Shown here: positions 1 through 64,000 of the stretch, piece after piece
How positions within the stretch are numbered: the stretch's first letter is position 1
Layout of the letters: each line of letters begins with the position of its first letter
From: Halomarina ordinaria
Lineage (GTDB): Archaea; Halobacteriota; Halobacteria; Halobacteriales; Haloarculaceae
Direction of reading: 5' to 3'
DNA: 64,000 nt
NCBI RefSeq assembly: GCF_030553305.1
Contig: NZ_JARRAH010000001.1
Span: forward strand, 1,922,001-1,986,000
Notes under the pieces: model-generated
Told to the model about the DNA's origin: nothing
The model's input: only the letters and a program-made list of their open reading frames with translations
Databases searched by the model: none
Made by a program: the position numbers and the translations under genes

Positions 1-194
1 GACACAGGCGAGAACAGGTCGCGGCCGCACCGCGAGCGACCGGAGGGAGCGAGCGGGCCGAGGAACCCCCGAAGGGGGTGACGACGGCTTTCCGTCCAGG
101 TTTTGCCAGCGAGCCGGGTGCTGACCGCCGAGCGAAGCGAGGCGTGTCAGCACCTCACGAGCGCAGCAAAACGTGGGCGGAAAGTGGGTTCGAA

Positions 195-206
195 GGCTTT
201 AACCCC
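195..206 (+). promoter_or_regulatory. TATA-like box upstream of rpl10e
   Basis: A CTTTAA core lies about 30 nt before the rpl10e ATG, the usual place for a haloarchaeal TATA box with a short leader. The preceding ~190 bases hold GC-rich haloarchaeal spacer sequence and no gene I can support. Confidence 0.5.
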
Positions 207-230
207 GAACTGCACCTCGACACACGTAAT

Positions 231-761
231 ATGACCGATAAACCCGCCTCGATGTACCGGGACATCGACAAGCCCCCGTACACCCGACGGGAGTACATCA
301 CGGGGATTCCCGGGTCCCAGATCGCTCAGCACAAGATGGGCGACATCGACGCCGACCCCGACGACTACCCCGTCCAGATAAGTCTCGTCGTCGACGAGGC
401 CGTCCAGATTCGCCACGGTTCGCTCGAGGCCTCCCGCCTGTCGGCGAACCGCCACCTCATCAAGGAACTCGGCGAGAAGAACTACAAGATGATCCTCCGC
501 AAGTTCCCCCACCAGGTCCTGCGCGAGAACAAGCAGGCGACCGGTGCGGGTGCGGACCGCGTCTCCGACGGGATGCGCCAGTCCTTCGGGAAGATCGTCG
601 GCACCGCCGCCCGCATGGGCAAGGGCGAGCGCGTGTTCACCATCTGGTGTCACCCCGACCAGGCGCCCGCCGCCAAGGACGCCCTCCGGCGCGCGTACAA
701 CAAGGTCTCGCCGCCGTGTCGCATCGTCGTCGAACGCGGCGAGGACCTGCTCGTCTCGTAA
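231..761 (+). CDS. rpl10e: 50S ribosomal protein L10e (L16 family)
   Basis: A 176-residue protein of the large ribosomal subunit, positioned near the tRNA elbow between the central protuberance and the A site. It opens [15 protein letters not shown], followed by [23 protein letters not shown], the classic L10e N-terminus, and keeps the basic, Gly-rich central loop around [16 protein letters not shown]. The open frame extends upstream to 78, but that part has no family similarity. The ATG at 231 matches the family start and sits just downstream of a TATA-like box. Length is normal for archaeal L10e. Confidence 0.97.
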
Positions 762-822
762 GCACCCACCGCGCGAGGCGGGGGTCTCTACGCTTTTACG
801 CCCCGCACCCCTCCCGTAGCCC

Positions 823-1677
823 ATGCTCCGCCTCGCGGTCACCACCCGCGCCGAGACCTACGAGCGCATCGAGGCCCCGCTTCGCGAGCGCGATATCGCC
901 GTCGGCCACGTCGACCCGACCGAGCGGTCGTTCGCGCTCTCCTCGCCGCCGTTCGAGGGGTACGACGTCGGCTTCGTCTACCCCGGCCGCCTCCCCGAGG
1001 GGGGTGTCGCCGACGCCCTCCTCGGCGTCCCGTGGGTGAACGACCGCGAGGCGATACTGCGTTCGCGCCACAAGGCGGAGGCGCTCGCCCGCCTCGCCCG
1101 GGCGGGCGTCGCCGTCCCCGAGACGGTGGTGGTCTCCAGCCCCGCCGACGAGGACGACCTGCGGGCGGCGTTCGAACGGTTCGACCCACCGGTGGTCGTC
1201 AAACCCAACTCCACCACGCGCGGGACGGGCATCGCGAAGGTCCACGACCTCGACTCGCTGCTCGGCGTGACCGACTACCTCTCGCTCATCCACGACTTCC
1301 CGGCGACGGGCGACCGCTCGTACCTCCTCCAGGAGTACCTCCCCGACGCGCGCGACTACCGGGCGATGGTCGTCGACGGCGCGTACGCCGGCGCCGTCGA
1401 GCGTCGCCTCCCCGAGGGGGAGGAACGGTGGAAGCACAACGTCCACCGGGGGGCGGTCGCCACCGGCGTTCGCCTCCCGGCCGACCTCCGGGCGCTCGCG
1501 GAGGAGGCCGCCGCGGCGCTCGGCGTCGCCTACCTCGGCGTCGACCTGCTCGTGACCGACGACCGGGCGGTGGTCAACGAGACGAACGCCCGGCCGACCG
1601 TCGACGAGGCGACGAAGTACGAACCCGGCTTCTACGACGCGCTCGCGGACCTGATTCGGGCGACGGCCGAGCGTTAG
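823..1677 (+). CDS. RimK-like ATP-grasp ligase
   Basis: A 284-residue ATP-grasp protein of the RimK/alpha-L-glutamate ligase type, which join an amino acid or amine to a carboxylate with ATP. Visible marks are the nucleotide-binding strand VVVKPNSTTRGTGI (about residue 125), the LLQEYLPDARDYRAMVVDG segment, and the C-terminal metal site VNETNARPTVDEATKYEP. The exact substrate (glutamate tailing, coenzyme F420 or lysine-type chemistry) cannot be told from sequence. Its stop codon overlaps the stop of the convergent gene on the other strand. Confidence 0.8.
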   Translation: MLRLAVTTRAETYERIEAPLRERDIAVGHVDPTERSFALSSPPFEGYDVGFVYPGRLPEGGVADALLGVPWVNDREAILRSRHKAEALARLARAGVAVPETVVVSSPADEDDLRAAFERFDPPVVVKPNSTTRGTGIAKVHDLDSLLGVTDYLSLIHDFPATGDRSYLLQEYLPDARDYRAMVVDGAYAGAVERRLPEGEERWKHNVHRGAVATGVRLPADLRALAEEAAAALGVAYLGVDLLVTDDRAVVNETNARPTVDEATKYEPGFYDALADLIRATAER

Positions 1678-2582
1678 CTCTCGAAGCCGGCCACCAGCAG
1701 GAGGAGACCGCCGAACAGGCCCGAGCAGAGCGACAGGTACCAGCCGACCGGTCCGCCGACGACCACGACGCCGCCGACGCCGACGGCGAGCAGGACCACG
1801 CCGAGGAGGGCGGCGGTGACGGTGACCGCGCGGTTCGACCCCCGCCCCCGGCCGTCGTCCGTGACACGGACGTCGACGGCGCGGTCGAAGACGGCCGTCG
1901 ACGCCTCGCGCTTCCGCGTCGGGACGAGCACCCACTGCGGGCGCGAGAGCGCCCCGGGCGTCCGCTCGTGACGGAGGACGAACAGCGAGAGCGGCCCGAG
2001 GGGAACCGTCCGGTAGGACCGGAGGCCGGCGAGCGACCCCTCGTTCGTCGCGTCGTTCCCGGCCGTCGCTGTCAGCGCCTCGCCGTCGATGCGGCCGTGG
2101 GTGGTGCCGAGGAGGTAGCAGCCGCCCGCGAGGACGCCCCCGACCACGAGTGCGAGTGGACCGGACGGACCGACGAGGAGGAAGGCTGCGGCGAACGCGA
2201 CCACCCCACAGGTGGCGAGGGCAACGTACGTCCGACCGGGCAGCGGTGGGGTGCGACGCTCCTCGGTGAGGGTATCGACCACGCCGGCGCGCTGTGTCGG
2301 GTCGAGAAAGGGGAGGAGGTAGAGCAGCGAGAACGGCCCGCCGACGAAGACGAGGACGAGCAGGACGAGGGCGAACCGGAGCGACCCGCCGAGGGTGGAC
2401 GTCGCGGCGACGGCGGAGAGGGCGACCGCGAGCGCGACGACGCCGTACAGCGAGGCGAACGTCCCGCCGACGAGGGCGACGGCGAGCAGCCGACAGCACC
2501 GGAGCCACGGGACGGTTCGCGCGTCGTAGCGCCACTCGACGGTGGTGTCGGAGGGTGAGGGGGAAGGCGAGGGGACCGCCAT
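1674..2582 (-). CDS. multi-pass membrane protein, function unknown
   Basis: A 302-residue protein with several hydrophobic stretches (for example LLAVALVGGTFASLYGVVALAVALSA, FALVLLVLVFVGGPFSLLYLL, VVAFAAAFLLVGPSGPLALVVGGVLAG, and two close to the C-terminus), so an integral membrane protein of about six segments. The N-terminus starts with Pro-Ser repeats. I recognise no catalytic motif or named family. It is convergent with the RimK-like gene, and the two stop codons overlap. Confidence 0.7.
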   Translation of the reverse strand: MAVPSPSPSPSDTTVEWRYDARTVPWLRCCRLLAVALVGGTFASLYGVVALAVALSAVAATSTLGGSLRFALVLLVLVFVGGPFSLLYLLPFLDPTQRAGVVDTLTEERRTPPLPGRTYVALATCGVVAFAAAFLLVGPSGPLALVVGGVLAGGCYLLGTTHGRIDGEALTATAGNDATNEGSLAGLRSYRTVPLGPLSLFVLRHERTPGALSRPQWVLVPTRKREASTAVFDRAVDVRVTDDGRGRGSNRAVTVTAALLGVVLLAVGVGGVVVVGGPVGWYLSLCSGLFGGLLLLVAGFES

Positions 2583-2624
2583 GTACTATCGCCCGCCGCG
2601 TGTATCGAAAAGTCTACAGGTCGG

Positions 2625-3653
2625 TCAGCGCCACCACTCGCCGCGCTGTTCGCTCGCGGTGGCGTCCCGGCGGAGGGGGTCGGGGTACTCGTCCTCGGTC
2701 TCGAAGCCGAAGCCGGTGCCGAGCCAGCGGGCGACGTGCCAGGCGACGGCGTCCGTCTCGATACCGGTGAGCGTGATGTCGAGGGCGGTGTAGGTCTCCA
2801 TGGCGCCGTCGCCGTCCGGGTCGGGCCCTTCGAGCGTCCCACAGGAGGCCGGCCCCTCGTGGCACGTCGACTCGTCCGTGAAGCGGACGGTGACGTCGGC
2901 GCTCGCGTTCGACGCGACCACCTCGAACGAGACGTTCTCGGGGACGGTGCCGTCGGCGCCGCGCTCGTAGTAGGCGAGTGCGGCGCCGACCTGTTCGGCG
3001 ACGGCCTCGCGCTCGTCGGTGGGGACGGCCGCGTCGTCGATAGCGACCCGGAGCGTCTCGTTCGCCCACGGGAGGGCGCGGTCGGTGGCGTTCGGTTGCG
3101 GAGGGGTGACCAGCGAGGACTCCGCGGCCATCACGTCGCGGGGGTCGTCGCCGTGGGCCAGACCGAGCGTGTGACCCAGTTCGTGGGTGAGCACCTGAAC
3201 CGTCGAGTCGTCGGAGAAGCCCGTCCGGACCTCGACCTCGACGGGTCGGTCGACCGGTCCACGGGTGATGTAGGGCGCACACCCCGCGGCGTGGTCCTCC
3301 GTCCCGCAGGTCCCGATGTCGTCGACGACGGTGACGACGATATCCGGGTCGGCGGCGTCCGGGTCGAGACGGTAGGTGACGCCGTAGCCCGCGTAACGCT
3401 CCGCGTTCGCCTCCCAGTAGGCGAGCGCCTCGGCGACCAGCGGTTCGAAGTCGCGGTCCGCCCCCGTCTCGTCGACGAGCGCGACGGTGAGCGTCTCCGT
3501 CCCCCACGGGTTGTCGGAGACGATACCGCGCGACTCGTCGGTCGACGGGACCGTCGGCACCTGCGACGTACAGCCGGCGAGGAGGACGAGCGCGCAGAGT
3601 GCGAGGGAGAGGGGGAGGGGGAGGGGGAACCACGAATCGGGACCGTCGGTCAT
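2625..3653 (-). CDS. matrixin-like zinc metalloprotease lipoprotein with degenerate second half
   Basis: A 342-residue secreted lipoprotein. The signal peptide ends in a lipobox LLAGC (Cys28), so it is probably anchored on the outer face of the membrane. The first half carries the metzincin site HELGHTLGLAH (His157, Glu158, His161, His167), typical of matrixin-type proteases (zinc ligands plus catalytic Glu). The second half (from about residue 190) repeats the layout: ETLRVAIDD, an AYYERGADGT helix, and cysteine pairs. At the equivalent position, however, it reads HVARWLGTGFGF, so it has lost the zinc site. Substrate unknown. Confidence 0.8.
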   Translation of the reverse strand: MTDGPDSWFPLPLPLSLALCALVLLAGCTSQVPTVPSTDESRGIVSDNPWGTETLTVALVDETGADRDFEPLVAEALAYWEANAERYAGYGVTYRLDPDAADPDIVVTVVDDIGTCGTEDHAAGCAPYITRGPVDRPVEVEVRTGFSDDSTVQVLTHELGHTLGLAHGDDPRDVMAAESSLVTPPQPNATDRALPWANETLRVAIDDAAVPTDEREAVAEQVGAALAYYERGADGTVPENVSFEVVASNASADVTVRFTDESTCHEGPASCGTLEGPDPDGDGAMETYTALDITLTGIETDAVAWHVARWLGTGFGFETEDEYPDPLRRDATASEQRGEWWR

Positions 3654-3704
3654 TTCGATTCGACAGTGACGCTCCAGAAAGATAGCTGTGACTCTCTCGA
3701 ACTC

Positions 3705-4120
3705 TGACGAGTAGTGGCTGCGGGCCGTAAGCCCCCTTCTGTTCTATCCGGCATTCGGCTGAGCGCTCGCGGCTGTCGCCGGGCTACCTTGATGCCGCGA
3801 GCTTGCACCGGCGAGGATTCGCCGTTCCATCCGTTCTCCTCCATCGGCGCTCGCGGGCAGGGCCCGCTCGCGCGTACCGCGACCTCTCGGAGAGACGTCG
3901 CGCAACCCTCGGTGGGTCAACTCCCCTCCCTCGCGGTCGGGTTCGCGCACCTCATCGGTCCGGAGGAGTGGTCTCGTTTCTGTTCCAGTGCCGACGGTCT
4001 CCCGTCCCGGACTTGCGCCCGGTCGCCTGCCCGGCCGGTGGGGGGACTTTCCTCGTGCGTCGCACGGGGGCCGGACACCCGCTGCCACGGTGGCACGTAG
4101 ACGGGTCGCGGGCCTAAGTC
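3705..4120 (-). ncRNA. rnpB: RNase P RNA
   Basis: The catalytic RNA that trims 5' leaders from pre-tRNAs. On the minus strand both halves of universal helix P4 are visible: GAGGAAAGTCC near the 5' side (plus-strand positions about 4043–4053) and ACAGAAGGGGGCTTA near the 3' side (about 3728–3742). They are separated by about 300 nt of GC-rich stems, the normal spacing for archaeal type A RNA. Exact ends are estimated. It lies between a lipoprotein gene and the nicotinate phosphoribosyltransferase gene. Confidence 0.92.
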
Positions 4121-4126
4121 GTTCGG

Positions 4127-5269
4127 TTACGCCGGAGGGCCGAACCCGACGCGGGCGGCGTCCTCGGCGGTCCGCGCGACGGCCCGGTCGAGGTCGAACT
4201 CGCGGACCACCTCGCCGTCGCGCACCAGCGGCGCGAGCAGTTCCTCCGCGTTCTCCGGCGCGGGGTCGGCCGCGCGCCGGACGTCGTGCCCGCCGTCGGC
4301 GGTCCGGTAGACCGCCTTCTCGTCGGGGAGTTTGCCGCGCTTGCCCCACGACTGTCCCTCGACGGTGACGATGTCGAGCGCGAAGTCGACGGGGTCGGCG
4401 TTGCTGACGTGGCCGCCGACGCCGAAGCCGTCGGCGACGTCCCGCAGGTCGCGGAGTTCGGCGGGGCCGAGGCCCCCCGAGAGGAAGATCTCGACGTCCT
4501 CGAAGCCCGCGCCGTCGAGACGCCAGCGCACCTCCCGGACGATGTGGCGGAAGTCGCCCCGCCGGGAGCCGGTGGTGTCGAGACGGACGCCGTCGAGGTC
4601 GATGGCCCGGGCCGCGCGGAGGGCCTCCTCGGTCTCGTCGGAGTAGGTGTCACAGAGGGCGATACGCGGCGTCTCGGGGGGAGCGGCGTCGTCGAACGCC
4701 GTCCACGCCGCCTCCTGTTCGCCCGGCCCGAAGCAGATGACGAGCGCGTGGGGCATCGTCCCGCTGGCCTCCCGGCCGAGCAACTCGCCGGCGGCGACGT
4801 GCGAGAAGCCGTCGAAGCCCGCGAGCAGCGCCGAGCGCTCGACGACGGCGGCCATCGACGGGTGGACGTGGCGCGCGCCGAACGAGAGGAGCGTCGACTC
4901 GGGCGCCGCGAGTCGGGCCTCCAGGGCGGCGGTGGCGATGCCGCTCGCGTGCGAGAGGAAGCCGAGCAGCGACGTCTCGTAGCGTGCGAAGTCGAGGTAG
5001 CGCCCCTCGATACGCATCACCGGTCCGCCGTCGAACAGCGTCCCCTCGGGGAGCGCGTCCACGTCCACGGGGAGGCCCGAGAGGAGGTGCGCCGCGTCCT
5101 CGACGCCCGCGAGGAGTTCGAACGAGCCGTCGGGGAACTGGTCGGCCGTCACCTCGGCGACGACGGTCGGGTTGCGGTCCGCGGCCTCCAGGGCGGCGAC
5201 CGTCCGGTCGAAGTAGGCGTCCGTGGCGCGTCCCTCGCTGATGGCCTCGGAGGGGACGATGTCGAACAT
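4127..5269 (-). CDS. pncB: nicotinate phosphoribosyltransferase
   Basis: A 380-residue cytoplasmic enzyme that joins nicotinate to PRPP, giving nicotinate mononucleotide for NAD salvage. Family marks are FARYETSLLGFLSHASGIAT, SFGARHVHPSMA, LDTTGSRRGDFRHIVREV (phosphate-binding region) and FLSGGLGPAELRDL near the C-terminus. The start at MFDIVPSEAISEGRATDAYF matches the family; the longer open frame upstream is a different reading of the neighbouring gene. A nicotinamidase-like gene lies 3 kb away, so the two may form a nicotinamide-to-NaMN route. Confidence 0.9.
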   Translation of the reverse strand: MFDIVPSEAISEGRATDAYFDRTVAALEAADRNPTVVAEVTADQFPDGSFELLAGVEDAAHLLSGLPVDVDALPEGTLFDGGPVMRIEGRYLDFARYETSLLGFLSHASGIATAALEARLAAPESTLLSFGARHVHPSMAAVVERSALLAGFDGFSHVAAGELLGREASGTMPHALVICFGPGEQEAAWTAFDDAAPPETPRIALCDTYSDETEEALRAARAIDLDGVRLDTTGSRRGDFRHIVREVRWRLDGAGFEDVEIFLSGGLGPAELRDLRDVADGFGVGGHVSNADPVDFALDIVTVEGQSWGKRGKLPDEKAVYRTADGGHDVRRAADPAPENAEELLAPLVRDGEVVREFDLDRAVARTAEDAARVGFGPPA

Positions 5270-5319
5270 ACGCCCGGTACACCGGGCGCGTCGAAAAAGG
5301 TAGGCGATACGCTCGGAAG

Positions 5320-6633
5320 TCAGGACCGGTGAATCGCGTCGAGGTCGGCGGGGGTCGGCGCGTTGACGACCGTGACCGTCTCCCCCTCGCGGGTCACCCG
5401 GAAGGCGTCGGCGTAGGGGTCGTCCGCGGGGAGGACGTAGACGGTCCCCTCGCGGTCGGCTCCCCGCTCCTCGAGGAGCGTGCGGTACGCGTCGAGGAAC
5501 TCGCGGGCCTCGCTCGCGTCGTCCCACTCGATGCGCCAGACGTAGCCCGCCTCGGCATCGGGGTCCGACGCGTCGGCGTCGGCGTTCACGTAGGGGACGA
5601 GGCGGTCGCCGGCCCACCCGTCGGTCGCGGGGTGGTCGTAGTCGAAGCGGTCCCCCCCGTCGAGCGCGCCGTTCGCCCGGAGCATGGCGTAGATCGTGGC
5701 CTCCCCGAGCGTCGTCCAGTCGGGGTCCCGGTCGACGCGCTCCCAGCGGTCGGTCGAGCGGTCCGCGACCGCGACGGTCGCGGGGGCGTCGTCGGGGTAG
5801 CGCTCGGGGTGGACGACCTGCTCGCTGCTCTCGGGGACGGCGTCGTAGGCGTCGTCCACCGCCGTCCAGCCGCCCTCCTCGCGGAGGGCGTCGACGAACT
5901 CCGGCCCCTCGACGTAGGGCGCGACGACCGAGAGGTAGAGGCCGCTCTCGAAGACCGGGTCCTCGTCGATGCTGGGGCGGTCCGGTCGGGGGAGGCAGTC
6001 CCACTCCGTCCCACAGCGCGCCTCGTAGGCGGCCTCGACGGCGTTCGCGTCGCCCTCGACGAGGCCGTTCACGCCGAGCGACCCGTCGCGCGTCCGGCGG
6101 TCGGGCGGGGCGGTGAAGTGCTGGACCTGCAGGGCGTGGACGAGTTCGTGCGCGAGCGTCCGCGTGTCGAGCATCGGCGTCTCGCTGTCGCTGACGACGA
6201 CGACGTCGCCGCCGGCGTAGTAGCCCGCCACGGCGGCGCCGAACACCTCCTCGCGGGCCGCCGCGACGGTCGTCTCCTCGTCGACGAGGAACGGCGCCTC
6301 CCACGCCTGCTCGCGGAACGCGCCGGCGGCCCGCTCCGCGCCGCGCTCCTCGCGGTAGGTCTCTCGCGAGACGACGCGCACGTCCACGTCGTCGGTGAAC
6401 TCCAGGCCCCGGATGACCTCGACGCGCGCCATCGTCCGCGCGACGACGGCGTCGCGCTCGCTGGCGTTGAGGCCGTCCTCCGTCGTCACGTCGAGGTCGG
6501 CGTCGGCCGCGTACCCGTCCTCGACGCCGAGTTCGCCCTCGTCGGTGACGGGGACCGAACAGCCCGAGAGGACCACCAGCGCGCAGAGCGCGACGGCGAG
6601 CACCCGGGGACGGGGTCGAGGCGGCACGCTCAC
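5320..6633 (-). CDS. Hvo_1808-type surface lipoprotein with HELVH motif
   Basis: A 437-residue exported lipoprotein with a lipobox VLSGC (Cys25). It keeps a zincin-like AHELVHALQVQHF motif (His162, Glu163, His166), so it may be an active extracellular metallopeptidase. The downstream pattern WxCLPRPD, GLYLSVVAPYVEGPEFVDALREEGGW, VVHPERYPDDAP and the C-terminal TVVNAPTPADLDAIH is shared closely with the gene just upstream. It starts 4 bp inside that gene's end (ATGA overlap), so the two are translationally coupled paralogues. Function of the family is not established. Confidence 0.75.
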   Translation of the reverse strand: MSVPPRPRPRVLAVALCALVVLSGCSVPVTDEGELGVEDGYAADADLDVTTEDGLNASERDAVVARTMARVEVIRGLEFTDDVDVRVVSRETYREERGAERAAGAFREQAWEAPFLVDEETTVAAAREEVFGAAVAGYYAGGDVVVVSDSETPMLDTRTLAHELVHALQVQHFTAPPDRRTRDGSLGVNGLVEGDANAVEAAYEARCGTEWDCLPRPDRPSIDEDPVFESGLYLSVVAPYVEGPEFVDALREEGGWTAVDDAYDAVPESSEQVVHPERYPDDAPATVAVADRSTDRWERVDRDPDWTTLGEATIYAMLRANGALDGGDRFDYDHPATDGWAGDRLVPYVNADADASDPDAEAGYVWRIEWDDASEAREFLDAYRTLLEERGADREGTVYVLPADDPYADAFRVTREGETVTVVNAPTPADLDAIHRS

Positions 6634-8210
6634 GGTCGGCCGCGGCGCGCGACCAGCGCCGCGAGCGCGACGAGGAGCGCGGAGAGGGCGACCCCGACGC
6701 CGAAGCCGGGACCGGTCGCCTCGCTCCCCTCGCCCTCACCCTCCCGCTCCTCCTCGACGCGGGCGACGTCGACCGCGTGGACGCCCGAGAGGTCGTCGGC
6801 GGTCGGTGCGTTGACGATGGTGACCCGGTCGCCGTCGACGGCGAGGTGGACCGCGTCGCCGTAGCCGCTCCCGTCCGGCAGGCGGTAGGTGCGCTCGCCG
6901 ACGCGCTCGGCGTCGTGGTAGTCGAGCACCGACCGGTAGGCCGCAGCGAACTCCTCGGCGTCGCCCGGCGAGTCCCAGGCGGTCTCCCAGACGTAGCCCG
7001 TCTCGTTGGTCGCGCGCGAGTCGTCCGTGACGTACGGCTGGAGCGAGTCGCCGTCCCACCCCGCGCTCGCGGGGTGCGAGTAGTTCAGCGGGTCGAAGCC
7101 GTCGAGGCGACCGTTCGTGTCGGTGTTGAACGGGTGGGCGTAGGGGATGGCGACCGTCTCGGGGACGCCCGAGGCGGTGGTCGCCTCGTAGCTCGGGTAC
7201 CAGAGCATCGAGTAGATGCCGGCCTCGCCGAACGCCGCGTGGTCCGTCTCGCCCGCGAGGTCGAGAGGACGCCAGCGGTCGTCGCTGCGGTCCTCGACCT
7301 CGACCGCGGTCGGCGCGTCCTCGCCGTACTTCTCGGGGTGGATGACCTGCTCGGTGCTCGCCGGCGGGTCGTCGTAGAGGGCGTTCACCGCCTCCCACCC
7401 CCCCTCCTCGCGGACCGACCGGACGAACGGGGGGCCGTCGCTGTAGGGCTGGTAGACGAGGAAGTAGAGGCCGTAGTGGAGGTCGTTCGCGCCGGGTTGC
7501 GCCCCGGGCGCGGAGTCGGCGAGGCAGTCCCACTCGCTCCCACAGCGCTCCTCGTAGAGGTAGTCGACGTAGTTGCCGTCGCCCTCGATGAGGCCGTCGA
7601 GGGCGTTGTGCGCCTCGCGGGTCGTCTGGTTCTCCCACTCGACGTCGAAGTGCTGGTCCTGCAGGGCGTGGAACAGTTCCTGGGCGAGCGTCACCTCGTT
7701 GACCCGGGGGGCGGTCTCGTTCTCGGAGACGACGACGACGCGCTCGCTCCGCGGGTCGTAGTAGCCGCCGACGGTCGCCCCCCGGTTGGCGCGCTGGACC
7801 GCGACGGCGTCCGCCGACTCCTCGACCATGAACAGCGCCTCGAACTTCACGTTCTGGTGGAGGCGGTCGCGTTCGTCGGCCACCTCGACGGCGTCGACCT
7901 CCTCGCGGAACTCGGCGCGCGAGACCACCTCGACGGGGACCGACCGCTCGAACTCCAGGCCGCGTATCTCCTCGACGCGCGCCATCGACCGCGCGACGAC
8001 GGCGTCGAGTTCGTCCTCGTCGAGGCCGTCGCCGGGCGTCACGTCGACCGGGTCGTCGTACCAGTAGCCGTCCTCCCACCCGAGGGGGTCGCCGTCGGGG
8101 TCCTCGCGCGGGCCAGCCTGCGCGTTCGCCCCTACGACGGGGGTGACGGCACCGAGGAGGGCGAGGAGGGCCAACAGGACCGGGAGGGAGACGTTCAGGG
8201 ACCGCTGCAT
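6630..8210 (-). CDS. Hvo_1808-type surface protein with PGF-CTERM anchor
   Basis: A 526-residue secreted paralogue of the lipoprotein gene that follows it. The ATG at 8210 is chosen over one 27 nt upstream because a strong AGGAGGTG Shine-Dalgarno sits directly before it. The protein has an N-terminal signal peptide without a lipobox cysteine. Its C-terminal tail, GPGFGVGVALSALLVALAALVARRGRP, is an archaeosortase-type PGF-CTERM sorting signal. The zincin motif is altered to AQELFHALQDQHF: Gln177 replaces the first His, so catalytic zinc binding is doubtful. Confidence 0.78.
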   Translation of the reverse strand: MQRSLNVSLPVLLALLALLGAVTPVVGANAQAGPREDPDGDPLGWEDGYWYDDPVDVTPGDGLDEDELDAVVARSMARVEEIRGLEFERSVPVEVVSRAEFREEVDAVEVADERDRLHQNVKFEALFMVEESADAVAVQRANRGATVGGYYDPRSERVVVVSENETAPRVNEVTLAQELFHALQDQHFDVEWENQTTREAHNALDGLIEGDGNYVDYLYEERCGSEWDCLADSAPGAQPGANDLHYGLYFLVYQPYSDGPPFVRSVREEGGWEAVNALYDDPPASTEQVIHPEKYGEDAPTAVEVEDRSDDRWRPLDLAGETDHAAFGEAGIYSMLWYPSYEATTASGVPETVAIPYAHPFNTDTNGRLDGFDPLNYSHPASAGWDGDSLQPYVTDDSRATNETGYVWETAWDSPGDAEEFAAAYRSVLDYHDAERVGERTYRLPDGSGYGDAVHLAVDGDRVTIVNAPTADDLSGVHAVDVARVEEEREGEGEGSEATGPGFGVGVALSALLVALAALVARRGRP

Positions 8211-8295
8211 GCCACCTCCTATGTGAGGCGGTGTCAAAAACCACCCGAAGCGTCACCGGCGGAACCGTTTTGCGGCGCGTCTGCCAAGCGACCGC

Positions 8296-8874
8296 ATGGC
8301 GTTCGACCCCGACCACACCGCCGTCGTCGTCGTGGACATGCAGAACGGGTTCTGTCACCCGGAGGGGAGCCTCTACGCCCCGGGGAGCGAGGCGGCTATC
8401 GAACCGGTCGCCGCGCTCCTCGACCGGGCGCGGGACGCCGGCGCGCGCGTCGTCTTCACCCGCGACGTCCACCCGCCGGAACAGTTCGAGGGGAACCACT
8501 ACTACGACGAGTTCGACCGGTGGGGCGAACACGTCGTCGAGGGGACGTGGGAGACGGCGGTCGTCGCGGACCTCCCCGTCGAACCCGACGACCACGTCGT
8601 CACCAAGCACACCTACGACGCCTTCTACAACACCAACCTGGAGGGGTGGCTCCGCGCTCACGACGTGCGAGACCTGCTCATCTGCGGGACGCTCGCGAAC
8701 GTCTGCGTCCTCCACACCGCCGGGAGCGCCGGCCTGCGCGACTTCCGACCCGTCCTCGTCCGGGACGCCATCGGCGCCATCGAGGAGGACCACCGGGAGT
8801 ACGCGCTGGACCACGCCGACTGGCTGTTCGGCGAGGTGGAGGAGTTAGAGGACGTCGAGTTCGAGTCGGGCTAG
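8296..8874 (+). CDS. isochorismatase-family hydrolase, probable nicotinamidase
   Basis: A 192-residue cysteine hydrolase. The catalytic triad is readable: Asp14 (VVVDMQNGF), Lys104 (VVTKHTYDAF) and Cys137 (ANVCVLHTA). HPEGSLYAPG and the metal-type DVHPPEQF…H stretch fit nicotinamidases, which deamidate nicotinamide to nicotinate; a nicotinate phosphoribosyltransferase lies nearby. Other isochorismatase-fold hydrolases look alike, so the substrate is inferred from context. Confidence 0.8.
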   Translation: MAFDPDHTAVVVVDMQNGFCHPEGSLYAPGSEAAIEPVAALLDRARDAGARVVFTRDVHPPEQFEGNHYYDEFDRWGEHVVEGTWETAVVADLPVEPDDHVVTKHTYDAFYNTNLEGWLRAHDVRDLLICGTLANVCVLHTAGSAGLRDFRPVLVRDAIGAIEEDHREYALDHADWLFGEVEELEDVEFESG

Positions 8875-8895
8875 CGACGTTGCGCGACCGGCCGG

Positions 8896-9345
8896 TCACT
8901 CCCGGAACAGTCGGTAGGCACCCTGCCCGACGGCGACCGGCCGGTCGCCGTCGGTCGGCGTCTCGCTCGTCACCGTCACCTGGCTGACGCCCACGGACCC
9001 GCCGGCGCGGACCACCTCGGCACGGGCCGTCATATCGCCCGCCGCCCGCCGGAGGTAGTTCACGTTGAGGTTGATGGTGGCGACGCCGCCGGCCGTGGGG
9101 TCCGCCAGGGAGGGCCGGAGGGCGATGCCCCCCGCGGTGTCGATGAGCGTCGCGGCGATACCGCCGTGCATCGTGGGCGGCGTCGTCGGGTTGGTCAACT
9201 TCTCGTCGAACGGCACGGAGAGGGTGATGGAGTCGTAGGTGAACTCCTCGACGGTGGTCCCGAGCCACGAGAGGTAGCCGTGTTCCTCCTCGATGAACCG
9301 CTGGACGAACTCCGTGGCCGCCGGCGGAAGGCTCTCGTCTGCCAT
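8896..9345 (-). CDS. PaaI-type hotdog thioesterase
   Basis: A 149-residue hotdog-fold protein. PPTMHGGIAATLIDTAGGIAL is the central hotdog helix with the conserved HGG, and INLNVNYLRRAAGDMTARAEVVRAGGSVGVSQVTV are the typical later strands. Such proteins hydrolyse acyl-CoA thioesters. The ATG at 9345 (MADESLPP) fits the family; the frame stays open upstream to 9432 without similarity. The acyl substrate is unknown. Confidence 0.82.
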   Translation of the reverse strand: MADESLPPAATEFVQRFIEEEHGYLSWLGTTVEEFTYDSITLSVPFDEKLTNPTTPPTMHGGIAATLIDTAGGIALRPSLADPTAGGVATINLNVNYLRRAAGDMTARAEVVRAGGSVGVSQVTVTSETPTDGDRPVAVGQGAYRLFRE

Positions 9346-9471
9346 GTCGGGGAGTGACCGCGTGCGGGTTTGTAGCCAGCGGTCCTTATCAGAGGTAGCC
9401 AGCTGTACCACAGGACAATAAGACAAAGACAACTAGTAATCAGTAAATAGTACAATTAAGACGGTACTGCG

Positions 9472-10512
9472 TCACAGCGCTTCAACATAGTCGCCGAAAT
9501 ATCGATAATCAGTATTGAAAGAGGAAGCATCGGTTAACTTCGACAGCCGATTCGCAATTTCCTCGGATTGCCGTCCAGAGACAACAGTGATGTCTGTATC
9601 ATCACATAAGTCGTTGCTAAGTAGTGTCAGTAGCCTACTGTCGTTTTCTTTCACTCCGCACCCGAGAATGACTAACTCGTCAGAACACCCCAACATTTTT
9701 TTACTTATTTCCCACACTACTTTATACTCATCTACTTTTCCGTAGTCTTTGGCGGAATCGAAAGGCGGAATCAGCGCAGGCTCGTAAGTGTCCCGAGTAC
9801 CACAGGCGAGCTCGTGATAGTTGATATCCGAATACTTTTCGAGGTCCAATATTTTTAACCCACTCAGGCGCATAGAATTGCTGTGAATCATTTTTATCCG
9901 GTCTGCGAATGAATCACCAAGGTAAATCGCCTCTGCTGGGAACTTGTTTACCCAATTTATTGAGCCATGTAGCTTAGAAACGGGTATAGTATTTCGTTTA
10001 CTAAAGTTTGACGAGAAATAGGAATAATCAATCCCAGAAAAGGTGATTGACTGTTCTAGTAGTGTATCGTAGTTTAGAGAAAGGATATGTAAGTCACTAG
10101 CATCTAGTTTTTCAATCATTTTTGTGTAGTTGTCTCGTGCTGGCGAAAATTCGGCAGAGTATCGACGAAATAGTTCAAAAAAGTAGTAATAGCAAGTTCC
10201 AAGCGATTCTTGTACGCTTGTGTTTATATTGACACTGTTATTATCTTGCTGTGTAGGATGGTTCTCGTGCAAATCTCTAAGAAACATCTCAGCATCGCAC
10301 TCGAGCATATCTCCCGATTCAATGTCATCTGGTACTTCGCCAACATATTCACAGACCTGATACAGAAGACTGGCAAAATCCTCCCGTTTCAGTAAGCCCG
10401 ATTCCCAGCCAGCAGAAAATAGTCTATGTCCTAACGGCGGTCGTTGTTCATAGGGAAGCTTCTCATCATGTCCGAAAGAAGCTCCAGCCCCTAATAAAAG
10501 ACATTTTGTCAT
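9472..10512 (-). CDS. SIR2-like NAD-binding protein, probable defence effector
   Basis: A 346-residue protein. The N-terminal CLLLGAGASFGHD (GAGAS at 8–12) is the Rossmann NAD loop seen in SIR2-like domains of anti-phage systems. SLNYDTLLE (Asn147, Asp149) and SKLHGSINW (His182) are the matching NAD-cleavage residues of the SIR2_2 type, and VILGCGVKENDSRLL is near the C-terminus. The gene and both flanks (about 9400–10620) are markedly AT-rich compared with neighbours on either side, which points to horizontal transfer. No partner gene is adjacent, so it may be a single-gene system. Function is inferred from the fold. Confidence 0.75.
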   Translation of the reverse strand: MTKCLLLGAGASFGHDEKLPYEQRPPLGHRLFSAGWESGLLKREDFASLLYQVCEYVGEVPDDIESGDMLECDAEMFLRDLHENHPTQQDNNSVNINTSVQESLGTCYYYFFELFRRYSAEFSPARDNYTKMIEKLDASDLHILSLNYDTLLEQSITFSGIDYSYFSSNFSKRNTIPVSKLHGSINWVNKFPAEAIYLGDSFADRIKMIHSNSMRLSGLKILDLEKYSDINYHELACGTRDTYEPALIPPFDSAKDYGKVDEYKVVWEISKKMLGCSDELVILGCGVKENDSRLLTLLSNDLCDDTDITVVSGRQSEEIANRLSKLTDASSFNTDYRYFGDYVEAL

Positions 10513-10668
10513 GCATTACAAGAGATGGAACACGAATTAATATCTATCTTTTATTATTTGTGATTTCGCATAAGATAAAGAATCTGTACGAATTGCATAT
10601 TTGATGATTAGATGGTACTACTTCGTGCGTCGAAAGGGCGAGGGGGGAGCGAACCGAACCGATATCCG

Positions 10669-11112
10669 ATGACCGACACTAACGACGGTCCCGAGTACGA
10701 CGTCGACTTCCGCGAACACCCCGAACAGTACGAGGTCGGCCGCGGCGAGGAGGGGGTGTTCAAGGTCGAACCCTACAAGGGCGAACTCCTGCCGCTGTGG
10801 GGGTACGCGGACCGCGAGACGGCCGACGAGGGCGGGGAGGCCATCTACCGGCAGTTCCGCGAATACCGCGAGGCGGGCGACTTCCCGGGGATGGACATGG
10901 CCCGCAAGTACCTCCAGATGGGCTACACGCGGGCGATGCGTTACGCGCGCTATCCGGGCGGACGGAAGTACCAGAACGGCGAAGAACGCGACCCGGTCCA
11001 CTGGGCCGACCACGACAAGCGCGAGGCGGCGCTCGTGTACGAGGTCTGGTGGGAGCGCGTCGAGGCCGACGACGCGTATCGAGCGGCGAAGGAGGCCCAC
11101 CGGGAGCGGTAG
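10669..11112 (+). CDS. DUF4385 family protein
   Basis: A 147-residue protein matching the DUF4385 pattern as I know it: DVDFREHPEQYEVGRGEEGVFKVEPYKGELLPLW, then AIYRQFREYREAGDFPGMDMARKYLQMGYTRAMRYARYPGGRKY. The family is found across bacteria, archaea and fungi with no established role. The ATG at 10669 is used; the frame extends 57 nt upstream through sequence that does not fit the family. It marks the right edge of the AT-rich SIR2 island. Confidence 0.8.
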   Translation: MTDTNDGPEYDVDFREHPEQYEVGRGEEGVFKVEPYKGELLPLWGYADRETADEGGEAIYRQFREYREAGDFPGMDMARKYLQMGYTRAMRYARYPGGRKYQNGEERDPVHWADHDKREAALVYEVWWERVEADDAYRAAKEAHRER

Positions 11113-11335
11113 TCAGAGTCGGTCGTCGAGGACGGCCCCGGCACCGACGACGGCGCGGAGGGCGGCGACGACCTCGCGTCGCTCGTCGACGGGCGAGAGG
11201 GTGGCGAGGGACGCGACCACCCCCAGCGCGAGGAGGACGTCGAACCGGAGGAGGGGACGGGGGACGTCGACACGTGCTCGTCCTGAGACGTCGGCAGACG
11301 GGTCCGCCCGGGTCGGCAGGGTGAGAGGGGCGCCG

Positions 11336-12178
11336 TCACTCGGTCGGGTGTATCGACACCTCGACCGCCTCGCCCACCTCGAACGACGTCTCCGGACAGA
11401 CCAGTTTCGCGCCGAAGGCCGCGTCCTGCGCGCAGAACAGCGAGACGCCGGTGATGGGCGTCCCGTTCGCGCGCACCTCGACGGCCTCCCAGCGGACGTC
11501 CCGGCCGTTCTCGCCGACGGTCCCGATGCGCGACCCGGCGAGCGAGACGGGGTCGCCCGGAACGCCGCCGAGCAGGCCGCCGCCGTCGTAGTGGGGGAAC
11601 CCCCCGTCGAGGACGGCGTCGCCGCAGGCCACGCCGACGAAGTGCTCGTCCGGCGCGGGGTGGGCGGGCGCGTCGAGGACGGCGTACGTCTCGCCGACGC
11701 GTTGGACGCGCCCGGTGCCGTCCCACGGGAGCGGTTCGACGGGGACGCCGACGTCGATGGGGAGCGACCCGGAGGCGCGGTGGTGGTTCGCCTCGTGGGG
11801 ACGGAAACCGAGGTGGATGTGGTTGTCGACCCAGGGGGCGAAGAAGCCCGCCCGGACGAGGGTTCCGAGCGAGTCGCCCACCGCCACTCGCTCGCCGGGC
11901 GACACCGAGGGTTCGACGTGGAGGGTCCGGGCGACGTAGTCGCCGGTGTCGACGAGAATCAGGAAGTCGCGCTCCGCGGCGTACGCCTTCGACGGGGCGC
12001 GCACCGCCCGGGTGTCGACGACCTCGCCGGCGACGGGCGAGGGGGCGTCGGTTGCGCGCTCGACCCCGTCGCCGGGGTAGAGGTCGATAGCGCACCCGTG
12101 GTCGTGGGCGACGTACGGCGAGTTGTACAGCGAGAAGCGGCGATAGCGCGACAGCACCTCGCCGTCCAGCGTGACCAT
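11336..12178 (-). CDS. M23-like (LytM/lysostaphin fold) protein
   Basis: A 280-residue protein with the two zinc-ligand patterns of peptidase family M23: HDHGCAIDLYPGDG near residue 25 (HxxxD) and VDNHIHLGFRPHEA near residue 120 (HxH). Between them are β-rich segments such as SPVAGEVVDTRAV and RVAVGDSLGTLVRAGFF, typical of the LytM barrel. No signal peptide or membrane segment is seen, so a peptidoglycan role is unlikely and the substrate is unknown. It has a divergent promoter region with the lipoate ligase gene. Confidence 0.6.
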   Translation of the reverse strand: MVTLDGEVLSRYRRFSLYNSPYVAHDHGCAIDLYPGDGVERATDAPSPVAGEVVDTRAVRAPSKAYAAERDFLILVDTGDYVARTLHVEPSVSPGERVAVGDSLGTLVRAGFFAPWVDNHIHLGFRPHEANHHRASGSLPIDVGVPVEPLPWDGTGRVQRVGETYAVLDAPAHPAPDEHFVGVACGDAVLDGGFPHYDGGGLLGGVPGDPVSLAGSRIGTVGENGRDVRWEAVEVRANGTPITGVSLFCAQDAAFGAKLVCPETSFEVGEAVEVSIHPTE

Positions 12179-12229
12179 GCAGGGGGTACGAGCGCGGCGC
12201 TTTAGCCCGCTCGGGTTCGAGTGCGGGCC

Positions 12230-12922
12230 ATGACGGTGCGCGTACTCCGGGGGCGGGCCGCGGATATCGAGGCCGACCGGGCGGTGACGCGGGCGCTCTG
12301 TGCCGATACCGCCGAGACGGGCCGGCGGGCGGTCCGGGTGTGGACGCCCCACCGACAGGTGGCGTTCGGGCGGCGCGACGCCCGCGAACCGGGGTACGAC
12401 CGTGCGCGGGAGACCGCGCGCGAGCACGGCTTCGCGCCCTACGAGCGCTCCGTGGGCGGCCGGGCGGTCGCCTACACCGGTTCGACGGTGGCGTTCGCCC
12501 GCGTCGAGGGCCTCGACGACGTTCGGGAGGGCCTCGACGCGCGCTACGAGGCGATGACCGGGGACGTGACGCGCGCGCTGGAGCGTCTCGGCGTCGCGGT
12601 CGAGGCGGGCGAACCTCCCGCCTCGTTCTGCCCGGGCGACCACTCGCTGCAGGCGGAGGGGAAGGTCGTCGGCATCGCCCAGCGCGTCCAGCGAGGGGCG
12701 GCGCTCACGGCGGGCATCTGCGTGACGGACGACCGGGCGGCGCTCGCGGCCGTGCTGGAGGACGTGTACGCCGCCCTCGACGTGCCCTTCGACCCGGAGA
12801 GCGTCGGGAGCGTCGCACGCGCGGCGGGCCGGACGGTCGACCCGGGCGACGTGGTCGAGGCCATCGAGCGGGCGCTCGTGGGGGCGGCCGAAGCGCGCGT
12901 GGAGCGCATCGAGGGGCGCTGA
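12230..12922 (+). CDS. lipoate–protein ligase A family protein
   Basis: A 230-residue member of the biotin/lipoate A/B ligase fold. WTPHRQVAFGRRDAREPGYDRA, ERSVGGRAVAYTGSTVAFA (the glycine-rich RRxSGGxAV loop) and AEGKVVGIAQRVQRGAALTAGICV with the conserved lysine are visible. Family members attach lipoyl or octanoyl groups to E2/GcvH domains. The ATG at 12230 is preferred to a GTG 9 nt upstream. It is shorter than bacterial LplA because it lacks the C-terminal accessory domain, which in archaea can be a separate protein. Confidence 0.78.
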   Translation: MTVRVLRGRAADIEADRAVTRALCADTAETGRRAVRVWTPHRQVAFGRRDAREPGYDRARETAREHGFAPYERSVGGRAVAYTGSTVAFARVEGLDDVREGLDARYEAMTGDVTRALERLGVAVEAGEPPASFCPGDHSLQAEGKVVGIAQRVQRGAALTAGICVTDDRAALAAVLEDVYAALDVPFDPESVGSVARAAGRTVDPGDVVEAIERALVGAAEARVERIEGR

Positions 12923-12986
12923 CCGTCACGTCGAACGGACCGTTCCCCTCCGGCAGGATTAGGACACCCCCTCACCCATAGGGACC

Positions 12987-14255
12987 ATGCTCATCAGGGA
13001 CGCCACGCTCGCCGACGGGCGCGTTCGAGACGTCCGTATCGAGGACGGCCGCATCGAGACGGTCGGGCGCAACCTCAACGGCGTCGCGGACGTCGACGCC
13101 GAGGGTCGCTTGCTCCTGCCGGGGATGATAGACGCCCACGTCCACTTCCGCGAACCGGGCTTCCCGCACAAGGAGACGTGGGGGACGGGCAGTCGGAGCG
13201 CGGCGGCCGGGGGCGTGACGACGGTGGTCGACCAGCCGAACACCGACCCGCCGACGGTGACGGGCGAGGCGTTCGACGAGAAGGCGGCGCTGGCACGCGA
13301 GTCGCTCGTCGACTACGGCATCAGCGGCGGCGTCACCCCCGGCTGGGACCCCGACTCGCTGTTCGAGCGGCCCCTGTTCGCACTGGGGGAGGTGTTCCTC
13401 GCCGACTCGACCGGCGACATGGGCATCGACCTGGACACCTACCGGGACGCCGTCGAGCGCGCGAGCGACCACGACGTCCGCGTGACGGTCCACGCCGAGG
13501 ACGCGACGCTGTTCGACGACTCGGTTCGGGAACGCGACGACCCCGACGCCTGGAGCGCCTACCGGACGGCGGAGGCCGAGCGCGTCGCCGTCTCGCGCGC
13601 CTGCGACGTCGCCCGGAAGGCGGGCACGCGCATCCACGTCGCGCACACGAGCACGCCGGAGGGCGTCGACGCGGCCGCCGACGCCGGCATGACCTGCGAG
13701 GTGACCCCACACCACCTCTTCCTCTCCCGGGACGACTACGAGGAGTTGGGGACGTTCGGCCGGATGAACCCGCCCCTGCGGAGCGAGGAGCGCCGCGCCG
13801 CCCTGTTCGAGCGCCTCGCGGACGGGACGGTCGACATGGTCGCCACCGACCACGCGCCACACACCCGCGAGGAGAAGGACGCCGGTATCTGGGAGGCGCC
13901 GAGCGGCGTCCCCGGCGTCGAGACGGCCCTCCCGCTCCTGCTCGAGGCCGCCCGGCGCGAGGAACTCGACTACGAACGGGTGCGGGACCTCACCGCCGCC
14001 GCTCCCGCCGAGGTGTTCGGCCTCCACCGGAAGGGCCGGGTGGCGGAGGGGCGCGACGCCGACCTCGTCCTCGTCGACCCGGACGCCAGCCGCGAGATTC
14101 GCGCCGCCGACCTCCACACGAAGTGCGACTGGACGCCCTTCGAGGGGATGCGCGGCGTCTTCCCCGAGTGGACCATGGTGCGCGGGGAGTTCGTCTACCA
14201 GCGCGGCGCGACCGCCGAACGCTTCGGCGAGGCGAACGGGGAGAACGTCCGATAA
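12987..14255 (+). CDS. pyrC: dihydroorotase
   Basis: A 422-residue amidohydrolase of pyrimidine biosynthesis, closing carbamoyl aspartate to dihydroorotate. The metal site reads GMIDAHVHFREPGFPHKE near residue 50, then VHAEDATL, HVAHTSTPEG, VTPHHLFLS and MVATDHAPHTREEKD, all class I dihydroorotase signatures. The start is 11 nt after a short TATA-like AGGATTAGGA region. It is convergent with a small membrane-protein gene, with only one base between stops. Confidence 0.93.
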   Translation: MLIRDATLADGRVRDVRIEDGRIETVGRNLNGVADVDAEGRLLLPGMIDAHVHFREPGFPHKETWGTGSRSAAAGGVTTVVDQPNTDPPTVTGEAFDEKAALARESLVDYGISGGVTPGWDPDSLFERPLFALGEVFLADSTGDMGIDLDTYRDAVERASDHDVRVTVHAEDATLFDDSVRERDDPDAWSAYRTAEAERVAVSRACDVARKAGTRIHVAHTSTPEGVDAAADAGMTCEVTPHHLFLSRDDYEELGTFGRMNPPLRSEERRAALFERLADGTVDMVATDHAPHTREEKDAGIWEAPSGVPGVETALPLLLEAARREELDYERVRDLTAAAPAEVFGLHRKGRVAEGRDADLVLVDPDASREIRAADLHTKCDWTPFEGMRGVFPEWTMVRGEFVYQRGATAERFGEANGENVR

Positions 14256-14256
14256 G

Positions 14257-14643
14257 TCAGAACGCCCCGAGGAGCGTCGTCACGAGGGCGACGCCGACCA
14301 TCCCGCCGGCACCGACGCCGACGATGCGCGCCATCGCGCGCCGGGAGTCCGCTTCCGTCCAGTCCGTTCCCGTCTCGAGGGTGCGCTGCGCCCGTTCGAC
14401 GCTCCGCCCGAGCAGCACCGACCCCGACCAGCCGAGCAGGCCGAAGCCGAGCGCGAGCGCGCTCAGCGCGAACGCCTGCGTGCTGGCCTCCCGGACCGAA
14501 AACGGGAGAAGGGAGACGAGCGCGAGCGTCGCGAGCGCGCCGAGGGGCGCCCCGACGAGGGCGGCCGAGAGGACGATGCGCACACGCGGGCGCGCCCACC
14601 GCCGGAGGCGGGAGCGAGTCGAGGGCGACGAGTCGGGGACCAT
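14257..14643 (-). CDS. small membrane protein at end of peptide ABC operon
   Basis: A 128-residue protein with three or four hydrophobic segments (IVLSAALVGAPLGALATLALVSLL, AFALSALALGFGLLGWSGSVLLG, IVGVGAGGMVGVALVTTLL) and basic ends. No named family recognised. It begins 7 nt after the end of the permease gene, so it is probably co-transcribed with the transporter; whether it works with the transporter is unknown. Confidence 0.68.
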   Translation of the reverse strand: MVPDSSPSTRSRLRRWARPRVRIVLSAALVGAPLGALATLALVSLLPFSVREASTQAFALSALALGFGLLGWSGSVLLGRSVERAQRTLETGTDWTEADSRRAMARIVGVGAGGMVGVALVTTLLGAF

Positions 14644-14650
14644 CGCGCGG

Positions 14651-15637
14651 CTAGTCGACGGCCTCGCGCATGCGCGGGTCGAGCGCGTCGCGCATCCCGT
14701 CGCCGAGCAGGTTGAACCCGAGGACGGTGACCGCGAGGAAGAGGCCGGGGAAGAACGACCACCACCACTGGCCGTTGAGCAGGCCGTAGTCGACGCCGTT
14801 CGAGAGCATCAGTCCCCACGAGGGGGTCCCGGCGCTCGCGCCGAAACCGAGGAACGACAGCGCGGCGAGGTCGATGATGGCGAGGCCGAAGTTGAGCGTA
14901 CTCTGGACGGTGATGGGTGCGAGCGAGTTCGGCAGGACGTGCCTGACGAGCACGCGGGGGTCCTTCGCGCCGAGGGCGACGGTGGCGTCGACGTACTCGT
15001 CCTCGAGCACCTTCAGCGCGGCCCCGCGCACGACGCGGGCGAACCGCGGCGTGTAGACGAGGATGAGCGCCGTCACCGCGCGCCACAGCCCCCACTCCTG
15101 GGGGAAGATGGCGACGAGCGCCAGCGCGAGCAGCAGCGAGGGGAACGCGAGCAGGACGTCCATCGTCCGCATGATGACGTTGTCGGTCAGGTCGCCGTAG
15201 TAGGCGGCGACGATGCCGAGGCTGATGCCGATGACCGTCGACGTGACGACGGTGATGGTCCCCCACTTCAGCGCCAGCCACGCGCCGTACAGCGTCCGCG
15301 AGAGGATGTCGCGGCCCTGGATGTCCGTCCCGAACGGGTGGGCGCAGGACCCGGCGTTCGAGGCGGCCCCCGTGAGGGTGTTCGCGCCGCACGGCCCGAC
15401 GTAGCCGGTGGTCCCGAGTTGCGACCCCAGGAGGGGGCCGAGGTTCGGCGAGAGGAAGCCCCCGACCAGCACGAACCGGGCGTAGAGCGCGATGACGACC
15501 ATCGCGCCGATGATGGTGAGGCCGACGACGGCGAGGCGATTCGACAGCAGGCTGGAGACGAACGGCGAGGCGAGCAGGCGGGCGAAGAAGCCCCGCTGGC
15601 CGCGCGCGTCCGTCGCGGTTTCGGTTTCTGCGCTCAT
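14651..15637 (-). CDS. dppC: peptide ABC transporter permease (DppC type)
   Basis: A 328-residue inner-membrane permease. It has six predicted membrane spans and the EAA cytoplasmic loop TPRFARVVRGAALKVLEDEYVDATVALGAKDPRVLVRHVLPNS, which couples to the ATPase. The large extracytoplasmic loop between spans 1 and 2 holds HPFGTDIQGRDILSRTLYG, diagnostic of the DppC/OppC subfamily. It overlaps the upstream permease gene by 4 bp (ATGA). Confidence 0.9.
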   Translation of the reverse strand: MSAETETATDARGQRGFFARLLASPFVSSLLSNRLAVVGLTIIGAMVVIALYARFVLVGGFLSPNLGPLLGSQLGTTGYVGPCGANTLTGAASNAGSCAHPFGTDIQGRDILSRTLYGAWLALKWGTITVVTSTVIGISLGIVAAYYGDLTDNVIMRTMDVLLAFPSLLLALALVAIFPQEWGLWRAVTALILVYTPRFARVVRGAALKVLEDEYVDATVALGAKDPRVLVRHVLPNSLAPITVQSTLNFGLAIIDLAALSFLGFGASAGTPSWGLMLSNGVDYGLLNGQWWWSFFPGLFLAVTVLGFNLLGDGMRDALDPRMREAVD

Positions 15638-16647
15638 TGGTCGATCCTCGGGTCGAGGTAGGAGTAGGTGATGTCGACGCCCAGGTTCACGAGCGTGAAC
15701 AGCAGGGCGAACAGCAGGACGGTCCCCTGAACCAGCGGGTAGTCACCGGTGTTGATGGCCTCCACCAGCAGCGTGCCGATGCCGGGGATGTTGAACACCG
15801 TCTCGGTGAGGACGGCGCCGCCGAGCAGCGAGCCGAACTGGATGCCGATGACGGTGATGACGGGGATGAGCGCGTTCTTGAACCCGTGTTTCATGACGGT
15901 TATCTTCGCGCCCTGCCCCTTCGCCCGGGCGGTCCGCATGTAGTCCTGTCTGACGACCTCGAGCATCGACGAGCGCATCATCCGCGAGATGAGCGCCATC
16001 GCGTAGACGCCGATGACGACGGCCGGCAGGAACAGGTGTCTGACCGTCGAGGCGAACGCGTCGAGGTCGCCGGCGATGAGGGTGTCTATCGTCAACAGCC
16101 CGGTGACCGCCGGGATGGAGTAGCCGTAGCCGATGCGACCGCTCGTCGGCAGGACCCCGAGCTGGACGGCGAACAGCAGGATGAGCAGCGGCCCGCTCCA
16201 GAAGATGGGGACGCTGATGCCCGTGAGCGCGCCGACGCGCGTGAGGTGGTCGGTGAGCGAGTCCTGCTTGACCGCGCTGAGGATGCCGAGCGGGATGCCG
16301 AAGACGATGCCGAACAGCTGACCCAGGACGGCGAGTTCGAGCGTGACGGGGAAGCGCGTGCGCAGCACCTCGAGGACGGGCGTCCCGTCGCGGACGATGT
16401 ACGACCGGCCGAAGTCGAGCGTCGCGGTGTCGAGCAGGAAGCGCCCGTACTGCACCCAGATGGGGTCGTTGAGCCCCAGGTCCTCGCGGATACGTTCGAC
16501 GAACGCCTGGGAGGCGCGCTCGCCGGCGATGACTCTCGCCGGGTCGCCCGGCGAGAGGTGGAGGATGGCGAACACGAGCGTCGCCACCCCGAGCAACACC
16601 GGGACGAGCAACAGCAATCGCTTGATGATGAATTGTTTGCTGACCAT
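15634..16647 (-). CDS. dppB: peptide ABC transporter permease (DppB type)
   Basis: A 337-residue permease with the DppB start FIIKRLLLLVPVLLGVATLVFAILHLSPGDPA, followed by IREDLGLNDPIWVQYGRFL. It has the EAA loop LISRMMRSSMLEVVRQDYMRTARAKGQGAKITVMKHGFKNALIPV and ends TYSYLDPRI. With DppC it forms the membrane channel for di- or oligopeptides (or nickel, which cannot be excluded by sequence). Confidence 0.9.
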   Translation of the reverse strand: MVSKQFIIKRLLLLVPVLLGVATLVFAILHLSPGDPARVIAGERASQAFVERIREDLGLNDPIWVQYGRFLLDTATLDFGRSYIVRDGTPVLEVLRTRFPVTLELAVLGQLFGIVFGIPLGILSAVKQDSLTDHLTRVGALTGISVPIFWSGPLLILLFAVQLGVLPTSGRIGYGYSIPAVTGLLTIDTLIAGDLDAFASTVRHLFLPAVVIGVYAMALISRMMRSSMLEVVRQDYMRTARAKGQGAKITVMKHGFKNALIPVITVIGIQFGSLLGGAVLTETVFNIPGIGTLLVEAINTGDYPLVQGTVLLFALLFTLVNLGVDITYSYLDPRIDQ

Positions 16648-16683
16648 AATGACGGTGAACGGTGGTAGGCGGGCGGTGCGGCG

Positions 16684-18420
16684 TTACGAGAGTTCCACGA
16701 GGTGGAGGGCGGGGCCGCCGATGGGCGAGACGGTGAAGCCCGAGACGCCGGCGCCGACGCCGCGCATCTCCGAGGTGTGGGTCATGAACACCCACGGTGC
16801 CTCGTCGTGGACGAGCTGGCTCGCCTCCAGGTAGATCTCCTCGCGGGCGCCCTCGTCGTACTCCGCCTGACCCTGCTCGACGAGGTCCATGAAGTCGGTG
16901 TTGGCCCACGCGGCGCGGTTACCCGTGTTGAACCCCTCGACGTCGCGGCTGACCCAGTCCTGGCCGTCCGGGACCTCGCTCGCGTCCACCTGCGGGTGGA
17001 GCAGCGGGTAGTAGAAGTTGTCCGGGTCGGCGTTGTCCGAGATCCACCCGAGGAAACAGGCGTCGTGCTGGCCCTCCGAGGTGTAGTTCAGGAACGGGTC
17101 CCACGACTGCTCGTTGATTTCGACCTCGATACCGACCTCCTCGAGGTTCGAGCGGACGACCTCCGCGGTCTGCTGGGGGGAGGCGAAGTACGGCCGGGGG
17201 TTGTTCATCGTCGCCAGTTCGAACGAGAAACCGTCGCCGTAGCCGGCCTCCTCGAGCAACTGCTGGGCGGTCTCGGGGTCGTACTCGTAGGGTTCGACGT
17301 CGCCGTTGTGTCCCATCACCGTCTCGGGGAGGGGGTGGCTCGCCTGCACCGCGAGCCCCTCGTAGATGTTCTCGATGATGGCCTCGACGTTGATGGCGTG
17401 GCTGATGGCCTGCCGGACGTTCTTGTCGCGGAACGCCTCGACGCGAGCCATGTTGAACGCCATGTAACCGACGGTCATCCCGGGGGTCTCCTGGAGTTCG
17501 GCGTCCTCGGAGTTCTGTATCTGGCTGACCTCCTGGGCGCCGATGCCGTCGATGAGCTGGACCTCGCCGGCCAGCAGCGACTGGGCGCGCGTGCTGTTCT
17601 GCCCGACGCCCTGGAAGACCACCTCGTCGACGTAGGGCCCCTCGCCCCAGAAGTCGTCGTTGCCCGAGAGCATGATGCGCTGGTTGCCCGTGTCCCACTC
17701 CTCGAAGGCGAACGCGCCCGTCCCGACGGGTTCGCCGGAGAAGTCGTGGCCCTCCTCGATGAGGTTCTTTGGCATGACCGCCATCGCGAACACCGCGAGG
17801 TTGCGCAGGAAGGGGGCGTACTCGGAGTCGAGTTCGAGCGTCAGTTCCGTCTCGCTGGTCGCCTCGACGTTCTCGACCTTGTCGAGCAGGTAGGGACCGT
17901 AGAACGACTGGGCGCTCCCTTCGACACCCTCGTCGTCACTCGTGCCGATGAAGTAGTCGTACTCCTCGTCGACGAAGCGTCGGTAGGTGGCCACGAAGTC
18001 GTCCGCGGTGAACGTCGCGCCGTCGTCGCCGTGGAACGTGGCGTCCTCGCGCAGCGTCAGCGACGCCGTCGTCCCGTCGAGGCTGAAGTCCGTCGCCAGC
18101 CCCTCGACGAGGGTGGACTCGCCCGGTTCGAACTTGATGAGCGTGTCGTACACCTGGTTTATCACCTTCGCGTCCTCGCCGGAGGTGGTCGACTGCGGGT
18201 CGAGCGTCGCCGAGTCGTTACCGCGGGCGTACGCCAGTCGGCCCCCCTCGCCGCCTCCGCCACCGCCACCGGAGCCGTTGCCGCTGCCGTTACCGTCGCC
18301 GCCGCCGGCACCCGGACTGTCGCCGCCCGCACAGCCCGCGAGCGTCGCTGCCGCTGCCGTTGCGCCTGCCGCCTTCAGGAACGTCCGGCGGTCATATTTG
18401 TCACCAGTAGGCATACTCAT
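16684..18420 (-). CDS. dppA: peptide ABC transporter substrate-binding lipoprotein
   Basis: A 578-residue extracytoplasmic solute-binding protein of family 5. The N-terminus is a Tat signal (DRRTFLKAAGATAAAATLAGCAGG) with a lipobox cysteine, followed by a Gly/Ser/Asn-rich linker. The body shows the family 5 pattern YDTLIKFEPGESTLVEGLATDFSLDGTTASLTLREDATFHDG-like and ARAQSLLAGEVQLIDG. An alternative ATG lies two codons inside. Three gene ends fit one operon with the ATPase and permease genes. Confidence 0.9.
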   Translation of the reverse strand: MSMPTGDKYDRRTFLKAAGATAAAATLAGCAGGDSPGAGGGDGNGSGNGSGGGGGGGEGGRLAYARGNDSATLDPQSTTSGEDAKVINQVYDTLIKFEPGESTLVEGLATDFSLDGTTASLTLREDATFHGDDGATFTADDFVATYRRFVDEEYDYFIGTSDDEGVEGSAQSFYGPYLLDKVENVEATSETELTLELDSEYAPFLRNLAVFAMAVMPKNLIEEGHDFSGEPVGTGAFAFEEWDTGNQRIMLSGNDDFWGEGPYVDEVVFQGVGQNSTRAQSLLAGEVQLIDGIGAQEVSQIQNSEDAELQETPGMTVGYMAFNMARVEAFRDKNVRQAISHAINVEAIIENIYEGLAVQASHPLPETVMGHNGDVEPYEYDPETAQQLLEEAGYGDGFSFELATMNNPRPYFASPQQTAEVVRSNLEEVGIEVEINEQSWDPFLNYTSEGQHDACFLGWISDNADPDNFYYPLLHPQVDASEVPDGQDWVSRDVEGFNTGNRAAWANTDFMDLVEQGQAEYDEGAREEIYLEASQLVHDEAPWVFMTHTSEMRGVGAGVSGFTVSPIGGPALHLVELS

Positions 18421-18495
18421 AACGGTCGCACCACATTACATAAGGTTACCGATGACACACACGAGAGGGATAGTCATACGGAGCCGTCCGGTGGT

Positions 18496-21129
18496 TTACT
18501 CCTCCGCGCGCTCGTCGGGGAGGTCCGCGGGCTGGTCGTAGAGGTGGCAGGCGGCGGGGTGCGGCGAGTCCTGGAGTCGCGGTCGGTAGCGTTCGCAGAC
18601 GCTCTCGAACCGCTCGCGCAGGAGCGCGGCCGCCGCCTCCCACTCGTCGTCGAGGACGCGTTCGAGCGCGCGCTCGACCGTCGCGCGGTTCTCGCCGGTC
18701 GGGGGACGCTCGAACAGCGCGTCGACCAGCGAGTCGACGTGTGGCGTGGCGTCGGTGGCCGTCGCGGACGACGCCGCCGTCCCGCCGTCGGTGGCCGTCG
18801 CCGTCCCCGCCTCGGTCGCGCGGAGCGCCTCGACATCGAGCGAGCGGTCCTCGACGCGCTGGCGGAGGTCCATCACCTCGCGGTAGACCTTCTGGTCGAC
18901 CTCGACGTCCTCGGGCGGGATGACCGACGGACAGCGCGTCCGGAAGTGACAGCCCGAGGGAGGGGCGACGGGGCTGGGCACGTCGCCCCGGAGGATGACC
19001 CGGTCGGTCTTCGCCCGCGGGTCGGGTTCGGGAATCGCCGAGAGCAGGGCCCGCGTGTAGGGGTGTTTGGGGTCGTCGAACAGTTCGGCGGTCGACCCCA
19101 CCTCCACCACCTCGCCGAGGTACATGACGGCGATGCGGTCGCAGATGTGGCGAACCACGGAGAGGTCGTGGGCGATGAAGAGGAACGTGAGGCCGAACTC
19201 GTCCTGGAGGTCCTCGAGCAGGTTGAGGATCTGGGCCTGGACGCTCACGTCGAGCGCGCTCACCGGTTCGTCACAGACGATGAAGTCGGGGTCGACGGCG
19301 AGCGCGCGGGCGATGCCGACGCGCTGGCGCTGGCCGCCCGACATCTCGTGGGGGTAGCGGTCGCGCTGGCTCGGGTCGAGCCCGACCGCGCGCATCAACT
19401 CGACGACCCGGTCGCGGCGCGACCCCTCCTCCGGGAGGTCGTGTATCGTCAGCGGTTCGGCGATGGTCTGGCCGACGGTCATCCGGGGGTCGAGACTCGA
19501 CAGCGGGTCCTGGAAGATCATCTGGAGGTCCCGGCGGCGCTCGCGGAGGTCCTCGCGCGAGAGGTCGTTCAGGTCCTCGCCGGCGAACACCACCCGCCCC
19601 TCGGTGGGTTCGAGGAGCCGGAGGATGGTCCGTCCCGTCGTCGATTTCCCGCACCCGGACTCGCCGACGAGCCCCAGCGTCTCGCCCTCGTACACCTCCA
19701 GGTCGACGCCGTCGACCGCCTTCACCGCCCGCGTGTCGCCGCCGACGAGGCCGTCGAGGAGGCCGTCGGCGCGCGAGAAGTACTTCTTCAGCCCCTCGAC
19801 CTCGAGGAGGGGGTCGCCCGTCGGCGTCACCGAGTCGGCGCGTATCCCCTCCTCGACGCCGTACTCGTCGGTGTCGAACTCCGGGAGGATGCACTTCGAG
19901 CGGTGCTCGACCCCCTCGGGGCCGTGCTGGAGGAACGGTATCTCGCCCTCGGTGCACTCGGGTTTCGCCCACGGACAGCGCGGCGCGAAGTGACAGCCAT
20001 CGGGCATGTCGATGAGGTCGGGGACGTTCCCCTCGATGGGGGTGAGGCGGTCGGTGTCCTCGCTCGGGATGGACTCGAGGAGCGTGTAGGTGTAGGGGTG
20101 GGAGGGGTTCGCGAATATCTCCTCGACCGGCCCCTCCTCGACGATCTCGCCGGCGTACATGACGGCGACGCGGTCGCACGTCTCCGCCACCACTCCGAGG
20201 TCGTGGGTGATCATCAGGACGGACATCCCCAGTTCGTCCTGAAGTTCGTTGACGAGTTCGAGGATCTGTGCCTGGATGGTGACGTCGAGCGCCGTCGTCG
20301 GCTCGTCGGCGACGAGCAGGCGGGGGCGGCAAGCGAGCGCGATGGCGATGAGGACGCGCTGGCGCATCCCGCCGGAGAACTCGTGGGGGTACTCGTCGAC
20401 GCGCTGGGTGGGTTCGGGGATGCCCACCTCCGCGAGCAGGTCGATGGCGTTCTCGCGGACCTCCTCGCTCATCCCGCTTCGGGAGAACACCTCCCGGACG
20501 GCGTTCGTCCAGGTGTCCTTCTTGCGCCCGCCGTAGCGGTGGAGCTGGAGGCTCTCGGCGACCTGCTCGCCGACCGTCAGCGCGGGGTTCAGCGACGTCA
20601 TCGGGTCCTGGAAGATCATCCCCATGTCGCCGCCGCGCACCTCGCGCATGACGTGCTCGGGCGCCGCGGTGAGGTCGACGCTCCCCGCCTCGATGTGGAC
20701 GTACCCGTCCTGGTCGGCCTCGGGCACGGCGATGGCTTTCGGGCGCTCGCGGGCGAGGCGCGCGACCGCGTCGGGGTCGTCGGTCGCCTCGACGTCGCTG
20801 GGCGCGTCGGCCGCGTCGACGCGGCCGGCCTCGACCCGGACGTACCCGTCGTGGTCGGGCGTGGCGACGCCCTTCGGGTACCGGCGGGCGAGTTTCCGGA
20901 CGGTCTCGGGCGCGCGAAACAGCACCTCACCCTCGGGGATGCGGCCCGGGTCGTCGACGAGACGCATCAGCGAGAGGGCCGTGACGGACTTGCCGGACCC
21001 GCTCTCGCCGACCAGGCCGACCGTCTTCCCCTCGGGGATGGTGAGGTCGACGCCGTCGACTGCCTTCACCGTGCCGCGGTCGGTGTCGAACTGCGTCCGG
21101 AGCCCCGAGACGGAGAGCAAATCGGTCAT
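18496..21129 (-). CDS. fused double ATPase of peptide ABC transporter (DppD–DppF)
   Basis: An 877-residue protein carrying two nucleotide-binding domains that are separate proteins in most bacteria. Domain 1: Walker A GESGSGKS at 41–48, signature FSGGMRQR near 251, Walker B LLVADEP near 271, then the peptide-transporter C-terminal [14 protein letters not shown] iron-sulfur/cysteine motif. Domain 2 repeats this ([26 protein letters not shown]). Residues 71–165 are an extra insert between Walker A and the Q-loop, made of two similar ~38-residue units. About 110 residues after domain 2 form an Ala/Thr-rich linker and a helical tail. It is the first gene of the operon. Confidence 0.88.
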
Positions 21130-21331
21130 GGCCCTCGTTGGCGAGATGATAGTAAATGATTTGGGGAGTTACGTCGAGCGCGTCAATCCGCGGTCCGAGG
21201 TACTCGGCTAGAGGGACAAGAACCGCAGGACTGCAGCGGGTTCGGTGGCGGAGTGGGGGGGGGCGATCGAGGTGGGAGACGCCGCGACGACGACCGGACA
21301 GGCTTTCACGCGCCGCCCACACAGGCCGGGC

Positions 21332-21784
21332 ATGGACGACATCGGCACCCCCGCCGGCGAGGGCTGGGAGCGGGTGATAGAGGACATGCACGCGACCGGC
21401 GAGACCTACCGCGAGGACGGCTACGACGTGGTCGAACTCCACCCCGGCGACGTGACCGTCGTCGACGACGGCAGCGGCTTCGACCTCGTCGTCTCCGGCG
21501 AGGAGTTCGCGGCCGTCCAGTCGATGGTCGCGGACGCCTCGCTCACCGAGACGGAGGTGTTCCGCGCGGTCGAGGGCGGACGCGTCTACGTGCTCGTGGT
21601 CGTCCGCGACGGCGCGAGCGAGGCGGCGCTCTGTTGTCCGCTCTACTACGCCCCCGACCGGGCGACGTCGCTGCGCGAGTACGCCCGTGAGTCCGGCCGG
21701 CTGTTCACCTACGTGCGGAGCCTGAGCGCCGACGACGCCGTCGCCGTCGCGTTCGACGACCCCGAACTGTTCTTCCCCGAGTGA
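21332..21784 (+). CDS. conserved haloarchaeal protein, function unknown
   Basis: A 150-residue acidic soluble protein (MDDIGTPAGEGWERVIEDMHATGETYREDGYDVVELHPGDV…). It alternates β strands (YDVVELHPGDVTVVD, FDLVVSGEEFAAV, RVYVLVVVRDG) with a C-terminal LREYARESGRLFTYVRSL helix. I do not recognise a named family with confidence. The ATG at 21332 fits the acidic haloarchaeal start; sequence before it is low complexity. It is convergent with the next gene. Confidence 0.7.
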   Translation: MDDIGTPAGEGWERVIEDMHATGETYREDGYDVVELHPGDVTVVDDGSGFDLVVSGEEFAAVQSMVADASLTETEVFRAVEGGRVYVLVVVRDGASEAALCCPLYYAPDRATSLREYARESGRLFTYVRSLSADDAVAVAFDDPELFFPE

Positions 21785-21793
21785 GGGGGGGAC

Positions 21794-22420
21794 TCAGTCG
21801 TCGCTCGCGTTCGTCTCGGCGTCCTCCTCGCGGAGTTCCGAACTCGCCTTCCGGACCTCGCGCATCACGCTGCTGATGCGCTCTTCGGCCTCCAGTTCCT
21901 GCTCGACCGAGAGGTCGACGCCCTCGACCTCCAGGAGGAACTTCGCCACCTCGGTCGTCTCGTACATGATGTCGTCGAGTTCCTCGGCGGTGAAGAAGTC
22001 GCACATCGCCCCGTAGAGGAAGGTCGCGCCGGCCTTCCGGACCTTCGCCTCGAACGCCGAACGCGCCTGGTTGACCGCCTGCGGGGTGTAGGTGTCCTCC
22101 ATGAACGGGACGAGTTCGGGGAGGTTCTCGCCGATCTTCGTCATCTCGACGCCCGTCTCCGTCCGGAAGTCCGAACACAGCCGCGCGATGGCCCACTCGC
22201 GAGCCGTGATGTACGTCCGGTCGCGCAGGAACTGGTTCGCGCGGTCGTACTGCGCGCCGTCTATCTTCTTGAACCGCTCGTACTTCCGGACGTCCTCGGG
22301 GACGTCGTCCTCGCCGTCGCGCCCGTCGTGGTCGGCGTGGTCGGCGTGGTCGGACTCCTCGGGGACGTGCGGTTCGGGCGACGGTCGCTCGGGGCCGTCG
22401 TCCGTGGGGGGCTGGGTCAT
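21794..22420 (-). CDS. conserved haloarchaeal protein, probably DUF5806
   Basis: A 208-residue protein. A disordered, His/Asp-rich N-terminus (HADHADHDGRDGEDD) is followed by a conserved helical body: VRKYERFKKIDGAQYDRANQFLRDRTYITAREWAIARLCSDFRTETGVEMTKIGENLPELVPFM. The TAREWAIARLCxDFRTETG stretch looks like a helix-turn-helix, so DNA binding is possible. The DUF5806 assignment is from memory. The start at 22420 avoids an unrelated upstream extension. Confidence 0.72.
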   Translation of the reverse strand: MTQPPTDDGPERPSPEPHVPEESDHADHADHDGRDGEDDVPEDVRKYERFKKIDGAQYDRANQFLRDRTYITAREWAIARLCSDFRTETGVEMTKIGENLPELVPFMEDTYTPQAVNQARSAFEAKVRKAGATFLYGAMCDFFTAEELDDIMYETTEVAKFLLEVEGVDLSVEQELEAEERISSVMREVRKASSELREEDAETNASDD

Positions 22421-22498
22421 ACCCCACCTCGAAACCGGGGGCGAAAAAGCGTGTCGTGTCGACGGGAGGCTTTTGGTGTCACGGGGCAATGCCCACCC

Positions 22499-22867
22499 AT
22501 GCGAACGCTGGTGGGCATCGGCGGCAGTGACGACTCGTTGCACGCGCTGGAACGCGCGCTGCGACGAGCGGAGGCGGCGGGCGACGAGGTGACCGTCGCC
22601 ATCGTCGAGAACCCCGACTCGTCGCTCTCCGTCGAGACGGTCGAGACGCGGGTGTACGAGCACCTGGACGGGGTGGCCCTCGACGCCGAGGTCCGGGTGC
22701 TCGAGGGCGACGCGGGCAGTCGCCTCGTCGAGTTCGCCGAGCGCGGGGAGTTCGACCGCATCGTCCTCGGGGGTGGCGAGACCAGCCCCCTCGGGAAGAT
22801 AAACCTCGGGAGCATCGCCGAGTTCGTCCTGCTGAACGCCAACACCTCGGTGACGCTGATACGATGA
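22499..22867 (+). CDS. universal stress protein-like
   Basis: A 122-residue UspA-fold protein: MRTLVGIGGSDDSLHALERALRRAEAAGDEVTVAIV gives the N-terminal strand and helix, and DRIVLGGGETSPLGKINLGSIAEFVLLNANTSVTLIR the C-terminal nucleotide-fold segment. Its loop is GGGETSPLGKIN rather than the usual GxxGxxxxxxG(S/T), so ATP binding is uncertain. The last 4 bp overlap the start of the acetyltransferase gene (ATGA), which suggests translational coupling. Confidence 0.8.
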   Translation: MRTLVGIGGSDDSLHALERALRRAEAAGDEVTVAIVENPDSSLSVETVETRVYEHLDGVALDAEVRVLEGDAGSRLVEFAERGEFDRIVLGGGETSPLGKINLGSIAEFVLLNANTSVTLIR

Positions 22868-23394
22868 GTCGCATCTTCCCCGACGCGCCCGCCGGCCCGT
22901 TCGAACCGCCCCCGCGTCACTTCGAGGACGCCGAGGGCCGCCCCATCGCCATCGAGGCCCTCGGAGAGGGAGACGAGGAGGCGCTGGTGTCGATGTACCT
23001 CGACTTCGACCCCGCCGACCGCGCGCAGGGTATCCCGCCGACCGGCGAGGAGCGCATCCGCGACTGGCTGGTCGGCATCGCCAGCGAGGAGTGCGTCAAC
23101 GTCGTCGCCCGGTCCGACGGCCGGGCGGTGGGCCACGCCACGCTCGTCCCCGACGGGACCGAGGGGTACGAACTCGCCATCTTCGTCCTCGGCGAGTACC
23201 AGAACGCGGGTATCGGGACGCGCCTCATCACCGCGCTGCTCGGCCAGGGCGAGCGCGAGGGCGTCGACCGCGTCTGGCTCACCGTCGAGCGCTGGAACGC
23301 GCCGGCCATCGCGCTCTACCGCAAGGTGGGCTTCGAGTCGAGCAAGTCCGAGAGCTTCGAGATAGAGATGTCGTTGCGCCTCGACCCCGAGTGA
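22864..23394 (+). CDS. GNAT-family N-acetyltransferase
   Basis: A 176-residue acetyl-CoA-dependent acetyltransferase. It has IAIEALGEGDEEALVSMYLDF at the N-terminal helix, GHATLVPDGTEGYELAIFVLGEYQNAGIGTRLITALL (motif A, with the Q-x-x-G-I-G-T acetyl-CoA loop), and the late VERWNAPAIALYRKVGFE pattern typical of RimI/PhnO-like enzymes. The substrate is unknown. Coupled to the UspA-like gene in front. Confidence 0.88.
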   Translation: MSRIFPDAPAGPFEPPPRHFEDAEGRPIAIEALGEGDEEALVSMYLDFDPADRAQGIPPTGEERIRDWLVGIASEECVNVVARSDGRAVGHATLVPDGTEGYELAIFVLGEYQNAGIGTRLITALLGQGEREGVDRVWLTVERWNAPAIALYRKVGFESSKSESFEIEMSLRLDPE

Positions 23395-23399
23395 GCAAC

Positions 23400-23780
23400 T
23401 CAGACGGCCAGCACGGGCTGGGGTGCGAACTGGAGGACGTAGCCCGCCGCCTTGCCGAGCAGGTCCGCCGGGCGGTCCCGGGGGATGACGAGGAAGTCGG
23501 CGCTCACGTCCTCGGCGGTGTCGAGGACGACGCTGCCGGGGTGGGTCGTCAGGTGCGACGTCGAGAAGCCGTAGGCGACCGAGTGGGTGAGCGGGACGTC
23601 GCCGGCGACGGCGTGGGCGGCGACCATCATCTGCTCGGTGCGGTCGCGGTCGGGCCGGTCGAGCACGTAGAGCGCGTGTACCAGCGCGCCGTACCGGTCG
23701 GCCACCGCGACGGCCACCTCCATGGCCCGCACCGACTCCTCGCTCCCGTCGACGGGGACCAGCACCGTGTCGATGTCCAT
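23400..23780 (-). CDS. universal stress protein-like
   Basis: A 126-residue UspA-fold protein (MDIDTVLVPVDGSEESVRAMEVAVAVADRYGALVHALYVLD). The C-terminal part reads SADFLVIPRDRPADLLGKAAGYVLQFAPQPVLAV and lacks the glycine-rich ATP loop GxxGxxxxxxG, so it is probably a non-ATP-binding member. It is convergent with the acetyltransferase gene and divergent from another UspA gene. Confidence 0.8.
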   Translation of the reverse strand: MDIDTVLVPVDGSEESVRAMEVAVAVADRYGALVHALYVLDRPDRDRTEQMMVAAHAVAGDVPLTHSVAYGFSTSHLTTHPGSVVLDTAEDVSADFLVIPRDRPADLLGKAAGYVLQFAPQPVLAV

Positions 23781-23849
23781 ACGCCCCACCAGCGGTAGCG
23801 AGGGCAAAAACCCACCGAGTATTTGAGAGCCGCGACGATAGTCGCACGC

Positions 23850-24269
23850 ATGTTCGAGACCGTGGTCATCGCGACGGACGGCAGCACCAGTGCCGGGCGA
23901 GCGGTCGAGACGGCGCTCGATATCGCCGAACGCTTCGGGGCAGAGGTCCACGTCCTCTCGGTGCTGAACGATGCGAACGGCGAGCACGAGGCGGAGGTAC
24001 GCGACGCACTCGCCCGTCTCGAGCGCGAACACGACTACCCGGTCACCACCGTCGTCGAACGCGGCGACCCCGCCGCGGTCATCCAGCGCTACGCCACCGA
24101 CGTGGACGCCGACCTCGTCGCGACGGGCACCCGGGGCCGCGACAGTCCCTACTCCTACCACCTCGGGAGCGTCGCCGAGACCGTCGTCCACGACTGTCCC
24201 ATCCCCGTCCTCACCGTCCGGCAACTGGCCGGCGAGGTGGAGAGCGAGATGGCGGCGGACGCGGAGTGA
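23850..24269 (+). CDS. universal stress protein UspA family
   Basis: A 139-residue UspA protein: MFETVVIATDGSTSAGRAVETALDIAERFGAEVHVLSVL, followed by DVDADLVATGTRGRDSPYSYHLGSVAETVVHDCPIPVLTVR. The TGTRGRDSPYSYHLGSVAE loop is the ATP-binding type. It shares a ~70-nt divergent promoter region with the minus-strand Usp gene, where the TATA-like box is not obvious. Confidence 0.88.
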   Translation: MFETVVIATDGSTSAGRAVETALDIAERFGAEVHVLSVLNDANGEHEAEVRDALARLEREHDYPVTTVVERGDPAAVIQRYATDVDADLVATGTRGRDSPYSYHLGSVAETVVHDCPIPVLTVRQLAGEVESEMAADAE

Positions 24270-24323
24270 GGCGCGGGCGCGGCGAACCACGGGCTTGATT
24301 GCCCGCCACTTCCTCGCTCACCC

Positions 24324-25454
24324 ATGAACGAGGACCTCATCGACACGGCCGACCTGTCGCTGTCGCGCAAGTCCGTCATCCCCGGCGCCGGTTTCTTCCT
24401 GCCCGACGAGGAGGGACCGAGCGAGGAACGCATCGCCGCTCTGGAACGCGCGGAGACCGTCGTCGTCGCCGACCCGGACGCCGACGGCCTCGGCTGCGTG
24501 GCGCTCGTCCGCGAGGCGCGCGACGACCCCGTCGCGGCGTCCGTCGACCCCGCCGAGGAGTTCGAGGCCCCCGAGGGGCACGTCGCGCTCCTCCCCACCT
24601 CGCCGCACTCGCTGGCCGACGCCTTCGAGGAGGCCGTCGAGTACCTCCCCGCGGGCGTCGAGGTGTTCGTCTGCGACCTCTGTCCCGACGACCCCGAGGA
24701 CGTCGAGTACCTCCCCGACCTCGTCGCGGCGGCCGACTCGGTGACCTGGTTCGACCACCACCAGTGGGACGACGACCTCGCGGCGACGGTCCGCGACCTC
24801 GGCGTCGACCTCGTCGTCGGCGAGTCCGACGAGGAGTGCACCACGGACGTCGCCCTCCGGAGCATCGACCACGACTTCGACGAGCGCTACCGCGAACTGG
24901 CGACCGTCACCCGCGACCACGACCTCTGGCTCCGCGAGGACCCCCGGAGCGACGACCTGGCGGACTACTCCTACTGGAGTTCCCCCGAGCGCTACGTCGC
25001 CACGGTCCGCGCCCACGGGGCCGACCTCCCCGAGGTCGTCGAGGCGTACATCGAGGAGCGCCGCGTCGAGAAACAGGCGCTCATCGACCTCGCGGTCGAA
25101 CGCGCCGACATCCGGGAGGTGGCGGGCGCGACGGTCGCCGTCACCTACGGGCGGTGTTCGCAGAACGAGGTCGCGGAGACGCTCCGCGAGCGCGGCGCCG
25201 ACGCTACCGTCGTCGTCAAGCCGGCCGGGAGCGCCTCCATCCGCGGGTCGGAGGGCTTCGAGCGCTGTCACGAGGTGGCCGCGCAGGTCCAGGGCGGCGG
25301 GCACCCGCGGGCGGCGGGGTGCAAGCCCGACATCTACCACGACATGCTCGACTACGCCAACCACTGGACGACCCGCGGCGCGACCACCAAACAGGTCATC
25401 CTCGACGCGTTCAGGAACCTGCCGCCGGTCGAAGAGAGTACACCGGACGCCTGA
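24324..25454 (+). CDS. DHH-family phosphoesterase
   Basis: A 376-residue protein of the DHH superfamily (RecJ, nano-RNase/pAp phosphatase relatives). Metal-site motifs are VVVADPDADGLGCVAL (motif I), VCDLCPDD, VTWFDHHQWDD (motif III, the DHH itself) and the DHHA1 motif QVQGGGHPRAAGCKP at the C-terminus. Such proteins cleave phosphodiesters of short RNA, DNA or dinucleotides; which one applies here is unclear. Conserved in haloarchaea. Confidence 0.87.
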   Translation: MNEDLIDTADLSLSRKSVIPGAGFFLPDEEGPSEERIAALERAETVVVADPDADGLGCVALVREARDDPVAASVDPAEEFEAPEGHVALLPTSPHSLADAFEEAVEYLPAGVEVFVCDLCPDDPEDVEYLPDLVAAADSVTWFDHHQWDDDLAATVRDLGVDLVVGESDEECTTDVALRSIDHDFDERYRELATVTRDHDLWLREDPRSDDLADYSYWSSPERYVATVRAHGADLPEVVEAYIEERRVEKQALIDLAVERADIREVAGATVAVTYGRCSQNEVAETLRERGADATVVVKPAGSASIRGSEGFERCHEVAAQVQGGGHPRAAGCKPDIYHDMLDYANHWTTRGATTKQVILDAFRNLPPVEESTPDA

Positions 25455-25458
25455 ACGC

Positions 25459-25914
25459 CTACTCCTCCGGAATCGGTCGGTCGCCGGCGACCCACCGGTC
25501 GGAGTACGTCGTCCCGCAGGAACAGGCCGCGTAGGCGTGGACGACCTCGCCCTCCGCGTAGAGGCCGCCGACCTCCTCGTTTCGCTCCTCGGCGAACGCG
25601 AAGACGAAGCGCACCCGGTGGTCCTCGGCGGGTTCGTCGGCGTGGGCGCTCGGGCACTCCCCGTCGGTGCAGTCCGGGGCGACGGTGCCGTCGGTCCCCA
25701 TCGCCGACCCGGCGAAGGTCATCGGGTCGGTGCCGACGGCCGACTCGAAGGCGGCGCGGCCGTTCTCCCCGGGGACGACGAGGACGACGCCCCGGTCGGT
25801 CGCCTCGCCGATACTGAGCAGCGCGTCGGGGTTCGTGACGGCCTCGTCGGCGAGGAACATGAGCACGTCGTCCGGGCGCTCGCCGGCGAGGAACTCGCGT
25901 CGTGCGGCGTTCAT
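25459..25914 (-). CDS. conserved haloarchaeal protein (DUF5807-like)
   Basis: A 151-residue acidic protein with an N-terminal α/β region (REFLAGERPDDVLMFLADEAVTNPDALLSIG, VVLVVPGENGRAAFESAVGTDPMTFAGSAMG) and cysteines CTDGECPSAHADEP and YAACSCGTTYSD that could bind metal. Function unknown; the DUF5807 name is from memory. Third gene of the minus-strand run beginning with rps6e. Confidence 0.68.
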   Translation of the reverse strand: MNAARREFLAGERPDDVLMFLADEAVTNPDALLSIGEATDRGVVLVVPGENGRAAFESAVGTDPMTFAGSAMGTDGTVAPDCTDGECPSAHADEPAEDHRVRFVFAFAEERNEEVGGLYAEGEVVHAYAACSCGTTYSDRWVAGDRPIPEE

Positions 25915-25995
25915 GGCGAGCGCTACTCGGCGAAACGGGAAAAGCCTGCCACTCTGCGCTCGGCCGCGTACTGCGCCCGGTACCCGGAGGGCGCG

Positions 25996-26427
25996 CTACT
26001 CCCCGTCCTCGACGTCGCGGGCGATGTCCGCGAGCGAGTCGGAGGGACCGTCGAGCGAGGGGTAGGTCGCGCGCTCGCCGGGCGCGCGGACGCCGTAGAG
26101 GGAGCCGGGGTCGACCACGTCGAGGTGGACCGAGCGGCCGAAGTCGAGCGACCCGCGCTCGTACCACTCGACGAGGTGGTTCTCGCCGTCGCGCTCGCGG
26201 GCGAGGCGGGCGTTGTCGTACGCCCCGCGTATCTCGGGGACGCCGTCGAAGTCCGGTTCGATGAGCGCGTGGTAGGTCCGCCCGCCGAGGACGAGACGGA
26301 CCGGGTCGTCGGGGGTCGCGACCCCCTCGGGGAGGACGAGTTTCGGCCGCTCGGTGCGGCCGGCACGCTCGACGCGGGCGCGGAGCGTGGTGACCGAGGA
26401 GTTGTCGTGTGAGATGCGCTCGACCAC
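25996..26427 (-). CDS. conserved haloarchaeal protein downstream of rps6e
   Basis: A 143-residue mostly β protein (VTTLRARVERAGRTERPKLVLPEGVATPDDPVRLVLGGRTYHALIEPDFDGVPEIRGAYDNARLAR…). It contains FGRSVHLDVVDPGSLYGVRAPGERATYP, which resembles haloarchaeal proteins of unknown role. It starts 4 nt after the S6e stop, so it is translated from the same message. Confidence 0.68.
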   Translation of the reverse strand: MVERISHDNSSVTTLRARVERAGRTERPKLVLPEGVATPDDPVRLVLGGRTYHALIEPDFDGVPEIRGAYDNARLARERDGENHLVEWYERGSLDFGRSVHLDVVDPGSLYGVRAPGERATYPSLDGPSDSLADIARDVEDGE

Positions 26428-26431
26428 GGCG

Positions 26432-26851
26432 TTAGTCGTCGCCGTCGTCCCCGTCGTCGCCGTCCTCGTCGTCGAGGCCGAGCGCCTCCGCGACCGACTC
26501 GCTGCCGCGCTCGACGATCTTCGCGTTTATCTGTCGCGTCTCGTCGCTGACCTCGCGGCCGCGGACCGTCACGCGCTTGCGCTCGCCCTCGACGGTCGGC
26601 TCGTAGCCGACGCCGCCGGTGAGCAGCAGCGCCTTCAGGTTCGGGCCGGCCACGTCGGCGCGCATCGGTCGCCCGGCGTTGTCGGAACCGCCGGTCAGCT
26701 CCAGGGTGTAGCCGTCGAGGCCGACGGCGTTCCCGTCGACCTCCTCGCCGAGGTCGCGGCCGATGAAGCGGTTCGCGTCCTGTCCGTCGATATCGAACTG
26801 ATAGGTCGTGCCGTCCTCGGGGTCGGCGACGACGACCTGAAACTCAGCCAT
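26432..26851 (-). CDS. rps6e: 30S ribosomal protein S6e
   Basis: A 139-residue small-subunit protein: [69 protein letters not shown], then [40 protein letters not shown]. This is the S6e core (GxSDxxGxPMR and RKRVTVRG) without the long eukaryotic tail. The C-terminus is an Asp/Gly tract typical of halophiles. The ATG at 26851 is chosen; upstream frame is non-homologous. Confidence 0.96.
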
Positions 26852-26991
26852 ACCCGGTCTGAACGGGCGGGCGGTGAAAAGCATACTGAAAGCGTCGTTG
26901 CACGTCACAGGCCCGGAGCGGGCGGTCGAGTCGGCGACGCGGCCGCGCGCAACGGACACGGCCGGCGAAGCGTTATCCGCCTCGACGGCGT

Positions 26992-27309
26992 ATGTCAGGT
27001 GTGCAACAGTCCGACCACACGCACGCCCCCGCGTACGACGACGCCTCCTACGCCGCCGACGCCGCCGTCGAGCGCGCCACGGCCGGCGAGTGGGGTCTCG
27101 TTCCCGGCCACCTCCGGACGGTCGTCGAGAGCGTCGACGACGCCCCCTACCCCACCCAGGTCCAGCAGGTCCACCACCTCGCCGAGGACATCGAGCGGAC
27201 GCTCGACGCCGCCGACCCCGACCACGGACGGGCGCTCGCGCAACTGCGCTCGCTGCGCCGGGTCGTCGAGGAACTGCAGACCATCACGGCCGCGCCGACC
27301 AGGGCGTGA
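26992..27309 (+). CDS. small helical haloarchaeal protein, first of a tandem pair
   Basis: A 105-residue acidic protein ([85 protein letters not shown]). It aligns along its whole length with the next gene: Y-D-x-A-Y, EW, a Y-P-x…L boundary, DPDH and a VEELQ/VEEMQ end. This indicates local duplication. No known function. Confidence 0.7.
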
Positions 27310-27406
27310 CAACGCGTCACAATCACGGTGTATAGCCCTCCGGACGCCCCGTGGCTACGAGGCTAGCGGATGCTGTCCTCAGCCCGAGGACACAAGAGAG
27401 GGACGC

Positions 27407-27727
27407 ATGACGGAGCGGACAGCGAACGACCCACCCGAGTACGACGGCGCCGCCTACACCATCGACGTCGCTCGCCGGCGGGCCGACCGGGACGAGTGGA
27501 CCGACGTCGCCGACCTCGCCCACGAGTCCATCGAGCGCGTCCAGTACACCGACTACCCTCACCTCTTCGACGACCTCCACCGCCAGGCGACCGACGTCGT
27601 CCTCCGACTGAAGCGCGAGGACCCCGACCACGAGCGCGTCCGCGAACGCCTGGAGGAGATGCAGGTCACCGTCGAGGAGATGCAGGCGCTCGCGACCAGC
27701 GGCCGGTCGATGCTCCCCAGCGACTGA
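27407..27727 (+). CDS. small helical haloarchaeal protein, second of a tandem pair
   Basis: A 106-residue paralogue of the preceding gene (PEYDGAAYTIDVARRRADRDEWTDVADLAHESIERVQYTDYPHLFDDLHRQATDVVLRLKREDPDHERVRERLEEMQVTVEEMQAL). About 98 nt separate the two. All-helical and acidic; no catalytic motif. Confidence 0.7.
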   Translation: MTERTANDPPEYDGAAYTIDVARRRADRDEWTDVADLAHESIERVQYTDYPHLFDDLHRQATDVVLRLKREDPDHERVRERLEEMQVTVEEMQALATSGRSMLPSD

Positions 27728-27782
27728 GACCCCCCTTTTTCGAGTGCGCGGGAGTGAAGGTCACGGTCGACCAGAGACCAGT

Positions 27783-28055
27783 ATGGACCGCACGGCCCTG
27801 GAACGGACGCTCGACGAGCGGTTCGACGCCACACCCGGCGAGGTGCGCGCCGTCGTCCGCGCGGCCGGTGACCTCGCCGACTCGGGACGCTACGCGAGCG
27901 ACGTGGGCACCCCGCTGACGGTCGCCGCCGTCGTCGAGAGCCTCCGGGACGCGCCCGACGAGCGCCTGCCGGAGCGCTGGAACTGGTGGCTCGGGTCGCT
28001 CGAACTCGCCTTCGGTGGCTACGCCGAGTTCCAGATACGGGCGGTCGAGCGGTGA
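27783..28055 (+). CDS. conserved small haloarchaeal protein
   Basis: A 90-residue protein (MDRTALERTLDERFDATPGEVRAVVRAAGDLADSGRYASDVGTPLTVAAVVESLRDAPDERLPERWNWWLGSLELAFGGYAEFQIR). Helical, with an aromatic WNWWLGSLELAFGGY patch near the end. No recognised domain. The ATG at 27783 follows the previous gene by 55 nt. Confidence 0.65.
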   Translation: MDRTALERTLDERFDATPGEVRAVVRAAGDLADSGRYASDVGTPLTVAAVVESLRDAPDERLPERWNWWLGSLELAFGGYAEFQIRAVER

Positions 28056-28098
28056 GGAGACGACGGGCACAAGGGTCGCCCCCGAGTAGTCGTCGCCG

Positions 28099-29376
28099 AT
28101 GAAGGTGCGTTTCCTCGGCGGCGCGGACGAGATCGGGCGGAGCGCCCTCCTGGTGAACGACGCGCTCCTGCTCGACTACGGGATGGCGGCGGAGAACCCG
28201 CCGCAGTACCCGGTGGGGTCGGTCGACCCCGAGGCCGTCGTGGTGAGCCACGGGCACCTCGACCACGTCGGCGCGCTGCCCGCGCTCCTCTCGGGGCGTG
28301 CCCGTCCCCCGATTCACTGGACGGCGCCGACGCGCGAACTCGCGCTGACGCTCGCGCGCGACACGCTGAAGCTCCACGGCGGCACCCTCCAGTGTCCGTT
28401 CACCCGGACGGACGTGAGCCGGCTGACCCAGGTGTCGGAACCGCACGGCTACGGCGAGCCGTTCGAGGCGGCGGGCCACGAGGTGACCCTCTACAACGCC
28501 GGGCACATCCCCGGGAGCGCGCACGTCCTCGTCGACGACGGCGAGACGCGCCTGCTCTACACTGGCGACTTCTACGTCGACGAGCAGGGGAACGACGGGA
28601 ACGGGAACCACGAACGCGGGGTGGGCGGCCAGCGACTGGTCGAGGGGTCGACCGCACGCCCCGAGGCCGACGTCGTGGTCTGCGAGTCGACGTACGCCGA
28701 CGTGCACCACGACCCGCGCGGGCGGGTGGAGCGGCGCTTCGCCGACTGGGTGAGAGAGACCGTCCACCAGGGTGGGACCGTCGTCGTCCCGGCGTTCGCC
28801 ATCGGCCGCACGCAGGAGGTGCTGCTGGTGTGTGACGCCCACGACATCGACTGCTACGTCGACGGGATGGGCGTCGACGTCGCCCGGATGCTCACCAGTC
28901 ACCCCGAGTTCGTCCGCGACGGGGAGGCGCTGCGCCGGGCCGTGGGCCGCGCACGCGTCGTCCGCGGCGGCGACGGACAGCGTGAGCGCATCGCCCGGGG
29001 CAACAACGTCGTCGTCACGACCAGCGGGATGCTCACCGGCGGGCCGGCGATGACCTACGTCCCCGCCGTCCGGGGCGACCCGACCAACGCCGTCGCGTTC
29101 ACGGGCTACCAGGTCGAGGGGACGCCGGGGCGGGACCTGCTCGACCGCGGCAGCGCCGAACTCGACGGCCGAGTCGTGCCCGTCAGCGCGCGCACCGCGC
29201 TCTTCGAGTTCTCCGCGCACGCCGACCGCAGCGGGTTGGAACGGTTCCTCGACGACTACCGGGACGCCCGCGTCCTCTGTAACCACGGCGAGCGAACCGA
29301 GTGGTTCGCCGGGGAACTGCGCGAGCGGGGCTTCGACGCGAGCGCGCCGGAACTGGGCGCGACCGTCGAGCGCTGA
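28099..29376 (+). CDS. MBL-fold beta-CASP ribonuclease
   Basis: A 425-residue metallo-β-lactamase/β-CASP nuclease of the CPSF73/RNase J superfamily. It has motif 2 VVVSHGHLDHVGALPALL, motif 3 AGHIPGSAH, motif 4 LLYTGDFYVDE, and the β-CASP signatures VVPAFAIGRTQEVL, VVTTSGMLTGGPA and FEFSAHADRSGL. It lacks the N-terminal KH domains of aCPSF1, so it is the short aCPSF2-like type, which acts in archaeal RNA processing or decay. A GNDGNGNHERG insert near residue 160 is low complexity. Confidence 0.88.
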   Translation: MKVRFLGGADEIGRSALLVNDALLLDYGMAAENPPQYPVGSVDPEAVVVSHGHLDHVGALPALLSGRARPPIHWTAPTRELALTLARDTLKLHGGTLQCPFTRTDVSRLTQVSEPHGYGEPFEAAGHEVTLYNAGHIPGSAHVLVDDGETRLLYTGDFYVDEQGNDGNGNHERGVGGQRLVEGSTARPEADVVVCESTYADVHHDPRGRVERRFADWVRETVHQGGTVVVPAFAIGRTQEVLLVCDAHDIDCYVDGMGVDVARMLTSHPEFVRDGEALRRAVGRARVVRGGDGQRERIARGNNVVVTTSGMLTGGPAMTYVPAVRGDPTNAVAFTGYQVEGTPGRDLLDRGSAELDGRVVPVSARTALFEFSAHADRSGLERFLDDYRDARVLCNHGERTEWFAGELRERGFDASAPELGATVER

Positions 29377-29426
29377 GCGTGTGGATAGGGTGACACGTTA
29401 AGCCCCCCGGCGTCGTCGTGGGGGGC

Positions 29427-29843
29427 ATGTACGACCGAATCTTCGTTCCAACCGACGGTAGCGACGGTGCGCTGGCGGCGGCCGAACACGCCGTCTCGCT
29501 CGCGCGAGAACAGGGGGCGACCGTCCACGCGCTGTCCGTCGTCCACCTCCGCCCCTCGCTCGAACCGAACGTCGAGGCCGTCCTCGACGCGCTGGAGGCA
29601 CGCGCCGAGGCGGCGGTCGAGGCCGTCGAGGGCCTCGGTGCCGACGCCGGCGTCGAGGTGGTGAGTGCAATCGAGGACGCCGTGCCGAGCGAGGCCATCG
29701 TCGACTACGCCGAGGACCGCGACGTCGACCTCGTGGTGATGGGGAGTCACGGCCACTCGCGCCTCCACGACCTCCTGCTGGGGAGCACGACCGAGCGCGT
29801 GCTCAGGACGTGCGACCGACCCGTCCTCGTCGTCCGGGCGTGA
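29427..29843 (+). CDS. universal stress protein UspA family
   Basis: A 138-residue UspA protein: MYDRIFVPTDGSDGALAAAEHAVSLAREQGATVHALSVVH and DVDLVVMGSHGHSRLHDLLLGSTTERVLRTCDRPVLVVR. The GSHGHSRLHDLLLGSTTE loop is the complete ATP-binding type. The fourth Usp-fold gene within 7.5 kb. Confidence 0.9.
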   Translation: MYDRIFVPTDGSDGALAAAEHAVSLAREQGATVHALSVVHLRPSLEPNVEAVLDALEARAEAAVEAVEGLGADAGVEVVSAIEDAVPSEAIVDYAEDRDVDLVVMGSHGHSRLHDLLLGSTTERVLRTCDRPVLVVRA

Positions 29844-30013
29844 GTCGAGGCGGAGCGCGTTCCGGGGTAACGAGAGCGAGGGGGGGGACGAATCGAGCAC
29901 GCAGACCCTCTCGACCGGCCGATGCACGTCCCGGTACGTAACCAGTCCGTACTGCCTCTCGAGCTATAGCTGCCTCCGTAGTGTCGCATACCCTCTCTAT
30001 CCGTAACGAGCAG

Positions 30014-30024
30014 TTATATATAAG
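30014..30024 (+). promoter_or_regulatory. TATA box of the pst operon
   Basis: A clear TTATATATAAG box lies about 45–50 nt before the pstS ATG in an unusually AT-rich patch. The 29844–30066 gap holds no gene. Phosphate-responsive control is expected from the operon's content but I cannot identify a specific operator. Confidence 0.65.
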
Positions 30025-30066
30025 AAATATGAAACTACTTACTCAGAAGGGATAATCGCTCGGGTG

Positions 30067-31215
30067 ATGACGGACGATTCGACGGAGGTTCCGGGAGTAT
30101 CGCGGCGGACGGTCATCCTCGGCGCGGGGACCGCGGGCATCACAGCACTGGCAGGTTGCGCGGGCGACAGTGGGGGTAACGGGAGCGAAGGGGACGACAA
30201 CGAGAGCGGTGACGAGAGTAGTAGCGGGAACGAGTCGGAAGGCACACAGACCGACGAGGAGGGCTCCAGTGGCGAGGGGCCCCTGACGGCCGACGGTTCC
30301 TCGACGGTGTACCCCATCACGAGTCAGGCGGGGTCGCTCTGGAACGGTAACGCGCCGGCCGACGACGAGGAGTACTGGGGGCCGGGACAGTACGACATCG
30401 ACACGGACAAGAACATGGCAGATTACTGGGCGGGCCTCTACGGGTTCGAACCCAGCGGTGAGTCGGGGACCCCCCCGTTCTACACGTCCATCGGACTGAA
30501 CCACACCGGCGTCGGTCTCGAGAAACTCGAGAACGGTCAGGTCGACATCGGCGACGCGTCCGCGCCGGTCAGCGCCGAGTTCCCCGACCGCAGCGAGGAG
30601 GAACTCGAACCGTTCACGGACCACGTCGTGGCCATCGACGCCCAGCCCATCGTCGTCAGTAAGGAGGTATACGACGAGGGCGTCACCGAGATGACGCTCG
30701 AGGACCTCCAGGCCATCTACCGTGGCGAGATAGAGAACTGGTCGGAACTCGGCGGGCCGGACCGCGAGATTCAGGCCGTCGGCCGCGCCGAGGGCTCGGG
30801 GACGGACACCTCCTTCCGGAACAACGTTCTCGGCGACCCCGACGCGGAGATGCCCGGCACCGACGTCCGCCAGGGGCAGAACCAGCAGGTGGCGACGCTC
30901 GTCCAGGAGTCGAACAACGCCATCGCGTACATCGCGCTGGCGTTCGTCGACGAGGAGACCGTCCCCCCCATCGGTCTCGAAATCGACGGCACCACCTACA
31001 CCTACGGGGAGAACCTCGGGACACTCGAGTACCCCCTCTCGCGCGCACTGCACTGCTACACGTGGGACGGCACCTCCAACAAGGAGGCGGCGTTCATCCG
31101 TATGATACTCAGCGACTACGGCCAGACGATGTTCGTCGAGCCGAACAACTACCTGCCGCTCGAGGAGGAGACCCGCCAGGAGCAACTCGACGCGCTCCCC
31201 GGGCCGACCAACTGA
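30067..31215 (+). CDS. pstS: phosphate ABC transporter substrate-binding lipoprotein PstS
   Basis: A 382-residue periplasmic-type phosphate-binding protein. The Tat signal SRRTVILGAGTAGITALAGCAGD has a lipobox Cys, then an acidic Gly/Ser/Asn linker. The phosphate-binding LTADGSSTVYPIT loop and the later GSGTDTSFRNN motif are typical of PstS. The ATG at 30067 is preferred to the GTG immediately upstream. First gene of pstSCAB-phoU. Confidence 0.93.
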   Translation: MTDDSTEVPGVSRRTVILGAGTAGITALAGCAGDSGGNGSEGDDNESGDESSSGNESEGTQTDEEGSSGEGPLTADGSSTVYPITSQAGSLWNGNAPADDEEYWGPGQYDIDTDKNMADYWAGLYGFEPSGESGTPPFYTSIGLNHTGVGLEKLENGQVDIGDASAPVSAEFPDRSEEELEPFTDHVVAIDAQPIVVSKEVYDEGVTEMTLEDLQAIYRGEIENWSELGGPDREIQAVGRAEGSGTDTSFRNNVLGDPDAEMPGTDVRQGQNQQVATLVQESNNAIAYIALAFVDEETVPPIGLEIDGTTYTYGENLGTLEYPLSRALHCYTWDGTSNKEAAFIRMILSDYGQTMFVEPNNYLPLEEETRQEQLDALPGPTN

Positions 31216-31254
31216 ACGACCACCGGCGTCCCCGGGGGCACCGCGAGCGAACGA

Positions 31255-31273
31255 CTCCTTCGGGTCGAAGGAG
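31255..31273 (+). terminator. hairpin between pstS and pstC
   Basis: CTCCTTCG and CGAAGGAG form a perfect 8-bp stem with a 3-nt loop, 40 nt after the pstS stop. It could attenuate transcription or protect the pstS 3' end, keeping PstS above the membrane components. No U tract follows directly. Confidence 0.4.
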
Positions 31274-31309
31274 CTGACACAGCAAAAGGACAACCAAGAT
31301 TTTCAGTAC

Positions 31310-32413
31310 ATGAGTAGCATATCGGGATTCGAACGAATCCGACGAACCACCGACGCGGGCGACGGGGCGCTGGCGACCGGCGCTATCGGTGCCCTGTGTC
31401 TCGTCGCGGCGTTCGCCGCGTTCATGCTGAACTCGACGTTCACCGTGCTACCGGTCGTCGGGTTCGTCGTCGTCGTAGGGTACGGGTGGGTCGCCCACCA
31501 GGCAGAGACGGCGCGAGCGTTGACGTTCCTCGCGACGGTCTCGACCGTCCTCGTCCTCGCGCTGATTACGGTATTCCTGGTGCTCGAAGCGATACCGGCG
31601 TTCGCGCTGATGGGCGTCGAGATGTTCTCGCTCGGCACGCCGGTACGGCTGTTCGGCGTCACGGTGCTCCCGGGCGTCGAGACCTTCTGGAGCACGTCGC
31701 AGGACGTCTACGCGCTCACGCCGATGATATGGGGGACGCTGCTGACGACGTTCCTCGCGATGCTCATCGCGGGACCGCTGGGCATCGCCGGCGCGCTATT
31801 TATCAGCGAAATCGCACCACCGGCCGTTCGTGAGGTGGTCAAACCCGGCATCGAAATCCTGGCGGGCATCCCCTCTATCGTCTACGGCTTCCTCGGCTAC
31901 GTGGTCATCAACAGCTACATGATGACGAACTTCGCGTTGCCGTCGTTCGGGAGCCTGTTCGTCGTCGGCATCGTCATCGGTCTCATGTCGCTCCCGACGG
32001 TCGTCTCCGTCGCCGAGGACGCGATTTCGAGCGTCCCCTCGCCGGTCAAGGACGGCTCGCTCGCGATGGGTGCGACCGACTGGCAGACGATGAAGAGCAT
32101 CACCCTCCCGGCGGCGTTCTCCGGCGTCTCCGCCGCGGTGCTGCTGGGCGTCGGACGTGCGGCGGGGGAGACGATGGCCGCGACGGTGATTCTGGGCCAC
32201 ACCCAGGCGCTTCCCGAGCCGCTCTACGACGTCTTCGGCAACACGGAGACGCTCACGAGCCTCATCGCGGGTCAGTACGGCAACGCGACCGGCCCGCACA
32301 TGAGCGCGCTGTTCGCCGCGGGCGTCGTGCTGTTCGTCAGCGTGCTCGTCCTCAGCATCGGTTCGCAACTCATCGAGGCACGGATGCAACACCAGTTCGG
32401 AGGGAACCGATGA
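31310..32413 (+). CDS. pstC: phosphate ABC transporter permease PstC
   Basis: A 367-residue multi-pass permease. It has ALTPMIWGTLLTTFLAMLIAGPLGIAGALFISEIAPPAVREVVKPGIEILAGIPSIVYGF and LGMGATDWQTMKSITLPAAFSGVSAAVLLGVGRAAGETMAA-type EAA loop sequence, hallmarks of PstC. Membrane spans near the N-terminus are followed by a long external loop. It overlaps pstA by 4 bp (ATGA). Confidence 0.92.
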   Translation: MSSISGFERIRRTTDAGDGALATGAIGALCLVAAFAAFMLNSTFTVLPVVGFVVVVGYGWVAHQAETARALTFLATVSTVLVLALITVFLVLEAIPAFALMGVEMFSLGTPVRLFGVTVLPGVETFWSTSQDVYALTPMIWGTLLTTFLAMLIAGPLGIAGALFISEIAPPAVREVVKPGIEILAGIPSIVYGFLGYVVINSYMMTNFALPSFGSLFVVGIVIGLMSLPTVVSVAEDAISSVPSPVKDGSLAMGATDWQTMKSITLPAAFSGVSAAVLLGVGRAAGETMAATVILGHTQALPEPLYDVFGNTETLTSLIAGQYGNATGPHMSALFAAGVVLFVSVLVLSIGSQLIEARMQHQFGGNR

Positions 32414-33957
32414 GCGACGCCTACGGGTCGAAACTGGTCGACGGGGAGACGACGGCACTCGAACGCGTGGCGACCGGGGTCGTCGGCCTCGGCATCGTCA
32501 GTTTCGTCCTCGGCATGACGAGTATCTTCCGCTGGACGACGGAGCAGACGGACGTCCTCGGAATCTCGCTGTTCGACGTCCTCGCGGTCGGGTTGCTCGC
32601 CATGGGCGTCACGCTCGTCGGTATCGGTGTCGCCTCGCGGGCGGGGCTCGTCGAGACACAGCCAGACCGGAACGCGGGCGTCTTCACCGCTGTCGCCTTC
32701 GGCGGCATCGGGGCGGTCGCGGCGGGTCTGGTCGTCTCGCAGACCCTCGGCGTCGGTGCCGGCGTGTCGCTCGCCGCGGCGGTCGCTGCCGGGGCGGTCG
32801 TCACCGTCGGCGTGATGCTCGTCGGCGAGGACGTCGGGTCGACCGTCCCGGTCGGCCTGCTGACCGCCGGCGTCGGCGCGCTCGTCCTGACGGGCGTCCT
32901 CGGTCCCGAGTGGAGCTGGGACCCGGATGCGTTCACCGCCACCTTCTACGGGACCATCGTGGTCCCGGCGTTGACCGTCGTCTGCGGCCTGCTCTGTTCG
33001 TGGTCGGCGGCGAAGTCGGCCGAGGGATTCGGCACGCGCGGCCGGCAGAACGGCGCGTACCTGCTCATCGGGTCGAGCGCGTTCGGTATGCTCGCCGTCC
33101 TCGCCGGGCTCATCCTGTTCATCGTCTCCCGCGGACTCGGTCCCGTGCTGGAGGGCGCCCGGCTGACGCCGACGGTGGAGTGGCCGTTCGTGACCAACGG
33201 GTTCAGCCTCTCGCCGACGGCGGTGACCGGGGTGTATCCCGCCATCGTCGGGACGTTCTGGGTCGTCTTCGGTGCGGTCGTGCTCGCGGTCCCGATCGGC
33301 ATCGGTGCCGCGGTGTTCCTCTCCGAGTACGCCGAGCAGGGTCGGTTCACCGCCGTCGTTGAGGTGGCGACGAACGGGCTGTGGAGCACGCCCAGCGTCG
33401 TGTTCGGGCTGTTCGGCTACGCCTTCCTCGTCCCTCGGCTCGGCAACAACACCTCGCTGCTCGCCGGGATGCTCGTGCTCGGGTTCATGCTCCTCCCGCT
33501 GGTGGTCATCACCAGTCGGGAGGCCCTCCTCGCGGTCCCCGACGAGTACCGCGACGCGAGCGCGGCACTGGGCGTCAGTCAGTGGCAGACGATACGCAGC
33601 GTCGTCGTCCCCGCCGCGATGCCCGGTATCGCGACGGGCATCATCCTCGGCGTCGGGCGCATCGCGGGGGAGACCGCACCGATACTGCTCGTGATGACCG
33701 GCGGGCTGCGCGATAACGCGCCGAGCGTGCTCGGGTCGTTCGAGTTCACGGGGGCCCCGCCGTTCGTCGCCAACGACGCGCTCCTCCAGAGCGCACCGGC
33801 GCTCCCCTACCAGCTGTACGCGACCATCACGGCCGGCGTGAGCGGCGACGAGGCGTTCGGCTGGGGGACGGCGCTCGTGCTCCTGCTCGTCGTCCTCTCG
33901 TTCTACGCCATCGGCATCGCATCGCGCATCTACTTCCGAAGGAAACTGACACAATGA
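32410..33957 (+). CDS. pstA: phosphate ABC transporter permease PstA with N-terminal membrane extension
   Basis: A 515-residue permease. The C-terminal ~290 residues are ordinary PstA ([95 protein letters not shown]). The N-terminal ~220 residues add about six extra hydrophobic segments absent from bacterial PstA. Haloarchaeal PstA proteins are often long, so this is probably a lineage trait. Overlaps pstC and pstB by ATGA. Confidence 0.9.
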
Positions 33958-34880
33958 CCGAGACGATAACGACAGATACGGACGAGACGACAGACACGGA
34001 CCGGACGACGGAGGCGGGCCAGACGACCGTCGCCGGCGAGACCGACGAGCGAACCCGCGACTCGTGGACCGACTACGAGTTCGAGGGCGACGCGAAGCTC
34101 GCCGCAGACGACCTCGACGTCCACTACGGCTCGGACCACGCCCTGAAGGGTATCTCGATGGAGATACCCGAAGAGAGCGTGACCGCACTCATCGGTCCTT
34201 CGGGCTGCGGGAAGTCGACGTTCCTCCGGTGTCTCAACCGGATGAACGACCGAATCAGGGCGGCCTCCGTCGACGGCTCCGTCACCATCGACGGCGAGGA
34301 GATCTACCAGGACGGCGTCAACCTCGTCGAACTGCGAAAGCGCGTCGGGATGGTGTTCCAGGCGCCGAACCCGTTCCCGAAGTCGATCCGGGACAACGTA
34401 GCGTACGGGCCACGCAAGCACGGCGACATCGAGACGGGGGTGCTCTCCCGGCTGACCGGCCGCGACGACCGGGCGAAGGAAGACGAGATCGTCGAGCGCT
34501 CGCTCAGGCGGGCGGCGCTGTGGGACGAGGTGAACGACCGCCTCGACGACAACGCCATCGGGCTCTCGGGCGGGCAACAGCAGCGCCTCTGTATCGCGCG
34601 CTGTCTCGCGACCGACCCGGAGGTCATCCTGATGGACGAACCGGCGAGCGCGCTCGACCCCATCGCCACCTCGAAGATCGAGGACCTCATCGACGACCTG
34701 GCGGAGGACTACACCGTCGTCGTCGTCACGCACAACATGCAGCAGGCGGCGCGCATCTCCGACCAGACGGCCGTCTTCCTCACCGGCGGCGAACTCGTCG
34801 AGTACGGGCAGACCGATCAGGTGTTCGAGAACCCCGAGAGCCAGCGCGTCGAGGACTACATCACCGGCAAGTTCGGATGA
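33954..34880 (+). CDS. pstB: phosphate ABC transporter ATPase PstB
   Basis: A 308-residue ATPase: Walker [10 protein letters not shown], PstB-specific [13 protein letters not shown]-loop [15 protein letters not shown], signature [13 protein letters not shown], Walker [15 protein letters not shown], and H-loop [13 protein letters not shown]. The first ~50 residues are a disordered Thr/Asp tail unlike bacterial PstB. Cytoplasmic motor of the phosphate importer. Confidence 0.95.
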
Positions 34881-34915
34881 CGGGGCGCACGACGCGGGGA
34901 CCGGGGGGAGCGTAG

Positions 34916-35899
34916 ATGGAGCGACGGAAGGTCCAGCTCGCCGGCGGGTCGACCTACACCATCTCGCTGCCGAAACCCTGGGCGGACACGCACGACATCG
35001 TCGCCGGCACGCACCTGAACCTGCACCCGAAAGCGGACGGGTCGCTGCTCGTCCGCACGAACGCCGGGGAGGGAGCGGGCCGCTCGGTCGAGCGGTCGGT
35101 CGACCGGTACGAACCGGGGACACTCACCCGACTGGTCCGTGCCCACTACACCGTCGGCGTCGACGAGTTGACGCTGACGACGGCGGAGCCGACACCGGCG
35201 GCGAAGCGCCGCGCCGTCACCGACGCCACCGCCGAACTCGTCGGCTTCGAGGTGGTCCGCGAGTCCGACCGGGAGGTCGTCGTGCGTAGTCTGCTGAACG
35301 CGGACGAGGTCTCGGTCCGACAGACCGTCGTCCAGCTCCAGTCGACCGTCCTCTCGATGCAGCGTGGGGCCGTCGAGGCCGTCGCCCGGAGCGACGCCTC
35401 GCTCGCGGAGCGGACAGCGGGACGAGACCACGAGACCGACAGGCTGCTCGCCACGATAGCCCGGCAGTACCACCGGGCGGTCGACGACCCCTCGGAGGCG
35501 GCGACACTCGGTGTCGACCGTCACGAGCTTCGCAGTTACTACGAGACCGCCAAACGACTCGTACAGGTCGGCGACTGCGCGGCGTCGATGGCGACCGTCG
35601 TGGGACGCGAAGGGGAGACGACGCTCCCGGCGACACTCCTCGACGCCGCGAGGCGCGCCCGGTCGGTCGTCGCGGACGCGACGGACGTCGTGGTCAACGG
35701 CGGCGACACGGAGCAGGCGCACGCCGCGCTCTCGGCCCGCGACGACGTCCTGGCCGAACTCGACCGGGGCGACCGGGACGGGGACCCGGCCGCCGCGTAC
35801 GCGGCGGGCCGGTTCTGCGAGAGCGTCCGTCAGACGGTCGAGTGCGGCGCCGCCATCGCCGAATGGGCGGTCGCCGACGACCTGCGCGCCGAGCGCTGA
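34916..35899 (+). CDS. phoU: phosphate uptake regulator, AbrB–PhoU type
   Basis: A 327-residue protein starting with a SpoVT/AbrB-like DNA-binding swapped hairpin (RRKVQLAGGSTYTISLPKPWADTHDIVAGTHLNLHPKADGSLLV), followed by PhoU-like helical bundles. This AbrB–PhoU fusion is common next to pst genes in haloarchaea. It probably links phosphate status to pst expression or transporter activity. Lies 35 nt after pstB. Confidence 0.85.
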   Translation: MERRKVQLAGGSTYTISLPKPWADTHDIVAGTHLNLHPKADGSLLVRTNAGEGAGRSVERSVDRYEPGTLTRLVRAHYTVGVDELTLTTAEPTPAAKRRAVTDATAELVGFEVVRESDREVVVRSLLNADEVSVRQTVVQLQSTVLSMQRGAVEAVARSDASLAERTAGRDHETDRLLATIARQYHRAVDDPSEAATLGVDRHELRSYYETAKRLVQVGDCAASMATVVGREGETTLPATLLDAARRARSVVADATDVVVNGGDTEQAHAALSARDDVLAELDRGDRDGDPAAAYAAGRFCESVRQTVECGAAIAEWAVADDLRAER

Positions 35900-35957
35900 G
35901 GTCGTCCGGGCGTGCGTCGGGGAAACGGTTTCCCCCGCCGCCGTCGACGGTCGGGGC

Positions 35958-36386
35958 ATGACGGACGACCTGAGCGAGACGGAACGGGAGGCGCTCCACG
36001 AACTCACTCTCGGCCTCGAACACATCTACCGGGGGTACGGCGACCTGCTGAGTTGTCATCACCGAATCGGCGGGGGGATGGACCACCTGCACGACGCCGA
36101 AGAACTGCTCCGGGAGGCCGGACACACGGAATTCGCCGACGCGCTCCGCGACGAGCACCTCCCCGCCGGTGCCATCGAGGACATGTGGACGTACGAACTC
36201 GTCGACACGTTCCGCGAGAACTTCCTCGCGGACGTGACGACGTTCGAAGAGCGCGTCCGCGAGGACCTCGCCGACGGCGAGCGCCACGTTACGGAGCGAG
36301 AACAGCAGCGACAGTGGCGCGAGCGCGCCGAGGGGTGGACGGCGAAGAGAGGGGATGGCGAGGAGGGAGGCGCGAACGCCGAGTAG
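35958..36386 (+). CDS. small acidic helical protein, function unknown
   Basis: A 142-residue helical protein (ETEREALHELTLGLEHIYRGYGDLLSCHHRIGGGMDHLHDAEELLREAGHTEFADALRDEHLPAGAIEDMWTYELVDTFRENFL…). It has repeated His residues in SCHHRIGGGMDHLHDAE that could bind metal or haem; this is speculation. The C-terminal region is a charged coil. It follows phoU by 58 nt. Confidence 0.68.
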   Translation: MTDDLSETEREALHELTLGLEHIYRGYGDLLSCHHRIGGGMDHLHDAEELLREAGHTEFADALRDEHLPAGAIEDMWTYELVDTFRENFLADVTTFEERVREDLADGERHVTEREQQRQWRERAEGWTAKRGDGEEGGANAE

Positions 36387-36390
36387 TCGG

Positions 36391-36687
36391 TTACGCCGCG
36401 TCCTCGTTCGCCTCGGCCGCCTCGACGCGTTCGGCGTGTTCGACGAGGTCCGCGGCCAGCGTGCGCGCCTCCGCCGCCGAGAGCGTCACGCTGTCGGCGT
36501 GCGGTGGCAGGTGGTCGAGCTCGGCGTTGTCCAGTTCGAGCTGGAGCGTGACGTGGTCCGGCCGTTTCCGGGGGGAACTGACGTTCAGCGTGGCGTACGC
36601 CGACTCCTCGAAGTCGTGGCCCTCCGCCGCGGCGTCCACGAGGTCGAGGGTGGTGTAGGCGTTCACCCGCATGATGCGGTCGGCCAT
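36391..36687 (-). CDS. small conserved haloarchaeal protein
   Basis: A 98-residue protein (MADRIMRVNAYTTLDLVDAAAEGHDFEESAYATLNVSSPRKRPDHVTLQLELDNAELDHLPPHADSVTLSAAEARTLAADLVEHAERVE). A β-rich N-terminus leads to a helical end. It resembles haloarchaeal proteins of unknown role (DUF6360-like, from memory). Its start is 4 nt after the reductase stop, so it is co-transcribed with it. Confidence 0.68.
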   Translation of the reverse strand: MADRIMRVNAYTTLDLVDAAAEGHDFEESAYATLNVSSPRKRPDHVTLQLELDNAELDHLPPHADSVTLSAAEARTLAADLVEHAERVEAAEANEDAA

Positions 36688-36691
36688 CGCG

Positions 36692-38440
36692 TCAGTCGTC
36701 GGCCGGCGTGGGCGCGCTGTCCATGGCGTCCTCCTCGGCGTAGGGGTACCACGTCATCTTCGTGTTGTGCATGTAGGGGTCCTCGTAGCTCGTCTCCTCG
36801 GGGTCGGCGAGCGACTCGAGTTCCTCCTCGTCGCGGGCGGCGATGAAGTCGCGGAAGGACTCCCCCTCGTCCCGCTCGGCCTCGTAGGTGGCGAGCAGGT
36901 TGCGGATGTACCCCGGCACCTCGTCGGCGGCGACGCGCATCTCCACCCAGTCGGCGAACTGCGGGTCGGCGCCGAGGCCGCCGCCGAGGCCGACGTCGAA
37001 CGCCTCGACGGGGTCGCCGTCCTTGCGCGTCTTCATGCCGCGCAGGGAGATGTCCGCGATCTGGGGCTGGGCGCAGGAGGCGGTGCAGCCCGAGAGGTGG
37101 ACGTGGAAGTCCTCGACGCCGTCGGGCACCTCGACGTTGTCGCGGAGCCAGTGGGCGTAGCGGACCATCCGGTTCTTCGTCTCGACGATGGACAGCGAGC
37201 AGAACTCCGTCCCCGTGCAGGCGAGCGACCCGCGCATGAACGGGTGTGGGTCGGGGCTGTACTCCGAGAGCAGGTCCTCCGCGAGGAAGTCCTCTAGGTC
37301 CTCCTCGGCGATGTCCGCGACGATGACGTTCTGTCGCTGGGTCAGGCCGATGAGTTCGGAGCCGTACTCCTCGGCGAGGTCGACGAGTTCGAGCGTGTCC
37401 GTCACGCCCATCCGCCCGACGAGGACGGACAGTCCGACGAAGTACTGGCCGTCGTTCTGTTCGAAGACGCCGACGTAGTCGCCGGGGGCGTCCGCGCGCC
37501 CGGCGTTGTAGTCGTACTGGTCGCGGAGGTCCTCGCCCGCGGTGGGGAGGTCGTAGTCGACGTACTCCTCCTGGAGGACGCGACGGAACTTCTCGGGGCC
37601 CCACTCGTCCATCAGGAACTTGATGCGGGCGTTGAAGCGGTTGTCACGGTCGCCGTGGTCGCGGAAGAGCGCGGAGATACCCGCCGAGACGTCGTAGGCC
37701 CCCTCGGTCGTACAGAACACGTCGATGTCCCGGGCGAGGCGCGCCTCCTTGCGGGCGAGGCCGCCGCCCACACGGACGTTGAACCCCTTCACCTCCTCGC
37801 CGTCGACCTCCTTCACCGCGGGTTCGAACGCGAGGTCGTTGATGTCGCCCTGGCCGCTGCCGCGGGTGTCGCCCGTCACCGACACCTTCCACTTGCGGGG
37901 GAGGTTCGAGTACGCGGGGTTGGCCTTGAACTCGTCGTTCAGCCCCTCGATGAGCGGCCAGACGTCGAGGTGTTCGTCGGCGTCGCGACCCGCGACGGGG
38001 CTGCCGACGATGTTGCGCCAGGAGTCACCGCACGCCTGGATGGTCGAGAGACCGACGCTCTCCAGGCGGTCGAAGATGTCCGGGATGTCCGCCAGTTCGA
38101 TCCAGTGGAGCTGGATGGACTGCCGGGTGGTGTAGTCGAGCCACGCGCCCTCCCACTCGGGGTTGTCGGCGGGACCACGGGCGTAGTCGTCCGCCACCTC
38201 GGCGACCACCCGGAGCTGTTCCGGCGTGAGTCGCCCGCCGGGGACGCCGACGCGCATCATGAAGTAGCTCTCCTGGCCGTTGCGCTGGTGGTACAGCCCC
38301 CACCACTTGAAGCGCTCGAACCAGGCGTCGTGTTCGTCCTCCGGGATGGCGTCCCACCCCTCCTCCGCGAAGCGAAAGAGGTGCTCGCGGATGTCCGTCC
38401 CGTAGACCTCGTCCTTCCAGCCCTCGACCTTGCTCGGCAT
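36692..38440 (-). CDS. siroheme/4Fe-4S nitrite or sulfite reductase
   Basis: A 582-residue enzyme of the ferredoxin-dependent nitrite/sulfite reductase family, reducing nitrite to ammonia or sulfite to sulfide with six electrons. Two copies of the ferrodoxin-like/NirA repeat are visible (GVPGGRLTPEQLRVVAEVADDY, LVGRMGVTDTLELVDLAEEYGSELIGLTQRQNV). The siroheme–Fe4S4 cysteines are in CTGTEFCSLSIVETK and HLSGCTASCAQPQ. I favour assimilatory nitrite reductase, but the nitrite/sulfite choice is not settled by these motifs. The ATG at 38440 matches the family. Confidence 0.88.
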   Translation of the reverse strand: MPSKVEGWKDEVYGTDIREHLFRFAEEGWDAIPEDEHDAWFERFKWWGLYHQRNGQESYFMMRVGVPGGRLTPEQLRVVAEVADDYARGPADNPEWEGAWLDYTTRQSIQLHWIELADIPDIFDRLESVGLSTIQACGDSWRNIVGSPVAGRDADEHLDVWPLIEGLNDEFKANPAYSNLPRKWKVSVTGDTRGSGQGDINDLAFEPAVKEVDGEEVKGFNVRVGGGLARKEARLARDIDVFCTTEGAYDVSAGISALFRDHGDRDNRFNARIKFLMDEWGPEKFRRVLQEEYVDYDLPTAGEDLRDQYDYNAGRADAPGDYVGVFEQNDGQYFVGLSVLVGRMGVTDTLELVDLAEEYGSELIGLTQRQNVIVADIAEEDLEDFLAEDLLSEYSPDPHPFMRGSLACTGTEFCSLSIVETKNRMVRYAHWLRDNVEVPDGVEDFHVHLSGCTASCAQPQIADISLRGMKTRKDGDPVEAFDVGLGGGLGADPQFADWVEMRVAADEVPGYIRNLLATYEAERDEGESFRDFIAARDEEELESLADPEETSYEDPYMHNTKMTWYPYAEEDAMDSAPTPADD

Positions 38441-38526
38441 TTGTCTACCTCTCGGCCCCCGGCCGTATACCCGCGTGCGTCGCGTCAAGGCTCGCGGGCG
38501 CTTCGGCCCACCGGCGAGAATCTCCG

Positions 38527-38844
38527 CTACCTGCGAGAGCGAGGGCGGTGGACGCTCTCGGGGACTCCGCCCCGGAACGCTCCCGTCTCGGCGTCGACGC
38601 GGCCGACCCGGAGCCATCCCGTCACGTTCTGCGCGCCGCAGGCGATGCACTGGCCGGCGAGGCGCACCTCCACCTCCGGCGGGACGAGACCGACGTCGAC
38701 GAACCCCTCGGCGAGTACGTCGGCGAGCGAGCAGTCACAGAAGTCGTGGTCGGCGAGGCGCCACAACTGGCCGACGCTCAGCTCCCGGCGGTCGTTGACG
38801 CTCACCCACGCGCCGTCGTCGAGCAGGTACACTGCGTTCGCCAC
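38527..38844 (-). CDS. small zinc-ribbon-like protein upstream of the reductase
   Basis: A 105-residue protein beginning with a GTG codon (MANAVYLLDDGAWVSVNDRRELSVGQLWRLADHDFCDCSLADVLAEGF…). The pairs CDC and CIAC (AGQCIACGAQNVTGW) could form one metal site. Probably co-transcribed with the reductase 86 nt downstream, so a role in nitrogen or sulfur assimilation is possible but only by position. Confidence 0.68.
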   Translation of the reverse strand: MANAVYLLDDGAWVSVNDRRELSVGQLWRLADHDFCDCSLADVLAEGFVDVGLVPPEVEVRLAGQCIACGAQNVTGWLRVGRVDAETGAFRGGVPESVHRPRSRR

Positions 38845-39079
38845 GGTCGGTGGTTACGGGGTGCGGACACTAACCGCACCGGTGCGGGCAGGCGCCGCCG
38901 CGTGTCGCCGAATCGAGTGACGCGGTTCGACGACGAAACCCGATGCCCTCGTGCGGTTTTGCCGAGAAGTCCTGTCGTGCATAGCGGAGAGGATTGCCGC
39001 CGGGCGACAGTACGGGTCAACGTTACAGCTGAACGCGACCTTTTGAGTGTCCTGTGCCTACGGGAAATCGATGGTAAGA

Positions 39080-39160
39080 ATGGAGTCCCCGGACGGCGCT
39101 CGACAGCACGTCTCCGCCGACGTCGCGCCGGAACTCTACGAGGAGCAAGACGATGAGTGA
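39080..39160 (+). CDS. very small ORF coupled to the CGC protein
   Basis: A 26-codon frame (MESPDGARQHVSADVAPELYEEQDDE) whose TGA lies inside the start of the next small gene, an 8-nt overlap. Acidic and haloarchaeal in composition. An alternative ATG lies 9 nt upstream. It could be a leader peptide or a real micro-protein. Confidence 0.4.
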   Translation: MESPDGARQHVSADVAPELYEEQDDE

Positions 39161-39293
39161 GCCGACATCCGTGACCGAGCCCGCAGACGACGAACCGACC
39201 GAGGACGTCGACACGAGCCACCTCGACGACATGGAAGACGGCTGTGGCTGCACCGAGGTGTGGGAGCACCTCTCCGAGCAGCGCGGCGAGTGA
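39153..39293 (+). CDS. 46-residue acidic micro-protein with CGC motif
   Basis: MSEPTSVTEPADDEPTEDVDTS is a disordered acidic head; the tail reads DDMEDGCGCTEVWEHLSEQRGE. The conserved-looking C-G-C-x-E-V-W-E-H-L-S-E end suggests a metal site or a short binding helix. I recall similar tails on small haloarchaeal proteins but no function. Translated with the micro-ORF in front. Confidence 0.6.
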   Translation: MSEPTSVTEPADDEPTEDVDTSHLDDMEDGCGCTEVWEHLSEQRGE

Positions 39294-39345
39294 GTCGCGC
39301 ACGACCCCGAGACGCTTTTCCTACGGGCCCCCGTCGGTTCGACCG

Positions 39346-40026
39346 ATGAGAGATCCGGACGACCCCCCGGCCGACCGCGAGTCGCCGGTGGGACAGCCCG
39401 TCATCAGGGGCGACCCGACGCTCACCGGCGAGCGCGCCCGACGGGCCGTCCAGTTCGACCCCAGCGACCCCGAGAGCGTCACGGAGGCGGCGGAGACCGT
39501 CCGCCGCTTCGCGACCTCGAGCGCCGGCGACGACAACGTGTACGTGCTCCGCGGGGCGGCGGCCTGCGCCGCGCTCGTCCGCGGCGAGGGGTCGTACAAG
39601 GCGGCCGCCGAACGCGCCGGCGACGACGTCACCGTCTCCTTTATCCGCAAGTGGGCGCGGGTCCACGACCTGCCGCGGGCGGTCCGGCGCTACGTCGCGA
39701 CCGGTCGTATCGCGCCGACGACGGCGAAACACATCGCCCGCGTCCACGGCGACGCGCGCTACCAGCTCGCGTGGGCCGTCCTCGACCACGGACTGACCGT
39801 TCGGGACGTGCGCGCCATCGCGAGTCGAATCAACGACGGCACGCCCGTCGAGGAGGCCCTCCGGGCGGCGAACGTCGACCCCGGAACGCTCACGCTCGAA
39901 CTCGACACGGCGGTCTATCGCGACCTCCGACGGCGCGCGGCGCTCGACGGCCGGGAACCGGAGGACGTCGTCGCCGACGCCCTCGACGCGCTGGAACGGG
40001 AATCGCGCGACGCACGGGAGCGATAG
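39346..40026 (+). CDS. conserved haloarchaeal protein with ParB-like HTH features
   Basis: A 226-residue protein. SYKAAAERAGDDVTVSFIRKWARVHDLPRAVRRYVATGRIAPTTAKHIARVHGDARYQLAWAVLDHGLTVRDVRAIASRI looks like the helical KorB/ParB-type DNA-binding region (skipping, then recognition helix). A C-terminal ribbon-like region LTLELDTAVYRDLRRRAALDGREPEDVVADALDALE resembles ribbon-helix-helix proteins. Probable DNA-binding protein; role unknown. Confidence 0.7.
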   Translation: MRDPDDPPADRESPVGQPVIRGDPTLTGERARRAVQFDPSDPESVTEAAETVRRFATSSAGDDNVYVLRGAAACAALVRGEGSYKAAAERAGDDVTVSFIRKWARVHDLPRAVRRYVATGRIAPTTAKHIARVHGDARYQLAWAVLDHGLTVRDVRAIASRINDGTPVEEALRAANVDPGTLTLELDTAVYRDLRRRAALDGREPEDVVADALDALERESRDARER

Positions 40027-40159
40027 GCGCTCGTGTCACACGTGACCTAGGTGTGCACACGGCGCCACCGCCGAGTCGAAGGGTGTCAAACGGCGTTGAG
40101 GGGTTTCTCGCCGGGACAACCGTAACGGTTTAGCGACGCGGCGCGGAAGGTCAGGGCGA

Positions 40160-40233
40160 GGGCTGATAGCTCAGTTAGGCAGAGCGTCTGGCTTTTAACC
40201 AGACGGCCGGGGGTTCAAATCCCTCTCAGCCCG
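40160..40233 (+). tRNA. tRNA-Lys (UUU)
   Basis: A full cloverleaf: acceptor GGGCTGA/TCAGCCC, D arm with AGCTCAGTTAGGCAGAGC, anticodon loop CTTTTAA giving UUU, and T arm GGGGGTTCAAATCCCTC. No intron. Single-gene transcript. Confidence 0.97.
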
Positions 40234-40506
40234 TTTCCCCGCGAACGAATGTGAGCAGTGAAAACGCTACGGAAGGTTTGAACCGGGGAGCGCAGCGAGT
40301 GTCGACGAGCGGAGGGGCTGTCGTCAAACACCCTCTCGGCCATCTCCCTGCGACCACTGCGCGAAGAGCGGCGCGGCGACGTGTCTCACGCGCGAGTGCC
40401 GACGAGGAGAGGCGAACCGCGTTCGACACGACCCTGTTCGAACTGTTCGTGAGGAGATGGATACGAAGAGCGGAATCGGCTGTGCGCGAACCGAGTGGTG
40501 GGACGG

Positions 40507-41538
40507 TCAGCCGCGAACCGGCATGTACGCCATCGCGAGCAGCACGAAGGCGGCGATACCGGAGAGGATGAGGACGCCCCAGAGGCCGTTGATGCGCTCG
40601 TGGAAGTAGTCCTGACGCTCGATCTCCTGCCGGTACGCGTCGTAGTTACTGCTGAACACCACGCGCTGGTCCGACTCGCTCTGTCCGGGGAAGTTGACGA
40701 CGTACGTCTCGTTCGACCCGTTGCTCGACAGGGTGACGTTCCCCCCTTCCTCGAGCGGTTGTTCGACGGTCTGGTCGGCGCGCCAGGTCACCGTCGCGCT
40801 GCTGTCCGTCACGTTCTCGACCGTCACGGTTCTGTTCTCGTACTCGAAGGAGTCGCCGGCCTCGTAGGTGCGCTGCTCGGCCGGTTCGAGGTACTCCGAG
40901 AGCGGGACGAGCTGGTTGTTCTCGAGGACGCGGACGTACTCCTGGTCGTCGACGGCGACGGTCTCGTTCGCGACCGAGGTGTCGTTCTCGAGGATGCCTT
41001 CGACGTCGCGTTCCTCGGTGAACACGAGCGTCTCGGGCGCACTGGTGTCGTTCCCCGTCGCGTTACCGGCCGTCGCGTTGCCTTCGGTGGCGTTCCCGTC
41101 CGTGGCGTTGTCAGCCGTCTCGTTCCCGTCGGTCGCGTTCTCACCGGTGGCGTTCCCGTCGGTCGCGTTACCGGCCGTGCCGTTCTCCTCGGAGACGTTC
41201 CCCCCGTCCGCGGGTGCCGTCGTCGGGTCGGGCGCGCTCCCGGTGGAGACGAGATACGTCCCGTTCTCCAGTTCGACGGTCGAACCGTCGTCGAACGTCT
41301 CGGATTGGAGCGCGTCGTCGATGGTGTAGACGAGCGTCCCGGACGGTTCGTCCCCGACGCTCACTTCGGAGAGGTTGTACTCCTGACCGCCGATAGTGAA
41401 GTTGCTGCCGGGCTCGTACGTCTGTCCCTCGTCCTCGATCTGGATGGCGGGCTCCTCCGCCATCGCGATGACGGAGTACGCACTCGTGCCCATGACGAGG
41501 AAGAAGACGAACAGGACCGCGGCCGCTCGACGTTGCAT
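40507..41538 (-). CDS. exported membrane-anchored protein with Asn-glycosylation repeat
   Basis: A 343-residue surface protein. An N-terminal signal/membrane segment (RRAAAVLFVFFLVMGTSAYSVIAMA) and a single C-terminal transmembrane helix (LWGVLILSGIAAFVLLAMAYMPV) frame an outside domain. A central tract (roughly residues 115–165) is built of short NATxG-type repeats; across the protein I count about twenty N-x-S/T sequons. β-type segments such as RTYEAGDSFEYENRTVTVENVTDSSATVTW flank it. Function unknown. The ATG at 41538 begins the signal peptide. Confidence 0.72.
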   Translation of the reverse strand: MQRRAAAVLFVFFLVMGTSAYSVIAMAEEPAIQIEDEGQTYEPGSNFTIGGQEYNLSEVSVGDEPSGTLVYTIDDALQSETFDDGSTVELENGTYLVSTGSAPDPTTAPADGGNVSEENGTAGNATDGNATGENATDGNETADNATDGNATEGNATAGNATGNDTSAPETLVFTEERDVEGILENDTSVANETVAVDDQEYVRVLENNQLVPLSEYLEPAEQRTYEAGDSFEYENRTVTVENVTDSSATVTWRADQTVEQPLEEGGNVTLSSNGSNETYVVNFPGQSESDQRVVFSSNYDAYRQEIERQDYFHERINGLWGVLILSGIAAFVLLAMAYMPVRG

Positions 41539-41804
41539 ACAGGAGCGACGGAACGACTCCGTATAACGATTACTTTCCCGCGATACGCACGACGACCGAC
41601 GAGCCGACGGACGATGCGGGGTACCGACGGAGCGTCGATTGCAGTCGGTGAGCGCGAGCGTGTCCACACGGTCGAGGAACGGTCGAGACGCGCATTCCAG
41701 GAGTAGGGTGCGTTCATCGCGACGTCGGGAGACGCTCCGTGAGTCGAATCAGTCGTCACCGGTCGGCACAGCTACGCGTCGCTCGTCGAGGGACGATTCG
41801 AAGG

Positions 41805-41818
41805 AAGCCAAGGGCCGG
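41805..41818 (+). repeat. left attachment core of the tRNA-Cys element
   Basis: The 14-bp AAGCCAAGGGCCGG copy is identical to 58113–58126 and stops matching at both sides. The length agrees with the 14-bp att core I recall for the haloarchaeal SNJ2 provirus. Confidence 0.85.
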
Positions 41819-41862
41819 CTTCTAGCCCTAGCCTTACAATCCGATACATAAACCATAGGAGT

Positions 41863-43197
41863 ATGACCGATGCCGACCCCCGCGCTGAGGTCGACGGAAT
41901 CCGTCAGCGACTCCGTGGTAACGCCGAGAAAGACTCGCAGGTGCCGTTCGCTGCCGACCGCGAACACCTCCTGAAGATGTCCGACAACATCCGTCTCGTT
42001 CCCTCGGAGATTGGCGATCACCGTCACCTCAAAATCCTCCGGCACGTTCGACGGATGGCGATTCTCACGCCGTGGCCGACCGTCGAGGACTTCGTCGACA
42101 ACGACGAGGCCGACGCCGCTGGCGTCACGACCGATGAAGACGTCAAGGCACTCCTCGACCAACACGGTCTGCTTGGCCTCGCCCTGCAGTATCGGGCGGC
42201 CGCCGAAACTATCGTCCGCTGGATTAACGATGAGTACGCCAACGAACACACGAACCAGGACTACCGGACAGCACTGCGGTCGTTCGGACGCTACCGACTG
42301 AAGCAATCTGAACCACCCGACAGCCTCGCCTGGATTCCGACCGGGACGAGCAATGATTTCAATCCTGTTCCCTCGGAACGCGACATCCTCCAGTGGCAGT
42401 ACGACGTCGTCCCGATGATAGAGGCGGCGCACAATACACGGGACAAAGCGCTGTTCGCGGTCCAGTTCGAGGCTGGGTGTCGAAGCGGCGAACTGTACGA
42501 CCTCCGTGTCGGCGACGTGTTCGACGCTGAACACTCCGTGGGGGTTCACGTCGACGGAAAACGAGGTGAGCGCACCGTCCACCTCATCATGGCTGTCCCG
42601 TACCTCCAACGGTGGCTGAACGAACACCCCGGTGACGACAGCGATTATCTCTGGTCGAAGCTCACCTCCTCCGACCGTCCCTCGTACAACACCTGGCTCA
42701 ACTACTTCAAGGGCGCCGGTGAGCGTGCCGGTGTCACGAAGGATGTCACGCCGACAGACTTCCGGAAGGCCAATACGCGCTGGCTCGTCCTCCTCGGCAT
42801 GAGTCAGGCCCGAATCGAAGACCGACAGGGCCGCCAACGAGGGAGCGAACACACACGCCGGTACATGGCTCGATTCGGTGACGAGTCGAACGAACGCCAG
42901 TACGCCATGCTCCACGGGGAAGACGTCGAAACCGATGAACCGGAGGAGTACGGGCCGGTCACCTGCCCCCGGTGCCAGCAAGAGACGCCCCGACACGGTT
43001 CGCGGTGTATGTACTGTGGGTTCGCTCTCTCGCACGACGCGGTCGAAAACACCGAGCAGCGGCAGCAAGCCGCCCTCCGAACGATGGGGCAGTTGGTCGG
43101 CGAGGAGGGCGTCGACCCCGACGCGGCGGCCGACGTCCTCGACGCGCTGATCGACCAGCGAGTGCAGGCTGTGCTTGACGGGACCGACGGCGAGTGA
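41863..43197 (+). CDS. tyrosine recombinase (IntSNJ2-like integrase) with zinc ribbon
   Basis: A 444-residue site-specific recombinase. Active-site residues: Arg207 (GCRSGEL), Lys233 (DGKRGERTV), Arg301 (TPTDFRKANTRW; the usual first His is Thr298), His330 and Tyr334 (SEHTRRYMARF). The C-terminal extension has a zinc ribbon, CPRC (368–371) and CMYC (382–385), then a helical tail. An AGGAG Shine-Dalgarno sits 4 nt before ATG. This layout fits the haloarchaeal SNJ2-type integrase family as I know it. It catalyses integration into and excision from tRNA-Cys. Confidence 0.92.
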   Translation: MTDADPRAEVDGIRQRLRGNAEKDSQVPFAADREHLLKMSDNIRLVPSEIGDHRHLKILRHVRRMAILTPWPTVEDFVDNDEADAAGVTTDEDVKALLDQHGLLGLALQYRAAAETIVRWINDEYANEHTNQDYRTALRSFGRYRLKQSEPPDSLAWIPTGTSNDFNPVPSERDILQWQYDVVPMIEAAHNTRDKALFAVQFEAGCRSGELYDLRVGDVFDAEHSVGVHVDGKRGERTVHLIMAVPYLQRWLNEHPGDDSDYLWSKLTSSDRPSYNTWLNYFKGAGERAGVTKDVTPTDFRKANTRWLVLLGMSQARIEDRQGRQRGSEHTRRYMARFGDESNERQYAMLHGEDVETDEPEEYGPVTCPRCQQETPRHGSRCMYCGFALSHDAVENTEQRQQAALRTMGQLVGEEGVDPDAAADVLDALIDQRVQAVLDGTDGE

Positions 43198-43214
43198 GCA
43201 GGAAGCTGCAGCAC

Positions 43215-43427
43215 TCATTCGCGGACCTCCTCGCGTTCGTCCGGCAATTCTCCCCGCTCCGCCTCGTCGAGCATTTGAAGCGCCTTCTTCGCGTCCTCGC
43301 TCAGTGCCGTGTCAAGCATAGCGAGGCGTTCGAGATGCTCGCGATGGGGGGCGAGTCGCTCACGGGCGTACGCGTCAAGATGTTCAAGGTAATCGGCGTC
43401 CGAGTCGGATTCAGTAAGCGACGTCAT
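43215..43427 (-). CDS. small acidic coiled protein beside the integrase
   Basis: A 70-residue protein (SLTESDSDADYLEHLDAYARERLAPHREHLERLAMLDTALSEDAKKALQMLDEAERGELPDEREEVRE). All helical. It is convergent with the integrase gene. It could be an accessory factor, as SNJ2-type integrases need two small ones, but those are co-transcribed with int, unlike here. Confidence 0.6.
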   Translation of the reverse strand: MTSLTESDSDADYLEHLDAYARERLAPHREHLERLAMLDTALSEDAKKALQMLDEAERGELPDEREEVRE

Positions 43428-44472
43428 GAAGGATCTTTTGAGGTCGGTTCGATGGACGTGGAGACGTTCAGCGCACGGTACACCTCACGCCAGCTCGCAT
43501 GGTGATTGCACGAACGGAGGGAGTCGCGGGGGCGGGATCGGTCTTCCCGACATGGGCGAGTTCCACTCATGACATCCTTCGGTCCCGTGTAGCGGTTTGA
43601 ATACAAGCGGAACAGGAGCCGAGTGTTGCAGCGTTGAGATCGACTGCAGCGTGACCAGCGCACCATTCGTATCCAGCCGAGCATTGATTGCCCGTCAAGC
43701 CGGTAGTGTCGTTCAGCGCAGGTGTTTTTTTGTTCACTGTGGAATGATGGTCGAGTCAGGCCTCGACCTAGCCCCTGCCGGGCTACAGGATGTGAGGAAG
43801 GCTTGATAATGGCTGAGTGTAAAGCACTCATCACGGGTTACCTTCCACGTGTCCGCGCCCGACGTGTCTGGCGCGGCACGTCGGGGTTCTACCCGTTAGT
43901 TGTAGCGTCGTCGGCCACAGTGCCTGCCAGCACGCCGACGACGTTATTCTACTATGCATTAGTCGCATCAGGGCATTCCATAGCGAACCTAATAATGTTG
44001 TCGGTGGCCTGCTTGCCCCACTCTGTAGTCCCTGAAAAGACAGTTGGAAAACTGATCTATAAGAAATAGCGGGCGCATCAGTTTCCCCTTATTCGGTAAC
44101 GGAACCGATAGCGGAACCGATAGCGGAACCGATAGCGGAACCGATAGCGGAACCGATAGCGGAACCGATAGTATGCACTCGTGTGCAGGATACAGTTGAG
44201 TGAATTCACACGTATTTCCGTTCTTCACACGAATGCATAGTGGTTATTTTCTAATTCTCGAACATGGATATAGTAGAGTATTACGACCTGCCAGAATTCG
44301 ATTGAGCGGTGGTAGCGGCGCTCAAACCGGTGTATAGGTTTTTACAGACAGGGTCAGACAACACACAGGCATCTCTTTGCAGTTGTAGATATGCAGTTGA
44401 ATGCAAATGATGTCCACAACTGAATTCACACATCGGCACAAACCATTTGTGAGAACACGCCTACTACTAACC
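43428..44472. other. 1-kb non-coding stretch rich in inverted repeats
   Basis: No convincing gene. It holds inverted repeats CCCGACGTG/CACGTCGGG (43858–43866, 43877–43885) and CGTCGTCGGC/GCCGACGACG (43906–43915, 43934–43943), the six-copy 12-bp iteron array, and AT-rich flanks (about 43970–44070 and 44210–44470). It is the best candidate for a replication origin or large regulatory region of the element. Short frames here look like chance. Confidence 0.6.
44101..44172 (+). repeat. six tandem copies of a 12-bp iteron
   Basis: GGAACCGATAGC is repeated six times head to tail with no gaps; only the last base of the sixth copy differs (T). One copy spans slightly more than one DNA turn, so a protein could bind the same face repeatedly. 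On the minus strand it would encode repeated SVPL, but I see no gene. Confidence 0.95.
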
Positions 44473-45720
44473 ATGACCTCAGGAAGCGATCGAGTACCTC
44501 GCCAATTCAGAAAGTTCTCCGCGGAAGAAGCGCTTGAGATATTCGAGAGTCGTGAGGACAATGCACGTCCTGTTACCGCTGATGATGTTACGGAGGTCCT
44601 TGGTTGGTCACGTCGTACCGTCCACAACAAGCTCAAAGAGCTTGTCGAGAAAGATAAGTTGGCCACTCGGAAAGTCGGTGCACGAGCCAGAGTATGGTGG
44701 ATTCCTCAACTGGAAGAGAGCCAAGAACAGGATACAAGCATCAGTTCGGCGCCACCAGGTGCTCCTAAACCGAGGCAGAAAGAAACTGCGACATCCACAG
44801 GTCCAGAGACCGCTGAGGAAGTTCTTGAGATCATACGAGATGATTTGAGTGCGAGAAACGAAGAGCAGCGGATGGAACGGTCGCGAGCAATCCTGTCTGC
44901 ATACAAATATCTACAGGAGCACGGAGAAGGCGATATCAAAGCCGCAGAAATTGATGACATCAAGGAGCATGCTTATTCCAAGTATCCAACGGAGAGAGAC
45001 GCAGACAGACAATGGGATAACTACCTCCGGGAGGGGCTAATCCTCCTCCCAGGAGTCGAACCCTCGCCAGGGACATCTGGAATATGGTACTTCATCGAAC
45101 CAGGAAATAAGGTAATAGAAAAAATAGATAGTGTTGGAATAGCATCGGAGATTGAAGAGATAGAGGTAAAGGGAGATGGGGAGGTAGCCAAAAGACAGCG
45201 TGCCCTACTTCAATTGGCCTATGATTACCTGAAAGATCGAGGTAGTGCGACAAAAGAGGATTTTGAGCGGATTCTACCAGAATACCATGCGCATTATGCT
45301 AACTTCGACGTCTTATGGAGTTACTTCCTTCGAGATTCGTTGAAGCGTCTGGATGGAGTTATCGCTCCTCCCCAAGGGACGGGGACCTGGCAATATATTT
45401 CTCCAAATCTGCGGCAGGAACTCAATGTAGAGATAGAAGAACCAGTTAGGCAGTACAATAAAATAAAGGGAGAGGGAGAGGTTGCTGATCGCCAACGTCA
45501 GCTACTGCAGCTTGCATATAACCATCTAAAATCAGAAGGGAGCGCTAAGAGGAGTGATTTCGAGGAAGTGCTTCCAGACTATACTGCACACTATTCGGAT
45601 TTTGAGGGACTTTGGTCATATCTTCTACGGGAGGGGCTTGAGAGTATACCAAACGTCTCGAAGGAGGCATCACGAGGGAGATATACCACGTATCGTCATG
45701 GCGAGCCGCAGGACAGCTGA
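44473..45720 (+). CDS. winged-helix protein with three tandem ~75-residue domains
   Basis: A 415-residue protein. The N-terminal winged helix (about 15–80; VTADDVTEVLGWSRRTVHNKLKELVEKDKLATRKVGARARVWW) is followed by a Pro/Thr linker. Then come three copies of one domain at 135–210, 239–311 and 338–408, each with (R)QRxxLLxLAYxYLK…G, a DFExxLPxYxAHYxxFxxLWSYxLRxxL core, and an aromatic end. Copies 2 and 3 are closest. The gene is AT-rich against the integrase and the chromosome. An upstream in-frame ATG exists at 44401. No family recognised; probably DNA-binding, with the iterons just upstream as a possible target. Confidence 0.75.
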   Translation: MTSGSDRVPRQFRKFSAEEALEIFESREDNARPVTADDVTEVLGWSRRTVHNKLKELVEKDKLATRKVGARARVWWIPQLEESQEQDTSISSAPPGAPKPRQKETATSTGPETAEEVLEIIRDDLSARNEEQRMERSRAILSAYKYLQEHGEGDIKAAEIDDIKEHAYSKYPTERDADRQWDNYLREGLILLPGVEPSPGTSGIWYFIEPGNKVIEKIDSVGIASEIEEIEVKGDGEVAKRQRALLQLAYDYLKDRGSATKEDFERILPEYHAHYANFDVLWSYFLRDSLKRLDGVIAPPQGTGTWQYISPNLRQELNVEIEEPVRQYNKIKGEGEVADRQRQLLQLAYNHLKSEGSAKRSDFEEVLPDYTAHYSDFEGLWSYLLREGLESIPNVSKEASRGRYTTYRHGEPQDS

Positions 45721-45724
45721 GTGA

Positions 45725-45976
45725 TTATCGATTGCAGTCGATCCACGCACACCACTCCTCAAAGTCCTCCGCGCCACACTGCTCGGCGATAGAACGCATC
45801 GTCCCCGTAGGAATCTTATCGGCAGGCTTCATCGGCACTGTAACGATGCGTACCTCGTCGCTATGGGGACTCTCCCAGCGGAGTTTCAGGTGGCTTCCTG
45901 TCCGGCCGACTGGTTGGTAGTTGTGACGGCGGAGCACCTTCGCGATAGTCTGCCCGTCGAAGGACGTTCGGACCAT
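45725..45976 (-). CDS. hicA: HicA-like mRNA interferase toxin
   Basis: An 83-residue dsRBD-fold toxin: SFDGQTIAKVLRRHNYQPVGRTGSHLKLRW with the catalytic His in GSH, then IVTVPMKPADKIPTGTMRSIAEQCGAEDFEEW. HicA cleaves mRNA and is neutralised by HicB. It lies 4 nt after the antitoxin gene, the less common order antitoxin first. Confidence 0.88.
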   Translation of the reverse strand: MVRTSFDGQTIAKVLRRHNYQPVGRTGSHLKLRWESPHSDEVRIVTVPMKPADKIPTGTMRSIAEQCGAEDFEEWCAWIDCNR

Positions 45977-45980
45977 CGAG

Positions 45981-46241
45981 TCAGCGCATAAACTCGGGGA
46001 CGTCGCGGTCATCCTCGTCGTCCGGGTCGAGGCCAAACTCGTGTAGGTCGTCGTCCGTGATGGGGTCGCCCCCGCCTTCGTGGAGCGCGAGGGCTTCGGC
46101 AAGCATCGCTAGCGCCTCGGCTTTCGTCTCGCCGTAAGAGGCGACGCCGCTCTCGATGTCGCGGGCTGTGATCCGGCCGTCGTCCTCGTGGATGAACTCG
46201 ACGCCCTCCCCGCGCCGTCGGTCCGCCGTGTCAACGCTCAT
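45981..46241 (-). CDS. hicB: HicB-like antitoxin
   Basis: An 86-residue partial RNase H-fold antitoxin: VEFIHEDDGRITARDIESGVASYGETKAEALAMLAEALALHEGGG. The C-terminus (ITDDDLHEFGLDPDDEDDRDVPEFMR) is acidic and has no DNA-binding domain of its own, which the overlapping HTH gene could supply. The ATG at 46241 overlaps the HTH stop by 4 bp. Confidence 0.86.
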   Translation of the reverse strand: MSVDTADRRRGEGVEFIHEDDGRITARDIESGVASYGETKAEALAMLAEALALHEGGGDPITDDDLHEFGLDPDDEDDRDVPEFMR

Positions 46242-46486
46242 GTTGTTTCCTCCGGCGAGGTCTCGGCGATACGCCACGCGAGCGACCCGCCAATTTTCTT
46301 ACTCGCCACCGCTCCGGCGTCCTGCAGCCGCCGAAGGCGATAGTCAGCACTCTGCCGTTCGATTCCGAGCACGTCAGCGACCTCCTGTGTTCCCGCCGGC
46401 TCGTGCTCGCGGACGGCGGCGAGGACGTCCTTATCGGCGTGCCGCGCGGCGAATCGCCCCCGCTCGTCGCGCTCAGTCTCGCTCAT
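46238..46486 (-). CDS. winged-helix regulator of the HicBA operon
   Basis: An 82-residue HTH protein (RGRFAARHADKDVLAAVREHEPAGTQEVADVLGIERQSADYRLRRLQDAGAVASKKIGGSLAWRIAE), a MarR/ArsR-like winged helix. First gene of an HTH–hicB–hicA operon with ATGA coupling to hicB. Two GTGCAC boxes 7 bp apart (46495–46500, 46502–46507) sit just upstream and may be its operator. Confidence 0.82.
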   Translation of the reverse strand: MSETERDERGRFAARHADKDVLAAVREHEPAGTQEVADVLGIERQSADYRLRRLQDAGAVASKKIGGSLAWRIAETSPEETT

Positions 46487-46550
46487 AGTGTACTGTGCAC
46501 GGTGCACCAACTTAACCCCTCTGCTGATGAGAAGATGGATAGGTTTATAT

Positions 46551-46572
46551 CCATATGCTGTGTAGCATATGG
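46551..46572. promoter_or_regulatory. palindrome in the divergent promoter region
   Basis: CCATATGCT–GTGT–AGCATATGG is a perfect inverted repeat with 9-bp arms, directly after a GTTTATATCC TATA-like box (about 46543–46552). It covers the expected transcription start of the SWIM gene, so binding there would block that gene. Confidence 0.65.
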
Positions 46573-46664
46573 TAGAGAAAGACGGCGTCCCCGGGCGTGA
46601 TTCCTCGGAGAATCGCGCCGGGTGTTGCACCACCCGACGCTGGCTTTCTCGGAGAGAGAAGCCA

Positions 46665-47243
46665 ATGACGAGTACGAACGCTGCCCCACAAGAGCGTACC
46701 GACCTTGACGCGCGGGACGTCCGCGCGCTCACCGACTACCTCCTTGTCGTCGAGGAGGCCCCCGGCCTGTTCCTCGTCTACGGCGAGGACGGCGATGAGT
46801 ACACCGTTGACGCTGACACCGGCGCGTGTACCTGCCCGGACGCCGAGTACCGCTACCCCGAGGGTGGCTGCAAGCACGCCCGTCGCGTCGCGTTCCACAC
46901 GGGCGCTCGCGAGGTTCCCGAGTGGATCAATCACAACGCTATGGATCCGCTGCTCGTCAAGCAGCTCGCCGACAGCAAGGCTCCGGACGTCTCGCCCGAG
47001 CAAGAGGTTGCTACGGACGGCGGGGCAGTCGTCGACGACGAGGAGGCGACTCTCCACGACGAAGACAGCGGCGATAGATACACAGAACACGTCGAACCCC
47101 CATCGCAGGGCGGGGAGCCGTACGTCCGCTGTGTGTCGTGTGGCTGGGAACTCCTCATCTCGCTCGGTGGGTGGGACGCTCTGACCCACGCCGAGGGGTG
47201 TCCGAGCAGCCAGCAACCCTTTCAGAGTGACGACGACGATTAA
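46665..47243 (+). CDS. SWIM zinc-finger protein
   Basis: A 192-residue protein. The SWIM motif is CTCPDAEYRYPEGGCKHARRV (CxCx…CxH), which binds nucleic acid or protein. A second cysteine/histidine set VRCVSCGWELLISLGGWDALTHAEGC at the end could form another finger. A start at ATG 46569 is possible, where a leaderless transcript would begin; 46665 has a GGAGAG Shine-Dalgarno-like site and the family-like MTSTN start. Similar proteins are frequent on haloarchaeal plasmids and proviruses. Confidence 0.8.
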   Translation: MTSTNAAPQERTDLDARDVRALTDYLLVVEEAPGLFLVYGEDGDEYTVDADTGACTCPDAEYRYPEGGCKHARRVAFHTGAREVPEWINHNAMDPLLVKQLADSKAPDVSPEQEVATDGGAVVDDEEATLHDEDSGDRYTEHVEPPSQGGEPYVRCVSCGWELLISLGGWDALTHAEGCPSSQQPFQSDDDD

Positions 47244-47409
47244 CGAAGTGTTTCCCCATACGATTTAATCGTCTTTCCTGCTTGCGGTGCTGTAGATGTT
47301 GGACGCTCTTGAGTAGAGGATTGTTAGCCGTGGTGATGCGGGTTGCTCGGACGCTGTAAGCTCGCTCAGGAGTTCGACGACCTGCAAGTCCCGACGAGCT
47401 TCAACTCGT

Positions 47410-50400
47410 CTACGGTTCTGTTTTAACCGCTTCGTACTTCCGTAGCACCATGTCGAAGTAGTCCTCGTCCATCAGCCGGGGATTTTGAACGCGGTGGAAG
47501 TCATCGAGTACGAACTTCGTCTGCTCGTGGTTGAGGCCGTAAGCGTGGAAGGCCGCGGCGTCGAGTTCTGCCTGCACCTCTCGGCGCTCGCTCATGCTCG
47601 TGGCTGGTTCAACGCCACCGAGACGGTCGCGCAGCTCTTCGAACTCCTCGCCGTAGCAGTTCAGGCGGGCGGCCCGCTTCCATATGTGGTCGAACCACTC
47701 GTCACCGTCGGTGAGACGCGGTGCTTGTGACTCTCTTAGCTTGTAGAAAACTACAGTCGAGTCAATCTTTGTCCGCATCAGAAAATCGAACGGGAGGCTG
47801 TTCAACAGTCCAACTGCCACGAACAGTTCTCTGTCCGAATAGATTCGTTCGTAGACGCTATGCAGATTGGATTCTGTAAGATCTTCCTCTTCGGGTGCGA
47901 TTCGATATGGACGGAGGGTCGGCGCTTTATCGTGGCACACCACTTCCTTCGGAAGGACCGATGCAATCAACGTCCGCTCGTCACTGGAGCGGGCAATATC
48001 ACGGTAGGCGATACGGTACTCAGTACAATCGAGCAGCACGTCGTCTTCTGAAAGTGACTTTCCTCGTCGCTCTTCCAGCAACTCGTTCACAAACCCGATT
48101 TGCGAACCAGAGCCATCGAAGGCGTCGTAAATACCGCGCTTTAGTTTCGGTAAACTCTTTTCTCGAATCCGCTTCTTTGCGCTCAGGTTAGGGTCCTCAT
48201 CTTCTGGTACGCTCCAGAACTTTGGTCCTTCCAGGTTGTCCAAGAAAGACGGGTCGTACATGAACTGATAAAGATTACTCCCCCCGAGAACGGGGTAATC
48301 ACCCATCTCTTCCGATTCAAGGAAACGGTCCACATCACTCCCACGGTGAAGTTCAGCATAGGGTTCTACACGCCATGTTCCACCGAGGTCTTCACTGATT
48401 GATGGATGAGCGAGAATCGTGTTCAGAACGTCCGCCTCCTCCTGAGAATCGAGATACGGGAATATGGCTGCTTCAGGCGAATACTCACGAAGGACACGAC
48501 GGGGAATGGAAAGCGCACGTTCTTCGAGTTCCTGTAAAACTTCTACCCCATGTTGTTGGAAGATGCCACGGAGTTCATTAGTTGTTCCACGGTTCTCGAA
48601 TACGAGTGTTCCGAAGTTGTAGCGATTGTCTATCTCAGAGAAAATGCCCTTATTCTCGAAAGTGACGAGCGATTTAATTCCGGTTTCATCAAGCAAGTGG
48701 AGTCGCAGATCCTTCGTTGAAGAACCGTTGAATATCCCTCCCGGAAGCACTTGGGCTACATAGCCGTCGTCGCGGGCAATCTGGAAGACGCGTTCGAGAA
48801 AGAGGGCAGAAAGGTCGCTTTCCGTAGCCGACGTTCGCCCCGCAACTGTAGGGCGCTGAAGCTCATACTCATCAGAGTTGTTGAAATACTTTGATTGGAC
48901 CTCTATTTGTCGCTTGTAGTCTTCCCACCCCTCCCTTACTTCGGAAACTTCCAGCAGTTCATCTTGGCGTCTTTGTTTCGCTTCTGGTAGTAGAGTTCGG
49001 AACTCGGAATCAAACCGACTGAAGTAGTCGTCGCGTTGTGGTGTAATACGGTCCCAGGGAGGATTTCCAACAATCACGTCGAATCCGCCATCTGCATACA
49101 CTTCCGCGAACTCAAGCACCCAGTTGAACGGGTCCATATTTGCCACATCTTCTGAGGTGATGCCCTCAATTCCAGCATCAACGAAGTCCGCGTGAATATC
49201 GTCAATCAGTCCCTCACGGGCCGTCTGGAGCTTTTCAAACGCGGCCCGTCGGTGTTTCTCAGCAACTTCGGTATCGAACGCTTGCTCGTGCTTCTCGATT
49301 TCGTCGATGATTCCTTGATACCGCTCTCGGACGCTGTTCTCGGTGTAGCTACCCAGCGTGTACTCGCCCCGCTCGGTCGTTTCCGGAAAGCCGGTGTAGC
49401 CGATGAGGCTATTCCCCTGTCGGAGGTTGAAAACGATGTTCGGGAGCGCGAGGTCCTCGTCACTGAGGTCGTCCATCACTGCCTCGTCCAACTCCGAGAT
49501 GATGGAGAGCCACAGGCGAAGTTTCCCGATTTCGACCGCTGGCCCCACGATGTCCACGCCGTAAATGTTGTTCAGAACGGTCGTCTTCTTCAGACGGTAC
49601 TCTTGGGGGTAGTTCTCGCTCCTGGCATACAGTGCCTTCCTGACGTTAACGAGTTCTTCGAGGACCGACGTGAGGAAGTGGCCGCTCCCGCAGGCAGGGT
49701 CCACAACTCGAAAATCGTCTACCTCCGCGAGAAGGGACGTGATGAGGTCCCACTTCCCCGGTAGGTCCTCAATGAGTTCGTATACGGAGTCGTACTTCTC
49801 CACTTCCGGCTCGGGCCAGTCGCGGTCCTCGACCAGAACGCGTCCGAAGCGGTCCAGCAACGCGGGTCGGACGGTTTCCTCTGCGCAGAACCGGGTGATT
49901 TCACTCGGGGTGTAGTACGCCCCGAGTTCCTTATTGTTGTCTGCGTTGTCGCTGGTGATGTAGTTGATCGTCTTCTCGAAGACGTTGCCGAGCACACTCG
50001 GGTCGAGGTCGGTCGGTGCGCCAGCCGCCGAAAAGCTGTAGCCTTCTAGCAGGTCGATGATATCGAACAGGACGCTGTTCCGCACGTCGAAGTCCGCCTC
50101 ATCGAACTCGTCGCCGTCCTCTCCGATAGTGGGACGGAACAGTCCACCGTTGAGATACGGAATCCCGCTGAAGAGGTCGATGTTCTGGATGTTCGGAGAC
50201 CGCTTGTCGGGCTTTTCGTTCATCACCTCGTAGAACAAGCGTTGTAAGAATTCCTCGTAGAGCGACCCGCCGTACATCCCGCCATCATAGGTCTCCTTCA
50301 GCGTCCGGAGGAGGTCAGGCTGGACAATGGCCTTGTCTTCAAGGAACTTGATGAAGATGAGGCGGTTCATCAACTCCACAGCGAAAAGCCGGGCGTCCTC

Positions 50401-51264
50401 TTCTGTCGCACCGTCCGGTTTTACGACGCCATCACCGACCAGTGAGCGGGTCGTGCGCTCTTCCTCGGAGACGACCCCGAACACGTAGCGGATGTAGTCG
50501 TCGTAGAACTCGTCGGTTATCTCCTCCTGCTTGCGCTTGATGACTTGCCGGGCTTCGCCGCTAATCGAGCGGAAGTTGTCGAACTGGAAGCTCCTGACGA
50601 GTCGAGCCACCCGATCACCGTCCGCGTCGAACACTGCTTCATCGAGGGGGGCGCGTTTCCCGACCTGGTTCTCGAACAATGCGACGAACACCGGCTGGAG
50701 GTCTACATCCTCGATGATGTTGTGGCTGTACGAGTCCGGGTCGTACCGAACGAATACCCAGCGCAGGCCGTCGGTGGCGAAGCCAAAGTCCGACTCGAAC
50801 TCTCGCTGTCCGAGCCAATCTTTCACCTGCCCGACCCCGTGCTTTCGGGAGTGCAGGTCCTTGTTGATGGGCTCGGCTTCGATGAGCAGCCGTGTCGAGT
50901 CAATCTCCGAGTAATCTCGAAGCGACACAGTGTAATCGGCAACCATTGTCCGTCCCCCCGAGAGGCCACCCGCTTCGGTAGCGTACTCGTAGCCGAGTTC
51001 ATCCAAGAAGGGTTCAATGACTGCGTTCTGGGTGAACGATTCCGGCTGAAGACCGTCCTGAGTCATGCTTCCGCGGAGCCTGTACGACCCCGAGCCTGCC
51101 CGGAGCATCTTCCCGAGCGTGTCGTCATCTATCTGTTCGCGGAGGTTAGAAATCGTCTCATCTATCGTCTGAAGCAGACGGGTCTTCCGCTCGTCGGTGA
51201 CTGTCGTCTCGAAGGCTTCCTGAACGAACTCGGTGGCAGTAGTGGTCGTTGATTCGGGAGACAT
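47410..51264 (-). CDS. type IIG-like restriction-modification protein
   Basis: A 1284-residue single-chain protein. The N-terminal nuclease-like domain (about 65–180) has MVADYTVSL (Asp110) and LLIEAEPINKDL (E129-A-E131; the usual ExK lysine is glutamate). The helical connector leads to an adenine-methyltransferase core: LGAYYTPSEITRF, SAM-binding VVDPACGSGHFL (522–531) and catalytic VIVGNPPWD (734–737). A C-terminal target-recognition/TaqI-like domain follows. It would methylate adenine and may cut foreign DNA. PglX of BREX is related, but no BREX partners are here. The ATG at 51264 is preferred to 51318. Confidence 0.85.
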   Translation of the reverse strand: MSPESTTTTATEFVQEAFETTVTDERKTRLLQTIDETISNLREQIDDDTLGKMLRAGSGSYRLRGSMTQDGLQPESFTQNAVIEPFLDELGYEYATEAGGLSGGRTMVADYTVSLRDYSEIDSTRLLIEAEPINKDLHSRKHGVGQVKDWLGQREFESDFGFATDGLRWVFVRYDPDSYSHNIIEDVDLQPVFVALFENQVGKRAPLDEAVFDADGDRVARLVRSFQFDNFRSISGEARQVIKRKQEEITDEFYDDYIRYVFGVVSEEERTTRSLVGDGVVKPDGATEEDARLFAVELMNRLIFIKFLEDKAIVQPDLLRTLKETYDGGMYGGSLYEEFLQRLFYEVMNEKPDKRSPNIQNIDLFSGIPYLNGGLFRPTIGEDGDEFDEADFDVRNSVLFDIIDLLEGYSFSAAGAPTDLDPSVLGNVFEKTINYITSDNADNNKELGAYYTPSEITRFCAEETVRPALLDRFGRVLVEDRDWPEPEVEKYDSVYELIEDLPGKWDLITSLLAEVDDFRVVDPACGSGHFLTSVLEELVNVRKALYARSENYPQEYRLKKTTVLNNIYGVDIVGPAVEIGKLRLWLSIISELDEAVMDDLSDEDLALPNIVFNLRQGNSLIGYTGFPETTERGEYTLGSYTENSVRERYQGIIDEIEKHEQAFDTEVAEKHRRAAFEKLQTAREGLIDDIHADFVDAGIEGITSEDVANMDPFNWVLEFAEVYADGGFDVIVGNPPWDRITPQRDDYFSRFDSEFRTLLPEAKQRRQDELLEVSEVREGWEDYKRQIEVQSKYFNNSDEYELQRPTVAGRTSATESDLSALFLERVFQIARDDGYVAQVLPGGIFNGSSTKDLRLHLLDETGIKSLVTFENKGIFSEIDNRYNFGTLVFENRGTTNELRGIFQQHGVEVLQELEERALSIPRRVLREYSPEAAIFPYLDSQEEADVLNTILAHPSISEDLGGTWRVEPYAELHRGSDVDRFLESEEMGDYPVLGGSNLYQFMYDPSFLDNLEGPKFWSVPEDEDPNLSAKKRIREKSLPKLKRGIYDAFDGSGSQIGFVNELLEERRGKSLSEDDVLLDCTEYRIAYRDIARSSDERTLIASVLPKEVVCHDKAPTLRPYRIAPEEEDLTESNLHSVYERIYSDRELFVAVGLLNSLPFDFLMRTKIDSTVVFYKLRESQAPRLTDGDEWFDHIWKRAARLNCYGEEFEELRDRLGGVEPATSMSERREVQAELDAAAFHAYGLNHEQTKFVLDDFHRVQNPRLMDEDYFDMVLRKYEAVKTEP

Positions 51265-51563
51265 GAGTAGGACGCTGACTGGTTCTTTTCGTATCTCTGA
51301 CCAACTCGGGTTAAGCATTTGGAAGAAAGCGGTCGCTGTGTTGTGCCACCCGATGTCTTATCTGGAAAACCAACGAGAAAACCCAGCATCAGCTAGCGCC
51401 GAACGAGGCTCTATGTCCGCGCACTGGCTACGTTCGGTCTATTCGAACTGCGTAAACACTGTTAACAGCAGCAGGTGGAGGGCGGAAAAAAGCTTCCCGC
51501 AGACTTTCAACAGGCGGTTCTGAAGCCACGTGGTCTTCTACAGAACTCGGGATCTTCCTCCGT

Positions 51564-51749
51564 TTAGTCGTTCACCGAGAGTGGCCACGTGTAGTTTTCG
51601 AGGCGGTAGCGAATTGAGACAGGCAGCACGTAGATACTGAGACGAACTTCGCCTACACCTTCGATGACAAACTCACTTACCCCCTCATCTAGATGAATAA
51701 ACATTCCAGAGATATGTCCATCAAGTATATCCACAACCCCGAGTTCCAA
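51564..51749 (-). CDS. possible small β-rich protein
   Basis: A 61-codon frame (MELGVVDILDGHISGMFIHLDEGVSEFVIEGVGEVRLSIYVLPVSIRYRLENYTWPLSVND) with alternating hydrophobic residues like β strands. It could be a real mini-gene or a remnant. No similarity recognised; it overlaps an opposite-strand short frame. Confidence 0.4.
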   Translation of the reverse strand: MELGVVDILDGHISGMFIHLDEGVSEFVIEGVGEVRLSIYVLPVSIRYRLENYTWPLSVND

Positions 51750-51815
51750 GAGTTGATAACTGAATTGCTTCGTGAGGAGATATATGAAGCCAGTCAGGAA
51801 CCGGCCGAGTCGTGA
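51714..51815 (+). CDS. possible micro-protein or gene remnant
   Basis: A 33-codon frame (MSIKYIHNPEFQELITELLREEIYEASQEPAES), helical and acidic. Stops lie just upstream in frame, so if it is a remnant, the front is lost. Only one of this and the overlapping minus-strand frame is likely real. Confidence 0.3.
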   Translation: MSIKYIHNPEFQELITELLREEIYEASQEPAES

Positions 51816-51828
51816 GCGAACTCGCGAG

Positions 51829-52530
51829 TCATCCGGGCGGCACCTCGACTCCCACAGACTCTGCGAGAGCGTGAAGTTCGGTGAGAGACGCGTCTTGCCA
51901 CTCGTGGTACGCGTCTCGTAGTTTCGTTAGGTGAGTTTCGTACGTCTCCCGATGCATCCCTGCCGGCCGGCCTGGCGGGTACGGATAGTCGGTACTGTTC
52001 GGGTGGGGACGCCGGTTGTTCGAGTCGATTTTCGCGTAGGCCCGCCGATATCGACGCTCCGCTTGCTTTACCTCGTCCCCCGACTCTCGGCACGATCGAT
52101 AACCCAGTTCGTGACACTCCCGGCAGGCGAATATCTGTCCGTTCAGCGGGCGGTAGAGCTTCCCGATACGGGTCCCACAGCCGACCATCGGACACCGAAA
52201 CCATGGACGAGAACCGCCGAAGTTGCACGCTGTGTAGTTGAGCGCAATGGGATACGCGTGGTCGGTCGTCTCATCGGTTCTGTTGTCGGTGACGGTATAT
52301 TCCACCCGGAGGTGTGTCGCTCGCTCAACCGAAGCATCGTCGACCGGGAGAGCACGAACGCCGATTTCGGCGACTTTGTCGCCGTTTCCACCATTATCAT
52401 ACCAAGCGTAGGGGCCGAACGCTCCGGGGTGATCGACCAGCTCGGTGAACGCGTTCACATCGAGCGTATGGCACTCCTCGACGTTTGGCGTCGTCGCGTA
52501 CGAGTCACGGCCGGACCCCCAGCCACCCAT
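51829..52530 (-). CDS. zinc-ribbon protein with GGWGSGR start
   Basis: A 233-residue protein starting MGGWGSGRDSYATTPNVEECHTLDVNAFTEL, a start shared by a widespread set of plasmid and phage proteins of unknown role. Further on a zinc ribbon is visible: CPMVGCGTRIGKLY…FACRECHELGYRSC. A helical C-terminus follows. The ATG at 52530 begins that motif. It starts one base after the stop of the previous gene, so the two are one transcript. Confidence 0.78.
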   Translation of the reverse strand: MGGWGSGRDSYATTPNVEECHTLDVNAFTELVDHPGAFGPYAWYDNGGNGDKVAEIGVRALPVDDASVERATHLRVEYTVTDNRTDETTDHAYPIALNYTACNFGGSRPWFRCPMVGCGTRIGKLYRPLNGQIFACRECHELGYRSCRESGDEVKQAERRYRRAYAKIDSNNRRPHPNSTDYPYPPGRPAGMHRETYETHLTKLRDAYHEWQDASLTELHALAESVGVEVPPG

Positions 52531-52531
52531 C

Positions 52532-52780
52532 TTAGAACGGAAGGCCCGTGTCTTGGTGTTCGCCGCTGACATCCCGTTTCGCTACCGCCGTCGACGTCTG
52601 TTTCGCCTTCGTCACTCCGGCCCGGTCGAGAATCGCCTCAGCGGCACGGATTTGCACGCGCTCGTCCTCGGCGTCAAGGAGACTGCGGAGTGTCGCGGCG
52701 GCTTCGGGAACTGCCGCCTGCAGTTCGTCGCGAGCGTCGTCGACTGGCGCGCGCTCTGCCGGGGACTCGGTCGTCGCCAT
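52532..52780 (-). CDS. small helical protein, HEAT-like
   Basis: An 82-residue protein (DDARDELQAAVPEAAATLRSLLDAEDERVQIRAAEAILDRAGVTKAKQ…). LLDAEDERVQIRAAEAILDRAG is a pattern common in small mobile-element proteins and resembles one HEAT-type repeat or a small terminase-like helix pair. First gene of the minus-strand pair with the GGWGSGR protein. Role unknown. Confidence 0.65.
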   Translation of the reverse strand: MATTESPAERAPVDDARDELQAAVPEAAATLRSLLDAEDERVQIRAAEAILDRAGVTKAKQTSTAVAKRDVSGEHQDTGLPF

Positions 52781-52950
52781 GCGATGTTTTGGGTCTGTTT
52801 TTCCATAAATCGTTAGGGAACTTGGGAGGTGATGGCTTCGTCACTGACAAGACGTAGACTGTTGGTAGTATGGGTATGTACCAAGTTCAGAGCAACCTTC
52901 TTAAAGCCCAATAGATTTATAGGCTCATCACATACATTGAGTACACCGAG

Positions 52951-53187
52951 GTGGATTCCCGTCAGGTGGCGCTACCCACCATGCCACACCTGATGACCAC
53001 CTGTGGGATGGACATGACACACGACAAAAAGAACGGGGAGACTGTGACTATAGAGCGTACAACAGACAAGCCAGGAGTTAGCGAATTGCTGGCAGCTTAC
53101 CAGCCCCGACAAACCCCAACAAGGACCACACCGAGACGGCGAACAGCCCAATTTGCCGTAGAAGAGGCAGAAGACGGTAGCGAGTAA
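52951..53187 (+). CDS. small basic protein before the SDH protease
   Basis: A 78-residue frame (GTG start; internal ATGs at 52981 and later) ending KPGVSELLAAYQPRQTPTRTTPRRRTAQFAVEEAEDGSE. A TATA-like GATTTATAGG at 52912–52921 gives a short leader. Seven nt separate it from the protease gene. Function unknown; the first ~20 residues may not be translated. Confidence 0.55.
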   Translation: MDSRQVALPTMPHLMTTCGMDMTHDKKNGETVTIERTTDKPGVSELLAAYQPRQTPTRTTPRRRTAQFAVEEAEDGSE

Positions 53188-53194
53188 GCGGAAT

Positions 53195-54169
53195 ATGGCT
53201 GGCTCGACGTGGTCCGATATTTTACAGCTGATAGCACAACAGAGACAGAAGGGTGACCCGAACGCATTCGATACTGTTCGCCGCCACTATCTTAATCAGC
53301 TGCATCAGCTCACAGAACGGGACACGATTCTGTATTCTACAGCATGGACTCAGAATCAGGGGGGCTCGCCGGGGCTGTCCATCACTAATGAAGACGTGCA
53401 TGGATTCATGGAGGCAGTTCATGGGCTAGAAGGGCCAGAGCTTGACTTGATCCTGCACAGTCCTGGAGGGTCTGCTGAAGCAACCGAGCAGATTGTCGCC
53501 TATCTACGTGCCAAATTCTCAGAGATAAGAATATTCGTGCCGCAATCAGCAATGTCTGCGGCTACTCTGATGTGCTGCGCTGCTGACGAAGTAGTGATGG
53601 GCAATCACTCATCTCTCGGGCCTATTGACCCACAAATCGGGATCCAGACGCAGACTGGAGTGAGAACGACAGCTGCACAAGCCATCCTAGACCAGTTTGA
53701 GATGGCCAAGTCAGAAATCAGTACTAATACCGACCTACTTGCTTGGTTGCCAATTCTGAGACAGTACGCCCCAGGACTGGTAGCCGAGTGTGAAGAGGCA
53801 AAGGAATTGTCTATCGATTTGGCGGAAGAATGGGCCACACAGTATATGCACGGTGGCGACCCGGATGCAGAACAGAAGGCTCGACAGTTGGCAGAATACC
53901 TTGCTAACCGGCGCGAATTCAAGAGCCATAGTAGGCGTATTAGTAGAGAGCAGGCAGCAGAAAACGGGTTTAATGTGACTGCACTTGAGGATGATCAAGA
54001 TCTTCAAGACCTGGTACTCGCAGTGTTTCATGCGACAAGCCATACCCACAACGGTACCCCGCTAGTGAAGCTTATTGAGAATCATACTGGCCGAGCGTTT
54101 ATGAAATCCCTTGGGTCCGACGCTCCAGAGCAAGAAGAGAAACCCGCTCCGGAGAAAGAAGAGGAATAG
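53195..54169 (+). CDS. SDH-family Clp-fold serine protease
   Basis: A 324-residue protein of the serine dehydrogenase proteinase (SDH/SppA-like, ClpP fold) family. It has the oxyanion-type LDLILHSPGGSAEA (about 84–96), nucleophile Ser121 in VPQSAMSAATLMCCAADEVVMG, and HSSLGPIDPQIG (His138, Asp145 region). A helical C-terminal half and an acidic EEKPAPEKEEE tail follow. No signal peptide or membrane span. Moderately AT-rich. Cytoplasmic protease; substrate unknown, and a role in phage defence would be speculative. Confidence 0.85.
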   Translation: MAGSTWSDILQLIAQQRQKGDPNAFDTVRRHYLNQLHQLTERDTILYSTAWTQNQGGSPGLSITNEDVHGFMEAVHGLEGPELDLILHSPGGSAEATEQIVAYLRAKFSEIRIFVPQSAMSAATLMCCAADEVVMGNHSSLGPIDPQIGIQTQTGVRTTAAQAILDQFEMAKSEISTNTDLLAWLPILRQYAPGLVAECEEAKELSIDLAEEWATQYMHGGDPDAEQKARQLAEYLANRREFKSHSRRISREQAAENGFNVTALEDDQDLQDLVLAVFHATSHTHNGTPLVKLIENHTGRAFMKSLGSDAPEQEEKPAPEKEEE

Positions 54170-54643
54170 CCGTCCGTTCCGGATGCTAGGGAGAGTAGCC
54201 GCCGGACGGGGACGCACGGGTTGTTTGTTATCGGGGGACCGTCGTCGCGAGGAGTTCCTAGTGTCGCCCAACATGCGCGTTGGCCTGTCGTAAAACTCGG
54301 AAAACTCGCCCTTCTACTCGCTTCGAGCAGGGCGACGGCGTCCCACGCGAGCGGACGTGCGTAACCCTGTCGGAAAGTTAGATAGCCCCCGCTCAGAATG
54401 AATGTATTGCTATGGGGTACTCCTTGCTATGGGGCCGTGGTTTCCGAGAGACGACTAGCGAGGTAGTAGCATGGGGGTTCGGCACGAGCACAATGGTATG
54501 GGGTCCCGTCCGCCCGCTTCGGACTGCCAGTGCGAATCGCGGGGAATCTTAACCAACACCGAGCGGTGATGTTGTTAACGATGGGAGGTGAGGCAGTGAG
54601 AGCTGTCGCTCCCGGCGACGGCGAGCGACCAGGCCACCGAGGG
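54170..54643. other. 474-bp non-coding stretch with TATGGGG repeats
   Basis: No gene supported. A variant of CTATGGGG occurs at 54410–54417, 54427–54434, 54469–54477 (GCATGGGGG) and 54496–54503 (GTATGGGG). An imperfect inverted repeat TTAACCAACACCG…CGGTGATGTTGTTAA covers 54549–54578 just after the primase stop; it could be a terminator or replication site. Confidence 0.5.
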
Positions 54644-57600
54644 TTAGCCGACGTCGGTTGACGGCAGACCGCCCCCGTCCGGCGAGGCCGACGACGACTC
54701 CCCGGCGACGACTGGCGAACCGTCCCTGTCGAGAGGCGGTGAACCGGCGAAGTTGACGAACTCCCACGTATAGGTAATACTCATACGGGCGAGTTCGTCC
54801 ACCTTGGCGTCCGCCAGATCAACGAGGGCGACGGTGTCCAGGTCGACATCGCCGTGCTCGGCGAGGCGGTGGAGGCCGTCGTCGCGCCACACGAACGCCC
54901 GGCCGTCCTCGCGTGACTGTTCTCGGTGGAGTACACCCCGGTCGACGAGTGCCGAAAGGATCGTAAGCACTTGACGCTGGCCGACGTCGACAGCGGGGTG
55001 GTGAGTGACGTCTCGGGTTCGGGGAGCGTCGAGGTCCTGCAGTGCCTCAACGACCTGGCGCTCGCCGTCGCTCCGGGTGGTGACGACGCGCCCCTCTCCG
55101 GCGACGGGGACCCACTCCGGGAGCGTATTCGTATGGACGTAGACGACAGCACCGTTCCCGTCGCGGCCGAAGCGCATCGCGGCCTGCAGCGTCTCGTGTT
55201 CGCGCATATGGGTGAGAATCTCGTCACCGAATGCGCCGTAGGAGAGGCGGGTACCTTTTGCGCTGTCCGCGCGGGCGTCGGCCCCGGCAGGGACGTCCTC
55301 GCCAGCGTACCCTCCCCACTTCTGGATGTAGTCGTCGCCGTAGTGGTTCGACCCAATCACCGCGCCGAGGCGGGTGTGCTTGTACTCATTCGATCCGAGG
55401 ACGTTCCCGTAGTGGGTACCACTCGCGATGAGTCCGCCCCCGATCTGTCCGTCGCCGTCTCGCTCGGTGATGCCGGCGGCGACGTACTCCTCCTCGGCGG
55501 TCGACGTCGTGATAACCGAGGGACGCTCCCCGTGTTCCTGAGTAATCCCTTCGAGGAGCGCGGCGTCCCGGTCGACGTTGACGTGGTCGGAAGAGTTGTA
55601 GGGTTTCACCCAGTCAGTCGTCCGTATCAGGTTGAGGTTGAGGGCGTCTGCGATGTACTCGACGCGCTCCGGTTCCGAGAGGACCGGCCGGTGGTTGAGT
55701 CGCGTCCCGAGTGACAGTTCCCACATGCGTTGTGTGGGGGTCCCGTCGAGGGCGATGGTTCCTCGAGTGGTGGAGAGATCCGGCGGCTGCAGGAGGCGAA
55801 TCTCGCCCTCCTCGCGGTTGTAGAGTCCCACTCGTCGTTCGTCGACGACGGCACGCTCCCACCCGTTCCCGAGGTCGTTCGTCGCGCCGGCGAGCAGCGT
55901 GAACACGGCGAGTGGAGCGAGGGCGTGGCCGCCGTCGCGGAACGCCTGTCGCCAGTCGCCATTGAGGTCGTCCTCGTCGAACCAGGCGAGCGCGTCGGCA
56001 CGGCACTGTCCCTCGCCTCGCCCGTCCATCAAATCGGCGTAGTCGTCGAACGGGAGGCCGGGCGTCCCCTGGAGGTAGGTCGTCACGGCGCGGGGGAGCG
56101 TGGCGGTACTGAATGTCGTCTCGTAGGCCCCGCCAGGGAACTCGTCGAGGATGACGCTTCGCCCCTGCGTGACGGTTCGACGGTGGGCGTGGGCGTAGTG
56201 ACCAATCAGGACGTCCCACGGCTCGCCGGTGTCAGGGTGTTCGTCGGGGTCGAAGCGCCACTTCGAGGAGTACGGACACTCCTGCCCCTCGTGTTCTTGG
56301 CAGGGGAGCGGCCGACCGAGTTCGTCCTCGGCGTAGGCGTGGATGTCCTTCGGCGTCGCCCCCCGGCGGTAGAAGTCCATCACCGCCGCTTTCCACTCCT
56401 CGCCGTGCTCGCCGTTAGCCGTGGGGCAGTCACGGGTAAACGCCGGGAGGATCCTCGACGTGAGGCCGTGCTCGTCGGCCCACTGCTCGAATTGAGCATA
56501 CTGTTCCTTGTTCCCCCGCCCGGTCAGTACTGTTACCGGCGTCTCGGTGTTCGCGGCGGCGGCGATACTCCCGTATGACTTCCCGAGGGTCGGGAGCGCC
56601 TCGACGAGGGTGTGGTCGCACCTGTCGAGCGCCTTCTCTATCGCTTCGCGGGTTCGCTGTCGCGCCTCGTCGGTCGTGAGGGCGTCGTCGGTCCGGGCGT
56701 CACTCGTCCAGTCGAACCCGCGCGACGTCGCCCGCGCTTTTGGCGAGTTCGGGAGCACGGAGACGTGCTCGGTGTCCTCGTCGGGCGAGACGTACTCGGG
56801 AATGTCATAGTCAAGTGCTCGGAGGTGCTCGATACCTTGGAACCACAGCACTCCCCGCGCGTCGCTCGGCTGGGCCGTCCGTGGGGAAAGCTCCCCGAGG
56901 TCGATGAGCGCCATGGTGACAGGGCCACCGTACCCCCCGCCGCCGGTGTCCTGCCAGATTTGGTCATTGACGACGTTCGCCGTCCCGTTGGCCGACCTTC
57001 CCCAGATGGGGACGAACGCGCGGTGTCCGGCGGATGTCGAGGCGTCGTCATTCCAGCGGTGAACAATAGTGTCCCCGGCGACGCGACGGGCGTCGAGGCG
57101 ATCCAGAGCAGCGAACACGTCTCGAATGTCGTCGGTCGTCTCGTCGGACGTCGTCGCGCTGGCGTCGTAGTCGGCCGGGTCGAACGCCTGGTACCCGCCG
57201 GCGATGTCCTCCCGTGGTGTCGGGAGACAGTTGTGGTCGGCGAGGATCGTCCGCAGCGCCTCGTCGTTCCACGGGTTGACGTCGGTGGGCGTTCCAGGGA
57301 CGTGTTCGCCGGTGAGGACGCACACGTGCTTTCCGGTGTAGATCTCTACCTCGGGGACGTCGTCGTTCGCTCCCCATGATTCATCGTCCAGGGCGAACGT
57401 CGCTTGCGTCTGTCCCTCGGGGAGCGTCCCTTGGTAGTTGGCGTGACAGCCACTCCCCGAGGTAGAGACGTCGGTGTACGTCGCGCCGAGCTGCTCGAGG
57501 ATCTCGACGAACGCGGGGTGTACCTCGCCCGTCTCGGGGCAGCGGACGTCGTCGCCGTCGACGAAGCCATATGGGTCGTCGGCCTGTTGGAGGAACACCC

Positions 57601-58036
57601 GCCCGGCGAGGCGGTGGTCGTCCTCGGCGAGCGCGACGGTGTCGCCGTCGACGTAGTTCTCGGTGAGGCCCCACTTCCAGCGGGCGTCCTCGTCCTCGTC
57701 AGCCTCTGGGTGATCATGGTCGGCCCACGGCGCGAACGGGAGTTTTCCACTCTCCCCGGTGCGACCCATCCACTGCGTACGCTCGTGGAGTTCCGAGGGC
57801 CACACCCCGGATTCGGGGGTCGAAAAGACGGCCTCAGTGTACGCACCGATGTTGGCGGAGTCGGCGTTGTCACTCGCTGTCGACTCTGCTCTCTTGGGGT
57901 CGGTATCACCGAACGGACTTGCACTGGAAACGCTCGCCCGATGGTGTTCACATAGCGCACCGTCTCGTCGCTCGACGGCCTCGCGCTCGCACGATGGGAG
58001 CGTACACTGGCGAGCGACAGGAACGTCGTCCGTCAT
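54644..58036 (-). CDS. primase/helicase-like replication protein
   Basis: A 1130-residue protein. A zinc finger (CTLPSCEREAVERRDGALCEHH, 11–32) comes first. Then a primase-polymerase-like domain has FVDGDDV (D160, D162/163) and the SxSGxGxH motif VSTSGSGCHA (190–199). From about 450 follows an ATPase: VEALPTLGKSYGS (479–490, a variant Walker A) and SVILDEFPGG (near 640, Walker B/DEXX). The end holds a winged-helix-like segment (VGQRQVLTILSALVDRGVLHREQ). Such primase–helicases copy plasmids and viruses. It lies just inside the right end of the element. Confidence 0.72.
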   Translation of the reverse strand: MTDDVPVARQCTLPSCEREAVERRDGALCEHHRASVSSASPFGDTDPKRAESTASDNADSANIGAYTEAVFSTPESGVWPSELHERTQWMGRTGESGKLPFAPWADHDHPEADEDEDARWKWGLTENYVDGDTVALAEDDHRLAGRVFLQQADDPYGFVDGDDVRCPETGEVHPAFVEILEQLGATYTDVSTSGSGCHANYQGTLPEGQTQATFALDDESWGANDDVPEVEIYTGKHVCVLTGEHVPGTPTDVNPWNDEALRTILADHNCLPTPREDIAGGYQAFDPADYDASATTSDETTDDIRDVFAALDRLDARRVAGDTIVHRWNDDASTSAGHRAFVPIWGRSANGTANVVNDQIWQDTGGGGYGGPVTMALIDLGELSPRTAQPSDARGVLWFQGIEHLRALDYDIPEYVSPDEDTEHVSVLPNSPKARATSRGFDWTSDARTDDALTTDEARQRTREAIEKALDRCDHTLVEALPTLGKSYGSIAAAANTETPVTVLTGRGNKEQYAQFEQWADEHGLTSRILPAFTRDCPTANGEHGEEWKAAVMDFYRRGATPKDIHAYAEDELGRPLPCQEHEGQECPYSSKWRFDPDEHPDTGEPWDVLIGHYAHAHRRTVTQGRSVILDEFPGGAYETTFSTATLPRAVTTYLQGTPGLPFDDYADLMDGRGEGQCRADALAWFDEDDLNGDWRQAFRDGGHALAPLAVFTLLAGATNDLGNGWERAVVDERRVGLYNREEGEIRLLQPPDLSTTRGTIALDGTPTQRMWELSLGTRLNHRPVLSEPERVEYIADALNLNLIRTTDWVKPYNSSDHVNVDRDAALLEGITQEHGERPSVITTSTAEEEYVAAGITERDGDGQIGGGLIASGTHYGNVLGSNEYKHTRLGAVIGSNHYGDDYIQKWGGYAGEDVPAGADARADSAKGTRLSYGAFGDEILTHMREHETLQAAMRFGRDGNGAVVYVHTNTLPEWVPVAGEGRVVTTRSDGERQVVEALQDLDAPRTRDVTHHPAVDVGQRQVLTILSALVDRGVLHREQSREDGRAFVWRDDGLHRLAEHGDVDLDTVALVDLADAKVDELARMSITYTWEFVNFAGSPPLDRDGSPVVAGESSSASPDGGGLPSTDVG

Positions 58037-58112
58037 GCGACCACCCCCTCGTAGTAGGAGGAACCAGCGCCAGCGTTCGGGCTAGACGCTTGGATTGTAA
58101 GGAAATTGGTAT

Positions 58113-58126
58113 AAGCCAAGGGCCGG
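58113..58126 (-). repeat. right attachment core in tRNA-Cys
   Basis: The same AAGCCAAGGGCCGG 14-mer as 41805–41818. It covers the discriminator, the 3' acceptor strand and the first bases of the T stem, so tRNA-Cys is restored on insertion. Confidence 0.88.
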
Positions 58127-58189
58127 ATTTGAACCGGCGTGATCTCGCTCTGCAGGCGAGTACGTATGGCCAGACTCTGTCACCTTGGC
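58114..58189 (-). tRNA. tRNA-Cys (GCA)
   Basis: Cloverleaf on the minus strand: acceptor GCCAAGG/CCTTGGC, anticodon loop CTGCAGA giving GCA, and T arm GCCGGTTCAAATCCGGC. Last gene of the rRNA operon and target of the integrated element. Confidence 0.95.
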
Positions 58190-58259
58190 GCGGGTAGTTC
58201 TACTGGAAGCGTGTGAATAAGCGTAGCGGTCCGGAGCGACCGCTCGCCGTCGAAACGAG

Positions 58260-58295
58260 CGAGAGCGGCCGCGCTGCGCAGCGCGGCCGCTCTCG
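58260..58295. repeat. 36-bp perfect palindrome between 5S and tRNA-Cys
   Basis: Two 18-base arms (58260–58277 and 58278–58295) are exact reverse complements with no loop bases, rich in GC (core GCTGCGCAGC). In RNA it would form a very stable hairpin; a processing signal, a barrier between 5S and the tRNA, or a mobile palindrome are all possible. Confidence 0.9.
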
Positions 58296-58318
58296 GGGAC
58301 TGAATATAGGGTATGAGT

Positions 58319-58547
58319 GGAAAGGCGGCGAACCACCAGTTGCGGGCGTCGACAGTCCGCTCACCGGTTCCACCGGGACGAACCCAGCGTGTACTACGGT
58401 TCACGGACCTCGGCCCGTACTTGGAACCTCTTGCGAGGCAGTTTTCCCAGAGGCTCTCGCACTCCAGTACTCGCTGGAACGCAGGCGGGCTTATCTTCCG
58501 TGTTCGGGATGGGTACGGGAGTTGCCCCGCCGCTCTGGCCGCCTTAA
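58319..58547 (-). rRNA. rrf: 5S rRNA with ~108-nt insertion
   Basis: On the minus strand the 5' two thirds are ordinary haloarchaeal 5S (TTAAGGCGGC…CTCCCGTACCCATCCCGAAC…GATAAGCCCGCCTGCGTTCC…GTACTGGAGTGCG). After CTCTGGGAAA an unrelated block of about 108 nt (plus positions about 58336–58443) comes before the normal end GGTTCGCCGCCTT. Total is about 229 nt against the usual ~122. This is close to the Halococcus morrhuae 5S (231 nt with a 108-nt insert). Confidence 0.93.
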
Positions 58548-58602
58548 CGCCGATACGCGGAATCGAACCGCGATGGGTCAAGGACCACCATCGGTCAAGT
58601 AT

Positions 58603-58635
58603 ACGTGCAATCCAGTTAACGCCTGGACCCGTTCA
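58603..58635. repeat. 3' strand of the 23S processing stem
   Basis: ACGTGCAATCCAG (58603–58615) and CTGGACCCGTTCA (58623–58635) pair with the reverse complements at 61611–61623 and 61591–61603. The unpaired bases between them give the bulge-helix-bulge cut by the archaeal splicing endonuclease. Confidence 0.85.
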
Positions 58636-58647
58636 CGGGCCAGTGCG

Positions 58648-61561
<2,914 letters not shown>

Positions 61562-61590
61562 ATGATGATATATAATGCTCTGGACCACGA

Positions 61591-61623
61591 TGAACGGGTC
61601 CAGTGAGCGCCTGGATTGCACGT
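61591..61623. repeat. 5' strand of the 23S processing stem
   Basis: Partner of 58603–58635; it lies between tRNA-Ala and 23S. Confidence 0.85.
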
Positions 61624-61766
61624 ACACACGGTCTTCATCTGCACGCCTGTTGGTGACAGTGCGTGCATCGACCCTTCCCATCCTCGTTCACACGGGATGG
61701 TGCATCTGTCTTCATCGGAACGAGCGCCGGTTCACACTTAAGGAACCCGGTTTCGTCCCGCGAATA

Positions 61767-61838
61767 TGGACCCACTGGGATTCGAACCCAGGGCATCCTC
61801 CTTGCAAAGGAGGCACTCTCCCACTGAGCTATGGGCCC
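61767..61838 (-). tRNA. tRNA-Ala (UGC)
   Basis: In the 16S–23S spacer, as is normal for archaeal rRNA operons. Acceptor GGGCCCA/TGGGTCC, anticodon loop TTTGCAA giving UGC, and T arm CTGGGTTCGAATCCCAG. Confidence 0.97.
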
Positions 61839-61867
61839 TACCTGTTAGCCCTGGTAGTTCTGAAGTG

Positions 61868-61894
61868 CTCGGTCGGCCACGCGTCGAGCGATCG
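61868..61894. repeat. 3' strand of the 16S processing stem
   Basis: CTCGGTCGG…CGTCGAGCGATCG pairs with CGATCGTTCGACG…CCGACCGAG at 63463–63493, with unpaired bases between the helices as expected for a bulge-helix-bulge site. Confidence 0.75.
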
Positions 61895-61936
61895 AGCCTA
61901 AAGGTGGGTCAGGCACGTCGGCCTGATCCCGGTCTG

Positions 61937-63408
<1,472 letters not shown>

Positions 63409-63462
63409 GGTCTCCCCCGAAGGGGAGGGTTAGGCGGGATGTACGAAATGTACATGTACTAT

Positions 63463-63493
63463 CGATCGTTCGACGACAATCGGACCGACCGAG
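63463..63493. repeat. 5' strand of the 16S processing stem
   Basis: Partner of 61868–61894, about 55 nt upstream of mature 16S. Confidence 0.75.
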
Positions 63494-63591
63494 TGTCACC
63501 GAACTACCAGGGCTAACATCAGATCCCATCGTATACGGCGGACCGCAGGGGTGGAATCCTCATTTCCTTCGGACCTGAGTCAAGGCCGTTC

Positions 63592-63883
63592 GGGGTTATA
63601 AACCCATCGAACCTGCCTCGCAGGTCGCGACTGTGGGACGGATCCAACGTCCCACACTCACTGTGTGTCTGCATCCATTCCGAACACCCTATCACACTTA
63701 AGGGCGTCGGTCCGAGTTCGGCGCCGGAATCGCGTTCCCGCGCCGCCTCGCGTGTACTTCTTCCGAACGCCCTTAGACATATAAGGGCATCGGAGTCGGG
63801 GCGTCCCGGCCCGGGGTGAACCCGGCCGGGAGCGTCCCGCGCTTGTTCGCATTCCATTCGAGTGCAGCGCCCCACATAAGGCC
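63592..63883 (-). promoter_or_regulatory. tandem promoters of the rRNA operon
   Basis: Four TATA-like boxes on the minus strand, 80–100 nt apart: GGGTTTATAACC (about 63594–63605), CCCTTAAGTG (63695–63704), CCCTTATATG (about 63778–63787) and GCCTTATGTGG (63873–63883). Three share a GACGCCC/GATGCCC/GACGGCC lead and a following TTCGGA/TCGAATGGA motif, so they look like copies of one promoter. Multiple rRNA promoters are known in haloarchaea. The rest of 63409–64000 has no gene I can support. Confidence 0.75.
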
Positions 63884-64000
63884 GTCGAACCACCGGCGCT
63901 CCGTCAAGCGATTTCATGGGAACGGTGACTCACGGGAGGCGGTGACACTGGACTCGACGAGGATGTCGCGCGGGTGGAGACCGACTCGTCATCCCACGCG

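Follow-up and report, generated by a model that had tools for sequence, protein, structure and literature searches.

The sole 5S rRNA gene of the Halomarina genome studied here is interrupted by a 105-nt insert at the site of the Halococcus morrhuae 5S insertion, and homologous inserts are found at this position in six groups of family rank within the order. The exact site and homology, the sole 5S gene, covariation, the conserved arm tip and the H. morrhuae precedent make it very probable that the insert is a retained 5S rRNA expansion segment homologous to the Halococcus one. Our analysis further favors an ancient origin of this segment, followed by many losses and some later transfer, over purely horizontal spread.

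In the window, the 64,000-nt stretch of DNA analyzed in this work, Rfam searches place the rrn operon on the minus strand in the order 16S rRNA (61937..63408; RF01959), tRNA-Ala (61838-61767), 23S rRNA (58651..61564; RF02540) and 5S rRNA, followed by tRNA-Cys (58189-58114). The expanded 5S gene (58320..58547, minus strand, about 228 nt; RF00001) is the only 5S match in the 3.61-Mb, 99.9% complete genome, and is 85% identical overall to the alignment reference used here, the 5S of H. morrhuae DSM 1307 (231 nt; NZ_AOMC01000054.1 66311-66541). The alignment separates three parts of the gene, all on the minus strand: the 5' part of the conserved core with one helix I strand, helices II-III, loop E and helix IV (58440..58547, also matched by Rfam); the insert (58335..58439); and the 3' part of the core, which closes helix I in the predicted fold (58320..58334). 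The insert is flanked by ...CTCTGGGAAAACT and GGTTCGCCGCC, corresponding to U104|G105 in H. morrhuae numbering; as read from the alignment for 58439-58335, the bordering core sequences are ...GGGAAAACU before and GGUUCGCCGCC after the insert. Since the pentanucleotide AACUG is present at both edges, the exact boundary could move by a few bases. An initial annotation had described a 5S gene interrupted at the Halococcus position by about 108 nt. The interruption is real and lies far beyond chance, given full-length homologues in dozens of genomes and strong covariation, and it shares both site and homologous sequence with the Halococcus insertion; the insert is, however, 105 nt long and starts three bases later than proposed.

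The Rfam 5S call itself ends at 58428, with the closing strand of helix I approximately 100 nt beyond, because the first hairpin of the insert mimics a 5S 3' end; misannotation of this kind has been described by Stepanov & Fox (PMC7812874). The same model reports expanded archaeal 5S genes as roughly 120 nt long (58428-58547 in the window; 1501-1622 and 1501-1620 in the Methanonatronarchaeia-like loci L200 and L222), and since it takes the start of the insert for the 3' end, the expansion is hidden in annotations.

To describe the fold, a consensus structure was derived with RNAalifold from 22 homologues. It opens with a hairpin of 4 bp and continues as a long arm made up of four interrupted helices. 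In the window, the hairpin (CCUC GCAA GAGG; 58427..58438, minus strand) corresponds to consensus helix 2, where 100% of cells are paired and two of the four pairs show double changes; the arm (58335..58426, minus strand) comprises helices 3-6, with 94–100% of cells paired and double changes in 18 of 28 pairs. Over the 22 sequences, 97.8% of cells are paired and 20 of 38 pairs changed on both sides; counting on a structure obtained from the same alignment inflates the pairing percentage, but does not account for so many double changes (122 double-change cells, compared with a mean of 36 in shuffled and at most 23 in slid controls). The region 58332-58440 has a fold z-score of −2.8, and the Hikarchaeia insert adopts the same fold when folded alone. 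The folded extra arm proposed in the initial annotation is thus borne out by consensus fold and covariation, with its position on the ribosome taken from homology to H. morrhuae. The overall plan is that of the Halococcus type: an asymmetric V formed by a short hairpin and a long unbranched arm, with the distal stem-loop most conserved. This arm tip, 28 nt in length (AGUACACGCUGGGUUCGUCCCGGUGGAA, also given as AGUACACGCnGGGUUCGUCCCGGUGGAA; 58368..58395, minus strand), is 71–100% identical between haloarchaea and Hikarchaeia or Ordosarchaeia, as compared to 44–57% for the remaining insert. Within the tip, AGUA facing GAA is similar in sequence to the bulged-G (loop E type) motif, although it is not found in every genus. 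In one further Halomarina locus (L079, genome G001) the tip has been rebuilt as AGUAGAC-CAGGGUUCGCCCCAGUCGACA; it is one base shorter and carries compensatory changes.

The organism had been suggested to be Halococcus or a relative sharing the insertion; the second possibility is correct. The 16S rRNA of the window is 97.4% identical to that of a genome assigned to H. halobia PSR21, 96.7% to H. oriensis and 96.1–97.9% to six genomes of the same genus, as opposed to 89.4% to H. morrhuae. Phylogenies of the rRNA operon and of 16S rRNA place the genome inside Halomarina and do not cluster it with Halococcus, to which Halomarina is not close by rRNA comparison. By these sequence criteria the source genus is Halomarina, and the insertion extends well beyond Halococcus.

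Large 5S insertions have been described before, and the feature of the window is itself already known, since Halomarina is on the list of Stepanov & Fox (2021; PMC7812874), who named four archaeal genera: Halococcus, Halalkalicoccus, Halomarina and Halodesulfurarchaeum. The insert belongs to the same single structural type as their archaeal type (104.1-105), which we find also in ‘Actinarchaeum’, further haloarchaeal genera, Ordosarchaeia and Hikarchaeia. The 5S of H. morrhuae, with its 108-nt insertion and total length of 231 nt (Luehrsen 1981; Tirumalai 2020, PMC7530397), shares with that of Halomarina the site, the fold plan and the status of sole 5S gene, but belongs to another genus; the Halomarina insert is 3 nt shorter and has a shorter 3'-side loop. 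Bacterial 5S expansions (Thermoanaerobacterales, Peptococcaceae, Pseudoalteromonas) are likewise large self-folding inserts, but occupy other sites, are of other structural types and often stand next to normal 5S copies (PMC7812874).

Experiments on H. morrhuae, the one species in which this was shown, demonstrate that the insert is kept in mature 5S rRNA (PMC7812874, PMC7530397), the long form being the only 5S (PMC7530397). By cryo-EM, the H. morrhuae insert forms a four-way junction from which a flexible arm projects off the central protuberance, leaving the core unchanged; faint density points toward helix 38 of 23S rRNA, and the arm is mostly disordered (PMC7530397). By homology, the Halomarina arm would be transcribed as part of the rrn operon and retained, which would give each large subunit a solvent-side arm on its central protuberance. 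As the tip is constrained in sequence, it may have a binding partner, whether a protein, an RNA or helix 38 of the 23S rRNA; the disorder of the arm in the cryo-EM structure counts against this proposal.

Excised intervening sequences are known in other rRNAs, and the insert could accordingly be one that is cut out as the rRNA is processed, so that a normal or fragmented 5S would result; its self-contained fold and the AACUG repeat would allow this. Nevertheless, the H. morrhuae 5S pool is entirely long and density exits the ribosome at the insertion site (PMC7530397), and a discarded spacer would have no need of a conserved tip; we therefore regard excision as highly improbable.

The surroundings of the operon show several further features. 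The G+C content drops from approximately 70% to 50–57% between 44000 and 54000 of the window (61% at 46–48 kb), and encoded there are, at 47410-51318 on the minus strand, a Type IIG-like restriction enzyme-methyltransferase and, at 53195-54169 on the plus strand, a ClpP-like SDH-type serine protease; together with the G+C drop, these two genes give the region the look of a genomic island. A 1130-aa protein (54644-58036, minus) with weak PHROG matches to DNA primase/helicase adjoins tRNA-Cys. We considered whether the 5S insert could be a by-product of a mobile element beside tRNA-Cys, and rejected this, as the tRNA-Cys 3' end is not repeated elsewhere within the window and the insert is shared across families.

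The distribution of the insert was surveyed by DNA and covariance searches plus one pattern scan. Inserts are present at the site in Halomarina and in two f1 genera (g5, including ‘Actinarchaeum halophilum’ YIM 93972, and g19), in Halococcus and three further genera of f5 (g39, g59 and g66, the latter two known from the MAGs QH_8_64_26, QS_3_64_16 and QS_4_69_34), in Halalkalicoccus and in Halodesulfurarchaeum. They are also found in all three genomes of f9 with a readable 5S, a family that includes Ods02, a MAG of Ca. Ordosarchaeia (PMC10873845), and in both genomes of f2 whose 5S covers the site, PW3.metabat2.160 and HikBin5, the latter assigned to Marine Group IV/Hikarchaeia (PMC7599335). 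Neighboring genera without the insert are f14 g53, the other f12 genera, most of f1, and G044. The three g39 loci (L095, L102, L114) belong to the Halococcus family by taxonomy codes, yet are basal to haloarchaea in the larger 16S+23S tree, and their insert is as distinct as their rRNA position. Viral contigs searched for the insert motif gave no match. A Chloroflexi record (L068) contains the tip motif with no 5S similarity there, and weak matches in G103, G252, G383, G124, G259 and G016 are short and outside any 5S gene; both were taken as chance. The presence of the arm in Ordosarchaeia and Hikarchaeia, and possibly Methanonatronarchaeia, appears to be new; our literature search, which covered open-access papers, turned up none that links the 5S insertion to Hikarchaeia or Methanonatronarchaeum.

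We then asked whether this distribution reflects descent or transfer. A 16S+23S tree (GTR+G) branches in the order Methanonatronarchaeia-like genomes, a node that is not to be taken from this tree, then Ordosarchaeia with G044, then Hikarchaeia with haloarchaea (deep nodes 100/100). Hikarchaeia fall beside or at the base of haloarchaea in 16S+23S trees, and the careful tree leaves this branching unsettled. Insert divergence tracks rRNA divergence (rho 0.70, compared with 0.76 for the 5S core), with the exception of Halococcus and Halalkalicoccus, whose inserts are as little as 3.5% apart while their rRNAs differ by 10%, making later transfer between these two genera likely. In the tree of the insert (110 columns), the inserts of haloarchaea group together (97/86) to the exclusion of those of Hikarchaeia and Ordosarchaeia, and within this haloarchaeal clade f5 g39 branches first, as it does in the larger rRNA tree. 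On the other hand, AU tests based on the 110 insert columns fail to reject trees in which Hikarchaeia nest among haloarchaeal inserts (p 0.21–0.43), and a binary-character (Mk) model gives an equivocal probability of 0.53–0.60 for the insert at deep nodes; neither the insert tree nor this model is decisive for any history. The event counts are close: a single origin requires 11 losses (12 with Methanonatronarchaeia), gains only require 9 events, and mixed, equal-weight parsimony requires 9 changes.

Stepanov & Fox (PMC7812874) proposed an origin of the insert in a single haloarchaeal lineage, from which it spread mainly by 5S gene transfer. The absence of the insert from most haloarchaeal genera, including sister genera of carriers (f14 g53 for Halalkalicoccus, other f12 genera for Halodesulfurarchaeum), fits such a history, as do the similar inserts of Halococcus and Halalkalicoccus and the smaller number of events under gains only. 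However, the Hikarchaeia and Ordosarchaeia inserts differ by about one third or more from the haloarchaeal ones compared, and therefore no recent transfer is involved; apart from the Halococcus/Halalkalicoccus pair, insert divergence follows rRNA divergence; and marine Hikarchaeia are unlikely partners for brine archaea. We consider mainly horizontal spread rather unlikely on this basis. An origin before the split of Ordosarchaeia, Hikarchaeia and haloarchaea is probable, given the full representation of the insert among the readable Ordosarchaeia and Hikarchaeia 5S genes, the rRNA trees, the correlated divergence and the haloarchaeal insert clade; it is weakened by the permissive AU tests, the equivocal binary model, the close event counts and the insert-free G044 beside Ordosarchaeia. 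Following such an ancient origin, most haloarchaeal genera would have lost the insert, and lateral exchange would also have moved it, at the least between the genera Halococcus and Halalkalicoccus.

Whether the origin is older still depends on a further class. Outgroup 5S genes were sampled through Rfam 5S matches from 24 genomes, of which 22 lie outside the order, with two near contig ends left out; 19 complete genes read among the outgroup genomes are of the normal type. Two genomes of family f26 from separate genera, G420 and G411, carry an insert; their class has one more member, G429, whose 5S is normal. G420 encodes tRNA-Pyl, PylS, PylB and di- and trimethylamine methyltransferases, which identifies it as a methylamine methanogen; mcrA was not found with short queries in the roughly 780 kb read. 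Based on the pyl cluster, an assembly of 2.1 Mb in 4 contigs, a class of three genomes and its rRNA position, G420 likely belongs to Methanonatronarchaeia. In L200 and L222, the Methanonatronarchaeia-like loci, 23S and 5S are separated by a tRNA gene, and the archaeal RNase P RNA gene is located downstream of 5S.

The f26 inserts (~105–110 nt) lie at the same site and follow the same order of elements, a short hairpin and next a long arm that contains a 3'-heavy internal loop and a distal hairpin, but have hardly any sequence similarity to the haloarchaeal inserts and lack the haloarchaeal arm tip. A covariance model built, with core flanks, from inserts of haloarchaea, Hikarchaeia and Ordosarchaeia gives the two f26 inserts 33.0 and 25.7 bits; an insert-only model gives them 17.3 bits (E 0.055) and 15.0 bits (E 0.2), the best non-member matches in the 51 kb searched, full length and exactly at the site. 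Homology to the Halococcus type is suggested rather than proven. There is almost an even chance that f26 instead acquired its insert independently, at a site that is permissive and exposed to solvent: sequence similarity and insert-only scores are low, the tip is missing, G429 of the same class has a normal 5S, and no other insertion site is known in archaeal 5S, so that this one may simply be tolerant. Against it stand the shared site, similar length and common plan, and the rank, full length and exact placement of both matches. The alternative, that the arm was inserted once in the ancestor of Methanonatronarchaeia, Ordosarchaeia, Hikarchaeia and haloarchaea and lost many times, is put forward only tentatively. 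Sisterhood of Methanonatronarchaeia and the haloarchaeal line is contested (for, PMC10873845; against, PMC13082222), and protein studies using mixture models dispute the placement of Methanonatronarchaeia (PMC13082222).

Taken alone, the feature in the window adds one more Halomarina to a published list; what is new is how deep and how wide the arm runs. It had been regarded as belonging to a few haloarchaeal genera, among which it spread by transfer, and a tentative link to hypoxic saline life had been drawn. The arms of Ordosarchaeia and marine Hikarchaeia, their compensatory evolution and the nearly fixed tip argue from sequence that the arm is old and probably functional, and the real puzzle becomes its repeated loss. 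Should the arms of Methanonatronarchaeia be homologous, they would offer a structural marker, independent of amino-acid composition, for the disputed branching of the halophilic methanogens. A single ancestral insertion, if true, would make the arm a ribosomal feature older than haloarchaea and a marker for the contested sisterhood of Methanonatronarchaeia.
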